A program made the position numbers and the translations under genes. A stretch of 64,000 nucleotides of DNA, taken from the NCBI RefSeq assembly GCF_036347135.1, contig NZ_CP108938.1, forward strand, positions 186,001 to 250,000, in the 5' to 3' direction. This DNA is from Streptomyces sp. NBC_00775. GTDB lineage: Bacteria > Actinomycetota > Actinomycetes > Streptomycetales > Streptomycetaceae. Of this stretch, positions 1 through 64,000 are shown in pieces. The stretch's first letter is position 1. The number at the start of each line of letters is the position of its first letter. The notes below the pieces were generated by a model. That model worked only from the letters and a program-made list of their open reading frames with translations, was not told the origin of the DNA and made no database searches.

Positions 1-160
1 CCGATGCGGGCTGGGCGGTGTCGGCCGCCATCTATTGGTCACACCAGGTGATCAGCCGCCGATGACGCCATCAGCGTGACGTACGGTCGCGGCCGCAACC
101 GAAGCGGCCCTTGCGGCGCTCTGGACCTGTAATCCGCAATTCGCCGGTGAGGAGACAGAG

Positions 161-478
161 ATGACCCCCTGGAGCAACGAGAGCCTCAGTTCGTTCGCCG
201 TCGTCGACCCATACGCCGCACATCCCAGCGACAATGCCTGGCCGACTCCCGCCCAGCCCCGCGATGACATCGACTACTTCCTGCCGCCGCCCAACCCCGC
301 CCACCGCCTCAGCTACACCCTCACCCCACACGACCAGCAACGCCTCGCCCTGCACGCGGCACTCACCGCCGCCGGCATCCCCCCGATGCCCGAAGACCGC
401 GCCGTCATCGACCAGCTCAGCGCCCTGCCGGCAGACGTCAACAACACCCTCCAGCGCTGGCTGCACTACGCCCAATGA
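161..478 (+). CDS. Small proline-rich hypothetical protein (105 aa)
   Basis: Unrecognised protein of 105 residues. The ATG at 161 follows a purine-rich GAGGAGACAGAG stretch that serves as ribosome binding site, and codon use is typical for high-GC actinobacteria. The N-terminal half is proline-rich and low in complexity. The second half (about residues 50-105) looks like a small helical domain ending in 'LQRWLHYAQ'. No signal peptide or membrane segment is visible. It stands alone: the DNA after its stop holds a degraded recombinase on the other strand. No function is proposed. Confidence 0.6.
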   Translation: MTPWSNESLSSFAVVDPYAAHPSDNAWPTPAQPRDDIDYFLPPPNPAHRLSYTLTPHDQQRLALHAALTAAGIPPMPEDRAVIDQLSALPADVNNTLQRWLHYAQ

Positions 479-533
479 GATCAAGGGAGCCGCGCCGCGA
501 GCGCGGCCTCAATTCCCTGAGACGCCATCCGCA

Positions 534-735
534 GGACTTGACGGCCTGTTGCGCGGCATGCGGCTGCGCGGCCGCAGCGAGCTGTGGCAGGAACTGGAAC
601 ACGCCGGCTGGCTGCGCCGCGCAGTGGGCAAGCACCCGCATGCGGAGGCACAGCTGCTGGATGCCGCAGTCCTCTCCCAGCAACCGGGCAGCCGAGCACG
701 GGCCCGCGCCGCACACTGGGCTCTGCGCGCGGGCC
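534..735 (+). pseudogene. Fragment of an unidentified coding region
   Basis: In one forward frame the stretch reads as plausible protein (for example 'LWQELEHAGWLRRAVGKH' and 'EAQLLDAAVLSQQPGS') with no start codon of its own. Beyond about 735 the coding signal switches to the reverse strand (recombinase relic). It is probably a scrap of a gene cut by rearrangement. The family was not recognised. Confidence 0.25.
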
Positions 736-1035
736 AGCCGGGTGCCGCTCGGCGAACCCCGCAGCACCTTCCCGAAGTACCCGTCGGCGTCAGTCAACTC
801 CACATCCCACAGCGGTCGGCCAGCCGAACCAGGCCCGCATCTGGTCCAGGTGCCCGACGTCCCCGCGGATGGTGCCGTCAGCAAGCCCCACCGAAGCCCG
901 CGCGAGGACGAACCCGGCGAGCACATCGGTCTCGAACTGTTCCAGTTCCTCCGCCGAGACCGGATCGCGGAACTCGCGCCGGTCGCGTACGGCTGCCAGC
1001 GCCAACCCGAGCCTCCTCGCCTTCACCCTGATCAC
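728..1035 (-). pseudogene. Tyrosine recombinase (integrase) N-terminal remnant
   Basis: Read on the reverse strand from a GTG at 1035, the translation matches the start of Streptomyces tyrosine integrases: a SAM-like core-binding segment ('LEQFETDVLAGFVLARAS', 'GTIRGDVGHLDQMRAWFG') followed, after a frameshift near 800, by 'DADGYFGKVLRGSPSGTR'. Similarity stops at 'RLARAQ', so the catalytic domain with the R, HxxR and Tyr residues is missing. It is a dead relic and a sign of an earlier integrative element here. Family assignment is from pattern recognition only. Confidence 0.55.
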
Positions 1036-1403
1036 AGATCGATCGGATGAAGTGAGAACGCTTCAGAATCCTGAAGTTACGTCACCAGCTCGAAGAACAC
1101 CTCAAGGAGACAGAACGCCCTGGCCACGAGGACAAGGGCTCAGTAAGGCTCAGAGGAACTCGCGGGATGTCGCACACATCCGATGCCAGGACCGCTCGAA
1201 GTCAGCCCTCACCCCAGAAAAAGCAGGCACACACCAAAAAGGATGAACCAATGGAAAATATTGATTTACCGAGGCATGGCTCCCGCTGTGTGGAAATCCC
1301 GCTCAGCTGCGGGGAGATTCCCGCGTGAACCTCCGTGTGCCCGGCGACGCCGGTCTGGCCGATTGCTCCCCATACCGATGCCTGCCAGCATGATCCTGTG
1401 GTG
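1036..1403. other. Intergenic stretch without recognised gene
   Basis: No convincing coding frame. The only structure noted is a short perfect hairpin at 1061-1076 (CTTCAG, 4-base loop, CTGAAG). Confidence 0.4.
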
Positions 1404-1964
1404 ATGATCCCGGGCTGGGCATGGCGCGGCGGAACGGTACGCCGCGCCGTGAGCATCGGCCTTGCGGCCGGTGTCTTCTTCGGTGCATTCGTGGTCGCCG
1501 AGTCGGGATCGTGGGTAGGCGCGGCTCTGGCGGCCCTGTTCCTCAGCCCCTTCTACGGAATCAGGGTGGCCCGTCGGATGAACCGGGCCTGGCCCGGAGC
1601 CAGAGACCTGGACTCCGCCGACCGGACGGCGGTAGTCCGTGCCACCCGACGCGGTGAGGACATCGGTGACGCCAGACTGGCGCCCGCCGTAATCGACTAC
1701 AGCAGCGCGCTGCGCACAGCCCGAGAAAAAGACCGAGTTTTCCGATGGGTACTCCTGCTCTTCGCCGGACTGGCTGTAGCCCTCGCGCTGAGCGACACGT
1801 TCACGGGATCGACCCGGGACGCACTGGTGTCGTGGCTGGTCGTCGCGTTCCTACTCGTGGAACTGACATGGTGGCCCAGGAAGCAGTCTCACGTCATGTC
1901 CAACGCCGAGCGAGCGGAGAAGCTGGCCCGAGAGGTCCTGCGACACAACACGCCAGGCGAATGA
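1404..1964 (+). CDS. Hypothetical integral membrane protein (187 aa)
   Basis: Start set at the ATG at 1404; a GTG directly before it (1401) is equally possible, while the longer 5' extension reads as non-coding. The protein begins with a basic segment and two closely spaced hydrophobic stretches ('AVSIGLAAGVFFGAFVVA', 'WVGAALAALFLSPFYGI'). A charged cytoplasmic middle follows, then two more membrane segments ('VFRWVLLLFAGLAVALAL', 'VSWLVVAFLLVELTWW') and a basic tail. Four transmembrane helices with both ends inside are predicted. No catalytic motif is evident. Neighbours are transposase relics, so context gives no clue to function. Confidence 0.65.
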   Translation: MIPGWAWRGGTVRRAVSIGLAAGVFFGAFVVAESGSWVGAALAALFLSPFYGIRVARRMNRAWPGARDLDSADRTAVVRATRRGEDIGDARLAPAVIDYSSALRTAREKDRVFRWVLLLFAGLAVALALSDTFTGSTRDALVSWLVVAFLLVELTWWPRKQSHVMSNAERAEKLAREVLRHNTPGE

Positions 1965-2049
1965 GACGAAGGAACCTCGATCCCGCGGAGCCGTCCCGGT
2001 CCTCCAGCACTGCGCAGGGTACGGCGAGCAGGCTGAGACCGCCGGGCCT

Positions 2050-2410
2050 GCGATCATCATCCCCACCGACACCACCGTGCGGAGCAGCCCGGCCCAGAGC
2101 CCGCGGCCGCTCCGGCCGGCTCTCGCCAGACCTGAATGAACCGGCCCTCGCCGGCTCCCACCGCCCGCGCCGCGGTGAAGACGATCGCCCCGGAACTCGT
2201 GAGTCGCGCCAGCGGTGGAAGAGGGCGTAGACCCGGTCCGCGGGAAGTCCGCAGGGACGGCCCGCCACTTGGTTCCGTTGTCGACCAGGTAGCGCACCGC
2301 GTCCAGCATCGCCCGGTGGCAGTACGCCTCAAACTGTCCGCCACGTCCCTGAAGCCAGCCCGAACACGGACGACCACCCTCACCCAACCCCACCAAGCTG
2401 GCAACCAACC
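2050..2410 (-). pseudogene. IS5-family transposase N-terminal remnant
   Basis: Reverse-strand translation shows the N-terminal IS5-type signature 'AMLDAVRYLVDNGTKWRAV' followed, after a frameshift, by 'DRVYALFHRWRDS', the hallmark of the DUF4096/transposase_IS4-like leader. No DDE catalytic region follows. It is disrupted by frameshifts and is non-functional. Confidence 0.6.
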
Positions 2411-2573
2411 CCCGGAGTCGTCACCCCGGCCCCACCGCAACCCGGCACGCCACACAACTCCCCCGCCCGCAGCGACGCCCACACCACGGCGGCCGGCACC
2501 CCGGAAACGGCGCGACACCGCACCCCGCAGACGAAGACACGGCAGCACCCACGGCTTCGCCACACACAAAAAA

Positions 2574-2933
2574 ACCGACCAGCACGCCCTGCTCGGCCAA
2601 GTCGCCAGCGCCTGCCCGGAAATGACAGCCCTCGCAACCCAGATCCCTGCCTCCGCCGACCCGCCGGCCCCGGCCGACGGCAATGATGAAGCCCCCACCA
2701 GCTGGATCGTTCACGTCCGCTCGGCCGGCCTGCCCTTCCTCCACTCCTTCACGAACAGCCTCGAACGGGACCGCGCCGCCCTCGATGCCGCCCCGAGCAC
2801 GCTCCACCACAACGACCGGACCGAAAGCGCCAACAACAAGATCAAACTGCTCAAACGCCAGACCTACGGACGCGCCCGACACGCACTCCTCCGCCAGCGC
2901 ATCCTGTTCAACCGACTGCCGGACCCAGGTCGA
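2574..2933 (+). pseudogene. ISL3-family transposase C-terminal remnant
   Basis: The frame reads 'SWIVHVRSAGLPFLHSF', then 'LDAAPSTLHHNDRTESANNK' and 'IKLLKRQTYGRARHALLRQ'. This is the characteristic C-terminal part of ISL3 transposases, including the final glutamate region of the DDE domain (NDRTE). The N-terminal zinc-finger and first aspartates are absent upstream, where the IS5 relic lies on the opposite strand. Truncated and inactive. Confidence 0.7.
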
Positions 2934-3100
2934 TCAACGCCTACGAAAATCGTGGAAGACCCAAGAAAAGAGTCTTCCAAGAAAAGGACACCCCCACTCA
3001 GTCGTCGTGTCGTCGAATGCAGCCGAAGGTCTTCTTGGATCCGAGCGTGCCAGGATGCCAGGGACACGACCGCCGGCACGTCGACGGGCAGGAGCCAGCC

Positions 3101-3451
3101 ATGATCAGCGGTGCACATGTCATCCTCTACAGCCAGGACGCCGAGGCCGACCGCGCCTTCATCCGTGACGTCCTCGGCTTTCCCGGCGTCGACGCGGGCG
3201 GCGGCTGGCTCATCTTCAAGCTGCCCCCAGCCGAGATCGCCGTGCACCCGACCGACGGCCCGCCCCAGCACGAGTTCTTCCTGATGTGCGACGACCTTGA
3301 TTCCCAGCTCGGCGAGTTCCACGCGCGGGGCGTCGAGATCACCCGCCCGATCAGCGAACAGCGCTGGGGCAAACTGACTGCGATCCGGCTCCCCAGCGGC
3401 GCCGAACTCCCGCTGTACGAACCCCTGCACCCCATCGCCCACAGCCTGTGA
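3101..3451 (+). CDS. VOC-family (glyoxalase-like) protein
   Basis: Protein of 116 residues with the vicinal-oxygen-chelate fold: opening beta strand 'AHVILYSQDAEADRAFIRDV', a second half 'EFFLMCDDLDSQLGEFHARG', and a closing strand near 'IRLPSGAELPLYEP' with the last metal-site-type glutamate. The ATG at 3101 (upstream GGCAGGAGCC) is preferred over the longer frame from 3017, whose extra residues do not look like protein. A single VOC module of this length usually works as a dimer in drug binding, lyase or dioxygenase roles. The substrate cannot be told. Transposase relics surround it. Confidence 0.75.
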   Translation: MISGAHVILYSQDAEADRAFIRDVLGFPGVDAGGGWLIFKLPPAEIAVHPTDGPPQHEFFLMCDDLDSQLGEFHARGVEITRPISEQRWGKLTAIRLPSGAELPLYEPLHPIAHSL

Positions 3452-3616
3452 CCCCACAGCACTCAGCCCAGCCCTGACGAATCCCAGGGTGACCGCGGAG
3501 CCCTTTTCGGCGGCGCCGCCACAACAGGCAGGCCGTCCGCACGGGAATCGTGTTCGCAGCAGTTCGGAACAGTCCGGCCCCATCGCGCGACACTCGGACG
3601 CTATGTCATCGAACTT

Positions 3617-4046
<430 letters not shown>

Positions 4047-4115
4047 CTGAACTTGATTGGTGATGTCGGGTCATCGGCCTGACAGTTGAGGGTCGGGTTC
4101 GGTAGGTCTGTGTGG

Positions 4116-5179
4116 GTGAGGTACGCGCAGGGCGGCGGGCTGACCGACGCCGGGAGGGCCGCGCGGGAGCGCATTCGGCTTCAGGCCGTGGACCGCTTCG
4201 AGCGCGGGGAGAGGAACAAGGAGTCGCCGCCGCGTTACGGGTGTCGGAGCGGTCAGTGGAGCGCTGGCGGAAGTCCTGGCGGGAGCGGGGCGCGGGCGGG
4301 ATCCTGTCGAAGGGGTCACCGGGCCGACCCCCGAGGCTGGGGCTGGCCCAGTTGGAGCGTCTGGAGCGGGAGCTGGAGCGTGGCCCGCTCGCGCTTGGCT
4401 GGCCGGATCAGCGGTGGACGCTGCGAGGATCGGGACGCTGATCGGCAGGCTGTTTCGCGTCTCGTACACGGTCGAGGACACGTGGCTGCTGCTGAAGCGG
4501 CACGGCTGGTCCTGGCAGCAGCCGTGCCGGCGGGCGATCGAGCGAGACGACGAGGCGGTCGAGCTGTGGAAGAAGGAGGTCTAACCCCGGGTAAAAGAGA
4601 GGCCGCGGCCCGGGGTACGTGGATCGCCTTCGAGGATGAGGCCGGGCAGTCGATGACGCCGCCGAGGGCCAGGACCTGGGGCCGGGTCGGCCGCACGCCG
4701 GTGGTCAGGGTCCGCGGCCGGGGATCCGGCCGTCTGTCCATGGTGGGCATGTGCTGCTTCGAGCCCGGCTCCAGGTCGCGGCTGATCTATGGGCTGCGGG
4801 AGTACCGGGCCGCAAGGACGAGCCGAAGGGCTTCGGATGGAAGGACTTCTGCCGCCTGCTCGTCCTGGCCCGGATCCAGCTGGGCGGGCCGATCGTCCTG
4901 GTCTGGGACAACGTCCGCCTGCACCTCACCTACGGCGTGCGAGAGTTCATCGAGAAGAACGCCGACTGGCTGACCGTCTTCCAGCTGCCCACCTACGCAC
5001 CCGACCTCAAACCCCAGGAGGGCATCTGGTCACTGGTCAAGCGCGAGCTCGGCAACATCGCGGCCGCCGACCTCTCCCAGATCACCCGAGCCGTCAAACG
5101 CAAGCTCAAGCAGATCCAGTACCACCCCGACCTGGTCGACGGCTGCCTCGCCGGCACCGGCCTGACCATCAACGCCTGA
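4116..5179 (+). pseudogene. IS630-family transposase, frameshifted
   Basis: The protein can be followed through several frames. It starts with an N-terminal HTH ('VAAALRVSERSVERWRKSWR'), then a winged-helix linker ('IGRLFRVSYTVEDTWLLLKR'). The DDE domain has first Asp in 'WIAFEDEAGQSMTPP', second Asp in 'LVWDNVRLHL' and the Glu in 'APDLKPQEGIWSLVKREL'. Reading needs at least four frame changes, and there is a stop at 4581 after 'LWKKEV'. The gene is therefore inactivated, and the unit could now move only with transposase from elsewhere. The family's usual length is about 350 residues, which the reconstructed product would reach. Confidence 0.85.
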
Positions 5180-5180
5180 C

Positions 5181-5206
5181 CGACATCACGAATTCAAGAT
5201 TCAGTA
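5181..5206. repeat. Internal IS630 right end (alternative terminus)
   Basis: CGACATCACG..TTCAAGATTCAG followed by TA resembles, in inverse, the left end at 4047 and matches the outer right end at 6243-6267. It marks the probable end of the original IS (4047-5204) before it captured the downstream gene. Confidence 0.75.
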
Positions 5207-5289
5207 GTACTCCGTCGCGCCCGCATCGCGTCCTGAGCGCGAGCAGAAACCGGTGGCCCCGCACGACGGCGGCCGTGCACACTGGCTTG

Positions 5290-6204
5290 GTGATCAAGTC
5301 GCAACCGCCTGCCGCTGCCCTCACCTGGGCGGCCGAAATCGCTGGCCCCAATGCCTCCGTGCGCACCGTACAGCGACTGGTCGGCGGCACTCACGCCGCC
5401 ACTCATCTGTTGGAAACCGTGGACCCGGCGGGGGAGATGGTCCTGCGTCGCTTTCCGCCTGGTGACCGCGCTGCCGCTCGGGAAGCACGCGTATTGGCGG
5501 CGCTTGACGGACTGGGTGGCTGGGCTCCTCGGCTTCTGGGCGCCGACCCCGACGGAGAGCGCTTCAGCGAACCTGCAACCTTGATCACCCGTCTCTCCGG
5601 CCGCTCGGACATCACATCAGCATCCCCCGACGTGGCAGCGGTCCAACTGGGGCGCACCCTGGCCCGTCTCCACGATGTCCCGCTCGCTGAGCTCACCGGA
5701 TTGCGCGACGGAATGGAAGCCGCAACGGTCTCGTCCGCCTGTGCCAGTGCCGCCGCTCCCGCCTCAACGATCCTGGCGTCCCATGGTCATCGTCTCGCCG
5801 AAGAAGCGCCGGTCCTGACTCATTACGACTACTGGTCGGGCAACGTCCTGTGGCAGGAGGACGAACTCACCGGCATCGTCGACTGGTCAGGGGCATCGTT
5901 GGCACCGCGCGGCTTCGACGTGAGCTGGTGTCGACTCGACCTCGCCCTGCTGCACGGCCCGGTCACAGCTGAGACATTCCTGGCCGCGTACGAGGAGACT
6001 GCCGGCCAGGCAGTGCCCGCTATGGCGCTGTGGGACTTGTTCGCCCTCACCAACTCGCACCACTCTGTGGAGACTTGGCTCCCGAACTACCACGATCTCG
6101 GTCGCACCGACCTGACTGCGGCTGAGCTCCGCAGGCGCCATGCCGCGTGGACCGACGATCGCCTCGCGGACTACCACTCTCGCCCGTCTTCCAAGCGGAT
6201 CTGA
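5290..6204 (+). CDS. Aminoglycoside phosphotransferase (APH)-like kinase, cargo of the IS630 unit
   Basis: Intact kinase-fold protein of about 304 residues. The catalytic loop is 'VLTHYDYWSGNVLW' (HxDxxxxN: His and Asp with the Mg-binding Asn). The second metal site is 'TGIVDWSGASLAPRGFDVSW' (IVDW). A nucleotide-binding N-lobe ('VQRLVGGTHAATHLL', 'MVLRRFPPGDRAAAREARVL') precedes. The family phosphorylates small hydroxylated compounds such as aminoglycosides, homoserine or choline; the substrate here is unknown. The GTG at 5290 is the chosen start, with a TTG just before as alternative. The longer open frame upstream is transposase shadow. It lies between the internal and outer IS ends, so it is a mobile passenger and a possible resistance gene. 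Confidence 0.8.
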   Translation: MIKSQPPAAALTWAAEIAGPNASVRTVQRLVGGTHAATHLLETVDPAGEMVLRRFPPGDRAAAREARVLAALDGLGGWAPRLLGADPDGERFSEPATLITRLSGRSDITSASPDVAAVQLGRTLARLHDVPLAELTGLRDGMEAATVSSACASAAAPASTILASHGHRLAEEAPVLTHYDYWSGNVLWQEDELTGIVDWSGASLAPRGFDVSWCRLDLALLHGPVTAETFLAAYEETAGQAVPAMALWDLFALTNSHHSVETWLPNYHDLGRTDLTAAELRRRHAAWTDDRLADYHSRPSSKRI

Positions 6205-6267
6205 GAGCGGCACTCCCCGACCCAAGCACTCAACCGCACGGGCCCGACATCACGCATTCAATTTCAG

Positions 6268-6630
6268 TACCCGCCACCGTGCTCACCGGTGGGCAACCCA
6301 TGTCAACTTCCCTTCGGGGCATCGGCCTTCGGCGCGACAACCGTCCTCAGACACACCTCAGAACGGCCGCTTCATACGGTCTACAAGGGGATCAGGCCGC
6401 AAACCCGACGTTGGTCACATACTCGTACTCGCCCCACTGAGAGCCCAAGTCGACCACCACATCATTGACCCAGGCATCATCGAGCGCTTCGTCGTCGTCC
6501 TCGACCCAGGCCTGCACAATGCGGTCCCAGTGACGGACATTGAGCGTGCGGTACTCGATCACCCGCTGACGCGGCCTCGGAACCCGGGACTGGTTCAGCG
6601 GATGGAACTCCACACAGGTGCCACGGCCCT
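6268..6630. repeat. Dispersed repeat copy A, middle segment
   Basis: Nearly identical to 31183-31546 of copy B. It begins at the TA of the IS630 insertion and ends with the 11-base GCCACGGCCCT (6620-6630) that recurs at 11051-11061 across the IS21 insertion. Confidence 0.9.
6392..6619 (-). pseudogene. C-terminal half of repeat-borne HTH protein, interrupted by IS21
   Basis: Reverse-strand translation matches the last ~75 residues of the intact gene at 31307-31882 ('EFHPLNQSRVPRPRQRVIEY', 'AWVNDVVVDLGSQWGEYEY'). The N-terminal half lies 4.4 kb away at 11051-11265. The break coincides with the 11-bp direct repeats of the IS21 element. Confidence 0.85.
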
Positions 6631-6778
6631 GGCTGCGTAGCTCTTAACGAGTGTCGTTTGTCGATGAGTTCGGATGTCATCCGAGGGCCTGTGAGCCTCT
6701 GAATGTCGGCGAGTTTCGATGTCGCTCGGGCGCGCGGGCATGTCTGCCTCAGGCAATTCATGTTCAGCCTGGCGAGCG

Positions 6779-8335
6779 CTAGTTCCTCTGCACCGTGCGG
6801 GTGACACCCGCGATGACAGCGGTCGTCAGCACCCATCCCAAGGCGATCAGGAGATAAGCCAGCCATTGGAGGCTGCCGTCCGTCCAGTACCAGGCCGTGC
6901 GCTGGCCCAAACCGCCGATGGGGATCAAAAGGTCGAGCGTGTAGACGAGAGGCTGGAACGGAGCGCCTTCGCCCTGCTTCACCGGGGTCGGAGAGTGCGC
7001 GCCGAAGACCAGAGTGCCCAGCAGGGTCAGTGCCAAGAGCCAGACGCCGGCCAGCCAGGGGCGGTAGCCATAGCCAACGGTCACGTCGAGCAAGTGCCCC
7101 CAAGTACGCGTGGGCAGGGACAGGGTGCAGCGCCGGTGGCGCTGCTTGGCCAGGAGCACCCGGCGTGCGTCGTCGTCGTGGCCGATCGTCCGGTACCAGC
7201 TCGCCAACTGCTCATACGGCTGCGGGCTGTAGCCCGAGCTGCGCCGTATCCACGCCACGCGGCGGGCCACGGAGTCCCACCGGCCCACCGCCTCCCGCCG
7301 CTCGCCGGACTCCACCTTCTTGATAGAGCCATAGACAAAGCCCTCCAACTCCACGACGTCCGGCCAGCTCTGCTCGCTGTCGTGGACGTAGGACACCTGT
7401 GCGCCACGCAGGTCCACGGTGCCGGACGGTTGCCGGGCGAGGGTGAAGTCGAAGTCGACAGCCTGCATCAGCAGGGCTGTCAATGACGGGCCGTGGCCGT
7501 CAGGCGGCCCGTTCAGGACCGCTCCTTCAAAGGTCAGGTTGTCCGAGATCCGAGCACCTCGCAGCCGCACGGTCCCGTTCGCGGTGAACCCGTCGGAGAA
7601 GTCGAGCGTCGAGGCCACGGCGTTGTCCAGGGCGAGCGCGACCCCGCGCCGACCGGGGCGTTCCAGTAGTGCGCCCCGCATGTGCAGTCCGCCTGGCAAC
7701 TGCGCCCCCATAAGGCGGACTTCACCGTGCGCGATGAATCCGTCCGCGCAGTAGACGCCGCCCTCCGCTACCAGTCCGCCAGCGGACACCGCCCATTCCT
7801 CGGGTGCGGTGATCTCGGCGCCGTTGAGGTTTACGGCGCCGCTCACGGTGGCGTTGATGAGCGACAAGGCGGTGACCCTGCGGTGGAAGGGTGAGGCAGA
7901 GCCGCTTTCCAGGCGAGAGCGCCGCAGGTCGAGGCGCCCGTCGATACGGATCATGCCGGCTTCCACGCCCGGCACTCGGCTGCCCACAATCGCAATCGAC
8001 TGGGTCGACGCACCGGAGAGGTCCACGCCCTCCTCGACCCAGCAGTCCTCGAGCCAGAGGGCGTGAGCGACCTGCGCGCCGGCCAGGTTGAAGTGTCCGG
8101 ATATCCGCGCCCCGGCAAGCCTCAGACACGCCACGGCGCCCGGTCGCGCGGTATTTGTGCCCAGGAGGAGTGCCACGATCACGGTTGCCCGCACCGTCCG
8201 CCCGGGGCCCCACTGCCCGCCTCCGTCGACACGGTCATCCTCGGGCACACCCGTGCGCAGGTCCACGCGGCGTCCCTCGGGGAACGCGTCCCACAGCTCA
8301 CGCTCCGGTGAAGTCAACTCGTCGTATGAGAGCAC
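6779..8335 (-). CDS. Beta-helix membrane protein, passenger of the IS21 element
   Basis: Protein of about 519 residues from GTG at 8335; the open frame continues upstream but there it overlaps istB and looks non-coding. After a short acidic start ('VLSYDELTSPERELWDAFPE') comes a long series of pentapeptide-like strands with repeated [LVI]-x-[GN]-A patterns ('LRLAGARISGHFNLAGAQVA', 'GTVRLRGARISDNLTFEGAV'). This suggests a quadrilateral beta helix. The C-terminus has a cytoplasmic segment ('SPQPYEQLASWYRTIGHDDD') and two or three membrane helices ('WLAGVWLLALTLLGTLVFG', 'WLAYLLIALGWVLTTAVIAG'). Streptomyces homologues are often labelled membrane-associated oxidoreductase, for which no motif is visible. 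It lies downstream of istB on the same strand, inside the IS21 ends. Confidence 0.7.
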   Translation of the reverse strand: MLSYDELTSPERELWDAFPEGRRVDLRTGVPEDDRVDGGGQWGPGRTVRATVIVALLLGTNTARPGAVACLRLAGARISGHFNLAGAQVAHALWLEDCWVEEGVDLSGASTQSIAIVGSRVPGVEAGMIRIDGRLDLRRSRLESGSASPFHRRVTALSLINATVSGAVNLNGAEITAPEEWAVSAGGLVAEGGVYCADGFIAHGEVRLMGAQLPGGLHMRGALLERPGRRGVALALDNAVASTLDFSDGFTANGTVRLRGARISDNLTFEGAVLNGPPDGHGPSLTALLMQAVDFDFTLARQPSGTVDLRGAQVSYVHDSEQSWPDVVELEGFVYGSIKKVESGERREAVGRWDSVARRVAWIRRSSGYSPQPYEQLASWYRTIGHDDDARRVLLAKQRHRRCTLSLPTRTWGHLLDVTVGYGYRPWLAGVWLLALTLLGTLVFGAHSPTPVKQGEGAPFQPLVYTLDLLIPIGGLGQRTAWYWTDGSLQWLAYLLIALGWVLTTAVIAGVTRTVQRN

Positions 8336-8457
8336 CCATGCAGCGTAGCGATCTTCCTTCGTGCTCGCCTCGCCCCAAGCGCACGGATCGGAGGGCAGCC
8401 CATTTTCATCGGCCGGTCGTTCGAGAGCATTCCTCGGCGCGAAGCGCCGGGGCGGGG

Positions 8458-9252
8458 TCAGACTGTGGCGGCTTGTTCGGCTCGGGCTTTGGTCTGGGCG
8501 AGGCGGTAGGAGTCCGTGCCGGTTTCGAGGATGGCCGCATCGAAGGTGAGGCGGTCGACGATGGCCGTGCAGAGCCGCGGATCGGTGAATGTCTTGGTCC
8601 ATCCGCCGAAGCTCTCGTTGGAGGCGATGGCGACGCTGTTCTTCTCTTCGCGTTCGGTCAGGACCTGGAACAGCAGCTCGGCACCCCTGCGATCAAGCTC
8701 CATATACCCTAATTCGTCAATACAGAGGAGATCGACGCGTCCGTAGCGTGCGATCGTCTTGCTCAGGAGCCGCTCGTCGGCGGCCTCGACGAGTTCGTTC
8801 ACCAGTTTCGTGGCGAGGGTGTAACGGACGCGGTAGCCCTTCATCGCGGCCTCCGTGCCCAGCGCGATCAGCAGGTGCGATTTGCCGGTGCCCGAGTCGC
8901 CGATCAGGCAGAGGGGCTGTCCCTTCCTGACCCACTCGCAGGTCGCGAGGGTGTTGATCCTGGCGGCGTCGACGTTGGGGTTGGCGTCGAAGTCGAACGC
9001 CCGCAGTGACTTCTCGCGCGGGAACGCGGCGGCCTTGATCCGCCGTTCCGAGCGGCGGCGGGCCCGGTCGTCGCACTCGGCCAGCAGCAGTTCGGCGAGG
9101 AAGCCCTTGTAGGACATCTGATCGCGCTTCGCGGCCTCGGCGAGGTCGGGGAACTGGCCCCGGATGGTGGGCAGCCGCAGCATCCGGCATGCCTGGTCGA
9201 TGGCAGTGTCGGCGGCTTGTTCGGTCAGGCCGTGATGGCGTTGGGCACTCAC
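8458..9252 (-). CDS. istB: IstB, IS21 transposition helper ATPase (copy 1)
   Basis: AAA+ ATPase of 264 residues, which assembles on DNA and recruits the IstA transposase to the target. Walker A is 'CLIGDSGTGKSHLLIALG', Walker B 'VDLLCIDELGY', sensor-1 'VAIASNESFGGW', with an arginine-rich C-terminus. It starts at a GTG (9252) that overlaps the istA stop by the GTGA arrangement, consistent with translational coupling. Full length for the family. A second, about 85% similar copy lies at 25458-26252. Confidence 0.93.
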   Translation of the reverse strand: MSAQRHHGLTEQAADTAIDQACRMLRLPTIRGQFPDLAEAAKRDQMSYKGFLAELLLAECDDRARRRSERRIKAAAFPREKSLRAFDFDANPNVDAARINTLATCEWVRKGQPLCLIGDSGTGKSHLLIALGTEAAMKGYRVRYTLATKLVNELVEAADERLLSKTIARYGRVDLLCIDELGYMELDRRGAELLFQVLTEREEKNSVAIASNESFGGWTKTFTDPRLCTAIVDRLTFDAAILETGTDSYRLAQTKARAEQAATV

Positions 9253-10910
9253 GTCACTTCTCCCTCGGTGGCAGGGGCACCGCCTTGTCGGCGGTGTCGT
9301 AACAGCTGGTCGTAGGGGGCCACCGAGGGCAGCGGCCGGGTGTCGGCCGGCAGATGGGACATCCGCCAGTCGGACAGGAAGGCGACCGTCGCCCGCTGTC
9401 GCTCAGGCGGCTCGGGCAAAGCAGCATGAGCGGGGACGGAGGCCGCCAGTTCGTCGGCCTCAGCGGCCTTGCGGGCCTCCAGAGCGACCGCGTCCGCGGT
9501 CAACGCGCCCGCCCGCAGGGCCGTCGCCATCCCGGCGACGATGTGTTCGTGGCTCATGTGACGCCCCAGCAGGAGGACCTCGATCAGGGCCTTGGTGCCG
9601 TCCTTGTCGCCGTGGGCCGCCCGGGCGGCCGTCCACCAGTCGTCGTGGACCGGCGTGAACTTGCCCGCGGACTTGGCCTGTTCGACAGCTGTGGCACCGG
9701 GGAAGGCGCCGGGCTTGCGGATCAGCGCCTCCAGGTAGTGGTCCAGCTCCAGGCGTGAGCCGGCCTTCGTGCTCAGCCGCTCGTGGCGGGCGACCTCCTG
9801 GCCCCGGTCATAGACGATGAGGTGGTTGGCGTGCAGCATCACCCGGACCGTCCTGCCGATCAGCCGGACCGGCACCGAGTAGCGGTTCGTCTGCACGGCG
9901 ATCTGGCTGTAGCGGTCGACCCGCGGCGTGAAGAGCCGGCCGGTCTCGAACAGCTCGGTCAGCAACGGCTTCAGCATCGGCGCCTCGACGGCGAAGTACT
10001 CACCCACCGTCCTCGCCCGCGAGCGGATTCTTCGGCCCTCGTCCTGAAGGTCCCACAGGTCGACCATCTCGTTGAGCTCGGCCAGCGAGGCAACCTCGGG
10101 AACGGGGACGAAGTGGTTGCGCCGGAAGTACCCGATCTGCCCCTCGACGCCGCCCTTCTCGTGGGCGCCTTCGAGTCCTGGCCTGCAGTAGAAGCTCTCG
10201 ATGCCCCAGTGCGTGCGAAACGCGGTCCACCGCTCGCTCTCCTGGCGGTGCCGGGCGAACCCGAGCACCTGGGCGACCGCGGCTTTCAGGTTGTCCTAGC
10301 GGACTTTGCCGCGAGGGGCGCCGCCCAGCACGGACAGCGCGTGAACGTGGCCCTCGAAGAACGCCTCCTGGCCGCAGGACGCGAACACCCGGTGGACCGC
10401 CTTGCCCGAATACGACAGCCGGAAGGAGAACAGATGGCACCGGGTCACCACGCCAGCGAGCACTATGTGCACGTCACCGAAGTCCACCTCTGCCTCGGTG
10501 CCCGGCAGATGGGTCTGCGGCACGAACACCTCCGCCGGCCCCCGCCCCGCCTCCTGACGGATCTCCCCACGACGCGTGGCGATGTAGCCGCGGACCATCT
10601 GATACGAGATCCCCATCGCGGCGTACTCGTCCAGCAGCCGGTCGAAAACCCGCTTGGCGGTGTGCCGCTGCTTCGGCGGAGCGTCCAGATCCCTGCGGAG
10701 CATCTCGTCGATCACCGGCTTGTAGGGATCCAACCTGGTCGGACGCGGGGGCAGCTTCTTGCGCGGCTCAGGCCAGACCAGGTCCAGTGCCCTGCGGACC
10801 GTCTGCCAGGTCACCCCATACTTGCGCTGCAGAGCGCGCATCGACATCCCGGCGCGGTGGTCCCGGCGGATCGCCGCGTACAGATCGGCCTTGGTTTTCG
10901 ACAGGCGCAT
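9249..10910 (-). pseudogene. istA: IstA, IS21 transposase with an in-frame amber codon
   Basis: DDE transposase reading from ATG 10910 ('MRLSKTKADLYAAIRRDH', HTH 'MRALQRKYGVTWQTVRRAL') through 'EAEVDFGDVHIVLAGV' (first catalytic Asp). A TAG at 10298-10296 interrupts 'GGAPRGKVR / DNLKAAVAQ', where IS21 transposases normally have Tyr (one-base change TAC to TAG). The frame is then intact to 9249, including 'AHEKGGVEGQIGYFRRN' (catalytic Glu) and the C-terminal DNA-binding region. Without suppression the product would be a 204-residue N-terminal fragment, so the element is probably not autonomous. Confidence 0.85.
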
Positions 10911-11050
10911 CGGTGCCCCCAGCGGGAGAAGCACAGCCATCGTCCCACCACAAGGCCCCAACTGCCCCTAAAACACGGCGACATCGCTCTTGCCGGAACA
11001 ACGGTGACATCCGCGCTCAACGACAAACGACACTACGACTCACCGACAGA

Positions 11051-11265
11051 GCCACGGCCCTCACGATTGAGACGCGCAAGCAAGTACCGGGCCACATTGT
11101 GGCGCCGCACAGTACGGTACGCGGCCTCGATCCTGTCGAGGTTCTTCCCCGACGGACTCCGCCTGCCATCCAGCCACGCCCTGACCGTGCGATCCGTGAC
11201 GGTCAGACCCGCATCCCGGGCAGCAGCGCGGGCGTGATCGCTGCGCGTGAGGTAGTGCAACCGGG
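11051..11265 (-). pseudogene. N-terminal part of repeat-borne HTH protein, repeat copy A right segment
   Basis: Nearly identical to 31536-31749. It encodes 'LHYLTRSDHARAAARDAGLT' and the HTH 'VTDRTVRAWLDGRRSPSGKN'. Similarity to copy B stops abruptly at 11265, where an unrelated transposase scrap follows, so the original start of this gene is lost. Confidence 0.85.
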
Positions 11266-11345
11266 AGAGGTGCACCACGATGTGGCGCGGGACATCGAGC
11301 GCGGCAGCATAGATGACCAACGTGAAGCCTCTGGTTCAGCGGACG
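11266..11345 (-). pseudogene. Transposase N-terminal scrap (IS5-like)
   Basis: Reverse reading 'VIYAAALDVPRHIVVHLSRL' resembles the first helix of DDE transposases of the IS5/IS4-like group ('LDVP..LV..VA.LL'). Only about 25 residues remain, fused in frame to the HTH relic by rearrangement. Confidence 0.35.
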
Positions 11346-11468
11346 ATCTTGCGGTGAGAACCGTCCTACCAGGGGCTCCACGTGCATCTGCTCCGTCGCC
11401 GACTGGGAGCGACATGTCAACGAGCAACGCCCTGCCATCAGGGAGGGGGTTGCTCGAGATGGTCTGTT

Positions 11469-12740
11469 TCAGGATGCCTTTTGGTCGGCGGGTTTCTCGA
11501 TCTCGGTGGTCACCCGTACCCCTCGGAAGAGCACCGGGAGCCACAGGAGACATGCCAGCAGGGGGACCGCGGCGTAGGTGGCCATACCCACACTGGAGCC
11601 CAGCCCGTCCATGAGCGCGCCGAGGACGAGATAGCCGATGCCGATGAGCGCCGACTCCACGAATGCGATCATCGACAGCAGGCTCGCCCGGTGGCGCGAC
11701 GGCACGGCCTCGTTGAACACGTTGTCCACGATCACGGCGGTGATCTCGGGAACCCCGACCAGGGCCAGGAACGCGGCGATGGTGACCCAGACAAGGCCGA
11801 GGCCGCTCAGGCCGAGTGCCGCGGAGAGCGTCAGGAGGGACACCGGGACGATGACCCGATACCCGATGCGCCGGTTCGCGCGGTCCGACAGCAGCGGAGT
11901 GAGCCCGCCAGTGAAGAATCCCGCCGATATGACCACGCTGACCAATGCGGTGCCCGCTCCCTGATCGGAGAGGGTCTTCTGCGTAAAAATGATGTACGGC
12001 GTCAAAGTCGCATGCATCAATCCGGACACCACGACAAGCGTCACGAGCGCCGGCGTGGCGACCCGAAGCATCGCCCGCCATGCTGTGACGTCGCCGTGCT
12101 CCTCCTCGGCTCCGTCCTGCTCGTCCACCGCGTCCGCGCCGCGGATCTCGGGCACCCGTGACATCAGCACCACCACGGCCAGGACGAGGCACGCCGCCGA
12201 ACCGACGTAGACGACTCCCCAGGAAATCTGCTGCAGTTGGCCGCCGAGGACGATGGCGGCTCCCGAGGTGACCGTCCCGAGCATGGTGAACCGGGACTTG
12301 ATCTTGACGTAGCTGGCCGTTGCACCACGACGCACGAGCAGGTCGTACAGCAGGGCGGTGTCCGAACCGGACACACATGCCATGCCCACACCCTGCCCGA
12401 TGAACAGCGCCAGGAACACCCAGTAGTTGGAGAACGCCACCTGACCGAGCAGACATCCAGCTATCAGCACCTGGCCGATCACGATGCTGGCACGCCTGCC
12501 GATTCGGTCGGCGATGACTCCCGTCGGCAACTCCGCAAGTCCGCTGACCAGGTAGAGCAGTGTCTGCAGTAGGGCCACTTGCCCGGCGGAGAAGCCGCGC
12601 TGATAAAGGAAGATGACGAATACGCCGCGCTGGAACAGCGTGTTGGAGAGCACGGCGTATACGTAGAACGGGCGCGTGACACGTCGTGCTGCATCGTCGA
12701 CTGCAGCCGACCCGCCAAGGGCCTCCGTGGTGCTGGTCAT
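11469..12740 (-). CDS. MFS transporter (423 aa)
   Basis: Twelve-helix major facilitator superfamily permease at the cytoplasmic membrane. The conserved loop 2-3 motif is 'LPTGVIADRIGRRASIVIGQ' (GxxxDRxGRR). The N-terminal cytoplasmic leader ends at 'RPFYVYAVLSNTLFQRGVFV', and a charged acidic loop between helices 6 and 7 contains 'DAVDEQDGAEEEHGD'. The length is normal for a drug- or metabolite-efflux MFS protein. It is monocistronic, with no regulator adjacent. The substrate is unknown. The ATG at 12740 has no strong Shine-Dalgarno sequence. Confidence 0.85.
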   Translation of the reverse strand: MTSTTEALGGSAAVDDAARRVTRPFYVYAVLSNTLFQRGVFVIFLYQRGFSAGQVALLQTLLYLVSGLAELPTGVIADRIGRRASIVIGQVLIAGCLLGQVAFSNYWVFLALFIGQGVGMACVSGSDTALLYDLLVRRGATASYVKIKSRFTMLGTVTSGAAIVLGGQLQQISWGVVYVGSAACLVLAVVVLMSRVPEIRGADAVDEQDGAEEEHGDVTAWRAMLRVATPALVTLVVVSGLMHATLTPYIIFTQKTLSDQGAGTALVSVVISAGFFTGGLTPLLSDRANRRIGYRVIVPVSLLTLSAALGLSGLGLVWVTIAAFLALVGVPEITAVIVDNVFNEAVPSRHRASLLSMIAFVESALIGIGYLVLGALMDGLGSSVGMATYAAVPLLACLLWLPVLFRGVRVTTEIEKPADQKAS

Positions 12741-12852
12741 GCTGCGGGCTCCCTGGTGACTCTGGTGATCATTAGTGTTGGGACTCCGCCGCCGACCGGA
12801 ACCTCCAGTCCATACTTCGCGCAGGATATTGGGCCGGCCATCCGGGAACCGT

Positions 12853-12961
12853 TGCCAGCACCGCGGCCATCTTCACAGCCCGCAAGCACGGCCTCAACCC
12901 CATAACCGTCCTGCGCGACCGCGTCGCTGGAAACGTCTGGCTGCCGCCCGCTCACACGTAA
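12853..12961 (+). pseudogene. IS66-like transposase C-terminal remnant
   Basis: The frame ending at the TAA 12959-12961 reads 'TAAIFTARKHGLNPITVLRD' and 'VAGNVWLPPA', resembling the extreme C-terminus of IS66-type transposases ('..G.NPITALRD...G..W.PP'). Nothing upstream extends it. Confidence 0.45.
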
Positions 12962-12999
12962 TCAAGCACCTGAGCAGTCACCCTCGATCCACCGCGTGA

Positions 13000-13393
13000 A
13001 CTCCGGTGATCCTTTTCGGCAGGTTTCCGGAGACTTCTCCAGTCCGAGGCAGCGCGAGTCGCCGGGTGGCAGTCCGGGTTACCTCGGTGAGCGCTCCCTA
13101 CGGCAACAGCTCCGGTTCACGGCCGACGGCAACCTCCAGCGCCACGACGGCTTCCGGGTGATTGCTCAGGGCGGGCCTGTGCCAGCCGGCTTTGAGGACC
13201 CGGCGCCGGACTGCGCGAACGGACCCAGAACGGGGACTACACCTACTACATCGACATCGCGCACTTCATGGCCGGCCTTCCGCTCCCCGCCGAACACACC
13301 GCACCACAATGGCTCGACGGAGAACAGGCCACCCGGGAGCGGTGGCGCGACCTTGTCACCGCCCGGCGCGACTTTCTGCGCACCGGGCGATAG
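13000..13393 (+). pseudogene. Decayed coding region, C-terminal part of unknown protein
   Basis: From about 13208 to the TAG at 13391-13393 the frame reads as real protein ('GDYTYYIDIAHFMAGLPLPA', 'ATRERWRDLVTARRDFLRTG'). A possible upstream part ('LGERSLRQQLRFTADGNLQR', 13070-13195) is in a different frame. It is probably a frameshifted gene. The family was not recognised. Confidence 0.35.
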
Positions 13394-13462
13394 ACCACGG
13401 TCCAGGCCGAGGGATGCTCTCACGGCTGAGGCGCCGGTCTGACTAGGTGGGCTCCGTCGGGC

Positions 13463-13795
13463 TCAGCGGCGGGTCTCCCACCACAGGATGATCAGCGTCA
13501 CTGCGCCGCTGCCGAGCTTGGACGCCGCGCCCTGCAGAAACTGCCGCTGGACATCTTGTCCATGCTGGTCAGTCCATTTCCGCAGGTGACAGATGGCGCT
13601 CCTAGGCCACCATTCCACGCGGGTCAGGTGTTTCGCCCAGCGTTTCGCGTTACTCTCCTCCACGCGGAGTTCCTCACGTTGCAGGCGTGCTGAAACGCCG
13701 CGCAGGGAGCCCTCCCAACACCGTGGCCTGAGAAACCAGTTGAGGATGCAGACCTCCTTCTGTGCATCGGGCAGCCTATGATTCCGCCCCCTCAC
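13463..13795 (-). CDS. Doubtful small ORF (110 aa)
   Basis: Open frame rich in Trp, Arg and Glu ('NWFLRPRCWEGSLRGV', 'VEESNAKRWAKHLTRVEWWP'). The composition could be that of a small DNA-associated protein, but no Shine-Dalgarno sequence or known motif supports it. Local GC is lower than in neighbours. Treat as uncertain; the rest of 13394-14069 contains no recognised gene. Confidence 0.25.
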   Translation of the reverse strand: MRGRNHRLPDAQKEVCILNWFLRPRCWEGSLRGVSARLQREELRVEESNAKRWAKHLTRVEWWPRSAICHLRKWTDQHGQDVQRQFLQGAASKLGSGAVTLIILWWETRR

Positions 13796-14069
13796 GTGGG
13801 TGAAACCCGTAGCTCAAGTGCCTGGACCGTCACGGCGCAGGTGAGCGCTTCCCTGACCGGGAACGTGCTGTGAATCAGGGACGCAGCTGCGATGGAGGAG
13901 CGGAGCTCCGGCGGCACAGAAGGCGCCGTGAACCGCAGCACTGAAAGCCTTCTGAATGGCTGACGCTAGATCAGGACGCCTCTGTTACTGGGCTGTTGAG
14001 AACCCCCTCGTACTGTGGTGATCAACACGGCGCCCGCCAGCGCCCCTCATGCAACGGAGAAAACGCATC

Positions 14070-14741
14070 ATGCGCCTGTTCCACGCCGCCACCGCACTCG
14101 CCGCCACGTCCGCGCTGGCCCTGACGCTCACCGCCTGCGGGAACGGCAGCGGCAACGACGCCTCGGGCGACCAGTCGTCCGCACCGGCTTCCTCGTCCTC
14201 GGCCACTGCGGCCGGCGGCGATACGGCCGAGAACACGGGTGCCACCAAGGACGCAGGCAGCAGCACGGGCGGCGGCGATACGGGCACCAGCATCGGCGGC
14301 ACCGGCAACAGTGGCGGCACCGGCGCGAGCCGCTGCCACACCGCCGGGCTGGGCTTCTCCTTCGGCTCCGGCGACGGCAAGATCAGCAGCTCGGACGACC
14401 AGCAGCAGCTGGCCGTGGTGCTCAAGAACAAGACGTCCGCCGCGTGCACCATCCAGGGCTTCCCCGGGGTCGACCTGAAGTCCTCCAGCGGCAGCTGGTC
14501 ACTGACCCGCAGCAGCGCGACGCCCAAGAAGGTCACCCTGGCCGCCGGCAGCAGCACGACGTTCACCATCACCTTCCTGCCGTGGACCCAGGGCAGCGGC
14601 ACCGAGTTCAAGGCCACCTCGGTCGTCATCACCCCGCCGAACGAGACCACCTCGACCACCCTGACCTGGCCCGGTGGCAGTCTCCTGCTCCAGGACGGCG
14701 CCACGCACCCGGGCACCTACACCGGCCCCGTCGGCGGCTGA
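14070..14741 (+). CDS. DUF4232-domain lipoprotein
   Basis: Secreted lipoprotein of 223 residues. The signal peptide 'MRLFHAATALAATSALALTL' ends in the lipobox LTAC (Cys about residue 23). A low-complexity Ser/Thr/Gly/Ala linker (about residues 25-85) follows, then a DUF4232 immunoglobulin-like domain with two cysteines ('SRCHTAGLGFSFGSGDGK' ... 'TSAACTIQGFPGVDL'). DUF4232 proteins are common surface lipoproteins in Streptomyces and their function is unknown. The ATG at 14070 is chosen over 14049 because it places the n-region directly before the hydrophobic core. Confidence 0.85.
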   Translation: MRLFHAATALAATSALALTLTACGNGSGNDASGDQSSAPASSSSATAAGGDTAENTGATKDAGSSTGGGDTGTSIGGTGNSGGTGASRCHTAGLGFSFGSGDGKISSSDDQQQLAVVLKNKTSAACTIQGFPGVDLKSSSGSWSLTRSSATPKKVTLAAGSSTTFTITFLPWTQGSGTEFKATSVVITPPNETTSTTLTWPGGSLLLQDGATHPGTYTGPVGG

Positions 14742-15075
14742 CGGCCCGCACCGGCCCACGAGAGCCCCGTCCGCATCGCGGACGCAGATCCGAGGAGACC
14801 GGTTCCTCGGACGTCCCAGACCTCTCGGGCACTGGTCGGTCGCTGAGCCGGATGCCCTGGGCGACGTCGGCCCTCAGGGCGAGCCTCCTGTGCTCAATCG
14901 ACCGGCCCGGGCTCCGGCTCCGACCGCAACATTTCCTGCCGGCCTTCTGCGCGCCTTCGACTCGCGAGCGATGCACGCCGCCGCTCGGCAATGGAAGCAT
15001 GGCGTGCCAATGGCTGGCCACAGGTGAACAAGCCGGGCTCGGTTTCGGTGCAGACGCCTCCGACGCTCTTCGGCA
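14742..15075. other. Gap between lipoprotein and IS605 copy 1
   Basis: No reliable coding frame in either direction. The DNA just before 15076 (reverse-complement TGCCGAAGAGCG...) directly flanks the IS605 right end and would supply the guide part of its omega-RNA. Confidence 0.4.
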
Positions 15076-15260
15076 TTGACTTGCTCCTCGGGCTGAAGCC
15101 CGAGGATTCTGGCCTTCTCATCCGTTGCTGTGCCGCTACGCGGCACGGGGTTCGGGGGAGAATCCGTGGCTTCCTGTTTCGTCGCGCTGTGCCGGGACGC
15201 GTCCTGGTCTTACCTGCGCTCCGCAGGCTGCGACCGCCAGTCCGGCGGCCGTTTTCACGT
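15076..15260 (-). ncRNA. Predicted TnpB omega-RNA scaffold, IS605 copy 1
   Basis: By analogy with IS605-family elements, the right end together with the 3' end of tnpB is transcribed as the guide RNA scaffold. The region contains the perfect stem-loop at 15086-15105 and a GCCGCTACGCGGC hairpin near 15130. The guide would be the flank just below 15076 (TGCCGAAGAGCGTCGGAGGC on the reverse strand). The RNA's boundaries are inferred from the family, not seen. Confidence 0.5.
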
Positions 15261-16359
15261 TCTTCGCGGCGTTGTGGTCCCGGTCATGGACCGCACCGCA
15301 GGCGGCACAGGTCCAGGTCCGGATGTGCAGCGGCTTGGGACCGTCCTTGGCCCCGCAGGCCGAGCAGACCTGGCTGGTGGGCTCGAACCGGTCGATCTTG
15401 ACCAGGGTCCGGCCGTACCTGACCGCTTTGTATTCCAGCATGTGTACGAACTGTGCCCAGCCCGCATCGTGCACGCTCTTGGCCAGTCTGGTGCGCGCGA
15501 GTCCTTTGACCGCCAGGTCCTCCACGCCGATCGCTTGGTTGTCGCGGATCAGCTTCGTGGAGAGCTGGTGGTGGAATTCTTTGCGCGCGTCGGCCACCTT
15601 CGCGTGGGCGCGGGCAACCTTCAGGCGGGCCTTCTCGCGGTTCCTGCTGCCTTTCTGCTTGCGGAACAACTCCCGCTGGGCTCTTTTGAGTTTCTTCTCC
15701 GCGCGGCGCAGGAACCTGGGGGAGTCGATCTTCGAGCCGTCGGACAGGACCGCGAAGTGGGCCAGGCCGAGGTCGATGCCGATGGTCTGGTCGGACTCGG
15801 GCATCCGGGTGGCGTCGGCGGCCGGGTCGGTGTCGATGACGAAGGAGGCGAAGTACCGCCCGGCCGCATCCTTGATCACGGTGACCGAAGAGGGCTGGAC
15901 GGGCAGAGTCCGTGACCACTTCACCCGCACCGCCCCGATCTTCGGCAGGTGCAGCCGCCCGGAATCGGTGATCGACCAGCGGGCGTTGGCCGTGAAGCGG
16001 ATCAACTGCCGGTTGTCCTTGCGGGACTTGAACCGGGGTGCATCCGTCTTCGCGCCCTGCCGCTGCCCCTTGAGGGAGGCGAAGAAGTTCTTGTAGGCAG
16101 CCTCCGCGTCGCGCAGCGCCTGCTGGAGCACTACCGAGGAGACCTCACCCAGCCAGGCCCGTGAAGCGGTCTGCTTCGCAGCGTTGATCAACTTCTTGGA
16201 CAACTTGCCGGCCGTCGGGAAGGCCTCGCCCGCTGTGCGGGCGTGTTCCCGGGCGCGCACGGCGTCGTTGAACACGACGCGGGCGCACCCGAACGCCCGC
16301 GCCAGCGCGGCGCGTTGGCCGGAGTCCGGGTACAGGCGGAAGCTGTACCGAAGCTGCAT
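15136..16359 (-). CDS. tnpB: TnpB, IS605 RNA-guided endonuclease, copy 1
   Basis: TnpB of 407 residues from ATG 16359 ('MQLRYSFRLYPDSGQRAALA'). The longer frame upstream crosses tnpA and is a shadow. RuvC residues: Asp in 'TIGIDLGLAHFAVLSDG', Glu in 'AIGVEDLAVKGLAR', last Asp in 'VHDRDHNAAKNV'. Between the last two is a four-Cys zinc ribbon ('CSACGAKDG' ... 'WTCAACGAVHD'). The family cuts DNA matching the omega-RNA guide next to a short target-adjacent motif and favours element retention. All key residues are present. About 90% identical to copy 2. Confidence 0.93.
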   Translation of the reverse strand: MQLRYSFRLYPDSGQRAALARAFGCARVVFNDAVRAREHARTAGEAFPTAGKLSKKLINAAKQTASRAWLGEVSSVVLQQALRDAEAAYKNFFASLKGQRQGAKTDAPRFKSRKDNRQLIRFTANARWSITDSGRLHLPKIGAVRVKWSRTLPVQPSSVTVIKDAAGRYFASFVIDTDPAADATRMPESDQTIGIDLGLAHFAVLSDGSKIDSPRFLRRAEKKLKRAQRELFRKQKGSRNREKARLKVARAHAKVADARKEFHHQLSTKLIRDNQAIGVEDLAVKGLARTRLAKSVHDAGWAQFVHMLEYKAVRYGRTLVKIDRFEPTSQVCSACGAKDGPKPLHIRTWTCAACGAVHDRDHNAAKNVKTAAGLAVAACGAQVRPGRVPAQRDETGSHGFSPEPRAA

Positions 16360-16393
16360 GACCGTCACGCTAGACACTTGAGTTACCGGCGGC

Positions 16394-16801
16394 ATGCAGA
16401 AGATCAGAACTGGTCGGCACTGTGTTTTCGTGATGTATGTGCACTTGGTCTTCGTGACAAAGTTCCGGCACAACGTATTCACGGACGATCACCTGACGCG
16501 GATGGAGGAGATCATGCGGTCGGTGTGCGCGGACTTCGAGTGCGAGCTGGTGGAGTTCAACGGTGGGGACAACCACGTTCACCTCCTGGTGAACTTCCCG
16601 CCCAAGGTCGCCGTCACCAAACTCGTCAACTCCCTCAAGGGCGTCTCCTCCCGCCGACTGCGCCAGGAGTTCCCCGACCTGGCACGCCACTACTGGCGCG
16701 CCAACAAGCTCTGGTCCGGTTCCTACTTCGCCGGCACCGTCGGCGGCGCCCCGCTCTCGGTGGTCAAGCAGTACATCGAGCAGCAGCACCGGCCGGTGTG
16801 A
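16394..16801 (+). CDS. tnpA: TnpA, IS200/IS605 Y1 transposase, copy 1
   Basis: Single-strand DNA transposase of 135 residues. HUH motif 'DNHVHLLVNFPP' (His-Val-His, metal binding); catalytic Tyr in 'LSVVKQYIEQQHRP'. It begins 34 bp from the divergent tnpB start, so both genes share a short promoter region. Full length with intact catalytic residues, unlike copy 2 at 60285-60692. Confidence 0.93.
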   Translation: MQKIRTGRHCVFVMYVHLVFVTKFRHNVFTDDHLTRMEEIMRSVCADFECELVEFNGGDNHVHLLVNFPPKVAVTKLVNSLKGVSSRRLRQEFPDLARHYWRANKLWSGSYFAGTVGGAPLSVVKQYIEQQHRPV

Positions 16802-17207
16802 GTATCGCCCGGCTCCGCCGCGACCAGCCATCGTGGCGCTCCGCGCCATGGTGGTGAATACGCGGCGTCCGGCTCCGCCGGACCGGAATCCGCGACGCTC
16901 CGCGTCGCCACCGTCAGATTCGCTTCACCCCCGGCCTGAAGGCCGGAGCACTGCGAATGAATCCCGGTAGCCCGAGCAACAAGGGCTCTGCATAGGCCGC
17001 GGGTTGGCGGGGACGGTTTTCCTGTCTGCGGTGACTGCCAGGTACTTGGGGTAGAGGGGTGTCCGGGCGGGGCCGGTTCGGATTTGTCCGGGGAGTCGTC
17101 GCCGTCGAGATCCTCGGTGGTGGTGGTCGCGAGGGTGATGCGGACGTGGTCGTGCTCTTGTGTAGAAGATCGTCAATTGGTGCTGCGCCTATGGAACGAT
17201 CACCGGC

Positions 17208-17546
17208 ATGGAGATCCTTCGGTACGTGTTCCTTGTCTTCCACCTCTTCGGGTTCGCCGCGATCATGGGTGGCGTCTTCTTCCAGTTGAGAGGGAAGGAC
17301 CCGGTGACCGGCAGTTACATGCCGATCAGCGCGGTCGTTCAGCTGGTCACCGGTGCGGGACTCATATGGACCCGGACGTCCCTGGACCTGCCGGTGGACA
17401 ACGCGAAGATGGGGGTGAAGCTGGCCCTGGACGTCCTGGTGGCGGTAACAGCGCTCGTGGGCATGCGCAACAAGCAGCAGTGGGCGTTCTATGCCGTGGG
17501 GACGTTCACGGCGGCCGCAGCCATCGTGGCCGTTGCATGGACGTAG
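17208..17546 (+). CDS. Small integral membrane protein (112 aa)
   Basis: Four hydrophobic segments ('YVFLVFHLFGFAAIMGGVFF', 'PISAVVQLVTGAGLIW', 'LALDVLVAVTALVGM', 'AFYAVGTFTAAAAIVAVAW') separated by short charged loops, with His/Phe in the first helix. Resembles small actinobacterial membrane proteins of unknown role. The ATG at 17208 follows a GATCACCGGC context without a strong Shine-Dalgarno. It is flanked by the IS605 left end and an IS5 relic, and may be a survivor of the original locus. Confidence 0.7.
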   Translation: MEILRYVFLVFHLFGFAAIMGGVFFQLRGKDPVTGSYMPISAVVQLVTGAGLIWTRTSLDLPVDNAKMGVKLALDVLVAVTALVGMRNKQQWAFYAVGTFTAAAAIVAVAWT

Positions 17547-17703
17547 TTCCCCAGTGGGCCCTGGCGCGTGTTCGGACGCCATGTCACACACCGTACTTTG
17601 AGAGGGTGGTATGCGATCTGGTGTCCGTGATGCTGTCGCCTGAACGTGTGGCTCTGGGGGAATCGGGCTGGTTGTGGGGCGGGGGTTCTGCTGGATTCCT
17701 GGC

Positions 17704-18530
17704 GTGAGTGAGCGGCAGCTATACATGAGCGACTTATTCGAGGAGCGCTGGTCTCTGGTCGAGCCCGTGATCTCGGCCTGGAAGGCCCAACACCCCTCGG
17801 TGAGCGGGCATTTGGGCCGGTACGAGATGCGGGAGATCGTCAACGCTCTGCTCTATCAGTCACGGACCGGCTGCCAGTGGGTCTGCCTGCCGCACGACCT
17901 CCCGCCGCCGGGCGCGGTGAAGTACTACTTCTGCACCTGGCGCGACGACGGCACGGACAAGGTCATCTATGACCTGCTGCGGTGGAGGGTGCGGGAGCGC
18001 CGGGGGCGATTGGAGGACCCGTCGTTGGTGGTGCTGGACGCCCAGAGCCTCCATGCGGCTTCCGGTGTTCCTGCATCCACGACGGGCCGGGATGCGAATT
18101 AGAGGGTGCCGGGCCGCAAACGGGCCCTGGCTGTAGACGTGTTGGGCCTGGTGATCGCGGCGGTGGTGGTGCCGGCCTGCACGTACGACAACGCCGCGGG
18201 TATCGCCGTGCTGGACAAGGTCGCCGCCGACAATGCGAGTGTCGTCAAGGCGCTGGTGGGTCAGGGGTTCAAGAAGGCCGTCGTGGATCACGGTCAGAAA
18301 CTGGGCATCGAGGTCGAGGTCGTCACGCGCAACCCTGGTGACGTGGGGTTTGTTCCGCAGGCCAAGCGGTGGGTGGTGGAGCAGACAAACGGGATCCTGA
18401 TGTTCTTGCGCAGGCTGGTGCGGGACTACGAACACCTCACGTCCTCGGCCGAGTCGTGAATCTACTGGGCCATAAGCGACGTGATGGCGCGTCGGCTGAC
18501 CGGCACGGCCGCACCGGCCTGGCGCGGCGC
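17704..18530 (+). pseudogene. IS5-family transposase with internal stop
   Basis: N-terminal IS5 signature ('DLFEERWSLVEPVISAW', 'REIVNALLYQSRTGCQWVCL') followed by 'LVVLDAQSLHAASGVPA' (first Asp). A TAG at 18100-18102 breaks the frame where relatives have Lys-Arg ('..GRKRALAVDVLGL'). Downstream the frame continues to 'VPQAKRWVVEQTNGILMFLR' (catalytic Glu region) and stops early at 18459; the last ~20 residues are in another frame ('MARRLTGTAAPAWRG'). Non-functional. Confidence 0.75.
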
Positions 18531-18876
18531 ATGACCAACCCCGACCTCACCCTCGGTGCCGTCCTGGTCCTGCTTGAGACCCGCGAACAGCAGATCACTG
18601 CCGAACAGGAAACTGTCCGCGCGCAGATCGCGGAGCTGTCCGCGCAACTCACCGAATTCGAGCAGGAGGCCGCGAGCGTCACGACGACCCGTCAGACACT
18701 CCTCGCCCTGCCCGATCCCGAACCGGCGCCGGCGACCACCCCGGCTCCCATCCCGCCGGATGCCCCGGCCTATGAGCAGATCCTGGCCGTACTCACCCGC
18801 GCGGACGGACCGCTACGCGTGCGAAGCATCTGCGAAGAGGTCGGCGTGGAGCTGACGAACAGCAAAATCTCTGGAG
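18531..18876 (+). pseudogene. Coiled-coil/winged-helix family protein, truncated (family copy 1)
   Basis: ATG 18531 opens a protein with an N-terminal coiled coil ('LLETREQQITAEQETVRAQI', 'AELSAQLTEFEQEAASV'), a Pro/Ala linker and the first helices of a winged HTH ('YEQILAVLTRADGPLRV'). At 'NSKISG' the frame runs straight into an IS5 transposase C-terminus, so the recognition helix and wing are lost. Related relics lie at 25196, 38287 and 47209. The complete family in Streptomyces is an unassigned small DNA-binding-like protein of about 140 residues. Confidence 0.55.
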
Positions 18877-19241
18877 CGAACCTGCACGACAGCCAGGCGC
18901 TGATCCCGCTGGTGCAGGGCATACCCCCCATCCGCTCCCGGCGCGGACGCCGGCGGCGCAGACCGGGAAAGCTCCACGCCGACAAGGGGTACGACTACGA
19001 CCACCTGCGGCGATGGTTACGCGGGCGCGGCATCAGGCACCGCATCGCCCGCAGGGGCATCGAATCCTCGACCCGGCTGGGCCGACACCGCTGGACCATA
19101 GAACGCACGATGTCCTGGCTCGCCAATGACGCAGACTGCACCGCCGCTACGAGCGCAAAGCCGATCACTTCCTGGCCTTCACCAGCTTCGCCCGCACTCT
19201 CATCTGCTACCGCAGACTCACCAAATGAAATGACGTCGTAG
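18877..19241 (+). pseudogene. IS5-family transposase C-terminal remnant
   Basis: Reads 'ANLHDSQALIPLVQGIPPI', 'GKLHADKGYDYDHLRRWLRG' (second catalytic Asp) and 'RHRWTIERTMSWLAN' (catalytic Glu), then a frameshift into 'RRYERKADHFLAFTSFARTL'. These are the classic last two-thirds of an IS5 (IS1031-like) DDE domain. Fused to the preceding coiled-coil gene by deletion or insertion. Confidence 0.7.
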
Positions 19242-19304
19242 TAGAGCACCTCACGGAGCCCTGGCCACCGCGTCCGAGGGCTGATCCCGGGGACCGGGTT
19301 GAGC

Positions 19305-19868
19305 TCACAGCAATCGGTCGACCAGCCCGTCGACGTAGTCCGGTGTGAGCTCCATGCCGAACAAGACGCGGATATACATCGGGGCCAGGATGTGGTCCAG
19401 CACGCCGAACGCGTCAGGTGCGTGCTCGCCGCGTTCGCTGGCGCGATCGAGCATGGACTGCAGTTGCCGGGTGCGTTCGGCGCGGAGGTCGTCACGCGCC
19501 TGCAGGCCCTGCTGACCGTTGCTCGACAGGGCGACAGCCAGGCGCACCAACAACAGGCCGTCGGGTCCGGTGATCTCGCGGGCCACTTGGGCCGCGTAAG
19601 TGCGCAGATCGCCGTCCAGACTCCCGGTGTCGGGCATCGGCGACTGCGCGTTGAGGCGGGTGAGTGTCACGTCGGCGAGCAGGGTTTCCAGGCCGCCCCA
19701 CCGGCGGTAGATGCTGCTGTCGGCAACGCCCGCGCGGGCTGCGACCTCGCCGACGGTGAAGTTGCCGTAGCCGCGCTCGTTGATCAGCTCGGTGACGGCC
19801 CGGTGCACCTCCGCGCCCACGCGGGCGCTGCGCCCGCCGGGCCGCCGGGCTCGCTGTCGCTCGTTCAT
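19305..19868 (-). CDS. TetR-family repressor
   Basis: Protein of 187 residues with an N-terminal TetR HTH (about residues 22-68, 'FTVGEVAARAGVADSSIYRR') and a ligand-binding C-terminal domain of the type that ends in 'LDHILAPMYIRVLFG' (TetR_C-like). It is divergent from the EmrB/QacA-type exporter at 20015 with a 146-bp shared control region. It most likely represses that pump and itself, and is released by the exported compound. Confidence 0.9.
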   Translation of the reverse strand: MNERQRARRPGGRSARVGAEVHRAVTELINERGYGNFTVGEVAARAGVADSSIYRRWGGLETLLADVTLTRLNAQSPMPDTGSLDGDLRTYAAQVAREITGPDGLLLVRLAVALSSNGQQGLQARDDLRAERTRQLQSMLDRASERGEHAPDAFGVLDHILAPMYIRVLFGMELTPDYVDGLVDRLL

Positions 19869-19877
19869 GCCCCCACC

Positions 19878-19901
19878 TTAACGCAGTTGGGGCTTGCGTT
19901 T
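19878..19901. promoter_or_regulatory. Candidate TetR operator
   Basis: Imperfect inverted repeat TTAACGCA-N8-TGCGTTTA just upstream of the tetR start in the tetR/MFS divergent intergenic region. A third half-site TAACGCA lies about 30 bp further on (near 19928). Position and symmetry fit a dimeric TetR repressor. Confidence 0.55.
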
Positions 19902-20014
19902 ACGAGGCAACCCTCCTTACAGTCTCCTAACGCAGCCACCGGCTGCTTTAGGGCGCCCGGAGGCTGACCGCGTCGGCCGTGGAGAGGCGTATCTGACGAC
20001 TGAGAGGAATCCCC

Positions 20015-21484
20015 ATGGCTGCATCGCCTGCGGCCGTAGGCAGTCGGCCGAACCGGGCCGTGCTGCTCACGGTGACCTGCCTGGGCCAATTCATGGTCCT
20101 GCTCGACAACACGATTGTTGGAGCAGCGCTGCCCGATATGCAGCACCGGCTGCACACTCAGCTGACCGGTCTGCAATGGATCGTCGACGCGTACGTACTG
20201 CTGGTCGCCATGCTGCTGCTGTCCGGCGGTATCTTCGCCGACCGGTTCGGCCGCAAGCGGGTGTACCTGACCGGCGTGGCGGTGTTCACCGTCGCGTCGC
20301 TGCTGTGCAGCCTCGCGCCGTCGGTCGGCTGGCTGGTCGCCGGCCGGGTGCTGCAGGGCATCGGGGCCGCGGCGCTGGCCCCTGCCTCTCTCGCCCTGCT
20401 CGCCGCCGCCTATCCCGTGCCGCAAGAACGAATCAAGGCGATCGGGCTGTGGGCCGGACTCAGCGGAATCGGTCTGGCCGCAGGCCCCGTGGCCGGCGGC
20501 GTGCTGACAGATGCCTTCGGCTGGCCCGCCATCTTCCTGGTCAATCTGCCCATCGGCGTGGTCCTTCTGCTGGTCGGTCTGCGCAGCCTTGAAGAGACCC
20601 GCAATCCGAGCGCCCCCGCGATCGATGTCCCGGGGACGGTGCTGTCCGTTCTGGGGGTGGGGGCGCTGACCTATGGGCTGATCGAGGGTGGTGCCCGCGG
20701 CTGGACGTCGTCGGTGATCCTGGGCAGCTTCACCGCCGCGGTGATCCTCCTCGCCGCCTTCGTCGCCGTCGAAGCGCGTCGTTCCGCTCCGATGCTGCCG
20801 CTGCGGTTGTTCCGGCAGCGGCTGTTCACCGTGTCCAACACCGCCATGGTCGTGGTGGGGTTCGCGCTCATGGGTTCGTCGTTCTTCTTCTCCCAGTTCT
20901 TCGTGTACGTCCAGGGCAGCTCGATCCTGCGCGCCGGCCTGCAGACCCTGCCGGTATCCCTCGCCATGGTGATCGTCAGCCCGTACGCGGGCCGGCTCGC
21001 CGCCCGGTACGGCTTCCGAATCGTGGTGACCAGCGGCCTGGCCCTGGCCGGCCTGGGACTGCTGGCGCTCGGCATGGTGCATGCCGACACCGGCTACGGG
21101 AACGTGTGGTGGCGGCTGGGAGTGGTCGGCATCGGCTTCGCCCTGGCCATGTCCCCACTGACGGGAGCCGCCATCCAAGCGGTCAGCCCGCAGGAAGGCG
21201 GCCTCGCATCAGGCATCAGCAGCAGCACCCGGCAGATCGGCGCGGTGCTCGGCGTGGCGGTACTCGGAGCCATCGTCCGCACCCGGCAATCCGGCGGCGC
21301 CTCCTTCGAGACCGGCCTCAACAGCGCCTTCCTCGCTGCCGGCACCGTCACTTTGGCCACCGCCGTGTTCACCGGCCTGTGGCTGGCGAGGTCCAAGCCC
21401 GCGGAAGGCTCCGCGGCGCCGCAACGTTCCACCGATCCAGATGCGGTCACCACCTCGAACGAGGCATCCACGAACAGCCGTTGA
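20015..21484 (+). CDS. DHA2-family (EmrB/QacA-like) MFS drug exporter
   Basis: Fourteen-helix proton-driven efflux pump of 489 residues. Motif D1 is 'MVLLDNTIVGAALPDMQ', motif A 'GIFADRFGRKRVYLTG' and the antiporter motif C 'LSGIGLAAGPVAGGVL'. A C-terminal charged tail follows helix 14. Control is probably by the divergent TetR protein. The family expels hydrophobic cations, antibiotics or the producer's own metabolites; the substrate here is not deducible. ATG 20015 follows GAGAGGAATCCCC. Confidence 0.92.
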   Translation: MAASPAAVGSRPNRAVLLTVTCLGQFMVLLDNTIVGAALPDMQHRLHTQLTGLQWIVDAYVLLVAMLLLSGGIFADRFGRKRVYLTGVAVFTVASLLCSLAPSVGWLVAGRVLQGIGAAALAPASLALLAAAYPVPQERIKAIGLWAGLSGIGLAAGPVAGGVLTDAFGWPAIFLVNLPIGVVLLLVGLRSLEETRNPSAPAIDVPGTVLSVLGVGALTYGLIEGGARGWTSSVILGSFTAAVILLAAFVAVEARRSAPMLPLRLFRQRLFTVSNTAMVVVGFALMGSSFFFSQFFVYVQGSSILRAGLQTLPVSLAMVIVSPYAGRLAARYGFRIVVTSGLALAGLGLLALGMVHADTGYGNVWWRLGVVGIGFALAMSPLTGAAIQAVSPQEGGLASGISSSTRQIGAVLGVAVLGAIVRTRQSGGASFETGLNSAFLAAGTVTLATAVFTGLWLARSKPAEGSAAPQRSTDPDAVTTSNEASTNSR

Positions 21485-21642
21485 CGGCGACACCGACCTG
21501 CGTTCTCCTCACTGACAGCATCGCCGCGACGTCTCGATGGCCACCGATATGCACCCCGCACTTGCTCTCGCCGTCGCCGCTTGACGCCGCAACCGCATCG
21601 GATGCCTGATCTGCGACCTGTTCGACCAAGGGGTTGGAGCCA

Positions 21643-24600
21643 TCAGGTACCGGCGGGTGGCAGTGCCGGTGCTTTTGTCTTTGCTGGTGAGGACTGGCTC
21701 CGAGGACGTGGCTCGAAGGTGATGGACCCTTCCGGAAAGCACTCGGCACCGACAACGGTACTTACCCCGCACAGGCGGATCGTGAGGTTCGGCATTCCGT
21801 GCAGAGGGGTGAGGTCGATGCGTGTGTTCTTGTCCGGTGGGCCCAGTGTCAGGCTTTGAAGGCCGGGCAGCGCGGAGCGGACGATGCTCAGGTCACCGTC
21901 TTCTCCCGTCCAGTCACTCTTGTTGGCCATGAAGAATGACTTTATTTGTGGGGCGGGGGGCATACGCAAGAGCATGGAGAGGTTGGCCTCTTTCTGGAGC
22001 ATGAGAGTTTTCAGCGCCGGCAGGGTCGCCACTTCGGAGAAACCGTCAACGAGGCCGGTCAAGTTCAACACCGCAAGCTGATCCCAGCGTCCTATGCCGC
22101 GCAGAGTGAGATTTTTGCACGCCTCGAATGTGAGCATCAGGGTCTTCAGAGTTGAGTTTATTTCGAGCTGCCCTAAATCACGGATCGGCAGTTCCATACC
22201 CAATCCTAAATAGCCGACTCCAGCCAGTTTGGCTAGGTGCTCGACACACCTGGGGGAACCGTCGAAAACGAAGAGTGTCTGAATGGGTAGCTCGGTGATG
22301 CCTGCCAGGTCTGCAACTCTTGGACAGTCGTACAGGTTGAGCTCCGTGAGGGAAGTAAAAGACCGAAGAAAGTCCAGGTTCTCCAGACTTTTATTGTTCG
22401 AGATGGTCAGCGAGGATATTTCCTGCGGGGCGAAGGAAGTGGTCATGATATTCCCATGAAAGGTTTCCCGGCATTTTGCTCGACCTGGAATTTTCATGCG
22501 GTGGAATGTGGCCAACTGCTCGGGATTTTCTATTAGCACATTTGAGAGGTTAGGTGTTTGGGAAAGGATTTCACGGGCATAGTCGTCCGTGTCGAAGCGG
22601 CTCCACGAGTTCTCTATTGTCCATCGAACACTGTCAAGAGTGCAGTTGCGGAATCTCTTCATGACGGACAGGGCGGCGTCGCCGCCAACATTCCTAGCCG
22701 TTTGGACGACGGCCAAGGCCTCGTCGTCTTCGAGTCCGTCAGGACCGGGCAGTAGATCGAGGATGATCGGGCCCACGGCTGCCAATGCCTGGGCCTCCTC
22801 GGCACTGCGCGGTGGCAGAAGTTCGGCAGTACGGTTCCGAACCTCCTGGCGTACCTGCGGATCGATCTCCGTGGCGTATTCGAGACAGGCCGTGGCGAGC
22901 AGGTGAAGACGGCTGCGGTGTTTGAGCGTTCGGTCGCCACGGTTGACGAGTCGACGCAGAAGCGTGGCTCGTTCGGCAGGGCGGGCGTGTGCCACGGCCA
23001 TGCGCAGCACGTCTTCCCACTGGTCGTCATGGGCGTTGCGGACCAGGAGGGGAATGTCGCGGGCTTCGATGGCAGCCTTGGCTCCCAGGTAGTCCTGGAA
23101 GGTCCGGTGGACGAAATCGATGGTGTCCACCGTAGGAGTGCGCAGCAGGCCGCTGCGGGCGATGAGATGGGCGAGAACCTGGGCGGCGTCGGCCTGATGG
23201 GCAATGTCGGGCATGGCGGGGAGGGCCTCGTCGATGAGGGCCCGGGCTGTGTCGTGGTCGAGTTCGGTCTGGCCGTTTCGGATCAGCCAGTAGGCCAGAC
23301 GCTGGAGGACTTGGACGCTCTGGCGTTCGGTCAGGACGAGGCCTTCGGTGGCGCCGATGCCACGTTCACGGTCTCGGCGGTGCAGCAACATCGACAGGGC
23401 AGCCTCGTACAACTCCATGCGTCCGTGCGGCAGTTGGCCACGCCGGTCACGATGTAGGGCGCAGACCAGGGCGCACAGCAGCGGGGTCGTGGTCAGGCGG
23501 GACAGGTCGGGCTGGGAACGCACCGTGTCCTTCAGTGCCTCTTCCAGCGCAGCCAGGCCCGCGCGTTCCTCAACGGCGGGGGTCCCCGCAGCAGCCGCCT
23601 TGTACCAGCGGGTGACGAACACCGTTGCATCCCGGTTGCTCATCGACCGTACCGTCAGTTCGGTGAAGCCACTATCGGTCAACCATCCCTCAGGTACCGC
23701 GGATGGCCGGGTCGTGACCAGGTAGGCGGCCCGCGGGTAGGCCGCGAGTAGATCGTGCAACCACTGTCGGGTTTGCTCGCGTTGCGCCTGCGGGACCTCG
23801 TCCAGGCCGTCCACGAGTATCAGGCCCCGGCCGTCGAGGAGGACACGGTCGACCCAGCCCGGCGGCTGGGAGCCCGCGCGGGGGCAGCCGACGGAGGCCA
23901 AATACTGATCAGGGACGGGAAGTTCGCGGCGCCGTACCAAACTCCGCAACGGCAGGACGAATGGTAGACAGTCCGCCAGATGCGACAGTTCGGGCGGCAG
24001 CCTTCGGCGGGCGGTGGCGACCGCGAGCCACTGCAACAAAGTGGTCTTGCCGCTGCCGGCCAGTCCTCGTACGAGGATCCGCTGACGTCCAGCCAGGGCT
24101 TGCTCGGCACGCTCCACTCGAATCTCCGCGCCGCTGTCCGAGCTCATGCGTACGTCCGCTCTCATCGAGCCGACAAGCACATCAGCGCCCATCTCCCCTT
24201 GGTGCCCTGCCGGTACTAAGCCCCACATGGGTGTGGTGAACTCAAGACTGAGATAGGCGGCATCCATGGGCCAGGACGCACGGTCCGGCCGGGACAGATC
24301 AAGCCCGATCACCGACAACGTCCCGTATTGACGCTCCACATACTGCCGGTACCAGCTCTCGAACACCTGGTGCGTGGCTGGCCCGGCGTCCGCTGTGCCT
24401 CCCACCGTCAAGGCAGGTGCCGTAGGGGGCAGGGCACGGGCGCGCAGGCGTAGCAGCGGAGCGGGGTCGGTTCCCACCGCTGCGGCGAGCGCCACCACTG
24501 TCACCTCGCTGGGCACACTCGTTCCGTTCAGCGCCTGGCTGACCGTGGTGCGGCTCAGACCGGCCCGGATGGGTAGCGAGGTCATCGACAACCGCTGTTG

Positions 24601-24669
24601 GACCCGAAGGCTCCGCAGCCGCTCCTTCAGTTCCGCCAATGCCTCCTGCTGGCGCTTACTCGTCTCCAC
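21643..24669 (-). CDS. HTH-NACHT-leucine-rich-repeat protein (NLR-like, candidate anti-phage defence)
   Basis: Large signal-transduction NTPase of 1008 residues. Residues ~10-75: XRE-type HTH ('SLPIRAGLSRTTVSQALNGT'). ~100-165: linker with the Tyr-rich segment seen before many NACHT domains. ~198-500: NACHT domain with Walker A 'VRGLAGSGKTTLLQWLA' and the NACHT-type Walker B 'RGLILVDGLDEVPQA' (acidic pair after hhhD). ~500-720: helical region. ~740-960: leucine-rich-repeat-like sensor ('ISSLTISNNKSLENLDFL', 'LTELNLYDCPRVADLAGI', 'LAVLNLTGLVDGFSEV'). GTG 24669 follows GGAGGG. The repeat region is visibly richer in A/T than the NTPase. This architecture is that of bacterial NLR proteins that sense phage and trigger cell death; the HTH in place of a nuclease effector is unusual. 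The defence role is inference. Confidence 0.88.
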   Translation of the reverse strand: METSKRQQEALAELKERLRSLRVQQRLSMTSLPIRAGLSRTTVSQALNGTSVPSEVTVVALAAAVGTDPAPLLRLRARALPPTAPALTVGGTADAGPATHQVFESWYRQYVERQYGTLSVIGLDLSRPDRASWPMDAAYLSLEFTTPMWGLVPAGHQGEMGADVLVGSMRADVRMSSDSGAEIRVERAEQALAGRQRILVRGLAGSGKTTLLQWLAVATARRRLPPELSHLADCLPFVLPLRSLVRRRELPVPDQYLASVGCPRAGSQPPGWVDRVLLDGRGLILVDGLDEVPQAQREQTRQWLHDLLAAYPRAAYLVTTRPSAVPEGWLTDSGFTELTVRSMSNRDATVFVTRWYKAAAAGTPAVEERAGLAALEEALKDTVRSQPDLSRLTTTPLLCALVCALHRDRRGQLPHGRMELYEAALSMLLHRRDRERGIGATEGLVLTERQSVQVLQRLAYWLIRNGQTELDHDTARALIDEALPAMPDIAHQADAAQVLAHLIARSGLLRTPTVDTIDFVHRTFQDYLGAKAAIEARDIPLLVRNAHDDQWEDVLRMAVAHARPAERATLLRRLVNRGDRTLKHRSRLHLLATACLEYATEIDPQVRQEVRNRTAELLPPRSAEEAQALAAVGPIILDLLPGPDGLEDDEALAVVQTARNVGGDAALSVMKRFRNCTLDSVRWTIENSWSRFDTDDYAREILSQTPNLSNVLIENPEQLATFHRMKIPGRAKCRETFHGNIMTTSFAPQEISSLTISNNKSLENLDFLRSFTSLTELNLYDCPRVADLAGITELPIQTLFVFDGSPRCVEHLAKLAGVGYLGLGMELPIRDLGQLEINSTLKTLMLTFEACKNLTLRGIGRWDQLAVLNLTGLVDGFSEVATLPALKTLMLQKEANLSMLLRMPPAPQIKSFFMANKSDWTGEDGDLSIVRSALPGLQSLTLGPPDKNTRIDLTPLHGMPNLTIRLCGVSTVVGAECFPEGSITFEPRPRSQSSPAKTKAPALPPAGT

Positions 24670-24698
24670 CGGCCCTCCGTGGACAACAACGACCTGCT

Positions 24699-24714
24699 TG
24701 TTCAGGCCTGTTCA
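24699..24714. promoter_or_regulatory. Direct repeat in the NLR control region
   Basis: TGTTCA-GGCC-TGTTCA: two half-sites ten bases apart (one helical turn), about 30 bp upstream of the NLR start and inside the 150-bp divergent intergenic region. A possible binding site for the protein's own XRE-type HTH domain. Confidence 0.35.
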
Positions 24715-24819
24715 TCTTTGTCCAACTGAACTCCGTTGTACGCGACTTGAACCATCTTCCTTTCCGTCACCCACGGGACCCAGCCCGTCGGCTCCCCTCC
24801 ATGGAAACGGAAAACGCCC

Positions 24820-25029
24820 ATGCCTGCCTCGTCCACACATTTGGCTCTGCTGGCGCTCGTCCTGCTTGCCGCCGTACTTCTCGCCCTCCTGACCGCCGTA
24901 GTCGCCGCGCTCCTCGCCCGCTGGGACGGTGTTTCTCTCCCTGCCGCGCTGCTCCGGGCCGGAGTCGCCTTCGGCGGAACCCTCACCCTCGTCACCGCTC
25001 TGCTCGCGCTGTCAACCAGCCACCTCTGA
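24820..25029 (+). CDS. Two-helix small membrane protein (69 aa)
   Basis: Almost wholly hydrophobic: helix 1 'LALLALVLLAAVLLALLTAV', short polar turn 'ARWDGVSLPAALLRAG', helix 2 'VAFGGTLTLVTALLALS'. ATG 24820 is preceded by a weak GGAAACGGAAA. It is divergent from the NLR gene, 150 bp away, and transcribed through the shared control region. It could be a membrane effector partner or an unrelated housekeeping peptide; similar peptides occur widely in Streptomyces. Confidence 0.55.
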   Translation: MPASSTHLALLALVLLAAVLLALLTAVVAALLARWDGVSLPAALLRAGVAFGGTLTLVTALLALSTSHL

Positions 25030-25195
25030 TCCGGCGAGTGGAAGGGGTCCTGGTTCCCCAAACGCGCAGGGGCTTCAGACGCCATCCGCTTTCCGAACGT
25101 GGTCGTTTGGTTCGGGCTGGGTGGGCATGAACTCCGGCTGACGGCGGGAGAGATGGGCGTGGCCCGTCCGTTCGTCTCGCTTGTGGAGGTGGCTG

Positions 25196-25355
25196 GTGCC
25201 GTCAGTGCTCGGTCTGCTGGAGGCCCGGGAGAAGAAGGTCCGGGAAGAGGTCGCGCGGTTGCGGGAGGAGGCCTGAGCAGGTGCAGGCCGCCCTCGGTGA
25301 GGTGGAACGCGCACTTCAGCGTCTTGTGGATGCCCGTGTGACGGTGGCCGCTCTG
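25196..25355 (+). pseudogene. Coiled-coil/winged-helix family protein, truncated (family copy 2)
   Basis: GTG 25196 opens 'VPSVLGLLEAREKKVREEVA' and, after one inserted T that creates a TGA (25274-25276), 'QVQAALGEVERALQRLVDAR'. This is the coiled-coil N-terminus of the same family as 18531 and 47209. The C-terminal winged helix is replaced by the tail of an istA gene. Confidence 0.55.
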
Positions 25356-25445
25356 CCGCCCGATCCGCGCCCGCTGCCCTCGGTGGCCGCCTACGACCAG
25401 CTCCTTCGTCATACCCGGTCGTCGGCCGGGCGTCCCACCAGCTAA
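25356..25445 (+). pseudogene. istA: IstA C-terminal remnant (IS21 copy 2)
   Basis: Reads 'PDPRPLPSVAAYDQLLRHTR' to a TAA at 25443-25445, matching the tail of the IstA at 9249 ('DTRPLPSVAPYDQLLRH'). The rest of istA and the left IS end are gone. Confidence 0.75.
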
Positions 25446-25457
25446 GGGAGTCCCGCC

Positions 25458-26252
25458 ATGAGTGCCACCCGTCCGCGCGGCCTGACCGAACCCGCCGCCG
25501 ATGCCGCCATCGACGCGGCTTGCCGGAACCTGCGCCTGCCCACGATGCGAAGCCAGTTCTCCGAGTTGGCGGACGCCGCGGCGCGCGACCAGATGACTTA
25601 CCGCGGGTTCCTGGCCGAGCTGCTGATGGCCGAGTGCGACGACCGCAACCGCCGCCGCTCCGAGCGGCGGATCAAGGCGGCCGGCTTCCCGCGCAAGAAG
25701 GCGCTGCGCACGTTCGACTTCGACGCAAACTCCGCCATCGACCCGGCGGCGATCCACACCCTGGCTTCCTGCGAATGGGTCCGCAAGGGGCTGCCGCTGT
25801 GTCTGATCGGCGACTCGGGGACCGGCAAGTCCCACCTGCTGATCGCCCTGGGCACCGAGGCCGCGATGGCCGGCTTCCGGGTCAAGTACGTCCTGGCCAC
25901 CAAGCTCGTCAACGAGCTTGTCGAGGCAGCCGACGAGAAGCTGCTGACCAAGACCATCGCCCGCTACGGCCGCGTCGACCTTCTCTGTATTGATGAACTC
26001 GGCTATACGGAGCTGGACAGGCGGGGCGCCGAACTGCTGTTCCAGGTGCTGACCGAGCGCGAGGAGAAGAACAGTATGGCCATCGCCTCCAACGAATCGT
26101 TCTCCTCGTGGACCAAGACGTTCACCGACCCCAGGCTCTGCGCGGCCGTCGTCGACCGTCTCACCTTCGGCGGCAACATCATCGAGACCGGCAGCGACTC
26201 CTACCGCCTCGCCCACACCAAAGCCAGGCAGCGCGCCACCGCAGACTCCTGA
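25458..26252 (+). CDS. istB: IstB, IS21 helper ATPase (copy 2)
   Basis: Complete 264-residue AAA+ protein with Walker A 'CLIGDSGTGKSHLLIALG', Walker B 'VDLLCIDELGY' and sensor 'MAIASNESFSSW'. ATG 25458 follows TAAGGGAG. Its partner istA is reduced to a 30-codon tail directly upstream, and no IS21 end was found after the stop. This is an orphan, but it could in principle supply IstB to the other IS21 copy. Confidence 0.9.
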   Translation: MSATRPRGLTEPAADAAIDAACRNLRLPTMRSQFSELADAAARDQMTYRGFLAELLMAECDDRNRRRSERRIKAAGFPRKKALRTFDFDANSAIDPAAIHTLASCEWVRKGLPLCLIGDSGTGKSHLLIALGTEAAMAGFRVKYVLATKLVNELVEAADEKLLTKTIARYGRVDLLCIDELGYTELDRRGAELLFQVLTEREEKNSMAIASNESFSSWTKTFTDPRLCAAVVDRLTFGGNIIETGSDSYRLAHTKARQRATADS

Positions 26253-26279
26253 CCACGATGGCCTGCGGTGCCACCGCTG

Positions 26280-26696
26280 TCACCGTTCCCGAATGCGCCA
26301 CCACCACCAGCGCCCTGCCGTCCACTCGCTCGCCCAATCCGGGTTCGGAAGAGTACGACGCTCGAACTCAACATCGATCTGCTCCACCAGGCGGCCCAGG
26401 TCGGCTCGGGCTCCCCTCGGAAGGTGCCTCAGAGCCACCTCCAGCGCATCGCGGCCGTCTTCGACCTCGATACCAGGACTCTCACCGGGGCCAGTCAGAT
26501 AACGTCCCGGCTGCCTGAAGGCCCACTCAAATCGGTTGAGCGCGTCAGCAACGGCGTTCGGCCACAGGTACTCGGCCTCAACACGGCGAACAGCGGCCCG
26601 TGTCCGAGCAGATACCCCCGGAATCCGAGGGACCGGCACATGTGTGGGGGGCCGCCACCGCTCCGCTCGGACGGCCTTCGGGCGCCTACGCGGCAT
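26280..26696 (-). CDS. Hypothetical protein (138 aa)
   Basis: Soluble protein starting at ATG 26696 ('MPRRRPKAVRAERWRPPTHV') with a basic N-terminus and a helical core ('VADALNRFEWAFRQPGRYL', 'ALRHLPRGARADLGRLVEQI'). A C-terminal Trp/Arg-rich tail ('WASEWTAGRWWWWRIRER') follows. Codon use looks genuine. An upstream ATG at 26726 would add 10 residues. No family was recognised. It lies between an IS21 relic and an IS30 scrap. Confidence 0.6.
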   Translation of the reverse strand: MPRRRPKAVRAERWRPPTHVPVPRIPGVSARTRAAVRRVEAEYLWPNAVADALNRFEWAFRQPGRYLTGPGESPGIEVEDGRDALEVALRHLPRGARADLGRLVEQIDVEFERRTLPNPDWASEWTAGRWWWWRIRER

Positions 26697-26844
26697 CGCC
26701 CTTTCGGATGGGAACCATGTCGGCATTCTGCCACGGCCACACCTTCGAGGTGGGGCCAACCGACTCGGTCACGCTTCTCATCGAAGATCCCCAACTGGGG
26801 CCATCAGACTCGGGCGGGTTCCAGCGATCATCGCAACACAGTGA

Positions 26845-26962
26845 TCATTCCAGTGTTGCGACGAGCTTGGCGAAGAGGTCTGCGGGGGTCTGCCAGCCGA
26901 GGGTCCTGCGGGGGTGGCTGTTGAGTTCGGCGGCGACGAAGGCGAGCCAGCTCCTCCGGTGT
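26845..26962 (-). pseudogene. IS30-family transposase C-terminal remnant
   Basis: Reverse reading 'VAAELNSHPRRTLGWQTPAD' followed by 'LFAKLVATLE' and a stop is the diagnostic end of IS30-type transposases (LN.RPRKTLGW.TP). Only about 38 codons are left. Confidence 0.75.
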
Positions 26963-27002
26963 CACCCGCGGAGCATATGGCCCGTGACTCCCGGACGGGC
27001 GC

Positions 27003-27566
27003 TCAGCGCCTCGTCTCGTACCTGGTCAGGATCACGCCGCAGGGAAGTGTCCGCGTCTCCACCAGGTTCAGGTTCACCCAGTTGTCCAGCGCGGTGAAGA
27101 ACGGCGTGCCGCCGCCCACCAGGACCGGCGCGGTGGCCAGCACGTACTCGTCAATCAGCCCGGCCCGCATGGCCGCCCCGGCGAGCGTCGCGCCGCCGAT
27201 GTCCATCGGGCCGCCGTCCTCGGCCTTGAGCCGGGTGATCTCGGCGACCGCGTCGCCGGTGACCAGGCGGGTGTTCCAGTCGACCTTGTCGATCGTCGAG
27301 GAGAACACCACCTTCGACATGTCCCGCCAGCGGCGCGCGAACTCGATCTCCGCCGGGGTGGCGTTGGGCTGCTGGTCGCCGGTCGGCCAGTGGGAGCTCA
27401 TCGTCTGCCACAGCTTGCGCCCGTACAGCGACAGGTCGGTCGCCTGCAACTGGTCGGACCAAAACTGGAACAGCTCGTCGCTCGGCACGCTCCAGCCGAT
27501 GTCGTCGCCGGGCGCGGCGATGTAGCCGTCCAGGGTCAGGTTCATGCCGTAGATCAGTTTCCGCAT
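27003..27566 (-). CDS. RibD C-terminal/dihydrofolate-reductase-like protein
   Basis: Protein of 187 residues of the RibD_C (YyaP-like) family: opening 'MRKLIYGMNLTLDGYIAAPG', NADPH-site elements 'SLYGRKLWQTMSSHWP' and 'GPMDIGGATLAGAAMRAGLI', closing 'DEYVLATAPVLVGGGTPFF'. The fold is that of DHFR; the family is thought to act as NADPH-dependent reductases of unknown substrates. The length is normal. Monocistronic, followed downstream by an IS30 scrap. Confidence 0.88.
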   Translation of the reverse strand: MRKLIYGMNLTLDGYIAAPGDDIGWSVPSDELFQFWSDQLQATDLSLYGRKLWQTMSSHWPTGDQQPNATPAEIEFARRWRDMSKVVFSSTIDKVDWNTRLVTGDAVAEITRLKAEDGGPMDIGGATLAGAAMRAGLIDEYVLATAPVLVGGGTPFFTALDNWVNLNLVETRTLPCGVILTRYETRR

Positions 27567-27899
27567 GGCGCCAGCCTTCCGTGAGTCGGTCTCACGCGTG
27601 CAGACCGGCGCGGCGCGGGAAACTCATCGGTGCGCGATCTGAGCTCGCATGTAGTCCTCGTGCTCGGTGGCTCAGCCGCAGACTCATTGTTCCGCCGAGG
27701 AAATGGCATCGACCTGAGACTGATCTTGGGTGACATCGCGGTGAGACAACAGAGAACCAGCAGGTCACAGAAGATCGACATGTCATCGGCGGCGAGACCC
27801 TACAGGCGGCGGCCATGGCCAGGCCTAGGCTCTGCCAGTCGTTGCGGACCACGTACGGGATCTTGAGACCACGAGCAGCCCATGGCAGGCTCATGCCGC
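27567..27899. other. Intergenic stretch without recognised gene
   Basis: Divergent control region between the reductase gene and the DUF664 gene, 333 bp. No coding frame with known similarity was seen. Confidence 0.4.
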
Positions 27900-28484
27900 A
27901 TGATCGATGAATTCGCGAAAGACAACCTGCACGGGAGACTGCGGCGGGGCCGCAAGGCGCTGCTCTGGAAACTCGACGGCTTGTCCGAATACGACGCCCG
28001 CCGACCTTTGACAGTAACCGGGACCAACCTCCTCGGCCTGGTCAAACACGTGGCCACCGTCGAGGCCAGGTACTTCGGTGAGGTCTTCGACCGCCCTTCC
28101 CCGGAACCGCTGCCCCGGTGGCAGGACTACGACGGCAGCGATCTGTGGGCGACCGAGGACGAGACCCGCGATCAGATCACCGGGTTCTACCGGCGCACGT
28201 GGGAACACTCGGACACGACGATCAACGAGCTTCCCCTCGACGCCCCCGGCCACGTGCCGTGGTGGCCGGAGCCTTATCCCAACACGAACCTGTTCGCCGT
28301 CATGGTCCATGTCCTCGGCGAGTCCAACCGGCATGCCGGGCACGCCGATATCCTGCGCGAGGGCCTCGACGGCCGGACCGGGGTGCGCCCCGAATACGAG
28401 AAGCAGATCGACGAGGAAGCCCGTGCAGCCTACTGCGCGAAGATCGAGCAGGCCGCCAGGTCGGCCGCACCAATCAAGGCTTAG
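27900..28484 (+). CDS. DUF664 (DinB-like, mycothiol-dependent) enzyme, paralogue 1
   Basis: Four-helix-bundle protein of 194 residues from ATG 27900 ('MIDEFAKDNLHGRLRRGRKA'; a start six codons upstream is possible). Metal-ligand histidines are placed as in the DinB superfamily: 'LLGLVKHVATVEARYFG' (first His) and 'GESNRHAGHADILREGLDG' (HxxHAD pair). Actinobacterial members use mycothiol in detoxification or act as S-transferases. About 50% identical to the paralogue at 46289-46888. Confidence 0.85.
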   Translation: MIDEFAKDNLHGRLRRGRKALLWKLDGLSEYDARRPLTVTGTNLLGLVKHVATVEARYFGEVFDRPSPEPLPRWQDYDGSDLWATEDETRDQITGFYRRTWEHSDTTINELPLDAPGHVPWWPEPYPNTNLFAVMVHVLGESNRHAGHADILREGLDGRTGVRPEYEKQIDEEARAAYCAKIEQAARSAAPIKA

Positions 28485-28494
28485 ATGTTGCGGG

Positions 28495-29115
28495 TCAGGA
28501 CGTTGGTGACGTGAGTTGTTGGCAGATCAGATGGTGAGCAAGTTGCGCCGTCGCGAGCAGGTCCTCGCGAGATGTGTCGCCGTTGGATCGCACTGACAAT
28601 CCGTGCCAGACGCATTGGACGAGCCCGGTCAGGACCGCTGCGTTGGTGCCGGCGGCTAGTTCCCCTTCTTGGATCGCTCGTTCGATGCGTGCGAGGAGGG
28701 CCTGCTCGTTCGAGCTGTGCAGTTCGGCGACGTAGGCGCTGGTGTCGAGCGTGCTCGTGCTGTCGCTCATCACGGCACTGCTGATGAGACAGCCGGGGTG
28801 TGTGTCGCTTGGCTGGGTGAACTCGTGCACCGAGTCGGCGAGGATGCGTTTGATCACGGTCAGGATGTCGTTCTCGGCGACCGCCTGCTGATAGATCTCG
28901 CGGTACCGCTCGGCGTAGGTCCGAACCGCTTCCTCGAACAGTCCAGCCTTGCTGCCGAAGGCGGCGTAGAGGCTAGAGGTGGACAGACCGAGGGCCGCGG
29001 TCAGGGCGCGGGTCGAAGTGCCGGAGTAGCCGCGTCGCCAGAAGAGGCGAGCTGCATCAAGGACCACGCGGTCACGGTCAAAGGCTCGTGGTCGCCCACG
29101 GTTTCGTCCAGTCAC
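28495..29115 (-). CDS. TetR-family repressor of the hydrolase divergon
   Basis: Read from GTG 29115 ('VTGRNRGRPRAFDRDRVVLD') the protein has a TetR HTH ('STRALTAALGLSTSSLYAAF') and a C-terminal domain like TetR_C proteins of the AcrR/YxaF type ('HPGCLISSAVMSDSTSTL'). An ATG at 29142 is in frame but lies inside the palindromic operator. A TATAAT box (reverse strand, 29127-29122) ends 6 nt before GTG 29115, which fits a leaderless mRNA, so the GTG is preferred. Divergent from the alpha/beta hydrolase at 29152. Confidence 0.85.
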   Translation of the reverse strand: MTGRNRGRPRAFDRDRVVLDAARLFWRRGYSGTSTRALTAALGLSTSSLYAAFGSKAGLFEEAVRTYAERYREIYQQAVAENDILTVIKRILADSVHEFTQPSDTHPGCLISSAVMSDSTSTLDTSAYVAELHSSNEQALLARIERAIQEGELAAGTNAAVLTGLVQCVWHGLSVRSNGDTSREDLLATAQLAHHLICQQLTSPTS

Positions 29116-29127
29116 GCTTGCATTATA

Positions 29128-29166
29128 GATCGTTTGCTCCATAATAAATTTATGGAGCAAACGATC
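29128..29166. promoter_or_regulatory. Perfect 39-bp palindromic operator
   Basis: GATCGTTTGCTCCAT-AATAAATTT-ATGGAGCAAACGATC: 15-bp arms without a mismatch, 9-bp AT-only centre. It spans the region between the divergent tetR and hydrolase genes and contains an ATG of each, so both frames start with the same 'MEQTI' codons. It is almost certainly the TetR binding site controlling both genes. Confidence 0.9.
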
Positions 29167-29949
29167 CAGAAGAGGCTGCCGGTCGGCGGGGACAGTTGGG
29201 TGACGGTCGATGTGTACGGGGAGCCGGACGCTCCGGGCCTCGTCGTCGTCCCCGGCGTGATGAGCGACGCGCACACGTGGCGCCACGTTGCGGGCTCCGT
29301 CGACGCCTGGCCCTCGGTGGTAGTCGTAAACCGCCGGGGCCGCGCCCCCTCGGGGGCGCTGACCAACTCGTACTCGCTGCGGACAGAGATCGAGGACCTC
29401 GGCGTGGTCCTTGACGAGTTCGACAGCGCGCGGACGCTCTTCGGCTGGAGCTACGGCGGCTTGATCACCTTGCTGGCCGCCAACGAGCGCCCGATTCCCC
29501 AGGTGATCGCCTACGAGCCGGTGATGCGACCATTCGGACGTCATGCACTGCCGGACCTAAAGGCCGCAGAGGGGACGGCGGACTGGGATCGCTGCGTCGA
29601 GATCGTCAATCGGCAGATCTCCGGCTTCTCCGCAGCACATATCGACGACCTTCGGGCCGATCCCCACAGTTGGGCGACACTGCGTCGATTGAGCGGACCG
29701 CTGTACGCCGAACTCGGCGCCCTCAACGCGGAGCCACCTCCGGATCTGATGGCGCAGCAGGCAGAGCAAGCAGACCTGATCATCGGCCAGCGCAATCGCG
29801 GAACGGCCCCCTACGGAACGTCGTTCGATCACGTGCGGCAGCACGTCGCGCACGCCGAAGTCCACGAACTCCCTGGCCAGGGCCACCTGGCCCACATTCA
29901 GGCGCCGGCAGAGCTGGGCCACCTGCTCAACAACCTCGCCGCCATCTGA
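29152..29949 (+). CDS. Alpha/beta-hydrolase
   Basis: Protein of 265 residues with nucleophile elbow 'TLFGWSYGGLITLLA' (Ser), acid in the 'AEVHELPGQGHLAHI' neighbourhood and catalytic His in GQGHLAH. The oxyanion-side motif 'VVVPGVMSDAHTWRHVAG' is near the N-terminus. Family roles include esterase, haloperoxidase-like or lactonase reactions. It is regulated by the divergent TetR through the 39-bp palindrome. The ATG at 29152 lies in the right arm of the operator, so an internal start cannot be excluded. Its stop overlaps the start of an IS481 transposase relic by one base. Confidence 0.85.
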   Translation: MEQTIQKRLPVGGDSWVTVDVYGEPDAPGLVVVPGVMSDAHTWRHVAGSVDAWPSVVVVNRRGRAPSGALTNSYSLRTEIEDLGVVLDEFDSARTLFGWSYGGLITLLAANERPIPQVIAYEPVMRPFGRHALPDLKAAEGTADWDRCVEIVNRQISGFSAAHIDDLRADPHSWATLRRLSGPLYAELGALNAEPPPDLMAQQAEQADLIIGQRNRGTAPYGTSFDHVRQHVAHAEVHELPGQGHLAHIQAPAELGHLLNNLAAI

Positions 29950-30884
29950 TGGGCACCCACGCCAACGCACCGCTCTCCGTTGAGGGCCGCAGGCGACTGG
30001 TCGAGCGATGCCAGTCACGTCCGATCGCCCACGTTGCTGCGGAGATGGGCATCTCCAGGGCATGCGCCTCCAAGTGGGTCAACCGGTACCGCCGTCATGG
30101 CGAGCTCGGCCTGCACGACCGGTCCTCCACACCGCACCGCCACACCGGGCGAGGTAGTGGAGCGGATCGAGCAGATGCGCCGAAACCACAAGTGGTCCGC
30201 AGGACGAATCGCCTTCGAACTCAGCCAAACCGTTCACGCCGTGAGCCGTCGCACCATCACACCACTCGGAAACCACGCACAATCACCGCTCGCCGGCCGG
30301 GACACATGGTCCACATCGACGTGAAGAAGGTCGGACGGATACCTGACGGCGGCGGATGGCGAGCCCACGGCCGAAACAGCGACCGCTCCCGGGCAGTCAG
30401 CCGGAACAAGAAGAAGACCGGCCGTGGAGAGTACGTGTACCTACACTCCGCGGTCGACGGGCACACCCGCCTCGCCTACACGGAACCTTTGCCGGATGAG
30501 AAAGCCTCGACGGCGATAGCATTCCTGCACCGAGCCAGGGCGTGGTTTGCTGCACACGGCATCACCCGCATCGAACGGCTCGTCACCGACAATGGTGCCT
30601 GCTACCGCGCCGACGCGTTCACCCGCGCCCTACTTGGCTCACGGCACCAACGGATCCGGCCGTACACGCCCCGGCACAACGGGAAAGTGGAACGGTACAA
30701 CCGGATCCTGGCAGAAGAGTTCCTGTACGCACGCACCTGGACCTCCGAAACCCAGCGCGTCCAAGCGCTGGCGGTGTGGAACATCCACTACAACTACCAC
30801 CGACCCCACACCGCCCTCGGCGGACAACCACCCGCAGCAACACTCAGGCAGACCGTCACCAACGTCATGGCCTCATACACTTAG
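29949..30884 (+). pseudogene. IS481-family transposase, frameshifted with internal deletion
   Basis: N-terminal HTH 'IAHVAAEMGISRACASKWVN' in one frame, 'VVERIEQMRRNHKWSAGRIA' in a second, then back to the first for the DDE part. That part includes 'GHMVHIDVKKVGRIPDGGGW' (first Asp), 'IERLVTDNGACYRADAF' (second Asp) and 'HNGKVERYNRILAEEFLY' (Glu), ending with 'YNYHRPHTALGGQPP'. About 20 codons between the HTH and 'RPGHMVH' are missing. Catalytic residues survive but the gene is broken. Confidence 0.8.
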
Positions 30885-30893
30885 AGGCCTCTA

Positions 30894-31749
30894 AATCACC
30901 CCAGGCCAAGACGCCACGATCAACCGACTTTCGACGACACCGGCCAGCCGCCCAGCACATGACGCGACGACAATCCGACAGCTTCAAAGCGACAGAACAG
31001 TCCTGCCCTCAACAGCACGCTGCTCCCTCCGACACGCCGACGGGAGGACACCCGAGGCCGTGATATGTAGGCGTTTTTGTCAAGTGGGCAGGAGCGTATG
31101 GGCTCGTCGGTGCGGGCGTGGACATCCAGACCGACCGAAGTACGCTCGGAGAACATCCGGTGCCTCCCGGTAATTGCGGCACTACCCGCCACCGTGTTCA
31201 CCGGTGGGCAACCCGTGTCAACTTCCCCTCGGGGCATCGGCCTTCGGCGCGGCAACCGTCCTCAGACACACCTCAGAACGGCCGCTTCATACGGTCTACA
31301 AGGGGATCAGGCCGCGAACCCGACGTTGGTCACATACTCGTACTCGCCCCACTGAGAGCCCAAGTCGACCACCACATCATTGACCCAGGCATCATCGAGC
31401 GCTTCGTCGTCGTCCTCGACCCAGGCCTGCACAATGCGGTCCCAGTGACGGACATTGAGCGTGCGGTACTCGATCACCCGCTGACGCGGCCTCGGAACCC
31501 GGGACTGGTTCAGCGGATGGAACTCCACACGTGTGCCACGGCCCTCACGATTGAGACGCGCAAGCAAGTACCGGGCCACATTGTGGCGCCGCACAGTACG
31601 GTACGCGGCCTCGATCCTGTCGAGGTTCTCCCCCGACGGACTCCGCCTGCCATCCAGCCACGCCCTGACCGTGCGATCCGTGACGGTCAGACCCGCATCC
31701 CGGGCAGCAGCGCGGGCGTGATCGCTGCGCGTGAGGTAGTGCAACCGGG
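30894..31749. repeat. Dispersed repeat copy B (uninterrupted)
   Basis: Matches copy A, which is split into 3617-4046, 6268-6630 and 11051-11265. This copy keeps the empty IS630 site (TA at 31183-31184) and the single GCCACGGCCCT at 31536-31546. It includes most of the HTH gene 31307-31882. Confidence 0.88.
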
Positions 31750-31882
31750 CCAGCAGACCACGCCGCACCGTGACCGGAGTGGCGACAAAGCCGGCGAGTG
31801 CGTCGAGCCGACGGGCCACCGCCTCATGCCCTTTAAGGCCATGAGCCCCGTATTTCCCGAACTCGACGTTCCTCTCCGGCAC
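31307..31882 (-). CDS. HTH protein of the dispersed repeat (191 aa; possibly terminal-protein-like)
   Basis: GTG 31882 preceded by GAGGAGG. The N-terminal third is basic ('NVEFGKYGAHGLKGHEAVAR'), then a HTH ('AARDAGLTVTDRTVRAWLDG') with an RR(S/T)P wing and an Arg-rich helix ('IEAAYRTVRRHNVARYLLAR'). The C-terminal domain is acidic and aromatic ('AWVEDDDEALDDAWVNDVVV', 'GSQWGEYEYV'). Size and order (HTH, Arg-rich helix, acidic C-terminus) recall Tpg telomere terminal proteins of Streptomyces, but this is a weak structural resemblance. The intact copy is here; the second copy is split by IS21. Confidence 0.6.
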   Translation of the reverse strand: MPERNVEFGKYGAHGLKGHEAVARRLDALAGFVATPVTVRRGLLARLHYLTRSDHARAAARDAGLTVTDRTVRAWLDGRRSPSGENLDRIEAAYRTVRRHNVARYLLARLNREGRGTRVEFHPLNQSRVPRPRQRVIEYRTLNVRHWDRIVQAWVEDDDEALDDAWVNDVVVDLGSQWGEYEYVTNVGFAA

Positions 31883-32593
31883 TCTGCCTCCTCAGCCTGC
31901 ACGTCACGTCATTGACGGGCCTTCAAACTCGCATACCACAGAACAAATCAAGACTACCGGAATTCGGGATACCACAAGAACAGCAACCCTAACTCCGAGA
32001 GGGCGAGGAAGCAGCAGAACCTCACCGGCCACGGCAACCGATGCCACACCTCCGGGGAAACGACACAACCGCCCGCTCAGCCCGCGCAATCCGGCCCAGC
32101 AGCCCCTTCGACGGTGCCGCACCGGAAGCAAGCCGCAACCCCCACGGCGGAACGGTGACCATGCGCGGCACTCCCCCGGTCCCGCGGGTCAGCGAGGGCA
32201 CCGAGTCGCGCGAGCGCCTCGAAGACGCCCTCGGCGCCGGCGCACCGATCTCCGTCATCGGACCCGTTGCCGCCACTGCGCCCTCTCCAACCTGCCGGCT
32301 GTGACCGAGCGTCGCTGTGCGGGCAGTCGGCCACGACGTCTGGTCACATGTCCGGCAGAAGAAGCCAGACTTCGGAGAAGGCGAGGCCGTGCTCGTGGGT
32401 CACCAGCCGGAACCAGCTGTGGTGGCTGTTGCTCGCCGCCGACTGTCCGCTGGGCCCGGGGAGTTCGTGGGCCGGGGGGCACGTGCCGTGCGGGCCAATG
32501 CCCCATGGATGTACGCCTTCGCCCTCCTTCACTTCCTTCAGCACCTCTGGAAGCATTTGGGCCGACCTGGCCGCCGGACAAGGGGAGTCCGTC
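31883..32593. other. 711-bp stretch without recognised gene
   Basis: Several short frames are open on both strands but none shows a family motif or a good ribosome binding site. A reverse-strand stretch ending near 32344 ('HHSWFRLVTHEHGLAFSEVW') might be the end of a lost gene. The last bases hold the ribosome binding site of the lipoprotein gene. Confidence 0.4.
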
Positions 32594-33367
32594 ATGAAAT
32601 CCGGTCTCGGGCTCATTCCGGTCCTGCTGTCCGCAGTACTCGTCAGCGGGTGCAGCAGCACCAGCGGCCCGGGCGAAGCAAGCGGCTCGGGTAGGTCATC
32701 CGGGACTCCGACGACCACGGCATCGGCACGGATCCCGGGCTGCGCACCGGCGTGCCTCTCAGGGGGTTCGGATCCCGGAAGCCTGTCGGCGGGCCCGTAC
32801 CGGACGGCACACTTCTTCAACGGGCAGCTGACGGTGACATTCACAGGCCAGTGGGAGAGCCATGAGGACCAGCCCGTCGAGTTCTCCGTGGCACCGGAGG
32901 GCAACTGGGATACCCACCGGGTCCTGTTCTGGTCCGACATCATCCCGGTGGGCAAGGACCGGAAACGTGCCGCCGGAGTGCCCAGCACCGCAACAGGGCT
33001 TCTGGCCTGGCTCAGGAGCCGCCCCAACCTACAGGTCTCCGAACCTCGCAGCGGCACGATCGGCACCGGCGCGCTCCCGGCGAAGGTGGTCGACATCGCG
33101 ATCTCCGGCAAGGCGGTGAACGAAGCCTCCGACTGCCCGGCGCGGGCCTGCGCGGACTTCCTGACCTGGCCGAATTCCGGCGACAACATCTACGGCATCG
33201 CCGAGCCGGCGGTGCTGCGGCTGTACCTGTCCGACGTCAAGTACGGAAGCAGAAGCCATCTGTTCGCCATCGGGATCGAAGGCCAGGACCAGACCGACCT
33301 CAAAGCCTTCCTGCCCGACGCGGAGGAGCTCATCGCCAGCGCCAACGCACCGATCAACCCAGCCTGA
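32594..33367 (+). CDS. Hypothetical lipoprotein (257 aa)
   Basis: ATG 32594 (upstream AAGGGGAG) starts a lipoprotein signal 'MKSGLGLIPVLLSAVLVSGC' with lipobox VSGC (Cys about 20) and a Ser/Gly/Thr linker. The mature domain of about 200 residues has four cysteines ('GCAPACLSGG', 'DCPARACADF') and beta-rich segments ('FFNGQLTVTFTGQWESHE', 'AVLRLYLSDVKYGSRSHLF'). It is anchored outside the membrane. The fold was not recognised. Confidence 0.75.
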   Translation: MKSGLGLIPVLLSAVLVSGCSSTSGPGEASGSGRSSGTPTTTASARIPGCAPACLSGGSDPGSLSAGPYRTAHFFNGQLTVTFTGQWESHEDQPVEFSVAPEGNWDTHRVLFWSDIIPVGKDRKRAAGVPSTATGLLAWLRSRPNLQVSEPRSGTIGTGALPAKVVDIAISGKAVNEASDCPARACADFLTWPNSGDNIYGIAEPAVLRLYLSDVKYGSRSHLFAIGIEGQDQTDLKAFLPDAEELIASANAPINPA

Positions 33368-33654
33368 GCAGCTACGTCGCGAGTTTGCCGGCCAACTGGT
33401 AGGCCTGCGGTACCCGTTGAGCCTCTCGGGGCTGGGGCGCTCGTGCCGGTCGTGGGCGTGATCGGTAGTAGGTGATCGTCCGTCAACGCTGGACCTCGGC
33501 GTTCGTCAGCACGAGGAGAGCCCGCAGGAGCGTGGTCGCGTGGCGGGCGTTCATGCGGATTTTGGTGAGGATCCGCCCCCTGCTTCCCGAGTGAGGCAGG
33601 GGGCCGAGCCGTCTCCGCCGTCAGGCGAGCGGCGGAAGCTGCGCCCTGGACGGC

Positions 33655-33945
33655 CTGGAGGTCGATCCCGACGCGGCGCGTGGTGCCGATGGCGGCCATG
33701 CCGGCCTGGACGACCTGGACGACCTGGTTGTAGTTCATCGCGAAGTCCTCGCGCGGCAGTTCCACGGTGGCCCGGAACGCGGCCCGTGGGCCGCCCCACG
33801 GGTCGGGACCGGTGCCGAGGTAGGCCAGGTCCAGGTCAACGACCCGGGCCTTGTTTGTTTCCTGACCGCCGACGCCGGCGCGGAGGCCGACGGTCCGGCG
33901 CGCACGCCACGGGTGGGTGGCGTTGCTGCCGGGCCGTCAGTCACT
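33655..33945 (-). pseudogene. YceI-like protein, C-terminal fragment
   Basis: Reverse reading 'VVDLDLAYLGTGPDPWGGPR' continues into 'AAFRATVELPREDFAMNYNQ' and 'AGMAAIGTTRRVGIDLQAVQ'. This is the actinobacterial YceI (lipocalin-like, isoprenoid-binding) C-terminal half, with a frame change and a small VVQ duplication. The N-terminal half is absent. The region 33368-33654 next to it shows nothing else. Confidence 0.6.
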
Positions 33946-33954
33946 CACGCGGTC

Positions 33955-35739
33955 TCACTTCCCGTGCAAGCCCCTGCGGCGACGTCCGCGGAGCACCAGC
34001 AAGCCGCCGGCAGCGATGACCAGCAGGCCACCGAAGGCGCTGTACGTGACAGCGTTGCTCGCCCCGGTGGAAGCCAGGTCGCCGGACGCGCTGCTCGGGG
34101 TCGCCTGGCCGACGGGTGCGCCGATCCCCCCCTGCGCACGGGTGCCGATCGTGCCGGAGGCGGTGACAACCGGCACGGCGGCGGTCGGCGTGGCGGCGGG
34201 CGTCGGCTTGTCAGTGCCGGCGGTCCCCGACGCGGGCTTCAGCTGAAGAGTCGTGATCGAGTACGGCGGCAGCGTCTGTGCGACCGCCGTGCCCCGCTTC
34301 GCCGTCGTCAGGGCAGTGTCTCCCTTGGCGTACGAAACGGTCGTGACCGCCCCTGCGGCCGGGGTGTATCCGGCGTACGAGAGCGACACCGGCGCCGCGT
34401 TCCGCGGGCTCTTGTTGATCAGCATGACGTTCAGACCGCCGGTGCTGTTCCGCACCGCGTGCACAGTGACCGACGAGTTGCCCGAGGACGACTTGACCAT
34501 GGTGTCGCCAGGCTTCGCCAGTGCGGTCAGCGAGCGGATGCCCCAGTAGGTGGGGAAGGTTGTGTCGCGCGGCGGTTGGCACTTCCCCCCGGCGCAGGTG
34601 CCGGCGGAGAGAATGCCCCCGTCCTGGTAGTCGGTCTGGCCGTTGACGGTGGTGGGTGCCTGGTCCGTGCCGTTGTGCAGGTTCCACCAGTCCACGTGGG
34701 TGGCGCCTTGCTCGAACCAGGTCATGTAGGTGTCCGGCGCAAACAGGGCTGCGGCCTGGCTGGTCAAGGAGGGCGAGCCGACGCCGTCGGTCTCGGTGAC
34801 CGCGATCTCCACCGAAGCGGCGCGCGAGCCCGCGTAGGTGGCGATCAGCGAGCGCAGCGTGGACCTGACACCGGCGATCCGGGAGGGGGTGTTCAGCAGG
34901 TCGGCCGTGGTGGTGCCGCCCGGATACCAGTGGACGATGACGAAGTCGATCGACTTCGCCGCGATGGAGAGCACCGTGTGGTTCCAGTCGGCGCTGTCAC
35001 CGGGGGCCTTCTCCGTATCCGGCCAGCCGCCGGGGGTGGTGAGCACCGCTCCGATCTTCACCTTCGGGTCCACGGCCTTCATCGCCTTCGAGTAGGCGAT
35101 CAGGTTCTTCGCGTACGCCGTCGGGCTCTTGTCGGCGTGGTTGTCAGTTTCCCAGCCCTTGCCGTCGCCGTAGTGCCCGTTGCCGTAGACCTCGTTGCCG
35201 ATTTCCCAGTACTTCACGCCGTAGCCCTTGTCGACGTTGGCGTACTTGACCCAGTCGGCGGCCTCCTGGGGGGTGCCGGAACCGTAGTTCGCGGTCAGGA
35301 TCGGCTGGGCGCCGACCTTCTTCGCGGTGGCCATGAAGTGGTCGAAGTCGGTGTTGGAGGGGATCCAGCCGGTGCCGTCGCCGGAGGTGTGGGTCTTCCA
35401 GTGGTAGTCGTCCGCGCCGGAGCCGCCGGGATAGCGCAGCTGCCGAACTCCCGCGGCCTTCATCAGCGATGTCACCTTGGCGTCCCCCATGTGCTCGTCG
35501 CCGAAGCCCGTGTTGAGGCCGACACCACTGCTGGGCACCGTGCCCAAGGAGGTACCGGCATCCACACGGATGCGGACGGTCGGCGCGGCGCCCGCGCTGG
35601 GCGCCAGGGCGCCGACGCCGACCGAGGCGGCGAGCACCGCCACCGCCCCCGCGACAAAGCGGCGGCGCATCCGGCTACGGCGGGGCGTGCGACCCCGAGG
35701 CATCGGCTGCTCGGCGGATCTCGGGTTGTCTGGTGACAC
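33955..35739 (-). CDS. Secreted clan-A glycoside hydrolase with LAXTG sorting signal
   Basis: Surface enzyme of 594 residues. GTG 35739 (GGAG six bases upstream) is chosen; ATG 35703 also works. Tat/Sec signal 'RRFVAGAVAVLAASVGVGAL' is cut after 'PSAGA'. The TIM-barrel domain has the acid/base 'VKYWEIGNEVYGNGHYG' and the nucleophile strand 'VEIAVTETDGVGSPS', as in alpha-L-arabinofuranosidase-like (GH51/GH39-type) enzymes, and a beta-sandwich follows. The C-terminus has a Thr/Pro/Ala linker and a class E sortase signal 'LASTGASNAVTYSAFGG', a hydrophobic helix and a basic tail, so the enzyme is wall-attached. Together with the GH62 gene upstream it fits arabinoxylan breakdown. Confidence 0.85.
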   Translation of the reverse strand: MSPDNPRSAEQPMPRGRTPRRSRMRRRFVAGAVAVLAASVGVGALAPSAGAAPTVRIRVDAGTSLGTVPSSGVGLNTGFGDEHMGDAKVTSLMKAAGVRQLRYPGGSGADDYHWKTHTSGDGTGWIPSNTDFDHFMATAKKVGAQPILTANYGSGTPQEAADWVKYANVDKGYGVKYWEIGNEVYGNGHYGDGKGWETDNHADKSPTAYAKNLIAYSKAMKAVDPKVKIGAVLTTPGGWPDTEKAPGDSADWNHTVLSIAAKSIDFVIVHWYPGGTTTADLLNTPSRIAGVRSTLRSLIATYAGSRAASVEIAVTETDGVGSPSLTSQAAALFAPDTYMTWFEQGATHVDWWNLHNGTDQAPTTVNGQTDYQDGGILSAGTCAGGKCQPPRDTTFPTYWGIRSLTALAKPGDTMVKSSSGNSSVTVHAVRNSTGGLNVMLINKSPRNAAPVSLSYAGYTPAAGAVTTVSYAKGDTALTTAKRGTAVAQTLPPYSITTLQLKPASGTAGTDKPTPAATPTAAVPVVTASGTIGTRAQGGIGAPVGQATPSSASGDLASTGASNAVTYSAFGGLLVIAAGGLLVLRGRRRRGLHGK

Positions 35740-36372
35740 GTGGGGCTCCGATCGGGTGTTGACACAGAGGGCGTAGCGCCGCTGACCACGGCTCGCCCTC
35801 GTCGGTACACCCCTAAGTGGCCACTCAGAGCGGAAAGGTTGCCATCTCAATCATTTTTCGCCGAGACGCGGTCGCACCGTCTCACCGGACCCGGTGCCCC
35901 TGTGACCTGGTGCCCCGGTGACACGCCCCGGCTCCCTTTCGACCTCGACGGCGCGAACCATCACATGTCCGACCGCACACCGCCCCGCGGTGGCCGAGCG
36001 GCTGAAGCCGCACAGGAAGCACAGGAAAAGACAGACGGCGGCCGCCGCCACCGCGACGTCATCGACTTGATCCACCAGGCCGACCAGCCGGGCACCAGCG
36101 GCGTTCGGCCACGACTTCCTCGAATGCGGGATCGTCATCGAATCCTGCCGGACTGCGCACGGATGTCAGGTACGGATCAGTGCACGCTTGCCCGTTACGC
36201 CGCCATGCGCCCGCGGGGGAAAACCACGAAAGGGAGGAACCCCGACCGACGCGCGGCTGGGGTTCCTCACGGTGGTGAGTATCGGTCAGCAGGTGGAGTT
36301 GCCCACGCCGTAAACCGCTCGCCTACGCGTCGGCGGACCGCACCACATCGCGATCACCGTGGATCAGGCGGG
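35740..36372. other. 633-bp intergenic region between the two glycosidase genes
   Basis: Contains the GH62 terminator (36234-36268) and presumably the promoter of the downstream glycosidase. No gene was recognised; short frames such as the forward 'HQADQPGTSGVRPRLPRM' show no family signal. Confidence 0.4.
36234..36268 (-). terminator. Factor-independent terminator of the GH62 gene
   Basis: Perfect 10-bp stem GAGGAACCCC / GGGGTTCCTC with a 15-base loop, about 105 bp after the GH62 stop codon. As often in Streptomyces, there is no clear U tract. Confidence 0.65.
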
Positions 36373-38001
<1,629 letters not shown>

Positions 38002-38061
38002 CTACAAGTCCCGTGGTTGTACGGGTCTTTGGCGTGAGGGGCAGGTAGCGGTGCGGGCGCG

Positions 38062-38230
38062 GGCTTGGTGATCATTACGGACCCCGACCAGACCGCTCAC
38101 CTGAGCCTCTGGTTCGGCTCGGTGCCCGACCCGCGCTCGCGGCGGGGCCGGTGGCACTTACTGACGCCGGTCCGGTCGACGTGTGCCTGCGGCGGTCGTC
38201 TGCGGTGCGGGGAGCGTGGAGAGCTCGCCG
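38062..38230 (+). pseudogene. ISAs1-like transposase N-terminal remnant
   Basis: Forward reading 'HLSLWFGSVPDPRSRRGRWH' followed, across frames, by cysteine/alanine-rich residues ('VCACAAV..GA.SVE.L') fits the N-terminal H-repeat/ISAs1-like transposase start ('L..VPDPR.RRG..H.L'). Frameshifted and short. Confidence 0.45.
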
Positions 38231-38286
38231 AGCGGGGTGCGAGTGACGGGCGAGCAGTCCTGCTCATTCCGCACCGTAGCGACGCG

Positions 38287-38506
38287 CGATGAGGGCGCGC
38301 TGCCCGGCGACTACCGCAAGATCCTGGCGATCGTGCGGGAGCCCGACGGCCCGGTGCAGGTTAGGGCGGTCGGCGAGCGGCTGGGCCTGGACGCCTCGGT
38401 GCGCGGCAAGCTGGAGCCGCTGCGGGCGAAGATGACCAAGCTCGCCGACCGTGGCTGGCTGCACAAGCGTCCCGACGGCAGGTTCACCGCACGCGCGCAG
38501 GCGTAG
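38287..38506 (+). pseudogene. Winged-helix end of the coiled-coil/wHTH family (family copy 3)
   Basis: Reads 'LPGDYRKILAIVREPDGPVQ', 'VRAVGERLGLDASVRGKLEP' and 'KMTKLADRGWLHKRPDGRFT', a complete winged HTH. Its coiled-coil N-terminus is replaced by a transposase scrap. It ends 22 bp from the left end of the Tn554-like element. Confidence 0.55.
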
Positions 38507-38677
38507 GGAGGCGGGCGCCGACGGGGCGTAACTCGCAGTCCCCCGGCGGCAGTTGAGTTTGGTGTGAAGAAAAACAACCATCCCGTCGAGGGCCCTGACG
38601 GCTTTGTCTGCACTGCCCGCGACGGCGGCTCGCCAGCCTTGGTCGGTGAGCCGCCATCTGGACTCGACCGAGCTGAT

Positions 38678-39262
38678 TCAACGCACCGTTGAGTCGGTGA
38701 TCTGGGCTTCGAGGTCGGCGACGCGTCGGTCCTGGAAGCGGAGATTTGAGCACGCGGCTTTGAGCCGTTCGTCGAGAGTGCGGTTGTCGGTGGTGAGCTG
38801 GCGGACCCGTTGCTTGAGCGTGGTGTTCTCGGTGGTGATCCGCTGGATGGCCTCCTCGGTCCACTCGGCTTGCAAGTCGCGGATCTGGCCGAGGAGTTCG
38901 CCGATTCGGGTGCGCTGGGTGAGGATCTCAGCGTGGGCGGCCTTGAGGGCGTCCTCGGCGTTCAGTGCGCGTTCACGCCAGGTCGCCTCGTGCTCATTGT
39001 CCTGGTCGGCGAGCATCTGGGACCGGCGTTCGCCGGTCTCGGCCACGCCGGTGGCGACCGCGGTCCTGGCCTCGGGATTGTCGTAGAGGAAGGTGCGCGA
39101 GACGTCCGCGCGGCGGGCGACGGAGGCGACGCTGACCTGAGCCTTCTCCCGCCGGAGCCGGGTGATGGCCTCGTGGACCCGCTGAAGTGCGGCCTCTGCT
39201 CTGCGACGGCGGGCCGCCAGGGCGGCGGCTGTGCGAGGTTCCGGGACGGTGGCGGGATTCAT
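38678..39262 (-). CDS. DUF6262 (TnpC-like) protein
   Basis: Helical protein of 194 residues. The N-terminal HTH-like part ('VSVASVARRADVSRTFLYDN') resembles TetR-type recognition helices, and a long coiled coil follows ('TQRTRIGELLGQIRDLQAEW', 'ITTENTTLKQRVRQLTTDNR'). DUF6262 proteins accompany Tn554-type recombinases and correspond to TnpC, which influences insertion orientation and frequency. The start ATG overlaps the preceding stop (ATGA), so the genes are translationally coupled. Confidence 0.85.
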   Translation of the reverse strand: MNPATVPEPRTAAALAARRRRAEAALQRVHEAITRLRREKAQVSVASVARRADVSRTFLYDNPEARTAVATGVAETGERRSQMLADQDNEHEATWRERALNAEDALKAAHAEILTQRTRIGELLGQIRDLQAEWTEEAIQRITTENTTLKQRVRQLTTDNRTLDERLKAACSNLRFQDRRVADLEAQITDSTVR

Positions 39263-40297
39263 CTGCGTGCTTCCTCGTCGTCGGCCGCTGTGTACTCGTC
39301 GCTGTACTTACCCTCGTCGTGTCCAGCGGCGAGGTCGGTGGCGCGGAAGGCGGTGGACCACATGCGGTGGAAGTAGTCCTGGGGTTTGCGCAGGTCCATG
39401 GCGAGGGCGTCATCGAGAAGGCCGAGGCCGGCCAGGGCCTTCTCAGGCACCCAGCGCACCGTTGGGCTGCTCGTTCGTCCAGGCCAGGCAGTCGCGGCAA
39501 CTCCCCTGCCTGGGCCCGTACCACGTCGGGACGATGCGGGCCCGCGGCCAGGCGAGCAGACCGGCACGGTCGAAGGCCTCCTTCAAGGTCGGCGCCATCT
39601 GCGGCAGGTCTGCAAGCGCTTCGGGCCGTACCCGCTGCTCATCCGGTGGCCGGGAGGCAAGGGCAAGGCGTGCGCCCTTTCTGGTGTGGAACCTCCAGGT
39701 CTCGCCGACGCGGCGCTCTCGGGCCATCTCCTGCAGCACTGCGTCCACTTCGCAGAGCCCCGCCAGGGGCCGGTCGCGGATCCGCGAGGCGTGGGCGCGG
39801 GTGAAGGTGCGCGGCCAGGGCCGGAACAGACCCAGCTGGCCGGGGACTTCCTCGACACACACGGCGGGGTCATCGGCCGGCGCGGGCGCCGCGGCCGCGC
39901 GCAGGGCCCAGGCGGGCGGCTGCTGGCGCACCAGCGGGGTGTCGGTCTGGCGCAGGGGGTCGGCCCGTGGCAGGCGCACCGGGTGAAGGCGCAGCGCGAG
40001 TTGCTGAGGACGTCCCGGTGGCAGGCTCTGGCGCGCGAGCTCGGCGGTGAGCCAGGCATCGTCGCCGCCCAGGCGAACCAGAAGACGACAGCAGCGGCAC
40101 GTGCCGTCGCTGGACACGATCGCCGGCCACCCGCACCGGCGGCACGACGCCTTCCGGTACCGCACGCCGTGCGTGCCGCCCTTGCGGTAGCGGCGGCGCG
40201 CGGTCGCGCACTGCGGGCACAGGCCGCTCAACTCCACCACGCCCCACGTACAGCACAGCTCACAGCTCCCCGCCGCGGGCCGCCGGGTCGCGCTCAC
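39259..40297 (-). pseudogene. Zinc-ribbon recombinase-associated protein (TnpB-like), frameshifted
   Basis: Starts with GTG 40297 four bases after the HTH gene's stop. Several CxxC pairs in the first 75 residues ('CELCCTWGVVELSGLCPQC', 'CRRCGWPA', 'CRCCRLL') indicate zinc ribbons, and a helical region follows ('EVPGQLGLFRPWPRTFTR'). After 'CRDCLAWTNEQP' the frame stops at 39443. A one-base shift near 39470 restores 'TVRWVPEKALAGLGLLDD' through 'DDEEARR' to 39259, which overlaps the DUF6262 start. Either a real frameshift mutation or a sequencing error; the function is probably lost if real. Confidence 0.65.
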
Positions 40298-40300
40298 GGG

Positions 40301-40642
40301 TCAGTTCGGAGGCAGGCAACGCGCGCCGACCTCACCGGTCTGCTTGGGCACCGGGCGCTGCCCGCTGCCCGCACGGGGCCGCTCTCCCACCGCCTGCGGC
40401 CTCTCGCCCAGATCGCCGCCGGCCGCCAAGGGCTCGGCTTCCAGCAGGTCGGCGACCGTGCACTGCAGCGCCGCACAGATCATGTCGAGGTCGTCGAGCC
40501 GCACGGTGAGCGGCTTGGCCGACCACAGCACGCACACCTTGCTCAGCGACGGAGTGAAGCCCACCTCCTCGAAGGCGGTCTTCAGGTCACTGGGCCGCCA
40601 GACGTCGCGCTTGGCCGCCACCCAGCGCAGATTCCACTTCAC
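40301..40642 (-). CDS. XRE-family HTH regulator of the Tn554-like unit
   Basis: Protein of 113 residues from GTG 40642, one base after the integrase stop. The Cro/CI-type HTH spans residues ~12-70 ('SLSKVCVLWSAKPLTVRL', 'DDLDMICAALQCTVADLLEA'), and the tail is disordered and Pro/Gly/Arg-rich. Regulators of this type sit directly behind the integrase in many actinobacterial elements and probably control its expression. Confidence 0.85.
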   Translation of the reverse strand: MKWNLRWVAAKRDVWRPSDLKTAFEEVGFTPSLSKVCVLWSAKPLTVRLDDLDMICAALQCTVADLLEAEPLAAGGDLGERPQAVGERPRAGSGQRPVPKQTGEVGARCLPPN

Positions 40643-40643
40643 G

Positions 40644-41804
40644 TCAGGTCTCCTCTGTCAGTCGGCGAACCGCGCGCCGGGACGATTCCGAGCAGGTCCG
40701 CTCCGGATCCGCCTTCGCGGAGGCCAGATAGCCGATCGTCGTGGTCGGCCACTGGTGCCCGAGCAGCACCTGAACATCCCAAAGAGGCATCCCCGCCTCA
40801 TAGTTGTGCGTCGCGCACGCGTGGCGCAGCAGATGCGGGAACAGCACCGTCACCGTGCCGGTCAGATGCTCCTGCGACGCCGCGCGCAGCGCCCGGCGGA
40901 ACGTATCGGGGTGCATCTCCGGCGCCACCGCGGGTACCGCCCCCAGCGCGGCCGGCAACCGCTCGGAGGAAAACAATGGAGCGTACGGGTCCAGCGGATC
41001 GTCGCAGAACAGGCCGCGCACCTCTTCGACGTACCACCACAACAGCTCCCGGCCCTCGGCGAACATGAACGCCTCGCGCTCCCTCGGGCCTGACCCTCTC
41101 GCGCCCTTGCCCCGTACCAAGAACCGGCCCCACTGGCCGTTGTCCCAGTGCAGATCGCCCATCCGCACCCGGCACAGCTCGCACGCCCGCACCCCGGAGA
41201 TGTAGGTGATCTTGGCCATCACGTAGTTCCGCACGGCCACCGGGTACTTGCGTGCCGCAGCGAGACTCTGCCGCCAGGCGGCGAAGAACGCCTCCATCTG
41301 CGGCCGCGACGGCGGGATACGCAGCCCGAAGTCACCACGGTGCCGAGGCTGGTTGAAGGCATCGACCCGCGACTCCACAATCGCCGCGAACCGGCGCCGG
41401 ATCTCTCCGGCATGGCGCTGCTCGAGGAACGCGAAGTAGTGGTGAATGTTCGTGATCTTCTTACGGACGGTCTGACGACCGCGCTTGCCCGGACCGGCGA
41501 AGTACTGGCCGAGCATGCGCAACGTCAGCTCCCAAGGGAGCACGTCGTAGAAGGTGCAGACCTCGATCACGGGCTGCACCAACTGTTTCAGCGTGGTCGC
41601 CGCCAGTCCCGCCACGTCCCGGGCCCAGCAGTACTCCGCCAGCGAGTCCTGATACAGGCCGCGCTCCGCCTCCCGCGACGACGAAGGCACACTCGGTCGC
41701 TGCAGGGTGAGCACGTCCGCGAGCCCCTCGTCCGGGCCCGCGGGAAGGTCTGGCGTACTGCCACCGGAGAGCAGCGTGAAGCGACGGGTTTCGGAATCCC
41801 CCAC
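40644..41804 (-). CDS. Tyrosine recombinase (integrase, TnpA-like)
   Basis: Site-specific recombinase of 386 residues. The core-binding SAM-like domain is at ~60-150 ('ELTLRMLGQYFAGPGKRGRQ'). The catalytic domain has Arg I in 'YISGVRACELCRVRMGD', the box II motif 'LFPHLLRHACATHNYEAG' (HxxR), 'VQVLLGHQWPTTTIGYL' (His/Trp site and the Tyr nucleophile). All pentad residues are present, so it is likely active. GTG 41804 lacks a clear Shine-Dalgarno and the inverted half-sites ACTCGCA/TGCGAGT lie just upstream, suggesting autoregulation or leaderless expression. Confidence 0.9.
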   Translation of the reverse strand: MGDSETRRFTLLSGGSTPDLPAGPDEGLADVLTLQRPSVPSSSREAERGLYQDSLAEYCWARDVAGLAATTLKQLVQPVIEVCTFYDVLPWELTLRMLGQYFAGPGKRGRQTVRKKITNIHHYFAFLEQRHAGEIRRRFAAIVESRVDAFNQPRHRGDFGLRIPPSRPQMEAFFAAWRQSLAAARKYPVAVRNYVMAKITYISGVRACELCRVRMGDLHWDNGQWGRFLVRGKGARGSGPREREAFMFAEGRELLWWYVEEVRGLFCDDPLDPYAPLFSSERLPAALGAVPAVAPEMHPDTFRRALRAASQEHLTGTVTVLFPHLLRHACATHNYEAGMPLWDVQVLLGHQWPTTTIGYLASAKADPERTCSESSRRAVRRLTEET

Positions 41805-41847
41805 AGACTCGCAATTTAGGGAACTGACTCCTGGAATCTGCGAGTTA

Positions 41848-42183
41848 CTGGCATATCTTCACTCATTCGAGTAGAGCGTGGTCGTACCCCCTTGTACAGC
41901 ACGAACTGCCCGAACGCTCCCGATGGGACTTGCGAGGAACCCGTCGCCACTCCAGTTGACGACATGCGGAATCAGTCGGCCGCAATCGCGCTGAGCGGCG
42001 ATGTGCGAGGTGAGGCCGCGGCTGCATGCGTGCAGTGCCTCGTTCAGAAGCCGCCGCGTCTGTCGCCGGGGCCGGGTCAGTTGATGCAACGGGCTTCGAT
42101 CTCCGGCTTCAGGGTGGGCCGCTGCCCGGTCGGCCGGGCCAACCGCGAGCGGCGCGTCGGCCATCCGGGCGTTGTGGTCGAGG
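41848..42183. other. Intergenic region without recognised gene
   Basis: Lies between the right end of the Tn554-like unit and the MarR gene. Reverse-strand frames are open ('SPLHQLTRPRRQTRRLLNEA') but without motif or start signal. Confidence 0.35.
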
Positions 42184-42702
42184 TCAGGAAGCGTCATCGT
42201 GTGCCTCTGCGGCCAGCGCGACGCGGCGCAGCATGTCGGACAGAGCATGACGCTCGTCCCGCGAGAGGACGCCGAGAAGCCGGTATTCCTCGTGGCCGAC
42301 CACGTCCATCGCTCTCAGCCAGGTCGTGCGGCCGGAGTCGGTCAGCTCTACGTCGACGCGGCGCCGGTCGGTTTCCGACGGCTTACGGCGTACGAAACCG
42401 CGGCGCTCCAGAGCGTCGAGGCGGCCTGTGATCGAGGCTGGTGCGAGGTCGAGATCGGTGGCGAGCTCGGACGGTGTCGCCCGGCCCGCGCGGGCGGCGA
42501 GTTTGTGCAGCGTGTCGAACTCGTGGCGCTCCAGGTCGTAGTTGGCCAGCGATCGCTCGCGGACCTTGCCCAGATACCAGGTGACCTTCTGCATGCGGGT
42601 CACCGCGCCCTCGATGTCCGGGTCGAGGTCGGGCAGCACTGTCATCCAGCGGGTGACGTGATCGTCCGTCCAGTCGCGCGCCCCGGGCTCCCTGTGCTCC
42701 AT
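42184..42702 (-). CDS. MarR-family regulator
   Basis: Winged-helix regulator of 172 residues from ATG 42702. Helix 'ATPSELATDLDLAPASITGR' is the recognition element, the wing is 'RKPSETDRRRVDVELTDSG' (DRRR.V.LT) and a dimerising C-terminal helix follows. It is divergent from the MFS transporter at 42797 (94 bp) and presumably represses it and itself, responding to a phenolic or antibiotic ligand. Confidence 0.9.
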   Translation of the reverse strand: MEHREPGARDWTDDHVTRWMTVLPDLDPDIEGAVTRMQKVTWYLGKVRERSLANYDLERHEFDTLHKLAARAGRATPSELATDLDLAPASITGRLDALERRGFVRRKPSETDRRRVDVELTDSGRTTWLRAMDVVGHEEYRLLGVLSRDERHALSDMLRRVALAAEAHDDAS

Positions 42703-42755
42703 GGCTCCCAGCCTACGCCGCGACGCTTCGGCACCATACATTTCGGAGCTTTATA

Positions 42756-42769
42756 TTTCGTTGACGAAA
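42756..42769. promoter_or_regulatory. Candidate MarR operator
   Basis: TTTCG-TTGA-CGAAA palindrome in the AT-rich marR/MFS intergenic region. An outer pair ATTTCGG (near 42739) and CCGAAAT (near 42778) is also inverted around it, giving a nested dyad typical of MarR control regions. Confidence 0.5.
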
Positions 42770-42796
42770 GTTTGATACCGAAATACATTCGGCGGC

Positions 42797-44083
42797 ATGT
42801 CACACCGACTGCTGCGCAACCGCGCCTTCCGGCTGCTCTTCCTGGGGCGGTCACTGTCCCTTGTCGGCGACGCCGTCGTGCCCGCCGCGCTGTCCCTCGC
42901 CGTCCTGCGGGCCACGGGCTCCACGTCCGCCCTCGCGATCGTCCTCGGCTGCGCGATGGTGCCGAGACTCCTGTTGCTGCCTCTCGGCGGTGTCGTCGGA
43001 GATCGGTTCAACGCTCGGATCGTGGCGCTCACCACCGATCTCGTACGCTGTGCCGCGCAGCTCTACGTCGGTCTCCAACTCCTCGGCGGAGCAACCGGGT
43101 TGTGGCAGATCGCCCTCGCGGAGGCGATCGGCGGGGCCGCCTCCGCCTTCGCCATGCCGACGCTGCCGCGGCTGATCACCGGCTCAGTGCCCGGCGACGA
43201 CCGGCAGGCCGCCAACTCGGCGCTCGGCGCCGTCAAGAGTGCCACCGGCCTCGGCGGACCGGCCTTGGCCGGCGCGCTGATTCTCACCGCGGGACCCGGT
43301 TGGGCGTTCGTCCTGGACGCCGCGTCCTTCGCCGTCAGCGCGGGGCTGCTCGCCGCGATCCGCATCGGCCATGTCCCGGCAGAGCGCCGCTCGCTGCGTG
43401 TCGATCTCGTGGAGGGCTGGCGGGAGGTCCGCAACCGGGACTGGTACTGGACGAGCCTCATCGCGCACGCCATGTGGAACGGAGCCGCAGCCGTGCTGAT
43501 GACGATCGGCCCCGCCCTGGCCGTACGGCAGTTGGGCGGCGAAGGGACCTGGGTGGCGATCCTCCAGGCGGGAGCCGTGGGACTGCTGCTCGGCTCCCTG
43601 CTCGCCGGACGCGCCCGCCCCCGCCGCCCCATCCTCGTGGCCAACCTCGGCCTGGCGACCTACGCGCTGCCGCTCGCCCTGTTCGCGGCCGGCGCCCCGG
43701 CTGTCACCATCATCGCCGCTTACGGCCTCGCCCTGGCGGGCCTCGGCTTCCTCAACCCCGTATGGGAGACCTCCGTCCAGGCCGCCATCCCGCCCGGCGT
43801 GCTGGCTCGCGTCACCTCGTACGACTGGCTGCTGTCCCTGGCCGCCATGCCCCTCGGTTACGTCCTCGCCCCGCTCGCAGCGAGCGCGTGGGGCCCGCAG
43901 GCGCCGCTCTGGGCCGCGGCGATCGCGGTCAGCCTGGCCTGCGCGGGAACCGCAGCCGTACCGGGCGTCCGCCGCTTCACCGTCACGGACAACGTGACCA
44001 ACGCCCCCACACCGACGACCGCGACCCGCGGCCACTACGAGGACGAACACTCGACCGAAAGTGCTGGTCACAGCCATGCGTAG
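42797..44083 (+). CDS. MFS exporter of the macrolide/enterobactin (DHA3-like) type
   Basis: Twelve-helix transporter of 428 residues beginning 'LLRNRAFRLLFLGRSLSLVG', the hallmark of DHA3/EntS-type exporters. The loop motif is 'PRLLLLPLGGVVGDRFNAR' and helix 5 contains 'SATGLGGPALAGALIL' (motif C-like). The cytoplasmic tail is His/Glu-rich ('ATRGHYEDEHSTESAGHSHA'). Paired with the divergent MarR regulator; probably drug or siderophore export. Confidence 0.9.
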   Translation: MSHRLLRNRAFRLLFLGRSLSLVGDAVVPAALSLAVLRATGSTSALAIVLGCAMVPRLLLLPLGGVVGDRFNARIVALTTDLVRCAAQLYVGLQLLGGATGLWQIALAEAIGGAASAFAMPTLPRLITGSVPGDDRQAANSALGAVKSATGLGGPALAGALILTAGPGWAFVLDAASFAVSAGLLAAIRIGHVPAERRSLRVDLVEGWREVRNRDWYWTSLIAHAMWNGAAAVLMTIGPALAVRQLGGEGTWVAILQAGAVGLLLGSLLAGRARPRRPILVANLGLATYALPLALFAAGAPAVTIIAAYGLALAGLGFLNPVWETSVQAAIPPGVLARVTSYDWLLSLAAMPLGYVLAPLAASAWGPQAPLWAAAIAVSLACAGTAAVPGVRRFTVTDNVTNAPTPTTATRGHYEDEHSTESAGHSHA

Positions 44084-44128
44084 CGAAAGCACTGGTGCCA
44101 GCGCACCGGTTTCGACAAGCTGCGACAC

Positions 44129-44608
44129 ATGGACTGGACGCCCCTGCTCTCCACACTGACCGGTGCCGTCATCGGCATCGCAGCCACTCTGATCGCCGAC
44201 CGCAACCGGTGGCGGCGGGAGGAAGCAAGGCACGCTCTGGAAGTACGGCGCGAGGTCTACACGGAGTATGTTTCCGCCCTCAAAGCCGCGGGTGAGGAGA
44301 TACGGGCCGTCGCCCTGGGCGACCACATGTCCGAGTCGGCACGCGACGCGGCGGTGCGGGAAGCCGTGCGCGGCACCGGCATCTACACGGCGAGCGAGCG
44401 CCTCTGGCTCGTGGGCCCCCCGCAGGTCGTGGAGGCGGGGAACGAGGCGTTCCACCGCCTGCGCGCGATCCGCGACGCCTATGCCCGTGGAGTGACTGTC
44501 GGCTCCGCCGACGACGCGCCCCTGATAGAGCGGCGACGCAAGGCTATGGCGCAGATGCGTCGCCTCATGCGTGAGGACCTGGGCATCGGACCCCTCGGAA
44601 TCGAGTGA
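44129..44608 (+). CDS. Membrane-anchored helical hypothetical protein (159 aa)
   Basis: N-terminal single membrane helix 'LLSTLTGAVIGIAATLIA', then a charged coiled-coil segment ('WRREEARHALEVRREVYTEY', 'ALKAAGEEIRAVALGDHM') and a C-terminal helical part ('ERRRKAMAQMRRLMREDLGI'). Such proteins of about 160 residues are frequent in Streptomyces and unassigned. It follows the MFS gene by 45 bp and may be co-transcribed with it. Confidence 0.7.
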   Translation: MDWTPLLSTLTGAVIGIAATLIADRNRWRREEARHALEVRREVYTEYVSALKAAGEEIRAVALGDHMSESARDAAVREAVRGTGIYTASERLWLVGPPQVVEAGNEAFHRLRAIRDAYARGVTVGSADDAPLIERRRKAMAQMRRLMREDLGIGPLGIE

Positions 44609-44664
44609 TGTGTCACCAGCCCTGAGCTCGTCCCAGCCTCGCGAGGTCCCCGCCACCGTGCCGG

Positions 44665-45175
44665 TCACAGCCATTCATTGATGGCCGCGACCAGCACGGT
44701 CGCCTCGTAGCGGACGGCGAGCTTGTCGTACCTCGTTGCCACTGCTCGGTGGCGCTTGAGGCGATTGATGCCGCACTCCACCGCATGGCGCTCTTTGTAA
44801 TCCGCGGCGTCGAACTTCGGCGGCCGACCACCCTGGGAACCGCGCTTCTTGCGGTTGGCGATCTGGTCGCGCTTCTCCGGGATCGTGCAGCGGATGTCGC
44901 GCTTGCGCAGGTAGGCGCGGTTCGCGCGGGAGCCGTACGCCTTGTCGGCACGAACCTTGTCCGGCCGGGTGCGCGGGCGGCCGGGCCCGAGCCTGGGCAC
45001 CCGGATACACCCCAGGACACCTGGAACTGCGGGGAGTCACCGCGCTGTCCGGCCGTGATCACCAGTGACATCGGCTTCTGGGCCTGCTCGACTGCCAGGT
45101 GGAGCTTGGTGGTCAGCCCGCCCCGGGAGCGTCCGAGCCCGTGGTCGTCGGTCCGCGGCGGGGCGTACGTGGCGG
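44665..45175 (-). pseudogene. IS5-family transposase, 5'-truncated and frameshifted
   Basis: Reads 'GLGRSRGGLTTKLHLAVEQA' (first Asp box region) and, in a second frame, '[20 protein letters not shown]' (second Asp), '[20 protein letters not shown]' and '[20 protein letters not shown]' (Glu region), to the natural end '[10 protein letters not shown]'. The N-terminal third is missing, replaced by a DNA-polymerase fragment on the other strand. Confidence 0.8.
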
Positions 45176-45336
45176 AGCCACTGCGCATCACGCTGCTCGC
45201 TCAGAGCCCGGCCGGATGGGCGCGGCTGTGCCGTCTGGTGTCCGCCGCGCACGCCCAGGCCGACGGCTCAGTGCCGGCCGTGTCCTGGCCGGTGCTGCGC
45301 GAGTACGCGGACCAGGACCTGGTGGTACTGCTCGGA
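45176..45336 (+). pseudogene. DnaE2-like error-prone polymerase fragment (PHP domain)
   Basis: Forward reading 'LRITLLAQSPAGWARLCRLV', 'SAAHAQADGSVPAVSWPVLR' and 'EYADQDLVVLLG' matches the PHP-domain start of actinobacterial error-prone DNA polymerase III alpha (DnaE2: 'LLA....GW..LCRL.SAAH'). Only about 52 codons remain of a gene normally over 3 kb. The sequence up to 45430 continues open without recognisable family. Confidence 0.6.
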
Positions 45337-45479
45337 TCCTCTTCCACCAGGTCCACCGTGACGACATGTCCCGGGTACGGGTGGCCCGGCCATGTTAGTG
45401 ACGGTGAGGCCCCGGGCCGGTGGGTTGATCGGTCGGCGAGTCTTGATCGCTTCTGAGTCTGCTGGTTAGGTTGGCCGGC

Positions 45480-46025
45480 ATGACCGACCACAGAGCCCTC
45501 GCCTGGCCACCTGCGCCGATCAAGACGGAGCGGCTCGTACTCCGCGAGTCCGAGGCCCGGGACCGCGAGGTGGTCATCGAGCTGAACGCCTCGCCAGAGG
45601 TGGGCACTTACCTCGGTGGCCCTCGACCGCGTGCCGAGCTCGAACGCACGGTGCCCGAGGTGCCCGGGCGGCGCCCTGGCTTCTTCGTGGTCGAGCTCGA
45701 CGGAGCGACGATCGGCATAATCCACCTCGACCCGCAAGACCCCGAGCGTCCGGGTAACCGCCTGGAGCCCGGGGAGACCGAGCTCGGCTACTTGTTCCTG
45801 CCGGAGGCGTGGGGACGCGGGTACGCCACCGAGGCGTGCGCAGCGGCACTCGACTGGTTTGCCGGCGCGCTTCCCGGTGAGCCGGTAGTGCTGTACACCC
45901 AGACCGCCAACGTCCGCTCGATGCGCCTCGCGGCGAAGCTCGGGTTCACCGAGCTGGAGCGATTCGAGGCGTACGGCGCCGAGCAGTGGTTCGGCGTGTG
46001 GTCTTCGGTCGCGCCGCTCGCTTGA
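45480..46025 (+). CDS. GNAT acetyltransferase (RimJ/RimL-like), first
   Basis: Protein of 181 residues from ATG 45480. GNAT fold: strand 1 'IKTERLVLRESEARDREVVI', strand 4 'PGFFVVELDGATIGIIHLDP', acetyl-CoA loop 'YLFLPEAWGRGYATEACAAA' (WGRGYATE) and C-terminal 'LYTQTANVRSMRLAAKLGFT'. It transfers acetyl from acetyl-CoA to an amine of a protein N-terminus or small molecule; the acceptor is unknown. Stands alone. Confidence 0.88.
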   Translation: MTDHRALAWPPAPIKTERLVLRESEARDREVVIELNASPEVGTYLGGPRPRAELERTVPEVPGRRPGFFVVELDGATIGIIHLDPQDPERPGNRLEPGETELGYLFLPEAWGRGYATEACAAALDWFAGALPGEPVVLYTQTANVRSMRLAAKLGFTELERFEAYGAEQWFGVWSSVAPLA

Positions 46026-46288
46026 GCTCGTGCTCGACAGCGCGGATCCACCGGACCATCGCCCGACGGCCGCTACCTGCCCCCGCGGAGGAACCTGCTG
46101 CATATCCCACAGCTGGAGCACACCTCCGGGGATCTCTCATTTGATGCTGTCGGTCAGCCAACAACAGGAGCTGAAATAAACCAACTTGGTCACCCTCGTC
46201 CGGTGTCCGCGTCTGGGCCTAGAAGCAGCGTCGCGCGTTGTCCGACAGAGCCCGACTGATGTCAGTGCCGGGTGGAAGACTGCCCGGC

Positions 46289-46888
46289 ATGATCGAGCCG
46301 AATCCGAAAGCGGACCTTCTCCGTTACCTACAAGACGGGCGTGACGCCCTGCTGTGGAAGCTCAATGGGCTCTCGGATTACGACATCCGCCGCCCGCTGA
46401 CCCCTACGGGCACGAACCTACTGGGGCTGGTCAAACACGTCGCCGGCGTGGAGTTGGGGTACTTCGGCGACACGTTCGGACGGCCGTTCTTCGACGAGGA
46501 GCCGCCGCCCTGGTGGTATACGGAGAACGCAGAACTCAACGCGGACATGTGGGCCACAGCCGACGAGTCACGCGAAGAGATCGTTGGGCTGTATCACCAG
46601 GCGTGGGAGCACTCCAACGGCACCATCGCGACGCTGGCGCTTGACGCGATCGGTCACGTCCCGTGGTGGCCGGAGGAACGGCAAGAGGTGACGCTGCACC
46701 ACATCCTTGTGCGGGTGATCTCCGATACGCAGCGGCATGCCGGCCACGCCGACATCGTGCGAGAGCTCATCGACGGAGCCGTCGGGTGCTTGGAGGGCAA
46801 CGACAACATGCCACCAGGAGATCAGGCATGGTGGGAGAACCACCGGCGCCGACTCGAACGCGTGGCGCGGGAAGTCGCCAACGGTTGA
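46289..46888 (+). CDS. DUF664 (DinB-like) enzyme, paralogue 2
   Basis: Protein of 199 residues from ATG 46289 ('MIEPNPKADLLRYLQDGRDA'). Metal-binding His in 'LLGLVKHVAGVELGYFG' and in 'ISDTQRHAGHADIVRELIDG'. Compared with the paralogue at 27900 it has a short aromatic insertion ('EEPPPWWYTENAELNADMWA'). A mycothiol-linked detoxification role is plausible from the family, with the substrate unknown. Confidence 0.85.
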   Translation: MIEPNPKADLLRYLQDGRDALLWKLNGLSDYDIRRPLTPTGTNLLGLVKHVAGVELGYFGDTFGRPFFDEEPPPWWYTENAELNADMWATADESREEIVGLYHQAWEHSNGTIATLALDAIGHVPWWPEERQEVTLHHILVRVISDTQRHAGHADIVRELIDGAVGCLEGNDNMPPGDQAWWENHRRRLERVAREVANG

Positions 46889-47029
46889 TCTCGCCGTGCT
46901 GCTGTCGACCCAACCGGATCCGGGGTCGGACATGCGGCACCGTTCAGCCGGCTTCGGCCTGCGCTTTCGTGTGAGCGCAGCGGTACACGTCTGCGTCATG
47001 GAGCGCGACGGCTGGAGTACCTCGGCACC

Positions 47030-47207
47030 TTGACTTGCTCCTCGGGCTGAAGCCCGAGGATTCTGGCCTTCTCGTCCGTTGCTGTGCCGCTACGCGGCAC
47101 GGGGTTCGGGCGGGGATCCGTGGCTTCCTGTTTCTTCGCGCTGTGCCGGGACGAGTCCTGGTCTGACCTGCGCTCCGCAGGCTGCAACCGCCAGTCCAGC
47201 GGAGCGT
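47030..47207 (-). mobile_element. Orphan IS605 right end with tnpB 3' stub
   Basis: Carries the same border TTGAC (47030-47034), the perfect CCTCGGGCT-GA-AGCCCGAGG hairpin (47040-47059), the GCCGCTACGCGGC hairpin and about 35 C-terminal tnpB codons as copies 1 and 2, then breaks off. TnpA, most of tnpB and the left end are missing. Confidence 0.85.
47030..47207 (-). ncRNA. Possible stand-alone omega-RNA locus
   Basis: All parts of the putative guide-RNA scaffold present in the complete IS605 copies are kept here, with a different flank (GGTGCCGAGGTACTCCAGCC on the reverse strand) as guide. It could be expressed and served by TnpB from copy 1 or 2. Expression is inferred, not seen. Confidence 0.35.
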
Positions 47208-47208
47208 T

Positions 47209-47547
47209 TTGACGTTGAGGATCGCGGAGCTGACCGCACTGCTGGTCGGGTTCGACACCACTGCCGAAGAGATCCGGATCACTCGCAAGACGCTGCTGGA
47301 GCTGCCCGATCCGCCACTGCCCGTGCCGCTGGCCGCGAAGCTGCCGGACCATCCGGCCTACCAGCAGATCATGGCGGTGTTCGCCGCGGCCGATGCCCCG
47401 CTGCGGGCGCGGGCGGGGTGTGAGGCGATGGACTTGGAGGTCGCTCCCAGCAACATCAACAACGTCCGTCTGAAGCTCAAGCGGCTCGCCGAGCGGGGGA
47501 TCCTGGCCGAGACCGAGCAGGGGCTGTTCACCCTGCCACGGCCGTAG
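47209..47547 (+). CDS. Coiled-coil/winged-helix family protein (family copy 4)
   Basis: About 112 residues: N-terminal helix 'IAELTALLVGFDTTAEEIRI' (shortened coiled coil), linker 'LPDPPLPVPLAAKLPDHP', then a complete winged HTH ('YQQIMAVFAAADAPLRARAG', 'NINNVRLKLKRLAERGILAE') ending 'TEQGLFTLPRP'. The natural start seems to have been removed by the IS605 junction at 47207, and only TTG codons (47209, 47215) offer a start. The most complete of the four family members in the window; role unknown. Confidence 0.5.
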   Translation: MTLRIAELTALLVGFDTTAEEIRITRKTLLELPDPPLPVPLAAKLPDHPAYQQIMAVFAAADAPLRARAGCEAMDLEVAPSNINNVRLKLKRLAERGILAETEQGLFTLPRP

Positions 47548-47684
47548 CCCCTCCGGCGGGCCGCAACCAGCCTGCTCAGCCCAACCGAAAGGCTAAACCG
47601 GGCATCACCTCAGATGCCGCCCTCTGGGGGCGCTCGGTCGCGCCGATGAGCGGACACGTCGTTCTGCCAGCCCGCCGAGAAAAC

Positions 47685-47707
47685 CCGTTGCGGGTGACCC
47701 GCAACGG
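47685..47707. promoter_or_regulatory. Perfect hairpin upstream of GNAT gene
   Basis: CCGTTGCGGG-TGA-CCCGCAACGG, a 10-bp stem with 3-base loop, 38 bp before the GTG of the downstream acetyltransferase. May act as a terminator of the preceding gene, a 5' leader structure or an operator. Confidence 0.5.
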
Positions 47708-47744
47708 ATGTCTGACTGATCGCCCACCGATCAGGGGAGAGAAC

Positions 47745-48323
47745 GTGAGGACGTCGCTGCCCACCCCCTCGTTGCACACTGCTCGCCTTCGACTGCGTGC
47801 CTTCGAAGACGCGGATGCGAACGACCTCTTCGCACTACAGAGCAGCGCCTACGTGCTGCGTTACTGGGACGCGCCACCGTGGAGCGAACACGTGCGCGCC
47901 GAGAAGTTCATCACGGCTTGCCGGCAGATGGCACAGGAGGGCACCGGGTCGCGGCTGGCCGTAGATCGTGTCTCCGACGGGGCGTTCATCGGCTGGTGCA
48001 GCCTGAACAGGTGGAATCCGGACTACCGCAGCGCGTCGCTTGGCTACTGCTTCGACGATGCAGCGTGGGGCCACGGCTACGCGACCGAGGCCGCGCGCGC
48101 TCTGCTGCGGTGGGCATTCGACACGCTGGACCTAAATCGCGTCCAAGCTGAGACCGATACGCGCAACGTGGCTTCTGCCCGCGTGCTGGAGAAGCTCGGC
48201 TTCGTGCGTGAAGGGACGTTGCGGGAAGACTGCGTCGTCAACGGCGAGGTCTCTGACTCGTGGGTCTACGGGCTGATCAGGCGGGAGTGGCAGCCGTCGT
48301 CCGAGCCGGTTCCCGCCCACTGA
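47745..48323 (+). CDS. GNAT acetyltransferase (RimJ/RimL-like), second
   Basis: Protein of 192 residues from GTG 47745, preceded by GGGGAGAG. GNAT elements: 'LHTARLRLRAFEDADANDLF', 'SLGYCFDDAAWGHGYATEAA' (acetyl-CoA loop WGHGYATE) and 'NRVQAETDTRNVASARVLEK' followed by 'LGFVREGTLRED'. This is the ribosomal-protein-alanine/drug N-acetyltransferase subgroup. A strong hairpin lies in its leader. Downstream is a complete IS5 element. Confidence 0.9.
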   Translation: MRTSLPTPSLHTARLRLRAFEDADANDLFALQSSAYVLRYWDAPPWSEHVRAEKFITACRQMAQEGTGSRLAVDRVSDGAFIGWCSLNRWNPDYRSASLGYCFDDAAWGHGYATEAARALLRWAFDTLDLNRVQAETDTRNVASARVLEKLGFVREGTLREDCVVNGEVSDSWVYGLIRREWQPSSEPVPAH

Positions 48324-48350
48324 GTTCCGTCGCTCGGCAGCCGGTATCGG

Positions 48351-49224
48351 CTAAAGCCTGTTCCAGAAGTCCGTGAGCGGGCGTTGCGGTGCGCTGGCGC
48401 GTGCTCGTCGCTCATGCGGCGAGGGCGAGGTTGTGCATGCGGGCGACGGCCCGGACGGCGTGGTGGAGGCCGTCGCCGCGCTGTCGGCAGTCGCGGAGGA
48501 TCTTGTAGTTCTTCATCCGGGCGAAAGTGTGCTCTACACGAGCGCGGACCTTGCGGTGCTCGGTGTTGTCGGCTTCCTGGATGGGCAGCAGCGGCCGTTT
48601 GCCGCGGCGGCGATGCGGGATTGAGAGACCGGTGCCCCAGTAGGCGCCGTCGGCGAGCACCGTGGTTGCGGAGCAGACCTCGGCCAGGCCAGTGTCCCGA
48701 AAGACATGGGCGTCGGCGATATTGCCCGCCACCGGGGTTCCGGTGGCGACCACAAGGCGGGTGTCGGTATCGATGACGACCTGCACGTTCGCGGAGAAGC
48801 GGTAGTTACGGCTGAAGGCGGCAACGGTGCGGTCGCACACCGGGATCAGCGTGCCGTCCACGATCCACAGCCGTTCCACCGCACCATCGGGGCGGGGCGC
48901 CGGCTCGAGCGAGAGGAGCGGGCCCACCTGCTGGATGGTCCGGCACAGGGTCGCCGGGCAGACGCCGAACAGCACCGCCAGCTGCCGCACGGTCAGGTTG
49001 GTCTGGTAGTACACGGCCACCAGCAGCACCCGCTCGGCCAGCGGCAGCCGCCACGGCCGCCCCATCCGCGGATGCTCACCACCACACTCCGCACCGCCCG
49101 CACCAGCCGGGCGAACCGGTCCGCCCGAAGCCCGGTGAACACCTCGATCCATACCGGCTCGGCCCTCAACACCCCACTCATACAAGGGAAATGCCTGCTC
49201 ACGGACTTCTGGAGCAGGCTTTAG
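48351..49224. mobile_element. IS5-family element with intact ends
   Basis: Termini CTAAAGCCTG(T/C)TCCAGAAGTCCGTGAGC are inverted repeats with one mismatch in about 27 bp (48351 onward and complement of 49198-49224). Size 874 bp with one transposase gene on the reverse strand. The right end supplies the TAA that now terminates a truncated recombinase reading in from 49330. Confidence 0.85.
48412..49181 (-). pseudogene. IS5-family (DDE_Tnp_4 type) transposase, frameshifted
   Basis: The first ~35 residues ('VWIEVFTGLRADRFARLVRA') are in one frame and the rest in another: HTH-like 'LTVRQLAVLFGVCPATLCRT', first Asp in 'LWIVDGTLIPVCDRT', second Asp in 'TVLADGAYWGTGLS', Glu in 'RARVEHTFARMKNYKILRDC'. 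A single frameshift near 49080 separates the parts. IS5-group elements sometimes use programmed frameshifting, but no slippery site was identified, so mutation is more likely. Confidence 0.75.
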
Positions 49225-49330
49225 AGCACGCCGATCAGGGCGTTGTCCTCCCACTGGTCGACGACTTCGAGGTACCCGGCGAGCACCTTGGAGCGCGGGG
49301 ACCATCCACCCTGCCTGGCGATGACGATCT
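49225..49330 (-). pseudogene. Tyrosine recombinase C-terminal remnant
   Basis: Reverse reading 'GHDQIVIARQGGWSPRSKVL' then 'AGYLEVVDQWEDNALIGVL' resembles the end of phage/ICE-type tyrosine integrases (IARQGGW, Tyr nucleophile in GYL, D.W.DNAL). Only about 35 codons precede the stop made by the IS5 end. Confidence 0.5.
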
Positions 49331-49470
49331 GGTCGTGGCCCTTGAGGCGAGAGGAGGCGGCCAGTCCTCGGCGGGGAGTGTCCGGTCAGGCTCGCGCGCT
49401 GAACGCGACCGGAACAGCGAGTCTTGCGGCGTGGGCGACCGGAGCTGGTACGTCAGCTTGCCGCGCACCG

Positions 49471-50082
49471 TCAGGTTGCGAACCGGCGGCCCGTGATGAC
49501 GGCGGCGGCGACCATCAGGGAATAGCCGGTCAGCTCGCCCACGGCGCAGATGACGACCGCATACGTGTAGGAGGACTTCGTGCCCAGCAACGGCCCACCG
49601 ATCCCATCGGCGGTGTAGACCATGGTGACGGGCGTTCCATCTGGGTGCGGGCAGGCGCCGCCAGACGGCAGTTGATCGACATTGCCGTCGGGGTCCTGGA
49701 CGTAGCACTGCAGGTACGTGCCGTGGCTGCCCTGCTGACGGTCCTGGTAGTCGATGGAGCCGACGCCCTCCTTGCCGAAGGCGACCAGTCTGGCGGGTGA
49801 TGCGTAGACGGCGCTTACGGCGAGCGCGATCGACGCCAGCGTGTAGCAGACCTTGACCCGCTTGGGCACCGCGTTCCGGCGCAGGATCAGGCGCCGGACG
49901 ACCAGGTGGTAGCTCAGGATGAGGGCGATGACTCCGAGGACCCCGCCCAGGCCGGCGTCGAAGGCGCCCAGCAGCGACGTGGTCAGGACGGCCAGCAGCA
50001 AGACCAGGAGCCACCCGATGATTATGCGGCTCCGGGTCGGCACCGGCAGGCCACTCACCTTGCCAGAACCCGTCGTCGCCAC
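49471..50082 (-). CDS. Hypothetical membrane protein (203 aa)
   Basis: Four hydrophobic helices ('IIIGWLLVLLLAVLTTSLLG', 'GVLGVIALILSYHLVV', 'VCYTLASIALAVSAVYA' and the C-terminal 'YAVVICAVGELTGYSLMVAA'). Between the third and fourth is an extracytoplasmic loop of about 70 residues with two cysteines ('TYLQCYVQDPDGNVDQLPSG', 'GACPHPDG'). No known domain. Stands alone on the reverse strand between recombinase and transposase relics. Confidence 0.7.
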   Translation of the reverse strand: MATTGSGKVSGLPVPTRSRIIIGWLLVLLLAVLTTSLLGAFDAGLGGVLGVIALILSYHLVVRRLILRRNAVPKRVKVCYTLASIALAVSAVYASPARLVAFGKEGVGSIDYQDRQQGSHGTYLQCYVQDPDGNVDQLPSGGACPHPDGTPVTMVYTADGIGGPLLGTKSSYTYAVVICAVGELTGYSLMVAAAVITGRRFAT

Positions 50083-50274
50083 TCTCGCCCGCCCCTCGCC
50101 ATACCGGTGATCGGCGAAGACTCTAGTAGGACTCCGTTAGGTCTGTCTCGATCTTGGGGTCCTGCTGGGCAGGGGTTGATGGCAGGTGGTGCAGATGCCG
50201 GTCCAGCACCTCAGGGTGTTCTGGAGGGTGTCGAGGACCTGATAGAGGGTGAGGCCGGCCCGGGGGCTTTTGGA

Positions 50275-50551
50275 CCCAGCTCCGCCTCGCCGCCCCGCTC
50301 GCCACCGACCAGCGCAAGCCCTGGGAGAAGACCACCCGCCCCGGCGTCGCTCTCGCCCCGACTCGCGTCCGGCGCGGGTTCCGACACCTCCGCCTCACCT
50401 GGCCTGCCCGGCCCGCGTGCCCAAACCCAGCCGCGCTGGCCCCGGACGCCCGCCAGGCTCCAAGAACCGGCACCCCGCTGCTCGTCACGACGTGGGTAAA
50501 ACCGTCAAACGCCCGAGCACCCTCTACGAACGAGACCAAGCCAGACGTTAA
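50275..50551 (+). pseudogene. Transposase C-terminal remnant
   Basis: Forward reading 'PTRVRRGFRHLRLTWPARV' then 'KPSRAGPGRPPGSKNRHPAA' and 'RHDVGKTVKRPSTLYERDQA' is the typical basic tail of a large Streptomyces DDE transposase group (TP.RVRRGF..., GPGRP.GSKN..PA). Frameshifted upstream. The IS family cannot be fixed from this tail alone. Confidence 0.5.
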
Positions 50552-50566
50552 GGATCAAGCTCACAG

Positions 50567-51481
50567 TCACCTGTCGGTGATCTCGGAGAGCCAGGCCGTG
50601 TCCTCCGGGCCCGGCGCTTCGGGGTCAGGCGCGGGCAGCCGACGGACTTCGCCCGTGCGCAGGGCGACCGTGGCCCGTGGCCGCATCGGCCCGTCGCCCC
50701 TGCGTGAGAGCAGGACGAGTTCCCAGACTGTCGCCGTCATGACGTCGAGCCGGGTGACGCAGTCGGCGGTGACTCGCCGCGGATCCCGGGTCCGGCCCAG
50801 GGACAGATGTGGGGCGAAGTTCTTGGCAGGCCCACGACAGCGCGGGAACCGCTGCTGCAGTACGCGGTGCAGGTCCGCCCACGGTGCCTTGCCGGCCGCC
50901 GTCGGGTCGAGCCACACAGTGAAGCACGCCCGGTGCCGGAAGGTGCGCACCCCGTCCAGCCGGGCGGTGAAGACCGGCGTCTCGGCTGTCGCCGCGGCGA
51001 GCAGCGGGGCCGCCCGCTCGAAGTCGGACTCCGGCACGAAGCCGAAGAGCACATTGACGTGCGGCGGCCAGCGGTGGATCTGCGGATCGTAGTCCCGGCG
51101 GATGTCCTGAATCGGCGGCCACAGCTCCGCAGGCGGGATCCAGGCCACCGCCGTGCGGGCCGTCGGGGACATGTCGAGGACGCCGACGGGCTCGCCCCTG
51201 CCGGAGCTCGTGTCGAAGCTCAGGTCCGCTTGAGTGTCCCGCACCCGGCCGGCGCCCGACGCGTCGATGCAGTCCACACCCGTGGCCCGGTCCCAGACCA
51301 CCTCACCGTCCGCCTCGATGAACACCACCCGGTGCCACGGGATGTCGCCCCCGGGCACGAAGGAAGGCAGCGGGATGCGTTTGAGGGCATCCCCGCGCTG
51401 GCTGATCCCCAGCACGAACCGGGCCGGGTCGAACCGCGGGTCCCAGCGGACCCGGTGATAGATCTCGTCGCTAGTCCGCAT
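50567..51481 (-). CDS. RNA-end-processing fusion: MJ1316-type (DUF504) domain plus 2H phosphoesterase
   Basis: Protein of 304 residues from ATG 51481. Residues ~1-80: MJ1316 RNA cyclic-group-end recognition domain ('[20 protein letters not shown]', '[20 protein letters not shown]', '[20 protein letters not shown]'). Residues ~115-290: 2'-5' RNA ligase-like 2H domain with first motif '[13 protein letters not shown]' (His kept, usual Thr/Ser replaced by Asn) and second '[13 protein letters not shown]' (HLS). This combination is known from RNA repair and tRNA-splicing-type contexts, where the domains bind or open 2',3'-cyclic phosphate ends. It is divergent from the 751-codon frame at 51756; a shared damage-response role is speculation. 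Confidence 0.82.
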
Positions 51482-51755
51482 CACCCCTCCTCTCCCGCCT
51501 TCGCACCGTCTCTTCCTCCATGGTGCATCCCACCTTGACCTCGACGGTTGTTCCGCTCGCACCGCGACGCATCAGGTGCGGTGCGCCTGACGGGGGGGAC
51601 GGCAGGGCGAACCGGGGCGCCTGTGTGATGAGCACCCGCGGCAGCACTGCCGCACCTGTTCTCGGCGTCCTGTCGGTTCTGGGACCGGCTTGTTCGTCAC
51701 AGCCGGTAGCGTGGGCAACGAGACAGAGCCCTGCGAAAGACAAGAGCGGGAAACC

Positions 51756-53945
51756 ATGCGGATGATCTTCAATCCCGCGGAGGAGAACGAGTACGAAGCG
51801 GTTCGTGGTCTTCTTGTCCACCGGTTCGAACAGTGGGCCTGGAAGAACGGGATCGACGCCGATCCGTTCGTCGTCGAAACCGCGCTGGACTACCGCCATC
51901 TCGGTACGCCGGACGGCAGGCTGGGGCTGTGGGACCAGCGGAACATCGAGGAGTTCCTGCTCGACTGGGTTCCGCGGACGGTGACCGTACTTCCCGACGA
52001 GGAGCCCGCCGATGCGCCGGGCACTCTGCGGTGCCTGCTGCGTTATCTGGACGCCGTCCATCTTGCCGATCCCCGAGGGGCGTCCCTGCCCGAGGTTCTG
52101 GAGGCCGTCGACGCGGCGGCGCCCCGCTACGCGGCGGCGATGGCCGACCGCAGCCTCTGGGGCCTGGCGAAGTTCTGGATCACTACCGCCGCGGAGCACG
52201 GCGTCGACGTCCACGACGAGCAGGCGTTGCAGGACTTCGTGGGGCGGGCACAGGGTGGCGAGGTGCCCTACGACCCGGAGGTGCTTCAGACCATCGTCGA
52301 GCGGCACGTGCGGAGTTCCGGGCCCGTACGGTCCGAGCCGCAGCTTCCGGTCGCGCTCCCGGGCGACGACGTCTTGCGGGAGCAGGCTGGCCGGTCACCG
52401 GTCCTGCGGCAGCTGCGCGAGCTGGCCGAGTGGGCGGGGCGCGACCGCAGAACGCTCACCGGTTCCGGCAGGCTGCGTCTGTCAGATGCCAAGGAACTCG
52501 TAGAGCGGCTGGATACCGGAGACGACACGGACTCGGTCCGCTCGTCCGCGGACCTGCCACGACTCAACCTCCTCGTGGAGTGGGCGAAGAAAGCCAGGCT
52601 TATACGAGTCGCCAAGGGGAGGCTGTGCGCGGTGGCCAAGGCCGAGCCTGTACTGAACGACCCGCTTGCACTGTGGCGGCGCGCGTTCGACGCGTTCCGT
52701 GAGCTGCCCAGCCCAGTGAGGGGCGGGCACGGCGGCAGGTACGGAGGATCCGTGCTGTTCGACGCGAACGACGTGTACGACGTCGTCCTGCCCGACGTAC
52801 TGGCAACCCTCTACAGCCTCCTGTACCCCATGCCCTGGCCCGGGCTGCGGGACTCCGTCCACCTCGCCTACCGCTCGAGTTTCCTGCTCGAGGTCTTCGC
52901 CACGGGCTCCATCGGATTCGAACAGGCCGATGACGATCTGCGCGCCGTGCTGGGTGTTTTGGAGGAGCTCGGGGCGATCGAGTGCCATCAGGGGATGGCC
53001 GACCCTGTCTTTGCGGATCTGGCGATGCGCGAGAACGACCTCGAGGGGTGGGCCGGAGTACCGACCGAGGACGATGACGACTTTGAAACGCCCTCCGGCC
53101 TACTGCCAGGGATGCCGACCGGACTTGCCGGGCTGCTGGACGATGCCCTGTCGGGTGACGCCCTGTTGGACGGCGCCCCGCCCGATGACGCCCTTTTGAG
53201 TGACGCTCAGCTGGATAACGAGGCCACTCAGCGGGCCCGGAAACTGAAATCCGAACTGAGCTCGGGCCCGGTCGAGTTGATCCGTCTCACTGACCTCGGA
53301 ACGGACTCCGTGCGCCGTCGGCTGCTGGCCGAAGGCCGGGATGCACCCCTGATCGGCGAGCTTGCCCCGGCCTCGCCGGCCGGCTTGCTGGGCGTCCTCG
53401 CCGATCACTACGATCCTGAGTCCGCCCGGGTGGAGCTCGCCGCGTGGATCGCCGTCCACGGCGACCGGTCCGCGGCACTGGAGCAGCTCGTCTGCGCGGT
53501 GCGGACCATGCCGTTCCGTACCCGGGCCGAGGCCATGCTGGACGTCCTCGTTTCAACGCTCGACGACGGGGAGCTCCTGCTGCGAAGCCTGCGTTCGGAC
53601 CCCTCGCTGGCTCCCACCGCGCTGAGCCTCCTGGCCCGCCGTGAGATTCTCACCCCCGAGGACCTCACGGAGCCGGAAAGTCTGCTCATGGTCGCTGAAA
53701 GCCTGTTGCAGCTCTGTGAGGCGACCGGCGCCGACGGGGTGAGCGAGGTACTACGCCAACAGGGTCGCGAGGCCGAAGAGGCCCTCCGGGCCGCTCTGGC
53801 CTCCGGTCACCCGGACCGGGAGGGCCTCGCGGCCCTTCAGGCCCTCGCCGAGCGTGTGCCCCCGGAGCGCAAGGCCCACCTCGGCCTCGTCCAGCAGCGC
53901 GGCCACCGAAAGAACGGCAGACGGGGCGGCAAGCGGCGCCGCTGA
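51756..53945 (+). CDS. Large hypothetical protein (729 aa)
   Basis: Start at ATG 51756 (GAGCGGGAAACC before it); the in-frame extension from 51690 lacks protein character. Soluble, helix-rich and acidic. The N-terminal part resembles a conserved actinobacterial domain of unknown function ('VHRFEQWAWKNGIDADPFVV', 'EEFLLDWVPRTVTVLPDEEP'). In the middle are winged-helix-like segments ('LRLSDAKELVERLDTGD', 'LVEWAKKARLIRVAKGRLCA'). An Asp-rich imperfect repeat ('LLDDALSGDALLDGAPPDDA') links to the C-terminal helical region, and the tail is strongly basic ('HRKNGRRGGKRRR'). No catalytic motif was recognised. Confidence 0.75.
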   Translation: MRMIFNPAEENEYEAVRGLLVHRFEQWAWKNGIDADPFVVETALDYRHLGTPDGRLGLWDQRNIEEFLLDWVPRTVTVLPDEEPADAPGTLRCLLRYLDAVHLADPRGASLPEVLEAVDAAAPRYAAAMADRSLWGLAKFWITTAAEHGVDVHDEQALQDFVGRAQGGEVPYDPEVLQTIVERHVRSSGPVRSEPQLPVALPGDDVLREQAGRSPVLRQLRELAEWAGRDRRTLTGSGRLRLSDAKELVERLDTGDDTDSVRSSADLPRLNLLVEWAKKARLIRVAKGRLCAVAKAEPVLNDPLALWRRAFDAFRELPSPVRGGHGGRYGGSVLFDANDVYDVVLPDVLATLYSLLYPMPWPGLRDSVHLAYRSSFLLEVFATGSIGFEQADDDLRAVLGVLEELGAIECHQGMADPVFADLAMRENDLEGWAGVPTEDDDDFETPSGLLPGMPTGLAGLLDDALSGDALLDGAPPDDALLSDAQLDNEATQRARKLKSELSSGPVELIRLTDLGTDSVRRRLLAEGRDAPLIGELAPASPAGLLGVLADHYDPESARVELAAWIAVHGDRSAALEQLVCAVRTMPFRTRAEAMLDVLVSTLDDGELLLRSLRSDPSLAPTALSLLARREILTPEDLTEPESLLMVAESLLQLCEATGADGVSEVLRQQGREAEEALRAALASGHPDREGLAALQALAERVPPERKAHLGLVQQRGHRKNGRRGGKRRR

Positions 53946-54200
53946 GGACCAGCCGCTCAAGGGCGGCGCCGGCGGCCGAGTGACCGCATGACAACAAGTG
54001 CCGGCGAGTTCGAGAGGCACCCGGCGACGCCGCCCACGCCCATGATGCGCTCCGCCCGTGTCGGCGGCAGAGCGAGGGTGAGCGCGGCGTGTCGGCTTTT
54101 GGGGCCAGACGCTGTTCGGCGGCCAACTGGTCGAGCGTGACGAGTCACGGGCCGCGTAATGACCAAACTCCTGTTCAAGGTGAGTCGCTACCATCCCGGG

Positions 54201-54569
54201 ATGGACCACCCCGCCCAGCAGTACTACAACCCGCATCTCACAGCAGTCGAAGAACGTACACTACTGCGGCGCAACTACCTCCTGCTCCAAACCGGGCAAG
54301 CCGCGCTGGGCCTCATCGGACCAGGCATGCTCGGCATGGCCGTCGAGGCCCGGTCAGACGTCGTCGTCATCCACTTCTCCATCGCCACTCGCACCAGCGA
54401 GCTCGAAGAAGACATCGACGACATCGTCTTCGAACTAGAGGCGTTCCTCGGGGGCGGGCCTGAGCAACACTCACAGATCGCCAGCCAAGTCCACGTCGGC
54501 CAACCCGACGGCACCTGGCCGGGACGGTCTCACGCCCTGCTCTACCTCGCGAAGTCCCCGACCGGGTAG
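54201..54569 (+). CDS. Hypothetical protein (122 aa)
   Basis: Small soluble protein starting at ATG 54201 (a longer start at 54159 is possible): 'EERTLLRRNYLLLQTGQAAL', then beta-alpha elements 'DVVVIHFSIATRTSELEEDI' and 'DDIVFELEAFLGGGPEQHSQ', ending 'RSHALLYLAKSPTG'. It looks like a single compact alpha/beta domain. Similar small proteins are common and unassigned in Streptomyces. No operon partner. Confidence 0.65.
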   Translation: MDHPAQQYYNPHLTAVEERTLLRRNYLLLQTGQAALGLIGPGMLGMAVEARSDVVVIHFSIATRTSELEEDIDDIVFELEAFLGGGPEQHSQIASQVHVGQPDGTWPGRSHALLYLAKSPTG

Positions 54570-54608
54570 ATCAGATCCACAGGTCTTGACTATTTCTCCT
54601 CCGCAGCC

Positions 54609-55424
54609 TCAACCAGCCCTCCCCACCTCTACGGCCAGGTCGTTGTCAACTGTGTAGTAGGGGCGCAGGATGGCACCGCCGACGGTGACCGGTGGGTAGA
54701 CGAACACCTCCTTGCGGTCCGCCACGTCGTCGAGGAGGCGGGCGACCCGGATGAGAGGTGCTTCCGACGCCGGCTGGATGAAGACGTCCCAGACGCCGCT
54801 CCCGGCGCTCACCTCGGCGGCCAACTCCTCGTAGTCGACTGTGAAGGAGAAGCTTCGGTCGTCGTTTCCGGCCTGTGGCTGCAGTGTGCGTACCGTGCCG
54901 CCGGCCCGCAGGCGCAGGCGTACAACGGCTCCCTCCAGGAGCGAGGTGCCGTGCAGGCGTGCGCGGACCGTCATCGACCGGTCCGTGACGTTGATGCCGT
55001 CGACCTCCGCGTGGGCGGGGCGCAGCCAGGATCGCACGGCGAGGTATCCGTCCTTGGTGACGTACGGGATCCGGACGGCCAGCGGTGACGGCCAATCACG
55101 GAGGTGTCCCACAACGAGTGCCCGCAGGTCGCGAAGGCCTGGGCGCACACGCTGCCGCTCGGAACTCGGGTCCCGGAGCAGATACACGTCCCACCGGCCC
55201 TCCGGGAGAACGGGTTGCGGGCCCAGGACGGCGCGTCGGCGACCGTCGGCGGCGGGCTCCAGGCCGAGGGTACGGAAGGCCTTTTCGGACTGTCCCTTCT
55301 TCGGGCGCCAGCGCAGCAGCAACTGCTGTCCGTCGGCCGGCCCCGGCGGCAGGTCGAAGGTGATCCGGCCGTTCGCATCGACCGCGCAGCCAACGCGTGG
55401 TTGCCCATCGTGTTCCGCGCTCAC
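54609..55424 (-). CDS. Glycosyltransferase-partner beta-sandwich protein (271 aa)
   Basis: Begins at a GTG overlapping the glycosyltransferase stop by four bases (GTGA), so the two are translationally coupled. Three successive beta-rich units contain related segments ('RWDVYLLRDPSSERQRV', 'MTVRARLHGTSLLEGAVVRL', 'GVWDVFIQPASEAPLIRVAR', 'YPPVTVGGAILRPYYTVDND'). Such domains accompany teichoic-acid-type glycosyl/glycerophospho-transferases in actinobacteria. No catalytic residues are visible. It probably assists in wall polysaccharide synthesis. Confidence 0.7.
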   Translation of the reverse strand: MSAEHDGQPRVGCAVDANGRITFDLPPGPADGQQLLLRWRPKKGQSEKAFRTLGLEPAADGRRRAVLGPQPVLPEGRWDVYLLRDPSSERQRVRPGLRDLRALVVGHLRDWPSPLAVRIPYVTKDGYLAVRSWLRPAHAEVDGINVTDRSMTVRARLHGTSLLEGAVVRLRLRAGGTVRTLQPQAGNDDRSFSFTVDYEELAAEVSAGSGVWDVFIQPASEAPLIRVARLLDDVADRKEVFVYPPVTVGGAILRPYYTVDNDLAVEVGRAG

Positions 55425-56686
55425 CGCCGTCCCCTCCGAACCAGGCGCAGTGCGTGGCCGGCCGCGGTGAATGCCGCGTCGCGGGCGGCGAAGCCCTGGC
55501 CGGCCAGGACGCGGTGAACGCGGGCGCGTTCTTGCGCGATCGGTCGCCCTGCCCTTCTCGCCGAGACCGCCTCGGCGAGCAGTCGCTCGGCCTGCTCGAC
55601 CACAGGACCGGGAGCGAACCGCCGCGCGTTCTCCAAGGCCGAACGGCCCGAACGACGGCGCCGCTCGTCATCCCGGACCAGTTCCAGCAGGGCGGCGCCC
55701 AGCGCGTCACGGTCCCCGACCGGCACCAGTCGGCCGTCGACGCCGTCTTCGATGATCTCACCGGGTCCATAGGGGCAGTCGGTGCTCACCACCGGCAGGC
55801 CGCAACGCATCGCCTCGACGATCGTCATGCCGAACGGCTCGAAGTTGGAGGCAGCCGCACCGATGGAGCCCTTGACCCACTCTGCCTCCATGGGGGTCGC
55901 CGCCCCCATCAGGAAAACGTTGTTCCACAGGCCGAGATCGGCGATGAGCTGCCGCAGCCGAGCGTGCTCCTCACCCTTGCCGTAGATGCGCAGATGCCAG
56001 TCCGGGTGTTCCGCAGCCACCACCGCGAAGGCCTCGATGAGCAGGTCGTAACGTTTCACCGGGACCAGCCGGCCGGCTGCGACGACCACCTTCGCGGCAC
56101 CATCCGCAGCCGGCAGCGCCGGATCCGGCACGCTGTTGGGGAGTGCCTCCACCCGTACACCAGGCAGCCTCATCTTGCGCCGGTAGGAGGCGGCGTCCGC
56201 CTCGGTCACCGTGGTGAGCGCGTCGAGCCGGCGGTAGGCCCGGCGCAGCGTGTTGCGCAGCCGTGGCGGGTGGTTGTCCAGGGTGAGGTGCTCCTGCCCG
56301 ATGCGTACGACGTGTCGCGGAGACTGAAGCGCGAGATGCACATTGAGCCCCGGCCGGGTACCGATCACCACGTCGGCGTCGATCGTGGCCAGACACCCGC
56401 CGATCCGCTGGTCGGTCAACTCGCTGTACTGCAGGTACCGGTACTCGGCGCGGGGGAACACCCTCGCCGGTCTCAGATGCAGCGGATGCTCCTTCTCCTG
56501 CCTGAGGTCCACCAGCGGCCGCAGCGACACCCTCGGGTCCAGGGTTAAGTTCGGGTGCTCCCGGTGCCGCAGCACAGAGACGATCTCCACCTCGTGGCTC
56601 TCGGCCAGGGCGTGGGCCAGGTTGAAGGTGGTGGTGATCGTGCCTCCGATCCCGTAGGCGTTGTGGAGCAGGAAAGAGATCTTCAT
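55421..56686 (-). CDS. GT4-family glycosyltransferase
   Basis: Retaining GT-B glycosyltransferase of 421 residues. The N-terminal acceptor domain opens 'MKISFLLHNAYGIGGTITTT' (Gly-rich loop). The C-terminal sugar-nucleotide domain has 'VVVAAGRLVPVKRYDLLIEA' (GRL..KR.D.LI.A), 'WHLRIYGKGEEHARLRQLIA' and the EX7E motif 'ASNFEPFGMTIVEAMRCGLP' (two Glu binding UDP-sugar). Likely cytoplasmic-face assembly of a wall or exported glycopolymer. Followed by the overlapping partner gene 54609-55424. Confidence 0.92.
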   Translation of the reverse strand: MKISFLLHNAYGIGGTITTTFNLAHALAESHEVEIVSVLRHREHPNLTLDPRVSLRPLVDLRQEKEHPLHLRPARVFPRAEYRYLQYSELTDQRIGGCLATIDADVVIGTRPGLNVHLALQSPRHVVRIGQEHLTLDNHPPRLRNTLRRAYRRLDALTTVTEADAASYRRKMRLPGVRVEALPNSVPDPALPAADGAAKVVVAAGRLVPVKRYDLLIEAFAVVAAEHPDWHLRIYGKGEEHARLRQLIADLGLWNNVFLMGAATPMEAEWVKGSIGAAASNFEPFGMTIVEAMRCGLPVVSTDCPYGPGEIIEDGVDGRLVPVGDRDALGAALLELVRDDERRRRSGRSALENARRFAPGPVVEQAERLLAEAVSARRAGRPIAQERARVHRVLAGQGFAARDAAFTAAGHALRLVRRGRR

Positions 56687-57089
56687 GGCGGCTTAGACCA
56701 AGACAACTCCCTTACGGTTGCTCCCTGTTACCGCTTCGTAGTGGCCGCTCGATGCGGAGACACGCATTCAAGGAGATGGCTGCCCAGTGGCAAGGACTCC
56801 CGCCCTGAGCGTCACTACGTCAGCTCGGCCTGCCCGGCCCCGTTGATCAGGACGCGACGCAGCCTGGCAGCCCGAAGGCCGGCAAGACACTGGTGTCGCC
56901 GAGGGGATAGAAGTGAAGGTGATCGTTTTTCCCGTTCGGTCCGGCGTCGGATGGACGCCGAACCGAACGGCAAATGAGAGATCGTCAGGCGGCTGCCGCG
57001 AGGGAGGCCAGGACGGGCATCACCCTCACGACCCGCGGCCTCACCCGCCGAAACCGCCAAAACGAGAGGCCCACTGGATGTGGTCGCCG
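56687..57089. other. Intergenic region with long hairpin
   Basis: Promoter region of the glycosyltransferase and 3' region of the FG-GAP gene. It holds the hairpin at 56932-56970; no gene was recognised in the rest. Confidence 0.45.
56932..56970 (-). terminator. Long hairpin downstream of the FG-GAP gene
   Basis: CCGTTCGGT-C-CGGCGTC / GACGCCG-A-ACCGAACGG: about 16 paired bases with one mismatch and a small loop, 120 bp after the FG-GAP stop and before the glycosyltransferase promoter. Probably a terminator without U tract. Confidence 0.5.
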
Positions 57090-58610
57090 TCAGTCGGCCA
57101 CCGAGGCTCCGAACAGGGCCCCGGTCGCGGGCAGGCCCATGGTGGACGGGCCGAACGAGAAGGAACCGCTCGCGGTGATGCCGCTGGAGGTGGCCGAGAA
57201 GACCCACGCGGCACCGTTGTTCGCGTTCTCCGCCCAGTCGCCGACGACCAGGCCGTCCTTCTTGTCGCCGTTGGCGTCGACGAGGGCGGTCTCGCTGCCG
57301 AAACGGTCCAGCTTCTCGGCGGTGCCGGGCACCCCGGCGGTGTTCTGACTGAACGACTTGATGCCGGTGGTGGTCAGACCGTTCACGCTGCCGCGCAGCA
57401 CGAGCACGGTGCCGGCGTCGGTGAGGCCGTCGAAGTCCTCGCCGGGCAGGCCGGTCGCCACGTCGGGGTAGCCGTCGCCGTTGGTGTCGCCGATCGACAG
57501 GGCCGAGCCCATGCCGTCATGCCACTCCCCCACGCCCGGTACGCCCGCGGTGTCCTGGTTGATCCACACCGGCTTGCGGGTGGTGGACACGCCGTTCGGG
57601 CCGCCGTGGACGACGGCGATCGCACCGCCCTTGACCGGGTAGCCGACGTCGTAGTCGGTGCCGTCGACGGAGTGGCCGACGACGATCTCGGCGTGACCGT
57701 CCTTGTCGAGGTCGCCGATCTCGACGTCGTCGCCGCGGATGAGACGGCCCTGGGCGTCCTTGAGAAGGCCCTTGTTCGTGAACCCGGAAGGACCGCCCAC
57801 CAGCAGGGCGACCCCACCGGTACCGATCTCGCCGTCCAGCTGCCTGGCGCTGACGGCCAGATCGGCAATGCCGTCGCCGGTCACGTCACCGGCGGCCATC
57901 GCGATGGCGTACCACTCCTCGCCGGGGAAGAGCGTGAACCGGGTCGTCCTCGCGCTGCCGCCGTCCCGCTTGAATGGGCCGTGCAGCACCGAGCCGTCGC
58001 CCGGCGTGTTCTCGTCGCCGTAGTCGTCGCCCGACGCCGCCACGTCCGGGTTCTTGTCCCCGTCGACGTCGGCGACCACGAAAGAGCCGCGGGAGTTCGC
58101 CGGCACGTTCCTCAGCAGGATCGGCGTGACGGACAGCCCCTTGGGGCCGCCCCAGTTGACGGCCAGGAAACGTCCGTCGTAGCCGCTGATCGGCGACATG
58201 TCCACGAGCGACAGCAGGTCGGCATAGCCGTCCCGGTCGAGGTCGCCGCTCTGCAGGTCGCTGCCGTAGCGCGTCTGTGGCTGCGCCGTCGACCGGCTCG
58301 ACCAGGTCAGCACCTGCTTGCGCGAGGTCGACAGCCCGCTGGACGAGCCGTACAGCACGCTGACGGCACCCGCCTTCGCCTGCCCGTTCAACGTGGTGCC
58401 CGGCGCGCCGATCGCCAGGTCGGGGTAGCCGTCGCCGTTGAAGTCGTCGTGCAGGCGCTTGGTGCTGGGCGTGGTGGCGGTCGTCGCGGTGGTCGTCGCG
58501 GCCGGGGTGGCGGCGTTGACGACGGGAACCAGCACGGCACCGCCGACCAGGGCGATACCGGTGGCGAGGACGAGCCGTCTGCGGCGCCGGGGAAGGGAAC
58601 GGGAAGCCAT
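57090..58610 (-). CDS. FG-GAP repeat (integrin-alpha-like) secreted protein
   Basis: Protein of 506 residues from ATG 58610 with signal 'RRRRLVLATGIALVGGAVLV'. The mature part is a beta-propeller of FG-GAP repeats, each with a calcium-binding Dx[DN]xDG loop: 'DDFNGDGYPDLAIGAPGT', 'GDLDRDGYADLLSLVDM', 'ADVDGDKNPDVAASGDD', 'GDVTGDGIADLAVSARQ', 'GDLDKDGHAEIVVGHSV', 'GDTNGDGYPDVATGLPG' and 'VDANGDKKDGLVVGDW'. Seven repeats complete one propeller. Secreted adhesion or polysaccharide-binding role. The relic of a second such gene lies directly upstream. Confidence 0.9.
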   Translation of the reverse strand: MASRSLPRRRRRLVLATGIALVGGAVLVPVVNAATPAATTTATTATTPSTKRLHDDFNGDGYPDLAIGAPGTTLNGQAKAGAVSVLYGSSSGLSTSRKQVLTWSSRSTAQPQTRYGSDLQSGDLDRDGYADLLSLVDMSPISGYDGRFLAVNWGGPKGLSVTPILLRNVPANSRGSFVVADVDGDKNPDVAASGDDYGDENTPGDGSVLHGPFKRDGGSARTTRFTLFPGEEWYAIAMAAGDVTGDGIADLAVSARQLDGEIGTGGVALLVGGPSGFTNKGLLKDAQGRLIRGDDVEIGDLDKDGHAEIVVGHSVDGTDYDVGYPVKGGAIAVVHGGPNGVSTTRKPVWINQDTAGVPGVGEWHDGMGSALSIGDTNGDGYPDVATGLPGEDFDGLTDAGTVLVLRGSVNGLTTTGIKSFSQNTAGVPGTAEKLDRFGSETALVDANGDKKDGLVVGDWAENANNGAAWVFSATSSGITASGSFSFGPSTMGLPATGALFGASVAD

Positions 58611-58655
58611 GGTTGTCCTGACGTAGGCGGAGAATAAGGCGCGTGGGCGGGGGAT

Positions 58656-58797
58656 CAGCGCGGGAACGCGTCGCCGAGCCAGGCGCCACTCGCGACCGTG
58701 CCGAGAGTGCGGGCGCCGAAGGAGATGGAGCCCTTGGCCATGACACCGGCGGACCCAGAGCGGAACACCCATACGGCACCGGCGTACACGTCCTCAC
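58656..58797 (-). pseudogene. C-terminal scrap of a second FG-GAP protein
   Basis: Reverse reading 'VWVFRSGSAGVMAKGSISFG' followed by 'ARTLGTVASGAWLGDAFPR' and a stop mirrors the end of the intact neighbour ('AAWVFSATSSGITASGSFSF', 'ALFGASVAD'). A tandem paralogue lost its 5' part to the transposase rearrangement at about 58800. Confidence 0.65.
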
Positions 58798-58906
58798 GCC
58801 GCCCAGTACGACTCGCCAGAGAGACAGTTGGTTGTGCCGGGGTACGCCGCGAATTTACCCGCCGTTAAAAGAGCGTTTCGTCCTGGCGATGGCGTTTGGT
58901 TCGGAG

Positions 58907-59335
58907 TCAGGTGTCGCACCAGTTCGGGGTGGATTCGCGGGTCAGTCGTCTGCTTATGAGGTCGATCATCGCGAGGCGGATTATGGCTTCGGAGCGGTGC
59001 GGGTGGGTCTCGTAGTCGCGGGCGAGGCGGCGGCGGTGCATGAGCCGGCCGAAGGTCCGCTCGACGCCCCAGCGTCGCGGGATCACCTTGTTTCCAGGCC
59101 AGGCCATCCGGGCGACGACGTCCTCCCAGTTGGTGAGGTCCTCGGCAGCCCACGTGCGGCGCTCGAACTCGGTGGGATCGGGCGCTCCGGTGTGCTTCAC
59201 GTAGGACGGGTGGTCGGCCAGGGCCTGAGCGGCGTAGTCCAGGGGGATGCCGCCGTGCGCGACGGCCCACCCCCACACAGCCAACGCTTCGATCAGTACG
59301 GGCCGTTCGGACGGGGGGTTAGGGTGGAAGGCCAC
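58907..59335 (-). pseudogene. Chimeric ORF: unknown N-terminus joined to IS5 transposase C-terminus
   Basis: An uninterrupted 142-codon frame. The first ~80 residues ('ALAVWGWAVAHGGIPLDYAA', 'FERRTWAAEDLTNWEDVVAR') belong to an unidentified protein. From about 59095 on it is the end of an IS5 transposase ('GVERTFGRLMHRRRLARDYE', 'SEAIIRLAMIDLISRRLTRE', 'STPNWCDT'). The in-frame junction makes a novel open reading frame, probably by chance. Confidence 0.65.
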
Positions 59336-59358
59336 GATCAGAGGGACATCTCAAGCCC

Positions 59359-59979
59359 CTACCACCAGCTCTCCGACGACCACACAGGCCCCTGCAACGC
59401 GGGGGTCACGGAGACCGGACCGTCCTCGACGAACGTCGAAAGCTCGGCACGGAAACGAAGACCCTCCTCGGCCCAATCACGGACCCCCAGCAACTCCGGC
59501 CGGGACGCCCCCACGATGACCTGCGCGGACTCGTTGCCCGTCCAGAGCTTCTCGCTGACCTTGTCTACCGGCGCGACAACCACCCGAAGCCACCGGGCGA
59601 GCCCGTTCGCGGACACCTGGCCACCCAGAGTCCGGCCCCTCCAGCCCTCAGCCTGCACCCCATCCACGGCCTGGCAACCGAACGCGTCCGCAGACCGCAC
59701 GAACATCGCCTGGAGGCGCTGAAGAACCACCTGAGAGGGCTCCCACATCGGCACTTTGTCCCCGCAGATCGACCGTCTCTCCTCCGAGCCAGCTTTCCAG
59801 AGACGCGTCCCCAGTGTGCTCAGAGCGTCTCCTGCCGATCGCAAGACCGATTCAGGAGTATCGCCGAGGTGAGTCCACAAGAGGCCATGAGGTGATCCCG
59901 AAGCCCCAGCACCCCAGCACGCCCTGGCGGTGCCGGCAGGACCGAGAACCGTCACACCGCGGCCGGCAGGTCCCACCAC
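59359..59979 (-). CDS. Hypothetical protein, possible phosphotransferase N-terminal lobe, C-terminally cut
   Basis: About 206 codons. The genuine part seems to begin near 'VLRSAGDALSTLGTRLW'. Segments 'WEPSQVVLQRLQAMFVRSAD' and 'NGLARWLRVVVAPVDKVSEK', then 'LWTGNESAQVIVGASRPELL' and 'EEGLRFRAELSTFVEDGPVS', recall the start of a Streptomyces phosphotransferase-like family. The catalytic lobe is absent because the frame ends at the chimeric junction. The start is uncertain and the function unassigned. Confidence 0.45.
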   Translation of the reverse strand: MVGPAGRGVTVLGPAGTARACWGAGASGSPHGLLWTHLGDTPESVLRSAGDALSTLGTRLWKAGSEERRSICGDKVPMWEPSQVVLQRLQAMFVRSADAFGCQAVDGVQAEGWRGRTLGGQVSANGLARWLRVVVAPVDKVSEKLWTGNESAQVIVGASRPELLGVRDWAEEGLRFRAELSTFVEDGPVSVTPALQGPVWSSESWW

Positions 59980-60284
59980 ACTGGCAACGGTCCGCTGGGG
60001 GGTTATCCCCCGTTCCGATCGTGGGGTGCATCGGATCGCGTCCCGTTGGGGGCGAAACTAGCGTTCGGCCATGACTTCGACCCTGCGCAAGTACCTTGCC
60101 GTGGCACTCGGTGTCGCTACCGGGATTCATTCGCAGTGCTCCGGCCTTCAGGCCGGGGGTGAAGCGAATCTGATGGTGGCGACGCGGAGCGTCGCGGATT
60201 CCGGTCCGGCGGAGCCGGATGCCGCGTATTCACCACCGTGGCGCGGAGCGCCGCGATGGCTGGTCCGGCGGAGCCGGGCGATGC

Positions 60285-60692
60285 TCACACCGGCCGGTGC
60301 TGCTGTTCGATGTACTGCTTGACCACCGAGAGCGGGGCGCCGCCGACGGTGCCGGCGAAGTAGGAACCGGACCAGAGCTTGTTGGCCCGCCAGTAGTGGC
60401 GTACCAGGTCGGGGAATTCCTGGCGCAGGCGGCTGGGGGAGACGCCCTTGAGGGAGTTGACGAGTTTGGTGACGGCGACCTTGGGCGGGAAGTTCACCAG
60501 GAGGTGGACGTAGTGGTCCTCGCCGTCGAACTCCACCAGCTCGCCTTCGAAGTCCGCGCACACCGACCGCATGATCTCCTCCATCCGCGTCAGGTGATCG
60601 TCCGTGAATACGTTGTGCCGGAACTTTGTCACGAAGACCAAGTGCACATGCATCACGAAAACACAGTGCCGACCACTTCTGATCTTCTGCAT
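60285..60692 (-). CDS. tnpA: TnpA, IS200/IS605 transposase, copy 2 (HUH motif altered)
   Basis: 135 residues, over 90% identical to copy 1, with the catalytic Tyr kept ('LSVVKQYIEQQHRP'). The metal-binding motif that reads 'DNHVHLLVNF' in copy 1 is 'DHYVHLLVNF' here: the first His of HUH is Tyr, with a new His one position earlier. The change is likely to damage or abolish metal binding, so this transposase may be inactive although the reading frame is intact. Confidence 0.9.
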   Translation of the reverse strand: MQKIRSGRHCVFVMHVHLVFVTKFRHNVFTDDHLTRMEEIMRSVCADFEGELVEFDGEDHYVHLLVNFPPKVAVTKLVNSLKGVSPSRLRQEFPDLVRHYWRANKLWSGSYFAGTVGGAPLSVVKQYIEQQHRPV

Positions 60693-60726
60693 GCCGCCGG
60701 TAACTCAAGTGCCTAGCGTGGCGGTC

Positions 60727-61950
60727 ATGCAGCTTCGGTACGGCTTCCGCCTGTACCCGGATGCCGGTCAACGCGCCGCGCTGGCGCGGGCGTTCGGGTG
60801 CGCCCGCGTCGTGTTCAACGACGCGGTGCGCGCCCGGGAGGACGCCCGCAGAGCGGGCGAGGCCTTCCCGGCGGCCGGTGAGTTGTCCAAGAAGTTGATC
60901 ACTGAGGCGAAACGGACCGAGGCCCGGTCCTGGCTGGGTGAGGTCTCCGCCGTCGTGCTCCAGCAGGCGCTGCGCGATGTGGAGGCCGCTTACAAGAACT
61001 TCTTCGCCTCCCTCAAGGGTGAGCGGCAGGGCGCGAAGGTGGGTGCGCCCCGGTTCAAGTCCCGCAAGGACAGGCGGCAGTCGATCCGCTTCACGGCCAA
61101 CGCCCGCTGGTCGATCACCGATTCCGGGCGGCTGAACCTGCCGAAGATCGGGGCGGTGCGGGTGAAGTGGTCACGGACTCTGCCCACACAGCCCTCTTCG
61201 GTCACCGTGATCAAGGACGCGGCCGGGCGGTACTTCGCCTCCTTCGTCGTCGACACCGATCCGCACGCCGACGCCACCCGGATGCCCGAGTCCGACCAGA
61301 TGGTCGGCATCGACCTCGGCCTGACCCATTTCGCGGTCCTGTCCGACGGCACGAAGATCGACTCCCCCAGGTTCCTGCGCCGCGCGGGGAAGAAACTCAA
61401 GAAGGCCCAGCGGGAGTTGTCCCGCAAACAGAAAGGCAGCAAGAACCGCGAGAAGGCCCGCCTGAAGGTCGCCCGCGCCCACGCACAAGTGACCGATGCC
61501 CGCCGGGAGTTCCACCACCAGCTCTCCACTCAGCTGATCCGCGACAACCAAGCGATCGGTGTGGAAGACCTGGCGGTCAAAGGACTCGCGCGCACCAGAC
61601 TGGCCAAGAGTGTCCACGACGCCGGATGGTCGGCGTTCGTGGCCATGCTGGAGTACAAGGCGGCCCGGTACGGCCGGACCCTGGTCAAGATCGGCCGGTT
61701 CACACCGACCTCCCAGGTCTGCTCGGCCTGCGGGGCCAAGGACGGGCCCAAGCCCCTGAACGTCCGGGAATGGACCTGCACCGCCTGCGGGACCCTCCAT
61801 GACCGGGACCACAACGCCGCGATCAACGTGAAAACGGCCGCCGGACTGGCGGTTGCAGCCTGTGGAGCGCAGGTCAGACCAGGACTCGTCCTGGCACAGC
61901 GCGACGAAACAGGAAGCCACGGATTCTCTCCCGAACCCCGTGCCGCGTAG
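60727..61950 (+). CDS. tnpB: TnpB, IS605 RNA-guided endonuclease, copy 2
   Basis: 407 residues from ATG 60727 ('MQLRYGFRLYPDAGQRAALA'). RuvC Asp in 'MVGIDLGLTHFAVLSDG', Glu in 'AIGVEDLAVKGLAR', zinc ribbon 'CSACGAKDG' ... 'WTCTACGTLHD', last Asp in 'LHDRDHNAAINVK'. Full length with all catalytic residues. It differs from copy 1 at scattered positions, mostly in the N-terminal recognition part. Divergent from tnpA with 34 bp between starts. Confidence 0.93.
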   Translation: MQLRYGFRLYPDAGQRAALARAFGCARVVFNDAVRAREDARRAGEAFPAAGELSKKLITEAKRTEARSWLGEVSAVVLQQALRDVEAAYKNFFASLKGERQGAKVGAPRFKSRKDRRQSIRFTANARWSITDSGRLNLPKIGAVRVKWSRTLPTQPSSVTVIKDAAGRYFASFVVDTDPHADATRMPESDQMVGIDLGLTHFAVLSDGTKIDSPRFLRRAGKKLKKAQRELSRKQKGSKNREKARLKVARAHAQVTDARREFHHQLSTQLIRDNQAIGVEDLAVKGLARTRLAKSVHDAGWSAFVAMLEYKAARYGRTLVKIGRFTPTSQVCSACGAKDGPKPLNVREWTCTACGTLHDRDHNAAINVKTAAGLAVAACGAQVRPGLVLAQRDETGSHGFSPEPRAA

Positions 61951-62010
61951 CGGCACAGCAACGGACGAGAAGGCCAGAATCCTCGGGCTTCAGCCCGAGG
62001 AGCAAGTCAA
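61826..62010 (+). ncRNA. Predicted TnpB omega-RNA scaffold, IS605 copy 2
   Basis: 3' part of tnpB plus the right end with the stem-loop at 61981-62000, ending GTCAA at 62010. The expected guide is the following host sequence GTTGCTCGCCGCAGAGGCGG. Inferred from IS605-family biology. Confidence 0.5.
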
Positions 62011-62222
62011 GTTGCTCGCCGCAGAGGCGGCCACCGCCGTCGCCCAGCCCGCCAGTCCCTCTCCCCTGGAGCAGTTACGCCAGGACACCGAGGCGATCCA
62101 CGCCCTCGGTGTCAGCGGCGTGCAGGCCCGCGTGATCGCGTCTGATGGAAGGGCAGTCGGTCGCCACCAGCGGCACCGCAGACCTGAACACCGGCCGCCC
62201 GGTCTCTTCCGACGGCTACTTC

Positions 62223-62300
62223 CCAGTCGACGCGCTTGAGGTTCTCGATCAGCTTTCGCCGCCGGTCCCACTCGGCCCACTGCGACTGAGCAGCTCAGGT
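62223..62300 (-). pseudogene. Scrap of an unidentified coding region
   Basis: Reverse reading 'QWAEWDRRRKLIENLKRVDW' looks like real protein and starts where the serine hydrolase relic stops. Too short to classify. Confidence 0.25.
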
Positions 62301-62369
62301 GGCACCGTTTGCCAAGTCCGGTGCGCAGTCCGCTGCTGCGCTGTCGACCGAGCCGTTTGCCGGGCGGGA

Positions 62370-63110
62370 TCATCCGCCGAGCGTGGTTGGGCCGAGGCCG
62401 GACGGCAGCTGGCGCACTGCCACTGCCACGGCCTCCTGCGCTGTGGCGAATTGGCCAAGGTCCTGGCTGATGAAGCCTTTGCCCACTCCGTACGTGCCGT
62501 CGCTGTTGGCGCTCAGGCATGGTTCGACGACAGTCAGGTCCGGGCGGGTGGTGGTCGAGAAGCGCAGTGCCCAGTGGCTCGTGAATGGGTAGAGGGCGCG
62601 CAGCGCGTGCTCGGCGTGCGCCGCCTCGATCAGGTTGAGGTACGTCTCCCGCCAGGCGTATTCCAGTTCGGCCGCCTCCTGGCGCTTGCCCTGCCATTCG
62701 GATTCCGTCAAGCGCGCGGGATCGTTGTCGGGTACCTCGAACCGGCCGGTCAGGTGCACGAAGGGTGCCGCCTGTCGGATGTCGTCCAGGGTCGCCCCGT
62801 CGTGCCACGCTCGGGCGGCCCTGGCGACCTCCGCCAGGTCGTCCGTCGTGCCATCGATGAGGGGCATGCTCTGGAACGGTTCCTGACCGCGGATCGACCA
62901 CCGCCGTTCGTGCGACCAGGCGCTGATCGCCAGCGGCTCGCGGTGCGGCAGGGTACTTGCGACGGCCGCGTGGCGCAGCGGAGCGAAGTCCGGGGACGTA
63001 ATGGGGACGGCACCAAGGCAGCCGTCCGCCTCGGCCCGGAGCGCTGCGGCGAGGCTGCCGCAGGCCGCGACGTCGGGGTACAGGACGGAGGGATCGGGAG
63101 GGGTAGGCAC
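62370..63110 (-). CDS. DUF6193-family protein
   Basis: Protein of 246 residues from GTG 63110, preceded by AGGAGCC. Features: 'LYPDVAACGSLAAALRAEAD', 'PLAISAWSHERRWSIRGQEP', 'AEVARAARAWHDGATLDDIR' and 'YAWRETYLNLIEAAHAEHAL', which match DUF6193, a family recorded near some Streptomyces biosynthetic clusters but without a defined activity. The C-terminal part ('ALRFSTTTRPDLTVVEPCLS') is a beta-rich segment. The longer frame to 63260 is unlikely coding. No biosynthetic genes are adjacent. Confidence 0.75.
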   Translation of the reverse strand: MPTPPDPSVLYPDVAACGSLAAALRAEADGCLGAVPITSPDFAPLRHAAVASTLPHREPLAISAWSHERRWSIRGQEPFQSMPLIDGTTDDLAEVARAARAWHDGATLDDIRQAAPFVHLTGRFEVPDNDPARLTESEWQGKRQEAAELEYAWRETYLNLIEAAHAEHALRALYPFTSHWALRFSTTTRPDLTVVEPCLSANSDGTYGVGKGFISQDLGQFATAQEAVAVAVRQLPSGLGPTTLGG

Positions 63111-63756
63111 GGCTCCTGATTGTGCCCGAGTCGCCGATTCCCAGGGCAGGCGGATGGCGCGCCAGCGGCCTGGGCGGCTCCACTCAAGGTGCTGATAGCA
63201 CCCGGTCAAGGCCGTGCAGGACCCCGCCCGCTGTGCCAGCTGAGGTGCTCCAGGTGCCAACTGAGCTGGTCAGCTGCCAACTGAAGTGCACAGTCTCACC
63301 CACTCCATCGCCCACAGGCCGGCTATCTGGTGCCCGGCCTGCCAGTCCATGCAGTGCACGTGCTCAATCAGGCTCCTCATCAGCCCGGCGGCTTCCACGG
63401 AGAGTCACGCGGAGTGCGAGCGCATCAGCAGATCCGCGGCCCGGTTGGTGAACTGCCACCAGCCGAGCAGCTGATGGGCGACGTCCTGCTTCTCACGCAG
63501 GCCTTCGGGGTTCGACCCGCCGATGGCGGATGCCTGCCCGGCCCGGCTGAGCGTCGGTGTTGGCCCGGCAGGACAGTGAGAGGGTCTCTGGCCTGCGGTG
63601 TTTTCGTCCGAGGCGGTACGGCTGGCGTGTGACGTGCACTGCTGCGTCGAGAGGTTCTCGAAGAGGATGTGGCAGAGGATGTCGAGAACGGCCTGGCTGC
63701 TCCATCTCAGGGCAGATGCGGCCACCGTGGCCGCACCACACCAAGGAGGACCCAGC
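63111..63756. other. 646-bp stretch without a confident gene
   Basis: Holds three imperfect 20-21-bp direct repeats beginning TGCCA(A/G)CTGA at about 63234, 63255 and 63275. A reverse frame ending at 63405 ('GLREKQDVAHQLLGWWQFTN') may be the tail of a lost gene. The ribosome binding site of the VOC gene (AAGGAGGA) is at its right edge. Confidence 0.4.
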
Positions 63757-64000
63757 ATGACGATCCAGCGCATGGACAACGTCCTCATCGTTGTCGACGA
63801 CCTTGACGCTGCTATTGCGTTCTTCCTCGAACTTGGCATGGAGCTGGAGGGCAAGATGCCCATCGAGGGACGTTGGGTGGACCGTGTCATCGGGCTTGAT
63901 GGCGCCCGACAGGACATCGCCATGCTGAGGACCCCGGACGGCCACGGCAGGCTTGAGCTGACGAAGTTCCACACGCCGAAGGCGATCAGCGCCGAGCCGG
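63757..64000 (+). CDS. VOC-family (glyoxalase/bleomycin-resistance-like) protein, incomplete at window end
   Basis: ATG 63757 follows an excellent AAGGAGGA. The visible 81 residues ('MTIQRMDNVLIVVDDLDAAI', 'AFFLELGMELEGKMPIEGRW', 'HGRLELTKFHTP') form the first beta-alpha-beta module of a VOC protein with the metal-site-type Glu in RLEL. The rest lies beyond the window. Family roles: lyase, dioxygenase or drug sequestration. Confidence 0.8.
   Translation, partial: MTIQRMDNVLIVVDDLDAAIAFFLELGMELEGKMPIEGRWVDRVIGLDGARQDIAMLRTPDGHGRLELTKFHTPKAISAEP

Follow-up and report, generated by a model that had tools for sequence, protein, structure and literature searches.

A phosphotransferase gene between two right ends of an IS630 element in Streptomyces, and cargo carriage among its relatives

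Introduction

Transporter IS (tIS) were reportedly described with the IS1595 family by Siguier, Gagnevin and Chandler in 2009. They are a known kind of element (PMC9330008, PMC3129680, PMC5009743), defined in the first two of these sources by passenger genes that lie between the ends of an IS and are unrelated to transposition. Plain IS630 elements have one or two ORFs and a length of about 1,250 bp according to an excerpt of PMC11092175, and frameshifting between ORFs is known in this family, as an excerpt of PMC5009743 states. A literature search combining IS630 or tIS with cargo, passenger or Streptomyces, its scope ending short of subscription journals and ISfinder, returned no paper on an IS630 element with cargo of the kind described here in the text portions it covers, among them passages of PMC7371123 and PMC11092175.

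Here we analyse a unit in Streptomyces sp. NBC_00775, found in a stretch of 64,000 nucleotides (the window; all coordinates are window positions). Like a transporter IS, it holds inside its terminal repeats a passenger unrelated to transposition, an APH-fold kinase gene lying between an internal and an outer right end (RE1 and RE2). Unlike the IS1595 case, its clade has an IS630 transposase, at least 14 cargo families and an internal right end that survives in some members. With plain IS630 elements it shares a DDE_3 transposase in two overlapping ORFs, terminal repeats of about 24 bp and a TA target, but differs by the extra DNA between transposase and right end and by the target duplications of its relatives, which also include TT, AA, AT and CA. 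As in a composite transposon, a gene is mobilised between ends of related IS copies; here, however, there is one transposase copy and the second IS copy amounts at most to a right end of about 24 bp, which sets the unit apart from that class, and a composite transposon may have been the ancestor of the present form. The unit is best filed under a known type, the transporter IS, of which an IS630 version with a broad cargo clade is new here.

Results

Structure of the unit

The unit spans 2,221 bp (4047-6267) in the order left end, transposase, RE1, kinase gene and RE2, with TA on both outer sides (Table 1). Direct reading agrees within 1 base with the coordinates first proposed for the ends. 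A consensus right-end pattern, allowing up to 3 mismatches, had a single site in the 64-kb window (6244-6267; 0/100 shuffles), RE1 and the left end being missed because each carries a one-base length change. The unit is present in 1 copy in its 11.1-Mb genome, the 6 other matches being short or partial stretches of at most 83% identity. Within the unit the kinase gene is accompanied by its own upstream DNA, and its reading frame stays open far upstream of the gene. Elsewhere in the window, 21643-24669 on the minus strand encodes a 1008-aa protein with HTH and NACHT matches and a weak leucine-rich-repeat match.

Table 1. Features of the unit and of the related empty site (window positions).
Feature	Position	Strand	Basis
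Left TA of the target duplication	4045..4046		Direct reading; one TA at the empty site
Left end (terminal inverted repeat) CTGAACTTGATTGGTGATGTCGGG	4047..4070	+	Agrees with left ends of relatives; TA precedes
Transposase orfA (helix-turn-helix part), in three frames	4116..4635	+	tblastn with Streptomyces sp. WAC00288 orfA; HTH matches
Transposase orfB (DDE_3 part), in two frames	4653..5179	+	tblastn; DDE_3 match; stop at 5179
Internal right end RE1 CCGACATCACGAATTCAAGATTCAG, terminus of the plain IS	5180..5204	+	Plain relatives L008, L009 and L028 terminate here
TA after RE1	5205..5206		Direct reading
Captured segment	5207..6242	+	Aligns from about 5220 on with homologous loci that lack these IS ends
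APH-fold phosphotransferase gene, uninterrupted, 304 aa	5290..6204	+	Pfam APH 2e-26
Outer right end RE2 CCGACATCACGCATTCAATTTCAG	6244..6267	+	Direct reading; pattern scan; L040 has the identical boundary
Right TA of the target duplication	6268..6269		Direct reading; empty site
Single TA of the empty paralogous site	31183..31184		Flank-join alignment

By its DDE_3 transposase with an N-terminal HTH the unit belongs to the IS630 family. The DDE_3 match (5.8e-13) lies above its cut-off, as does that of HTH_23 (25.7 bits against 24.6), and three other HTH matches lie below theirs; the gene is frameshifted, and its fragments score 37.7 and 60.1 with the NCBIfam IS630 transposase model (cut-off 100). 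Insertion at TA with TA duplication, a trait of the family, is also seen, with one TA in the empty paralogue and TA on both sides here. In a relative on plasmid p1 of Streptomyces sp. WAC00288, orfA and orfB overlap and together encode the transposase, and the tblastn comparison with them reveals the broken frames of the window copy. Since these ORFs are frameshifted, a full transposase is not expected from the window copy and present-day mobility is not implied. Both ORFs occupy a single frame each in 7 of 9 other elements tested (L008, L009, L028, L033, L074, L010 and L026), L072 and L077 being broken. In a transposase tree of 70 rows the window element and its plain sisters form one clade with support of 100/100.

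Transposition as a unit

The original prediction described an insertion flanked by TA on either side, with the same DNA present uninterrupted around a single TA further along the window. We find that the two flanks, joined over one TA, align with 31052-31545 at 97.6% over 494 bp, ungapped through the junction, which bears this out. The left flank holds about 130 bp (about 3786-3913), with CCGACA repeats, that are missing from the paralogue near 31052; the paralogue is thus not a perfect pre-insertion allele, and the junction itself is clean.

A second location was found in A. cocklensis (L040), one of 19 kinase-relative loci in a scan of contigs from 84,980 species. It matches 4576-6273 at 96.8%, comprising the 3' part of the transposase, RE1, kinase and RE2, and stops at RE2, with other DNA beyond. 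Most of orfA is gone, orfB is in one frame, and the left half consists of unrelated DNA in place of the element's own, fused in frame to the transposase remnant. Since L040 has no left end, only the right boundary is common to the two locations; of the 2.2-kb unit, RE1, kinase and RE2 recur here beside a different flank. Positions 6817-8184 of L040, an unrelated upstream coding sequence joined in frame to the transposase 3' part, form an open chimera of 455 aa. Searching 392 genomes of the genus with the kinase gave 3 matches at 1e-20 or better (own included), and the unit was not found beyond its own genome; 297 genomes of the family, partly the same as the 392, gave 13 at 1e-40 or better (own included), with the unit only in its own genome and in G446, whose alignment values are those of L040. 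The 4047-5204 core by itself, a plain element ending at RE1, does occur elsewhere, in two copies in G356 (89%) and in G050 (88%).

Some cargo-bearing relatives occupy two sites of one genome. L074 and L075 have cargo that is 100% identical, differing flanks and AT and CA duplications, and L033 and L072, with TT and TA duplications, share a 99.7% match that spans the element only. For the window unit, the empty site and the boundary shared with A. cocklensis agree with the proposal of an IS630 element with two right ends, the outer of which delimits a transposed kinase unit, and argue that this unit moved as one piece.

The kinase gene

Of 7,997 scored candidate proteins, 868 match the kinase at 1e-30 or better, and among the 120 matches listed nearly all named ones are called phosphotransferases or members of the aminoglycoside phosphotransferase family. 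The kinase scores 31.6 bits with the NCBIfam APH(3') model (cut-off 205), and no PDB relative was found at E 1e-3. The earlier suggestion of a potential resistance gene is therefore unsupported, the APH label reflecting only fold and automatic names, and the product is a generic APH-fold phosphotransferase. A phage origin was also rejected, with no match in 50,697 phage records. Only two short matches to the kinase segment (about 71-75%) were found on plasmids, and a defence library gave no match for 10 proteins, the window kinase and nine cargo or candidate-cargo proteins.

The window and L040 copies differ little, by 6 synonymous and 6 nonsynonymous changes. The G435 homologue aligns at 82.8% over 5220-6242, and comparison with it by simple counting gives a pS of 0.31 and a pN of 0.11, the mark of a maintained coding gene. 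Homologues in G435, G490 and S. smaragdinus align from shortly past RE1 to about the gene end, including part of the upstream region, and none has a right end in the DNA fetched (about 1.5 kb on each side for genome loci). Other relatives of the kinase likewise lack such IS ends in the surrounding DNA that was fetched, the one in A. cocklensis being the exception.

Cargo in related elements

We searched the 392 genus genomes with the DNA of the unit and hand-picked, among the matches listed, 68 relatives covering most of the core (29 loci, 20 regions and a further 19), leaving partial matches out. Of the 68, 48 make up the close group, with identities from about 72% upwards. In 28 of these 48, 0.4-1.1 kb of cargo lies between transposase and right end, with the left end present and matching 2-bp flanks of TA, TT, AA, AT or CA, and the premise that IS630 elements rarely carry passengers thus fails in this clade. 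Six are plain (L008, L009, L028, L071, L082 and L084; the left flank of L082 is TG, and L008 and L071 share one genome). The other 14 are imperfect or unclear; they include cargo elements with imperfect flanks (L013, L016) and composites of neighbouring copies (L030, L078). Ten of the 48 were left unclassified (L014, L022, L027, L032, L036, L083, L085, L087, L088 and L089), of which L087, 1.14 kb long with both ends and TA flanks, looks internally deleted and is possibly non-autonomous. Duplications other than TA (AT, CA, TT, AA) were noted among L074, L075, L018, L020, L024 and L033, and by eye a GCTAGC-like site is common to many relatives' insertions.

Among the 20 distant relatives (L090-L109), 14 are plain, one has a 296-aa open frame (L092), one is ambiguous (L096) and 4 are unclassified. 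By eye the L092 frame resembles an alpha/beta hydrolase; this element has 2,659 bp, near-perfect 24-bp repeats and TA flanks. The ratio of cargo to plain elements is 29:6 in the close group (L013 counted) against 1:14 in the distant one (Fisher's test, p = 5e-7, on relatives that are not independent). Eight of 136 matching plasmid records were fetched, giving 3 plain elements (L111, L117, L118), 4 with cargo (L112-L115) and one unclassified (L116). In the plasmid annotations examined, these elements appear only as transposase genes next to a protein that is unrelated and often hypothetical.

By blastp the cargo of 30 cargo-bearing close relatives falls into 12 families: SUKH-4 (6 loci), DUF5959 (5), four families with proteins of 137 aa (5), 120 aa (4), 180 aa (2) and 131 aa (2), and six singles, among them MDMPI and a methyltransferase, the domain names resting on one or two members per family. 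The count rises to at least 14 unrelated families with the window kinase and with a protein of 335 aa found on S. vietnamensis pSVL1 and on a S. globisporus plasmid. Public examples, each with TA flanks, are the SUKH-4 cargo in NZ_CP027023.1 and a maleylpyruvate-isomerase-family enzyme in NZ_CP108236.1.

Possible exchange of cassettes between elements

Cargo families are scattered over the transposase tree of 70 rows: SUKH-4, DUF5959 and the 120-aa family occupy three separate positions each, the 180-aa family occupies two, and one tight transposase clade unites the plain L028 with three different cargo states (L077, L026 and L078). An explanation that we regard as unlikely for the window unit is that the kinase and its right end were first the cargo of another element of the clade and were taken over by nesting or recombination. 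Exchange fits L078, whose 120-aa cassette and right end are those of an L025-type element (cassette 90%, transposase 79%), and the DUF5959 cassette of L026 and L033 (cassette 89%, transposase 81%). Against it, among 42 same-family pairs (near-duplicates L072 and L075 left out) cassette identity exceeds transposase identity in only 13 and falls below it in 29. Five pairs show a clear excess, of at least 8 points; they come from DUF5959 (L026 paired with L033 and with L079) and from the 120-aa family (L025, L073 and L078). Recent exchange is thus supported in those two families only, and a general rule of greater similarity among cassettes than among transposases was dropped. In the other families, older inheritance, loss or separate capture would explain the tree equally well. 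Moreover, neither the 48 relatives nor the close-relative scan of 84,980 species yielded an element with this kinase apart from L040, and neither a second left end nor a transposase remnant was seen at 5207-5290.

Internal and outer right ends

Right-end-like sites (up to 3 errors) were absent from 162,756 bp outside the elements and from 334,681 bp of 18 control loci. RE1, intact or as a relic, lies directly behind the transposase in the window element, L114, L030, L078 and L077 (scores 32-43, 0/300 shuffles each). None of the remaining cargo elements tested scores above 20; L020, which reaches 20 and likewise 0/300 shuffles, was taken as chance. In L078 and L030 the outer end is that of an adjacent, separate copy, so a two-ended arrangement need not be a mobile unit.

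We compared 38 outer ends with 200 shuffles each for a preceding stub of the transposase 3' end. Such a stub is clear in L077 and L016 (0/200 each), hinting at a second copy in the same orientation that was cut down to its right end. It is weaker in L112 (1/200) and L114 (9/200), a weak case because the unrelated L113 and L021 reach 5 and 7 of 200. L115, with cargo 73% like that of L016, has none (108/200). Most of the 38 have no stub. High scores in L031 and L035 arose only against L087, a member of the same subclade without a proper transposase end, and were dropped as circular. L030 terminates in an inverted left end (0/200), and scores for L074 and L075 (1/200 and 0/200) suggest the same of their outer ends. 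For the window RE2 neither a stub nor a left end rises above shuffles (189 and 159 of 200).

RE2 might accordingly never have belonged to a second IS copy; the transposase would then have accepted a sequence beyond the kinase gene that is cryptic or resembles a right end by chance. The lack of a transposase stub upstream of the outer end in both the window and L040 fits this, as does the G435 homologue, which aligns to just before RE2; a blastn match to G490 even extends to 6300. That match, however, is gapped and extends just as well into the target-site flank, where homology is impossible, and is for this reason taken as chance. The aligned homologues have no such sequence at this place, and RE2 is a near-consensus right end of 24 bp, whereas about 0.5 Mb of control DNA holds none. 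We judge a chance origin of RE2 to be improbable. Finally, a plain IS630 that landed next to a kinase gene already in place, with an independent solo end downstream, would account for the TA after RE1, but is very hard to reconcile with a paralogous site that has one TA and neither IS nor kinase, and with a kinase-RE2 boundary that is identical in A. cocklensis amid other flanking DNA.

Discussion

We consider it probable that the unit is a transporter IS, in which the IS630 transposase pairs the left end with the distal right end and so moves the gene between them. A plain IS630 element of about 1.16 kb, similar to those of G356 and G050, would have landed upstream of a chromosomal phosphotransferase gene that already had a related right end downstream. 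The transposition complex would then have bypassed RE1, and 2.2 kb would have moved as a single piece; after capture the internal right end may decay or disappear, as members of the clade suggest. The structure of the unit, its TA insertion, the second genomic location, the cargo in relatives and the RE1 relics can all be read from the DNA itself. The source of the outer end, for example a truncated second IS copy, and the preference for the outer over the inner end we infer; of the proposed cargo capture by an alternative terminus, the unit with two right ends therefore stands, and the choice between the ends is tentative.

On this reading the unit is a recent instance of something that has happened repeatedly, in a clade of IS630 elements from Streptomyces and kin that carries many genes in the same slot. 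We lean towards a wider reading, in which the Streptomyces IS630 clade is a general gene-carrying platform: the slot between transposase and right end would take single-gene cassettes, each with its own right end, gained via solo right ends of truncated copies and sometimes swapped between transposase lineages, the window unit having been caught soon after capture with both right ends intact. The meaning of the locus is therefore wider than first stated, extending to a cargo-carrying IS630 clade, and weaker for drug resistance.

These elements suggest that a very small IS can turn repeatedly into a one-gene transposon by a simple change of its right end. The graded series from plain elements through two right ends and a decayed internal end to cargo only offers a testbed for the origin of transporter IS. 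Small accessory genes, some of them immunity-like, probably also spread over Streptomyces chromosomes and plasmids by way of such elements.
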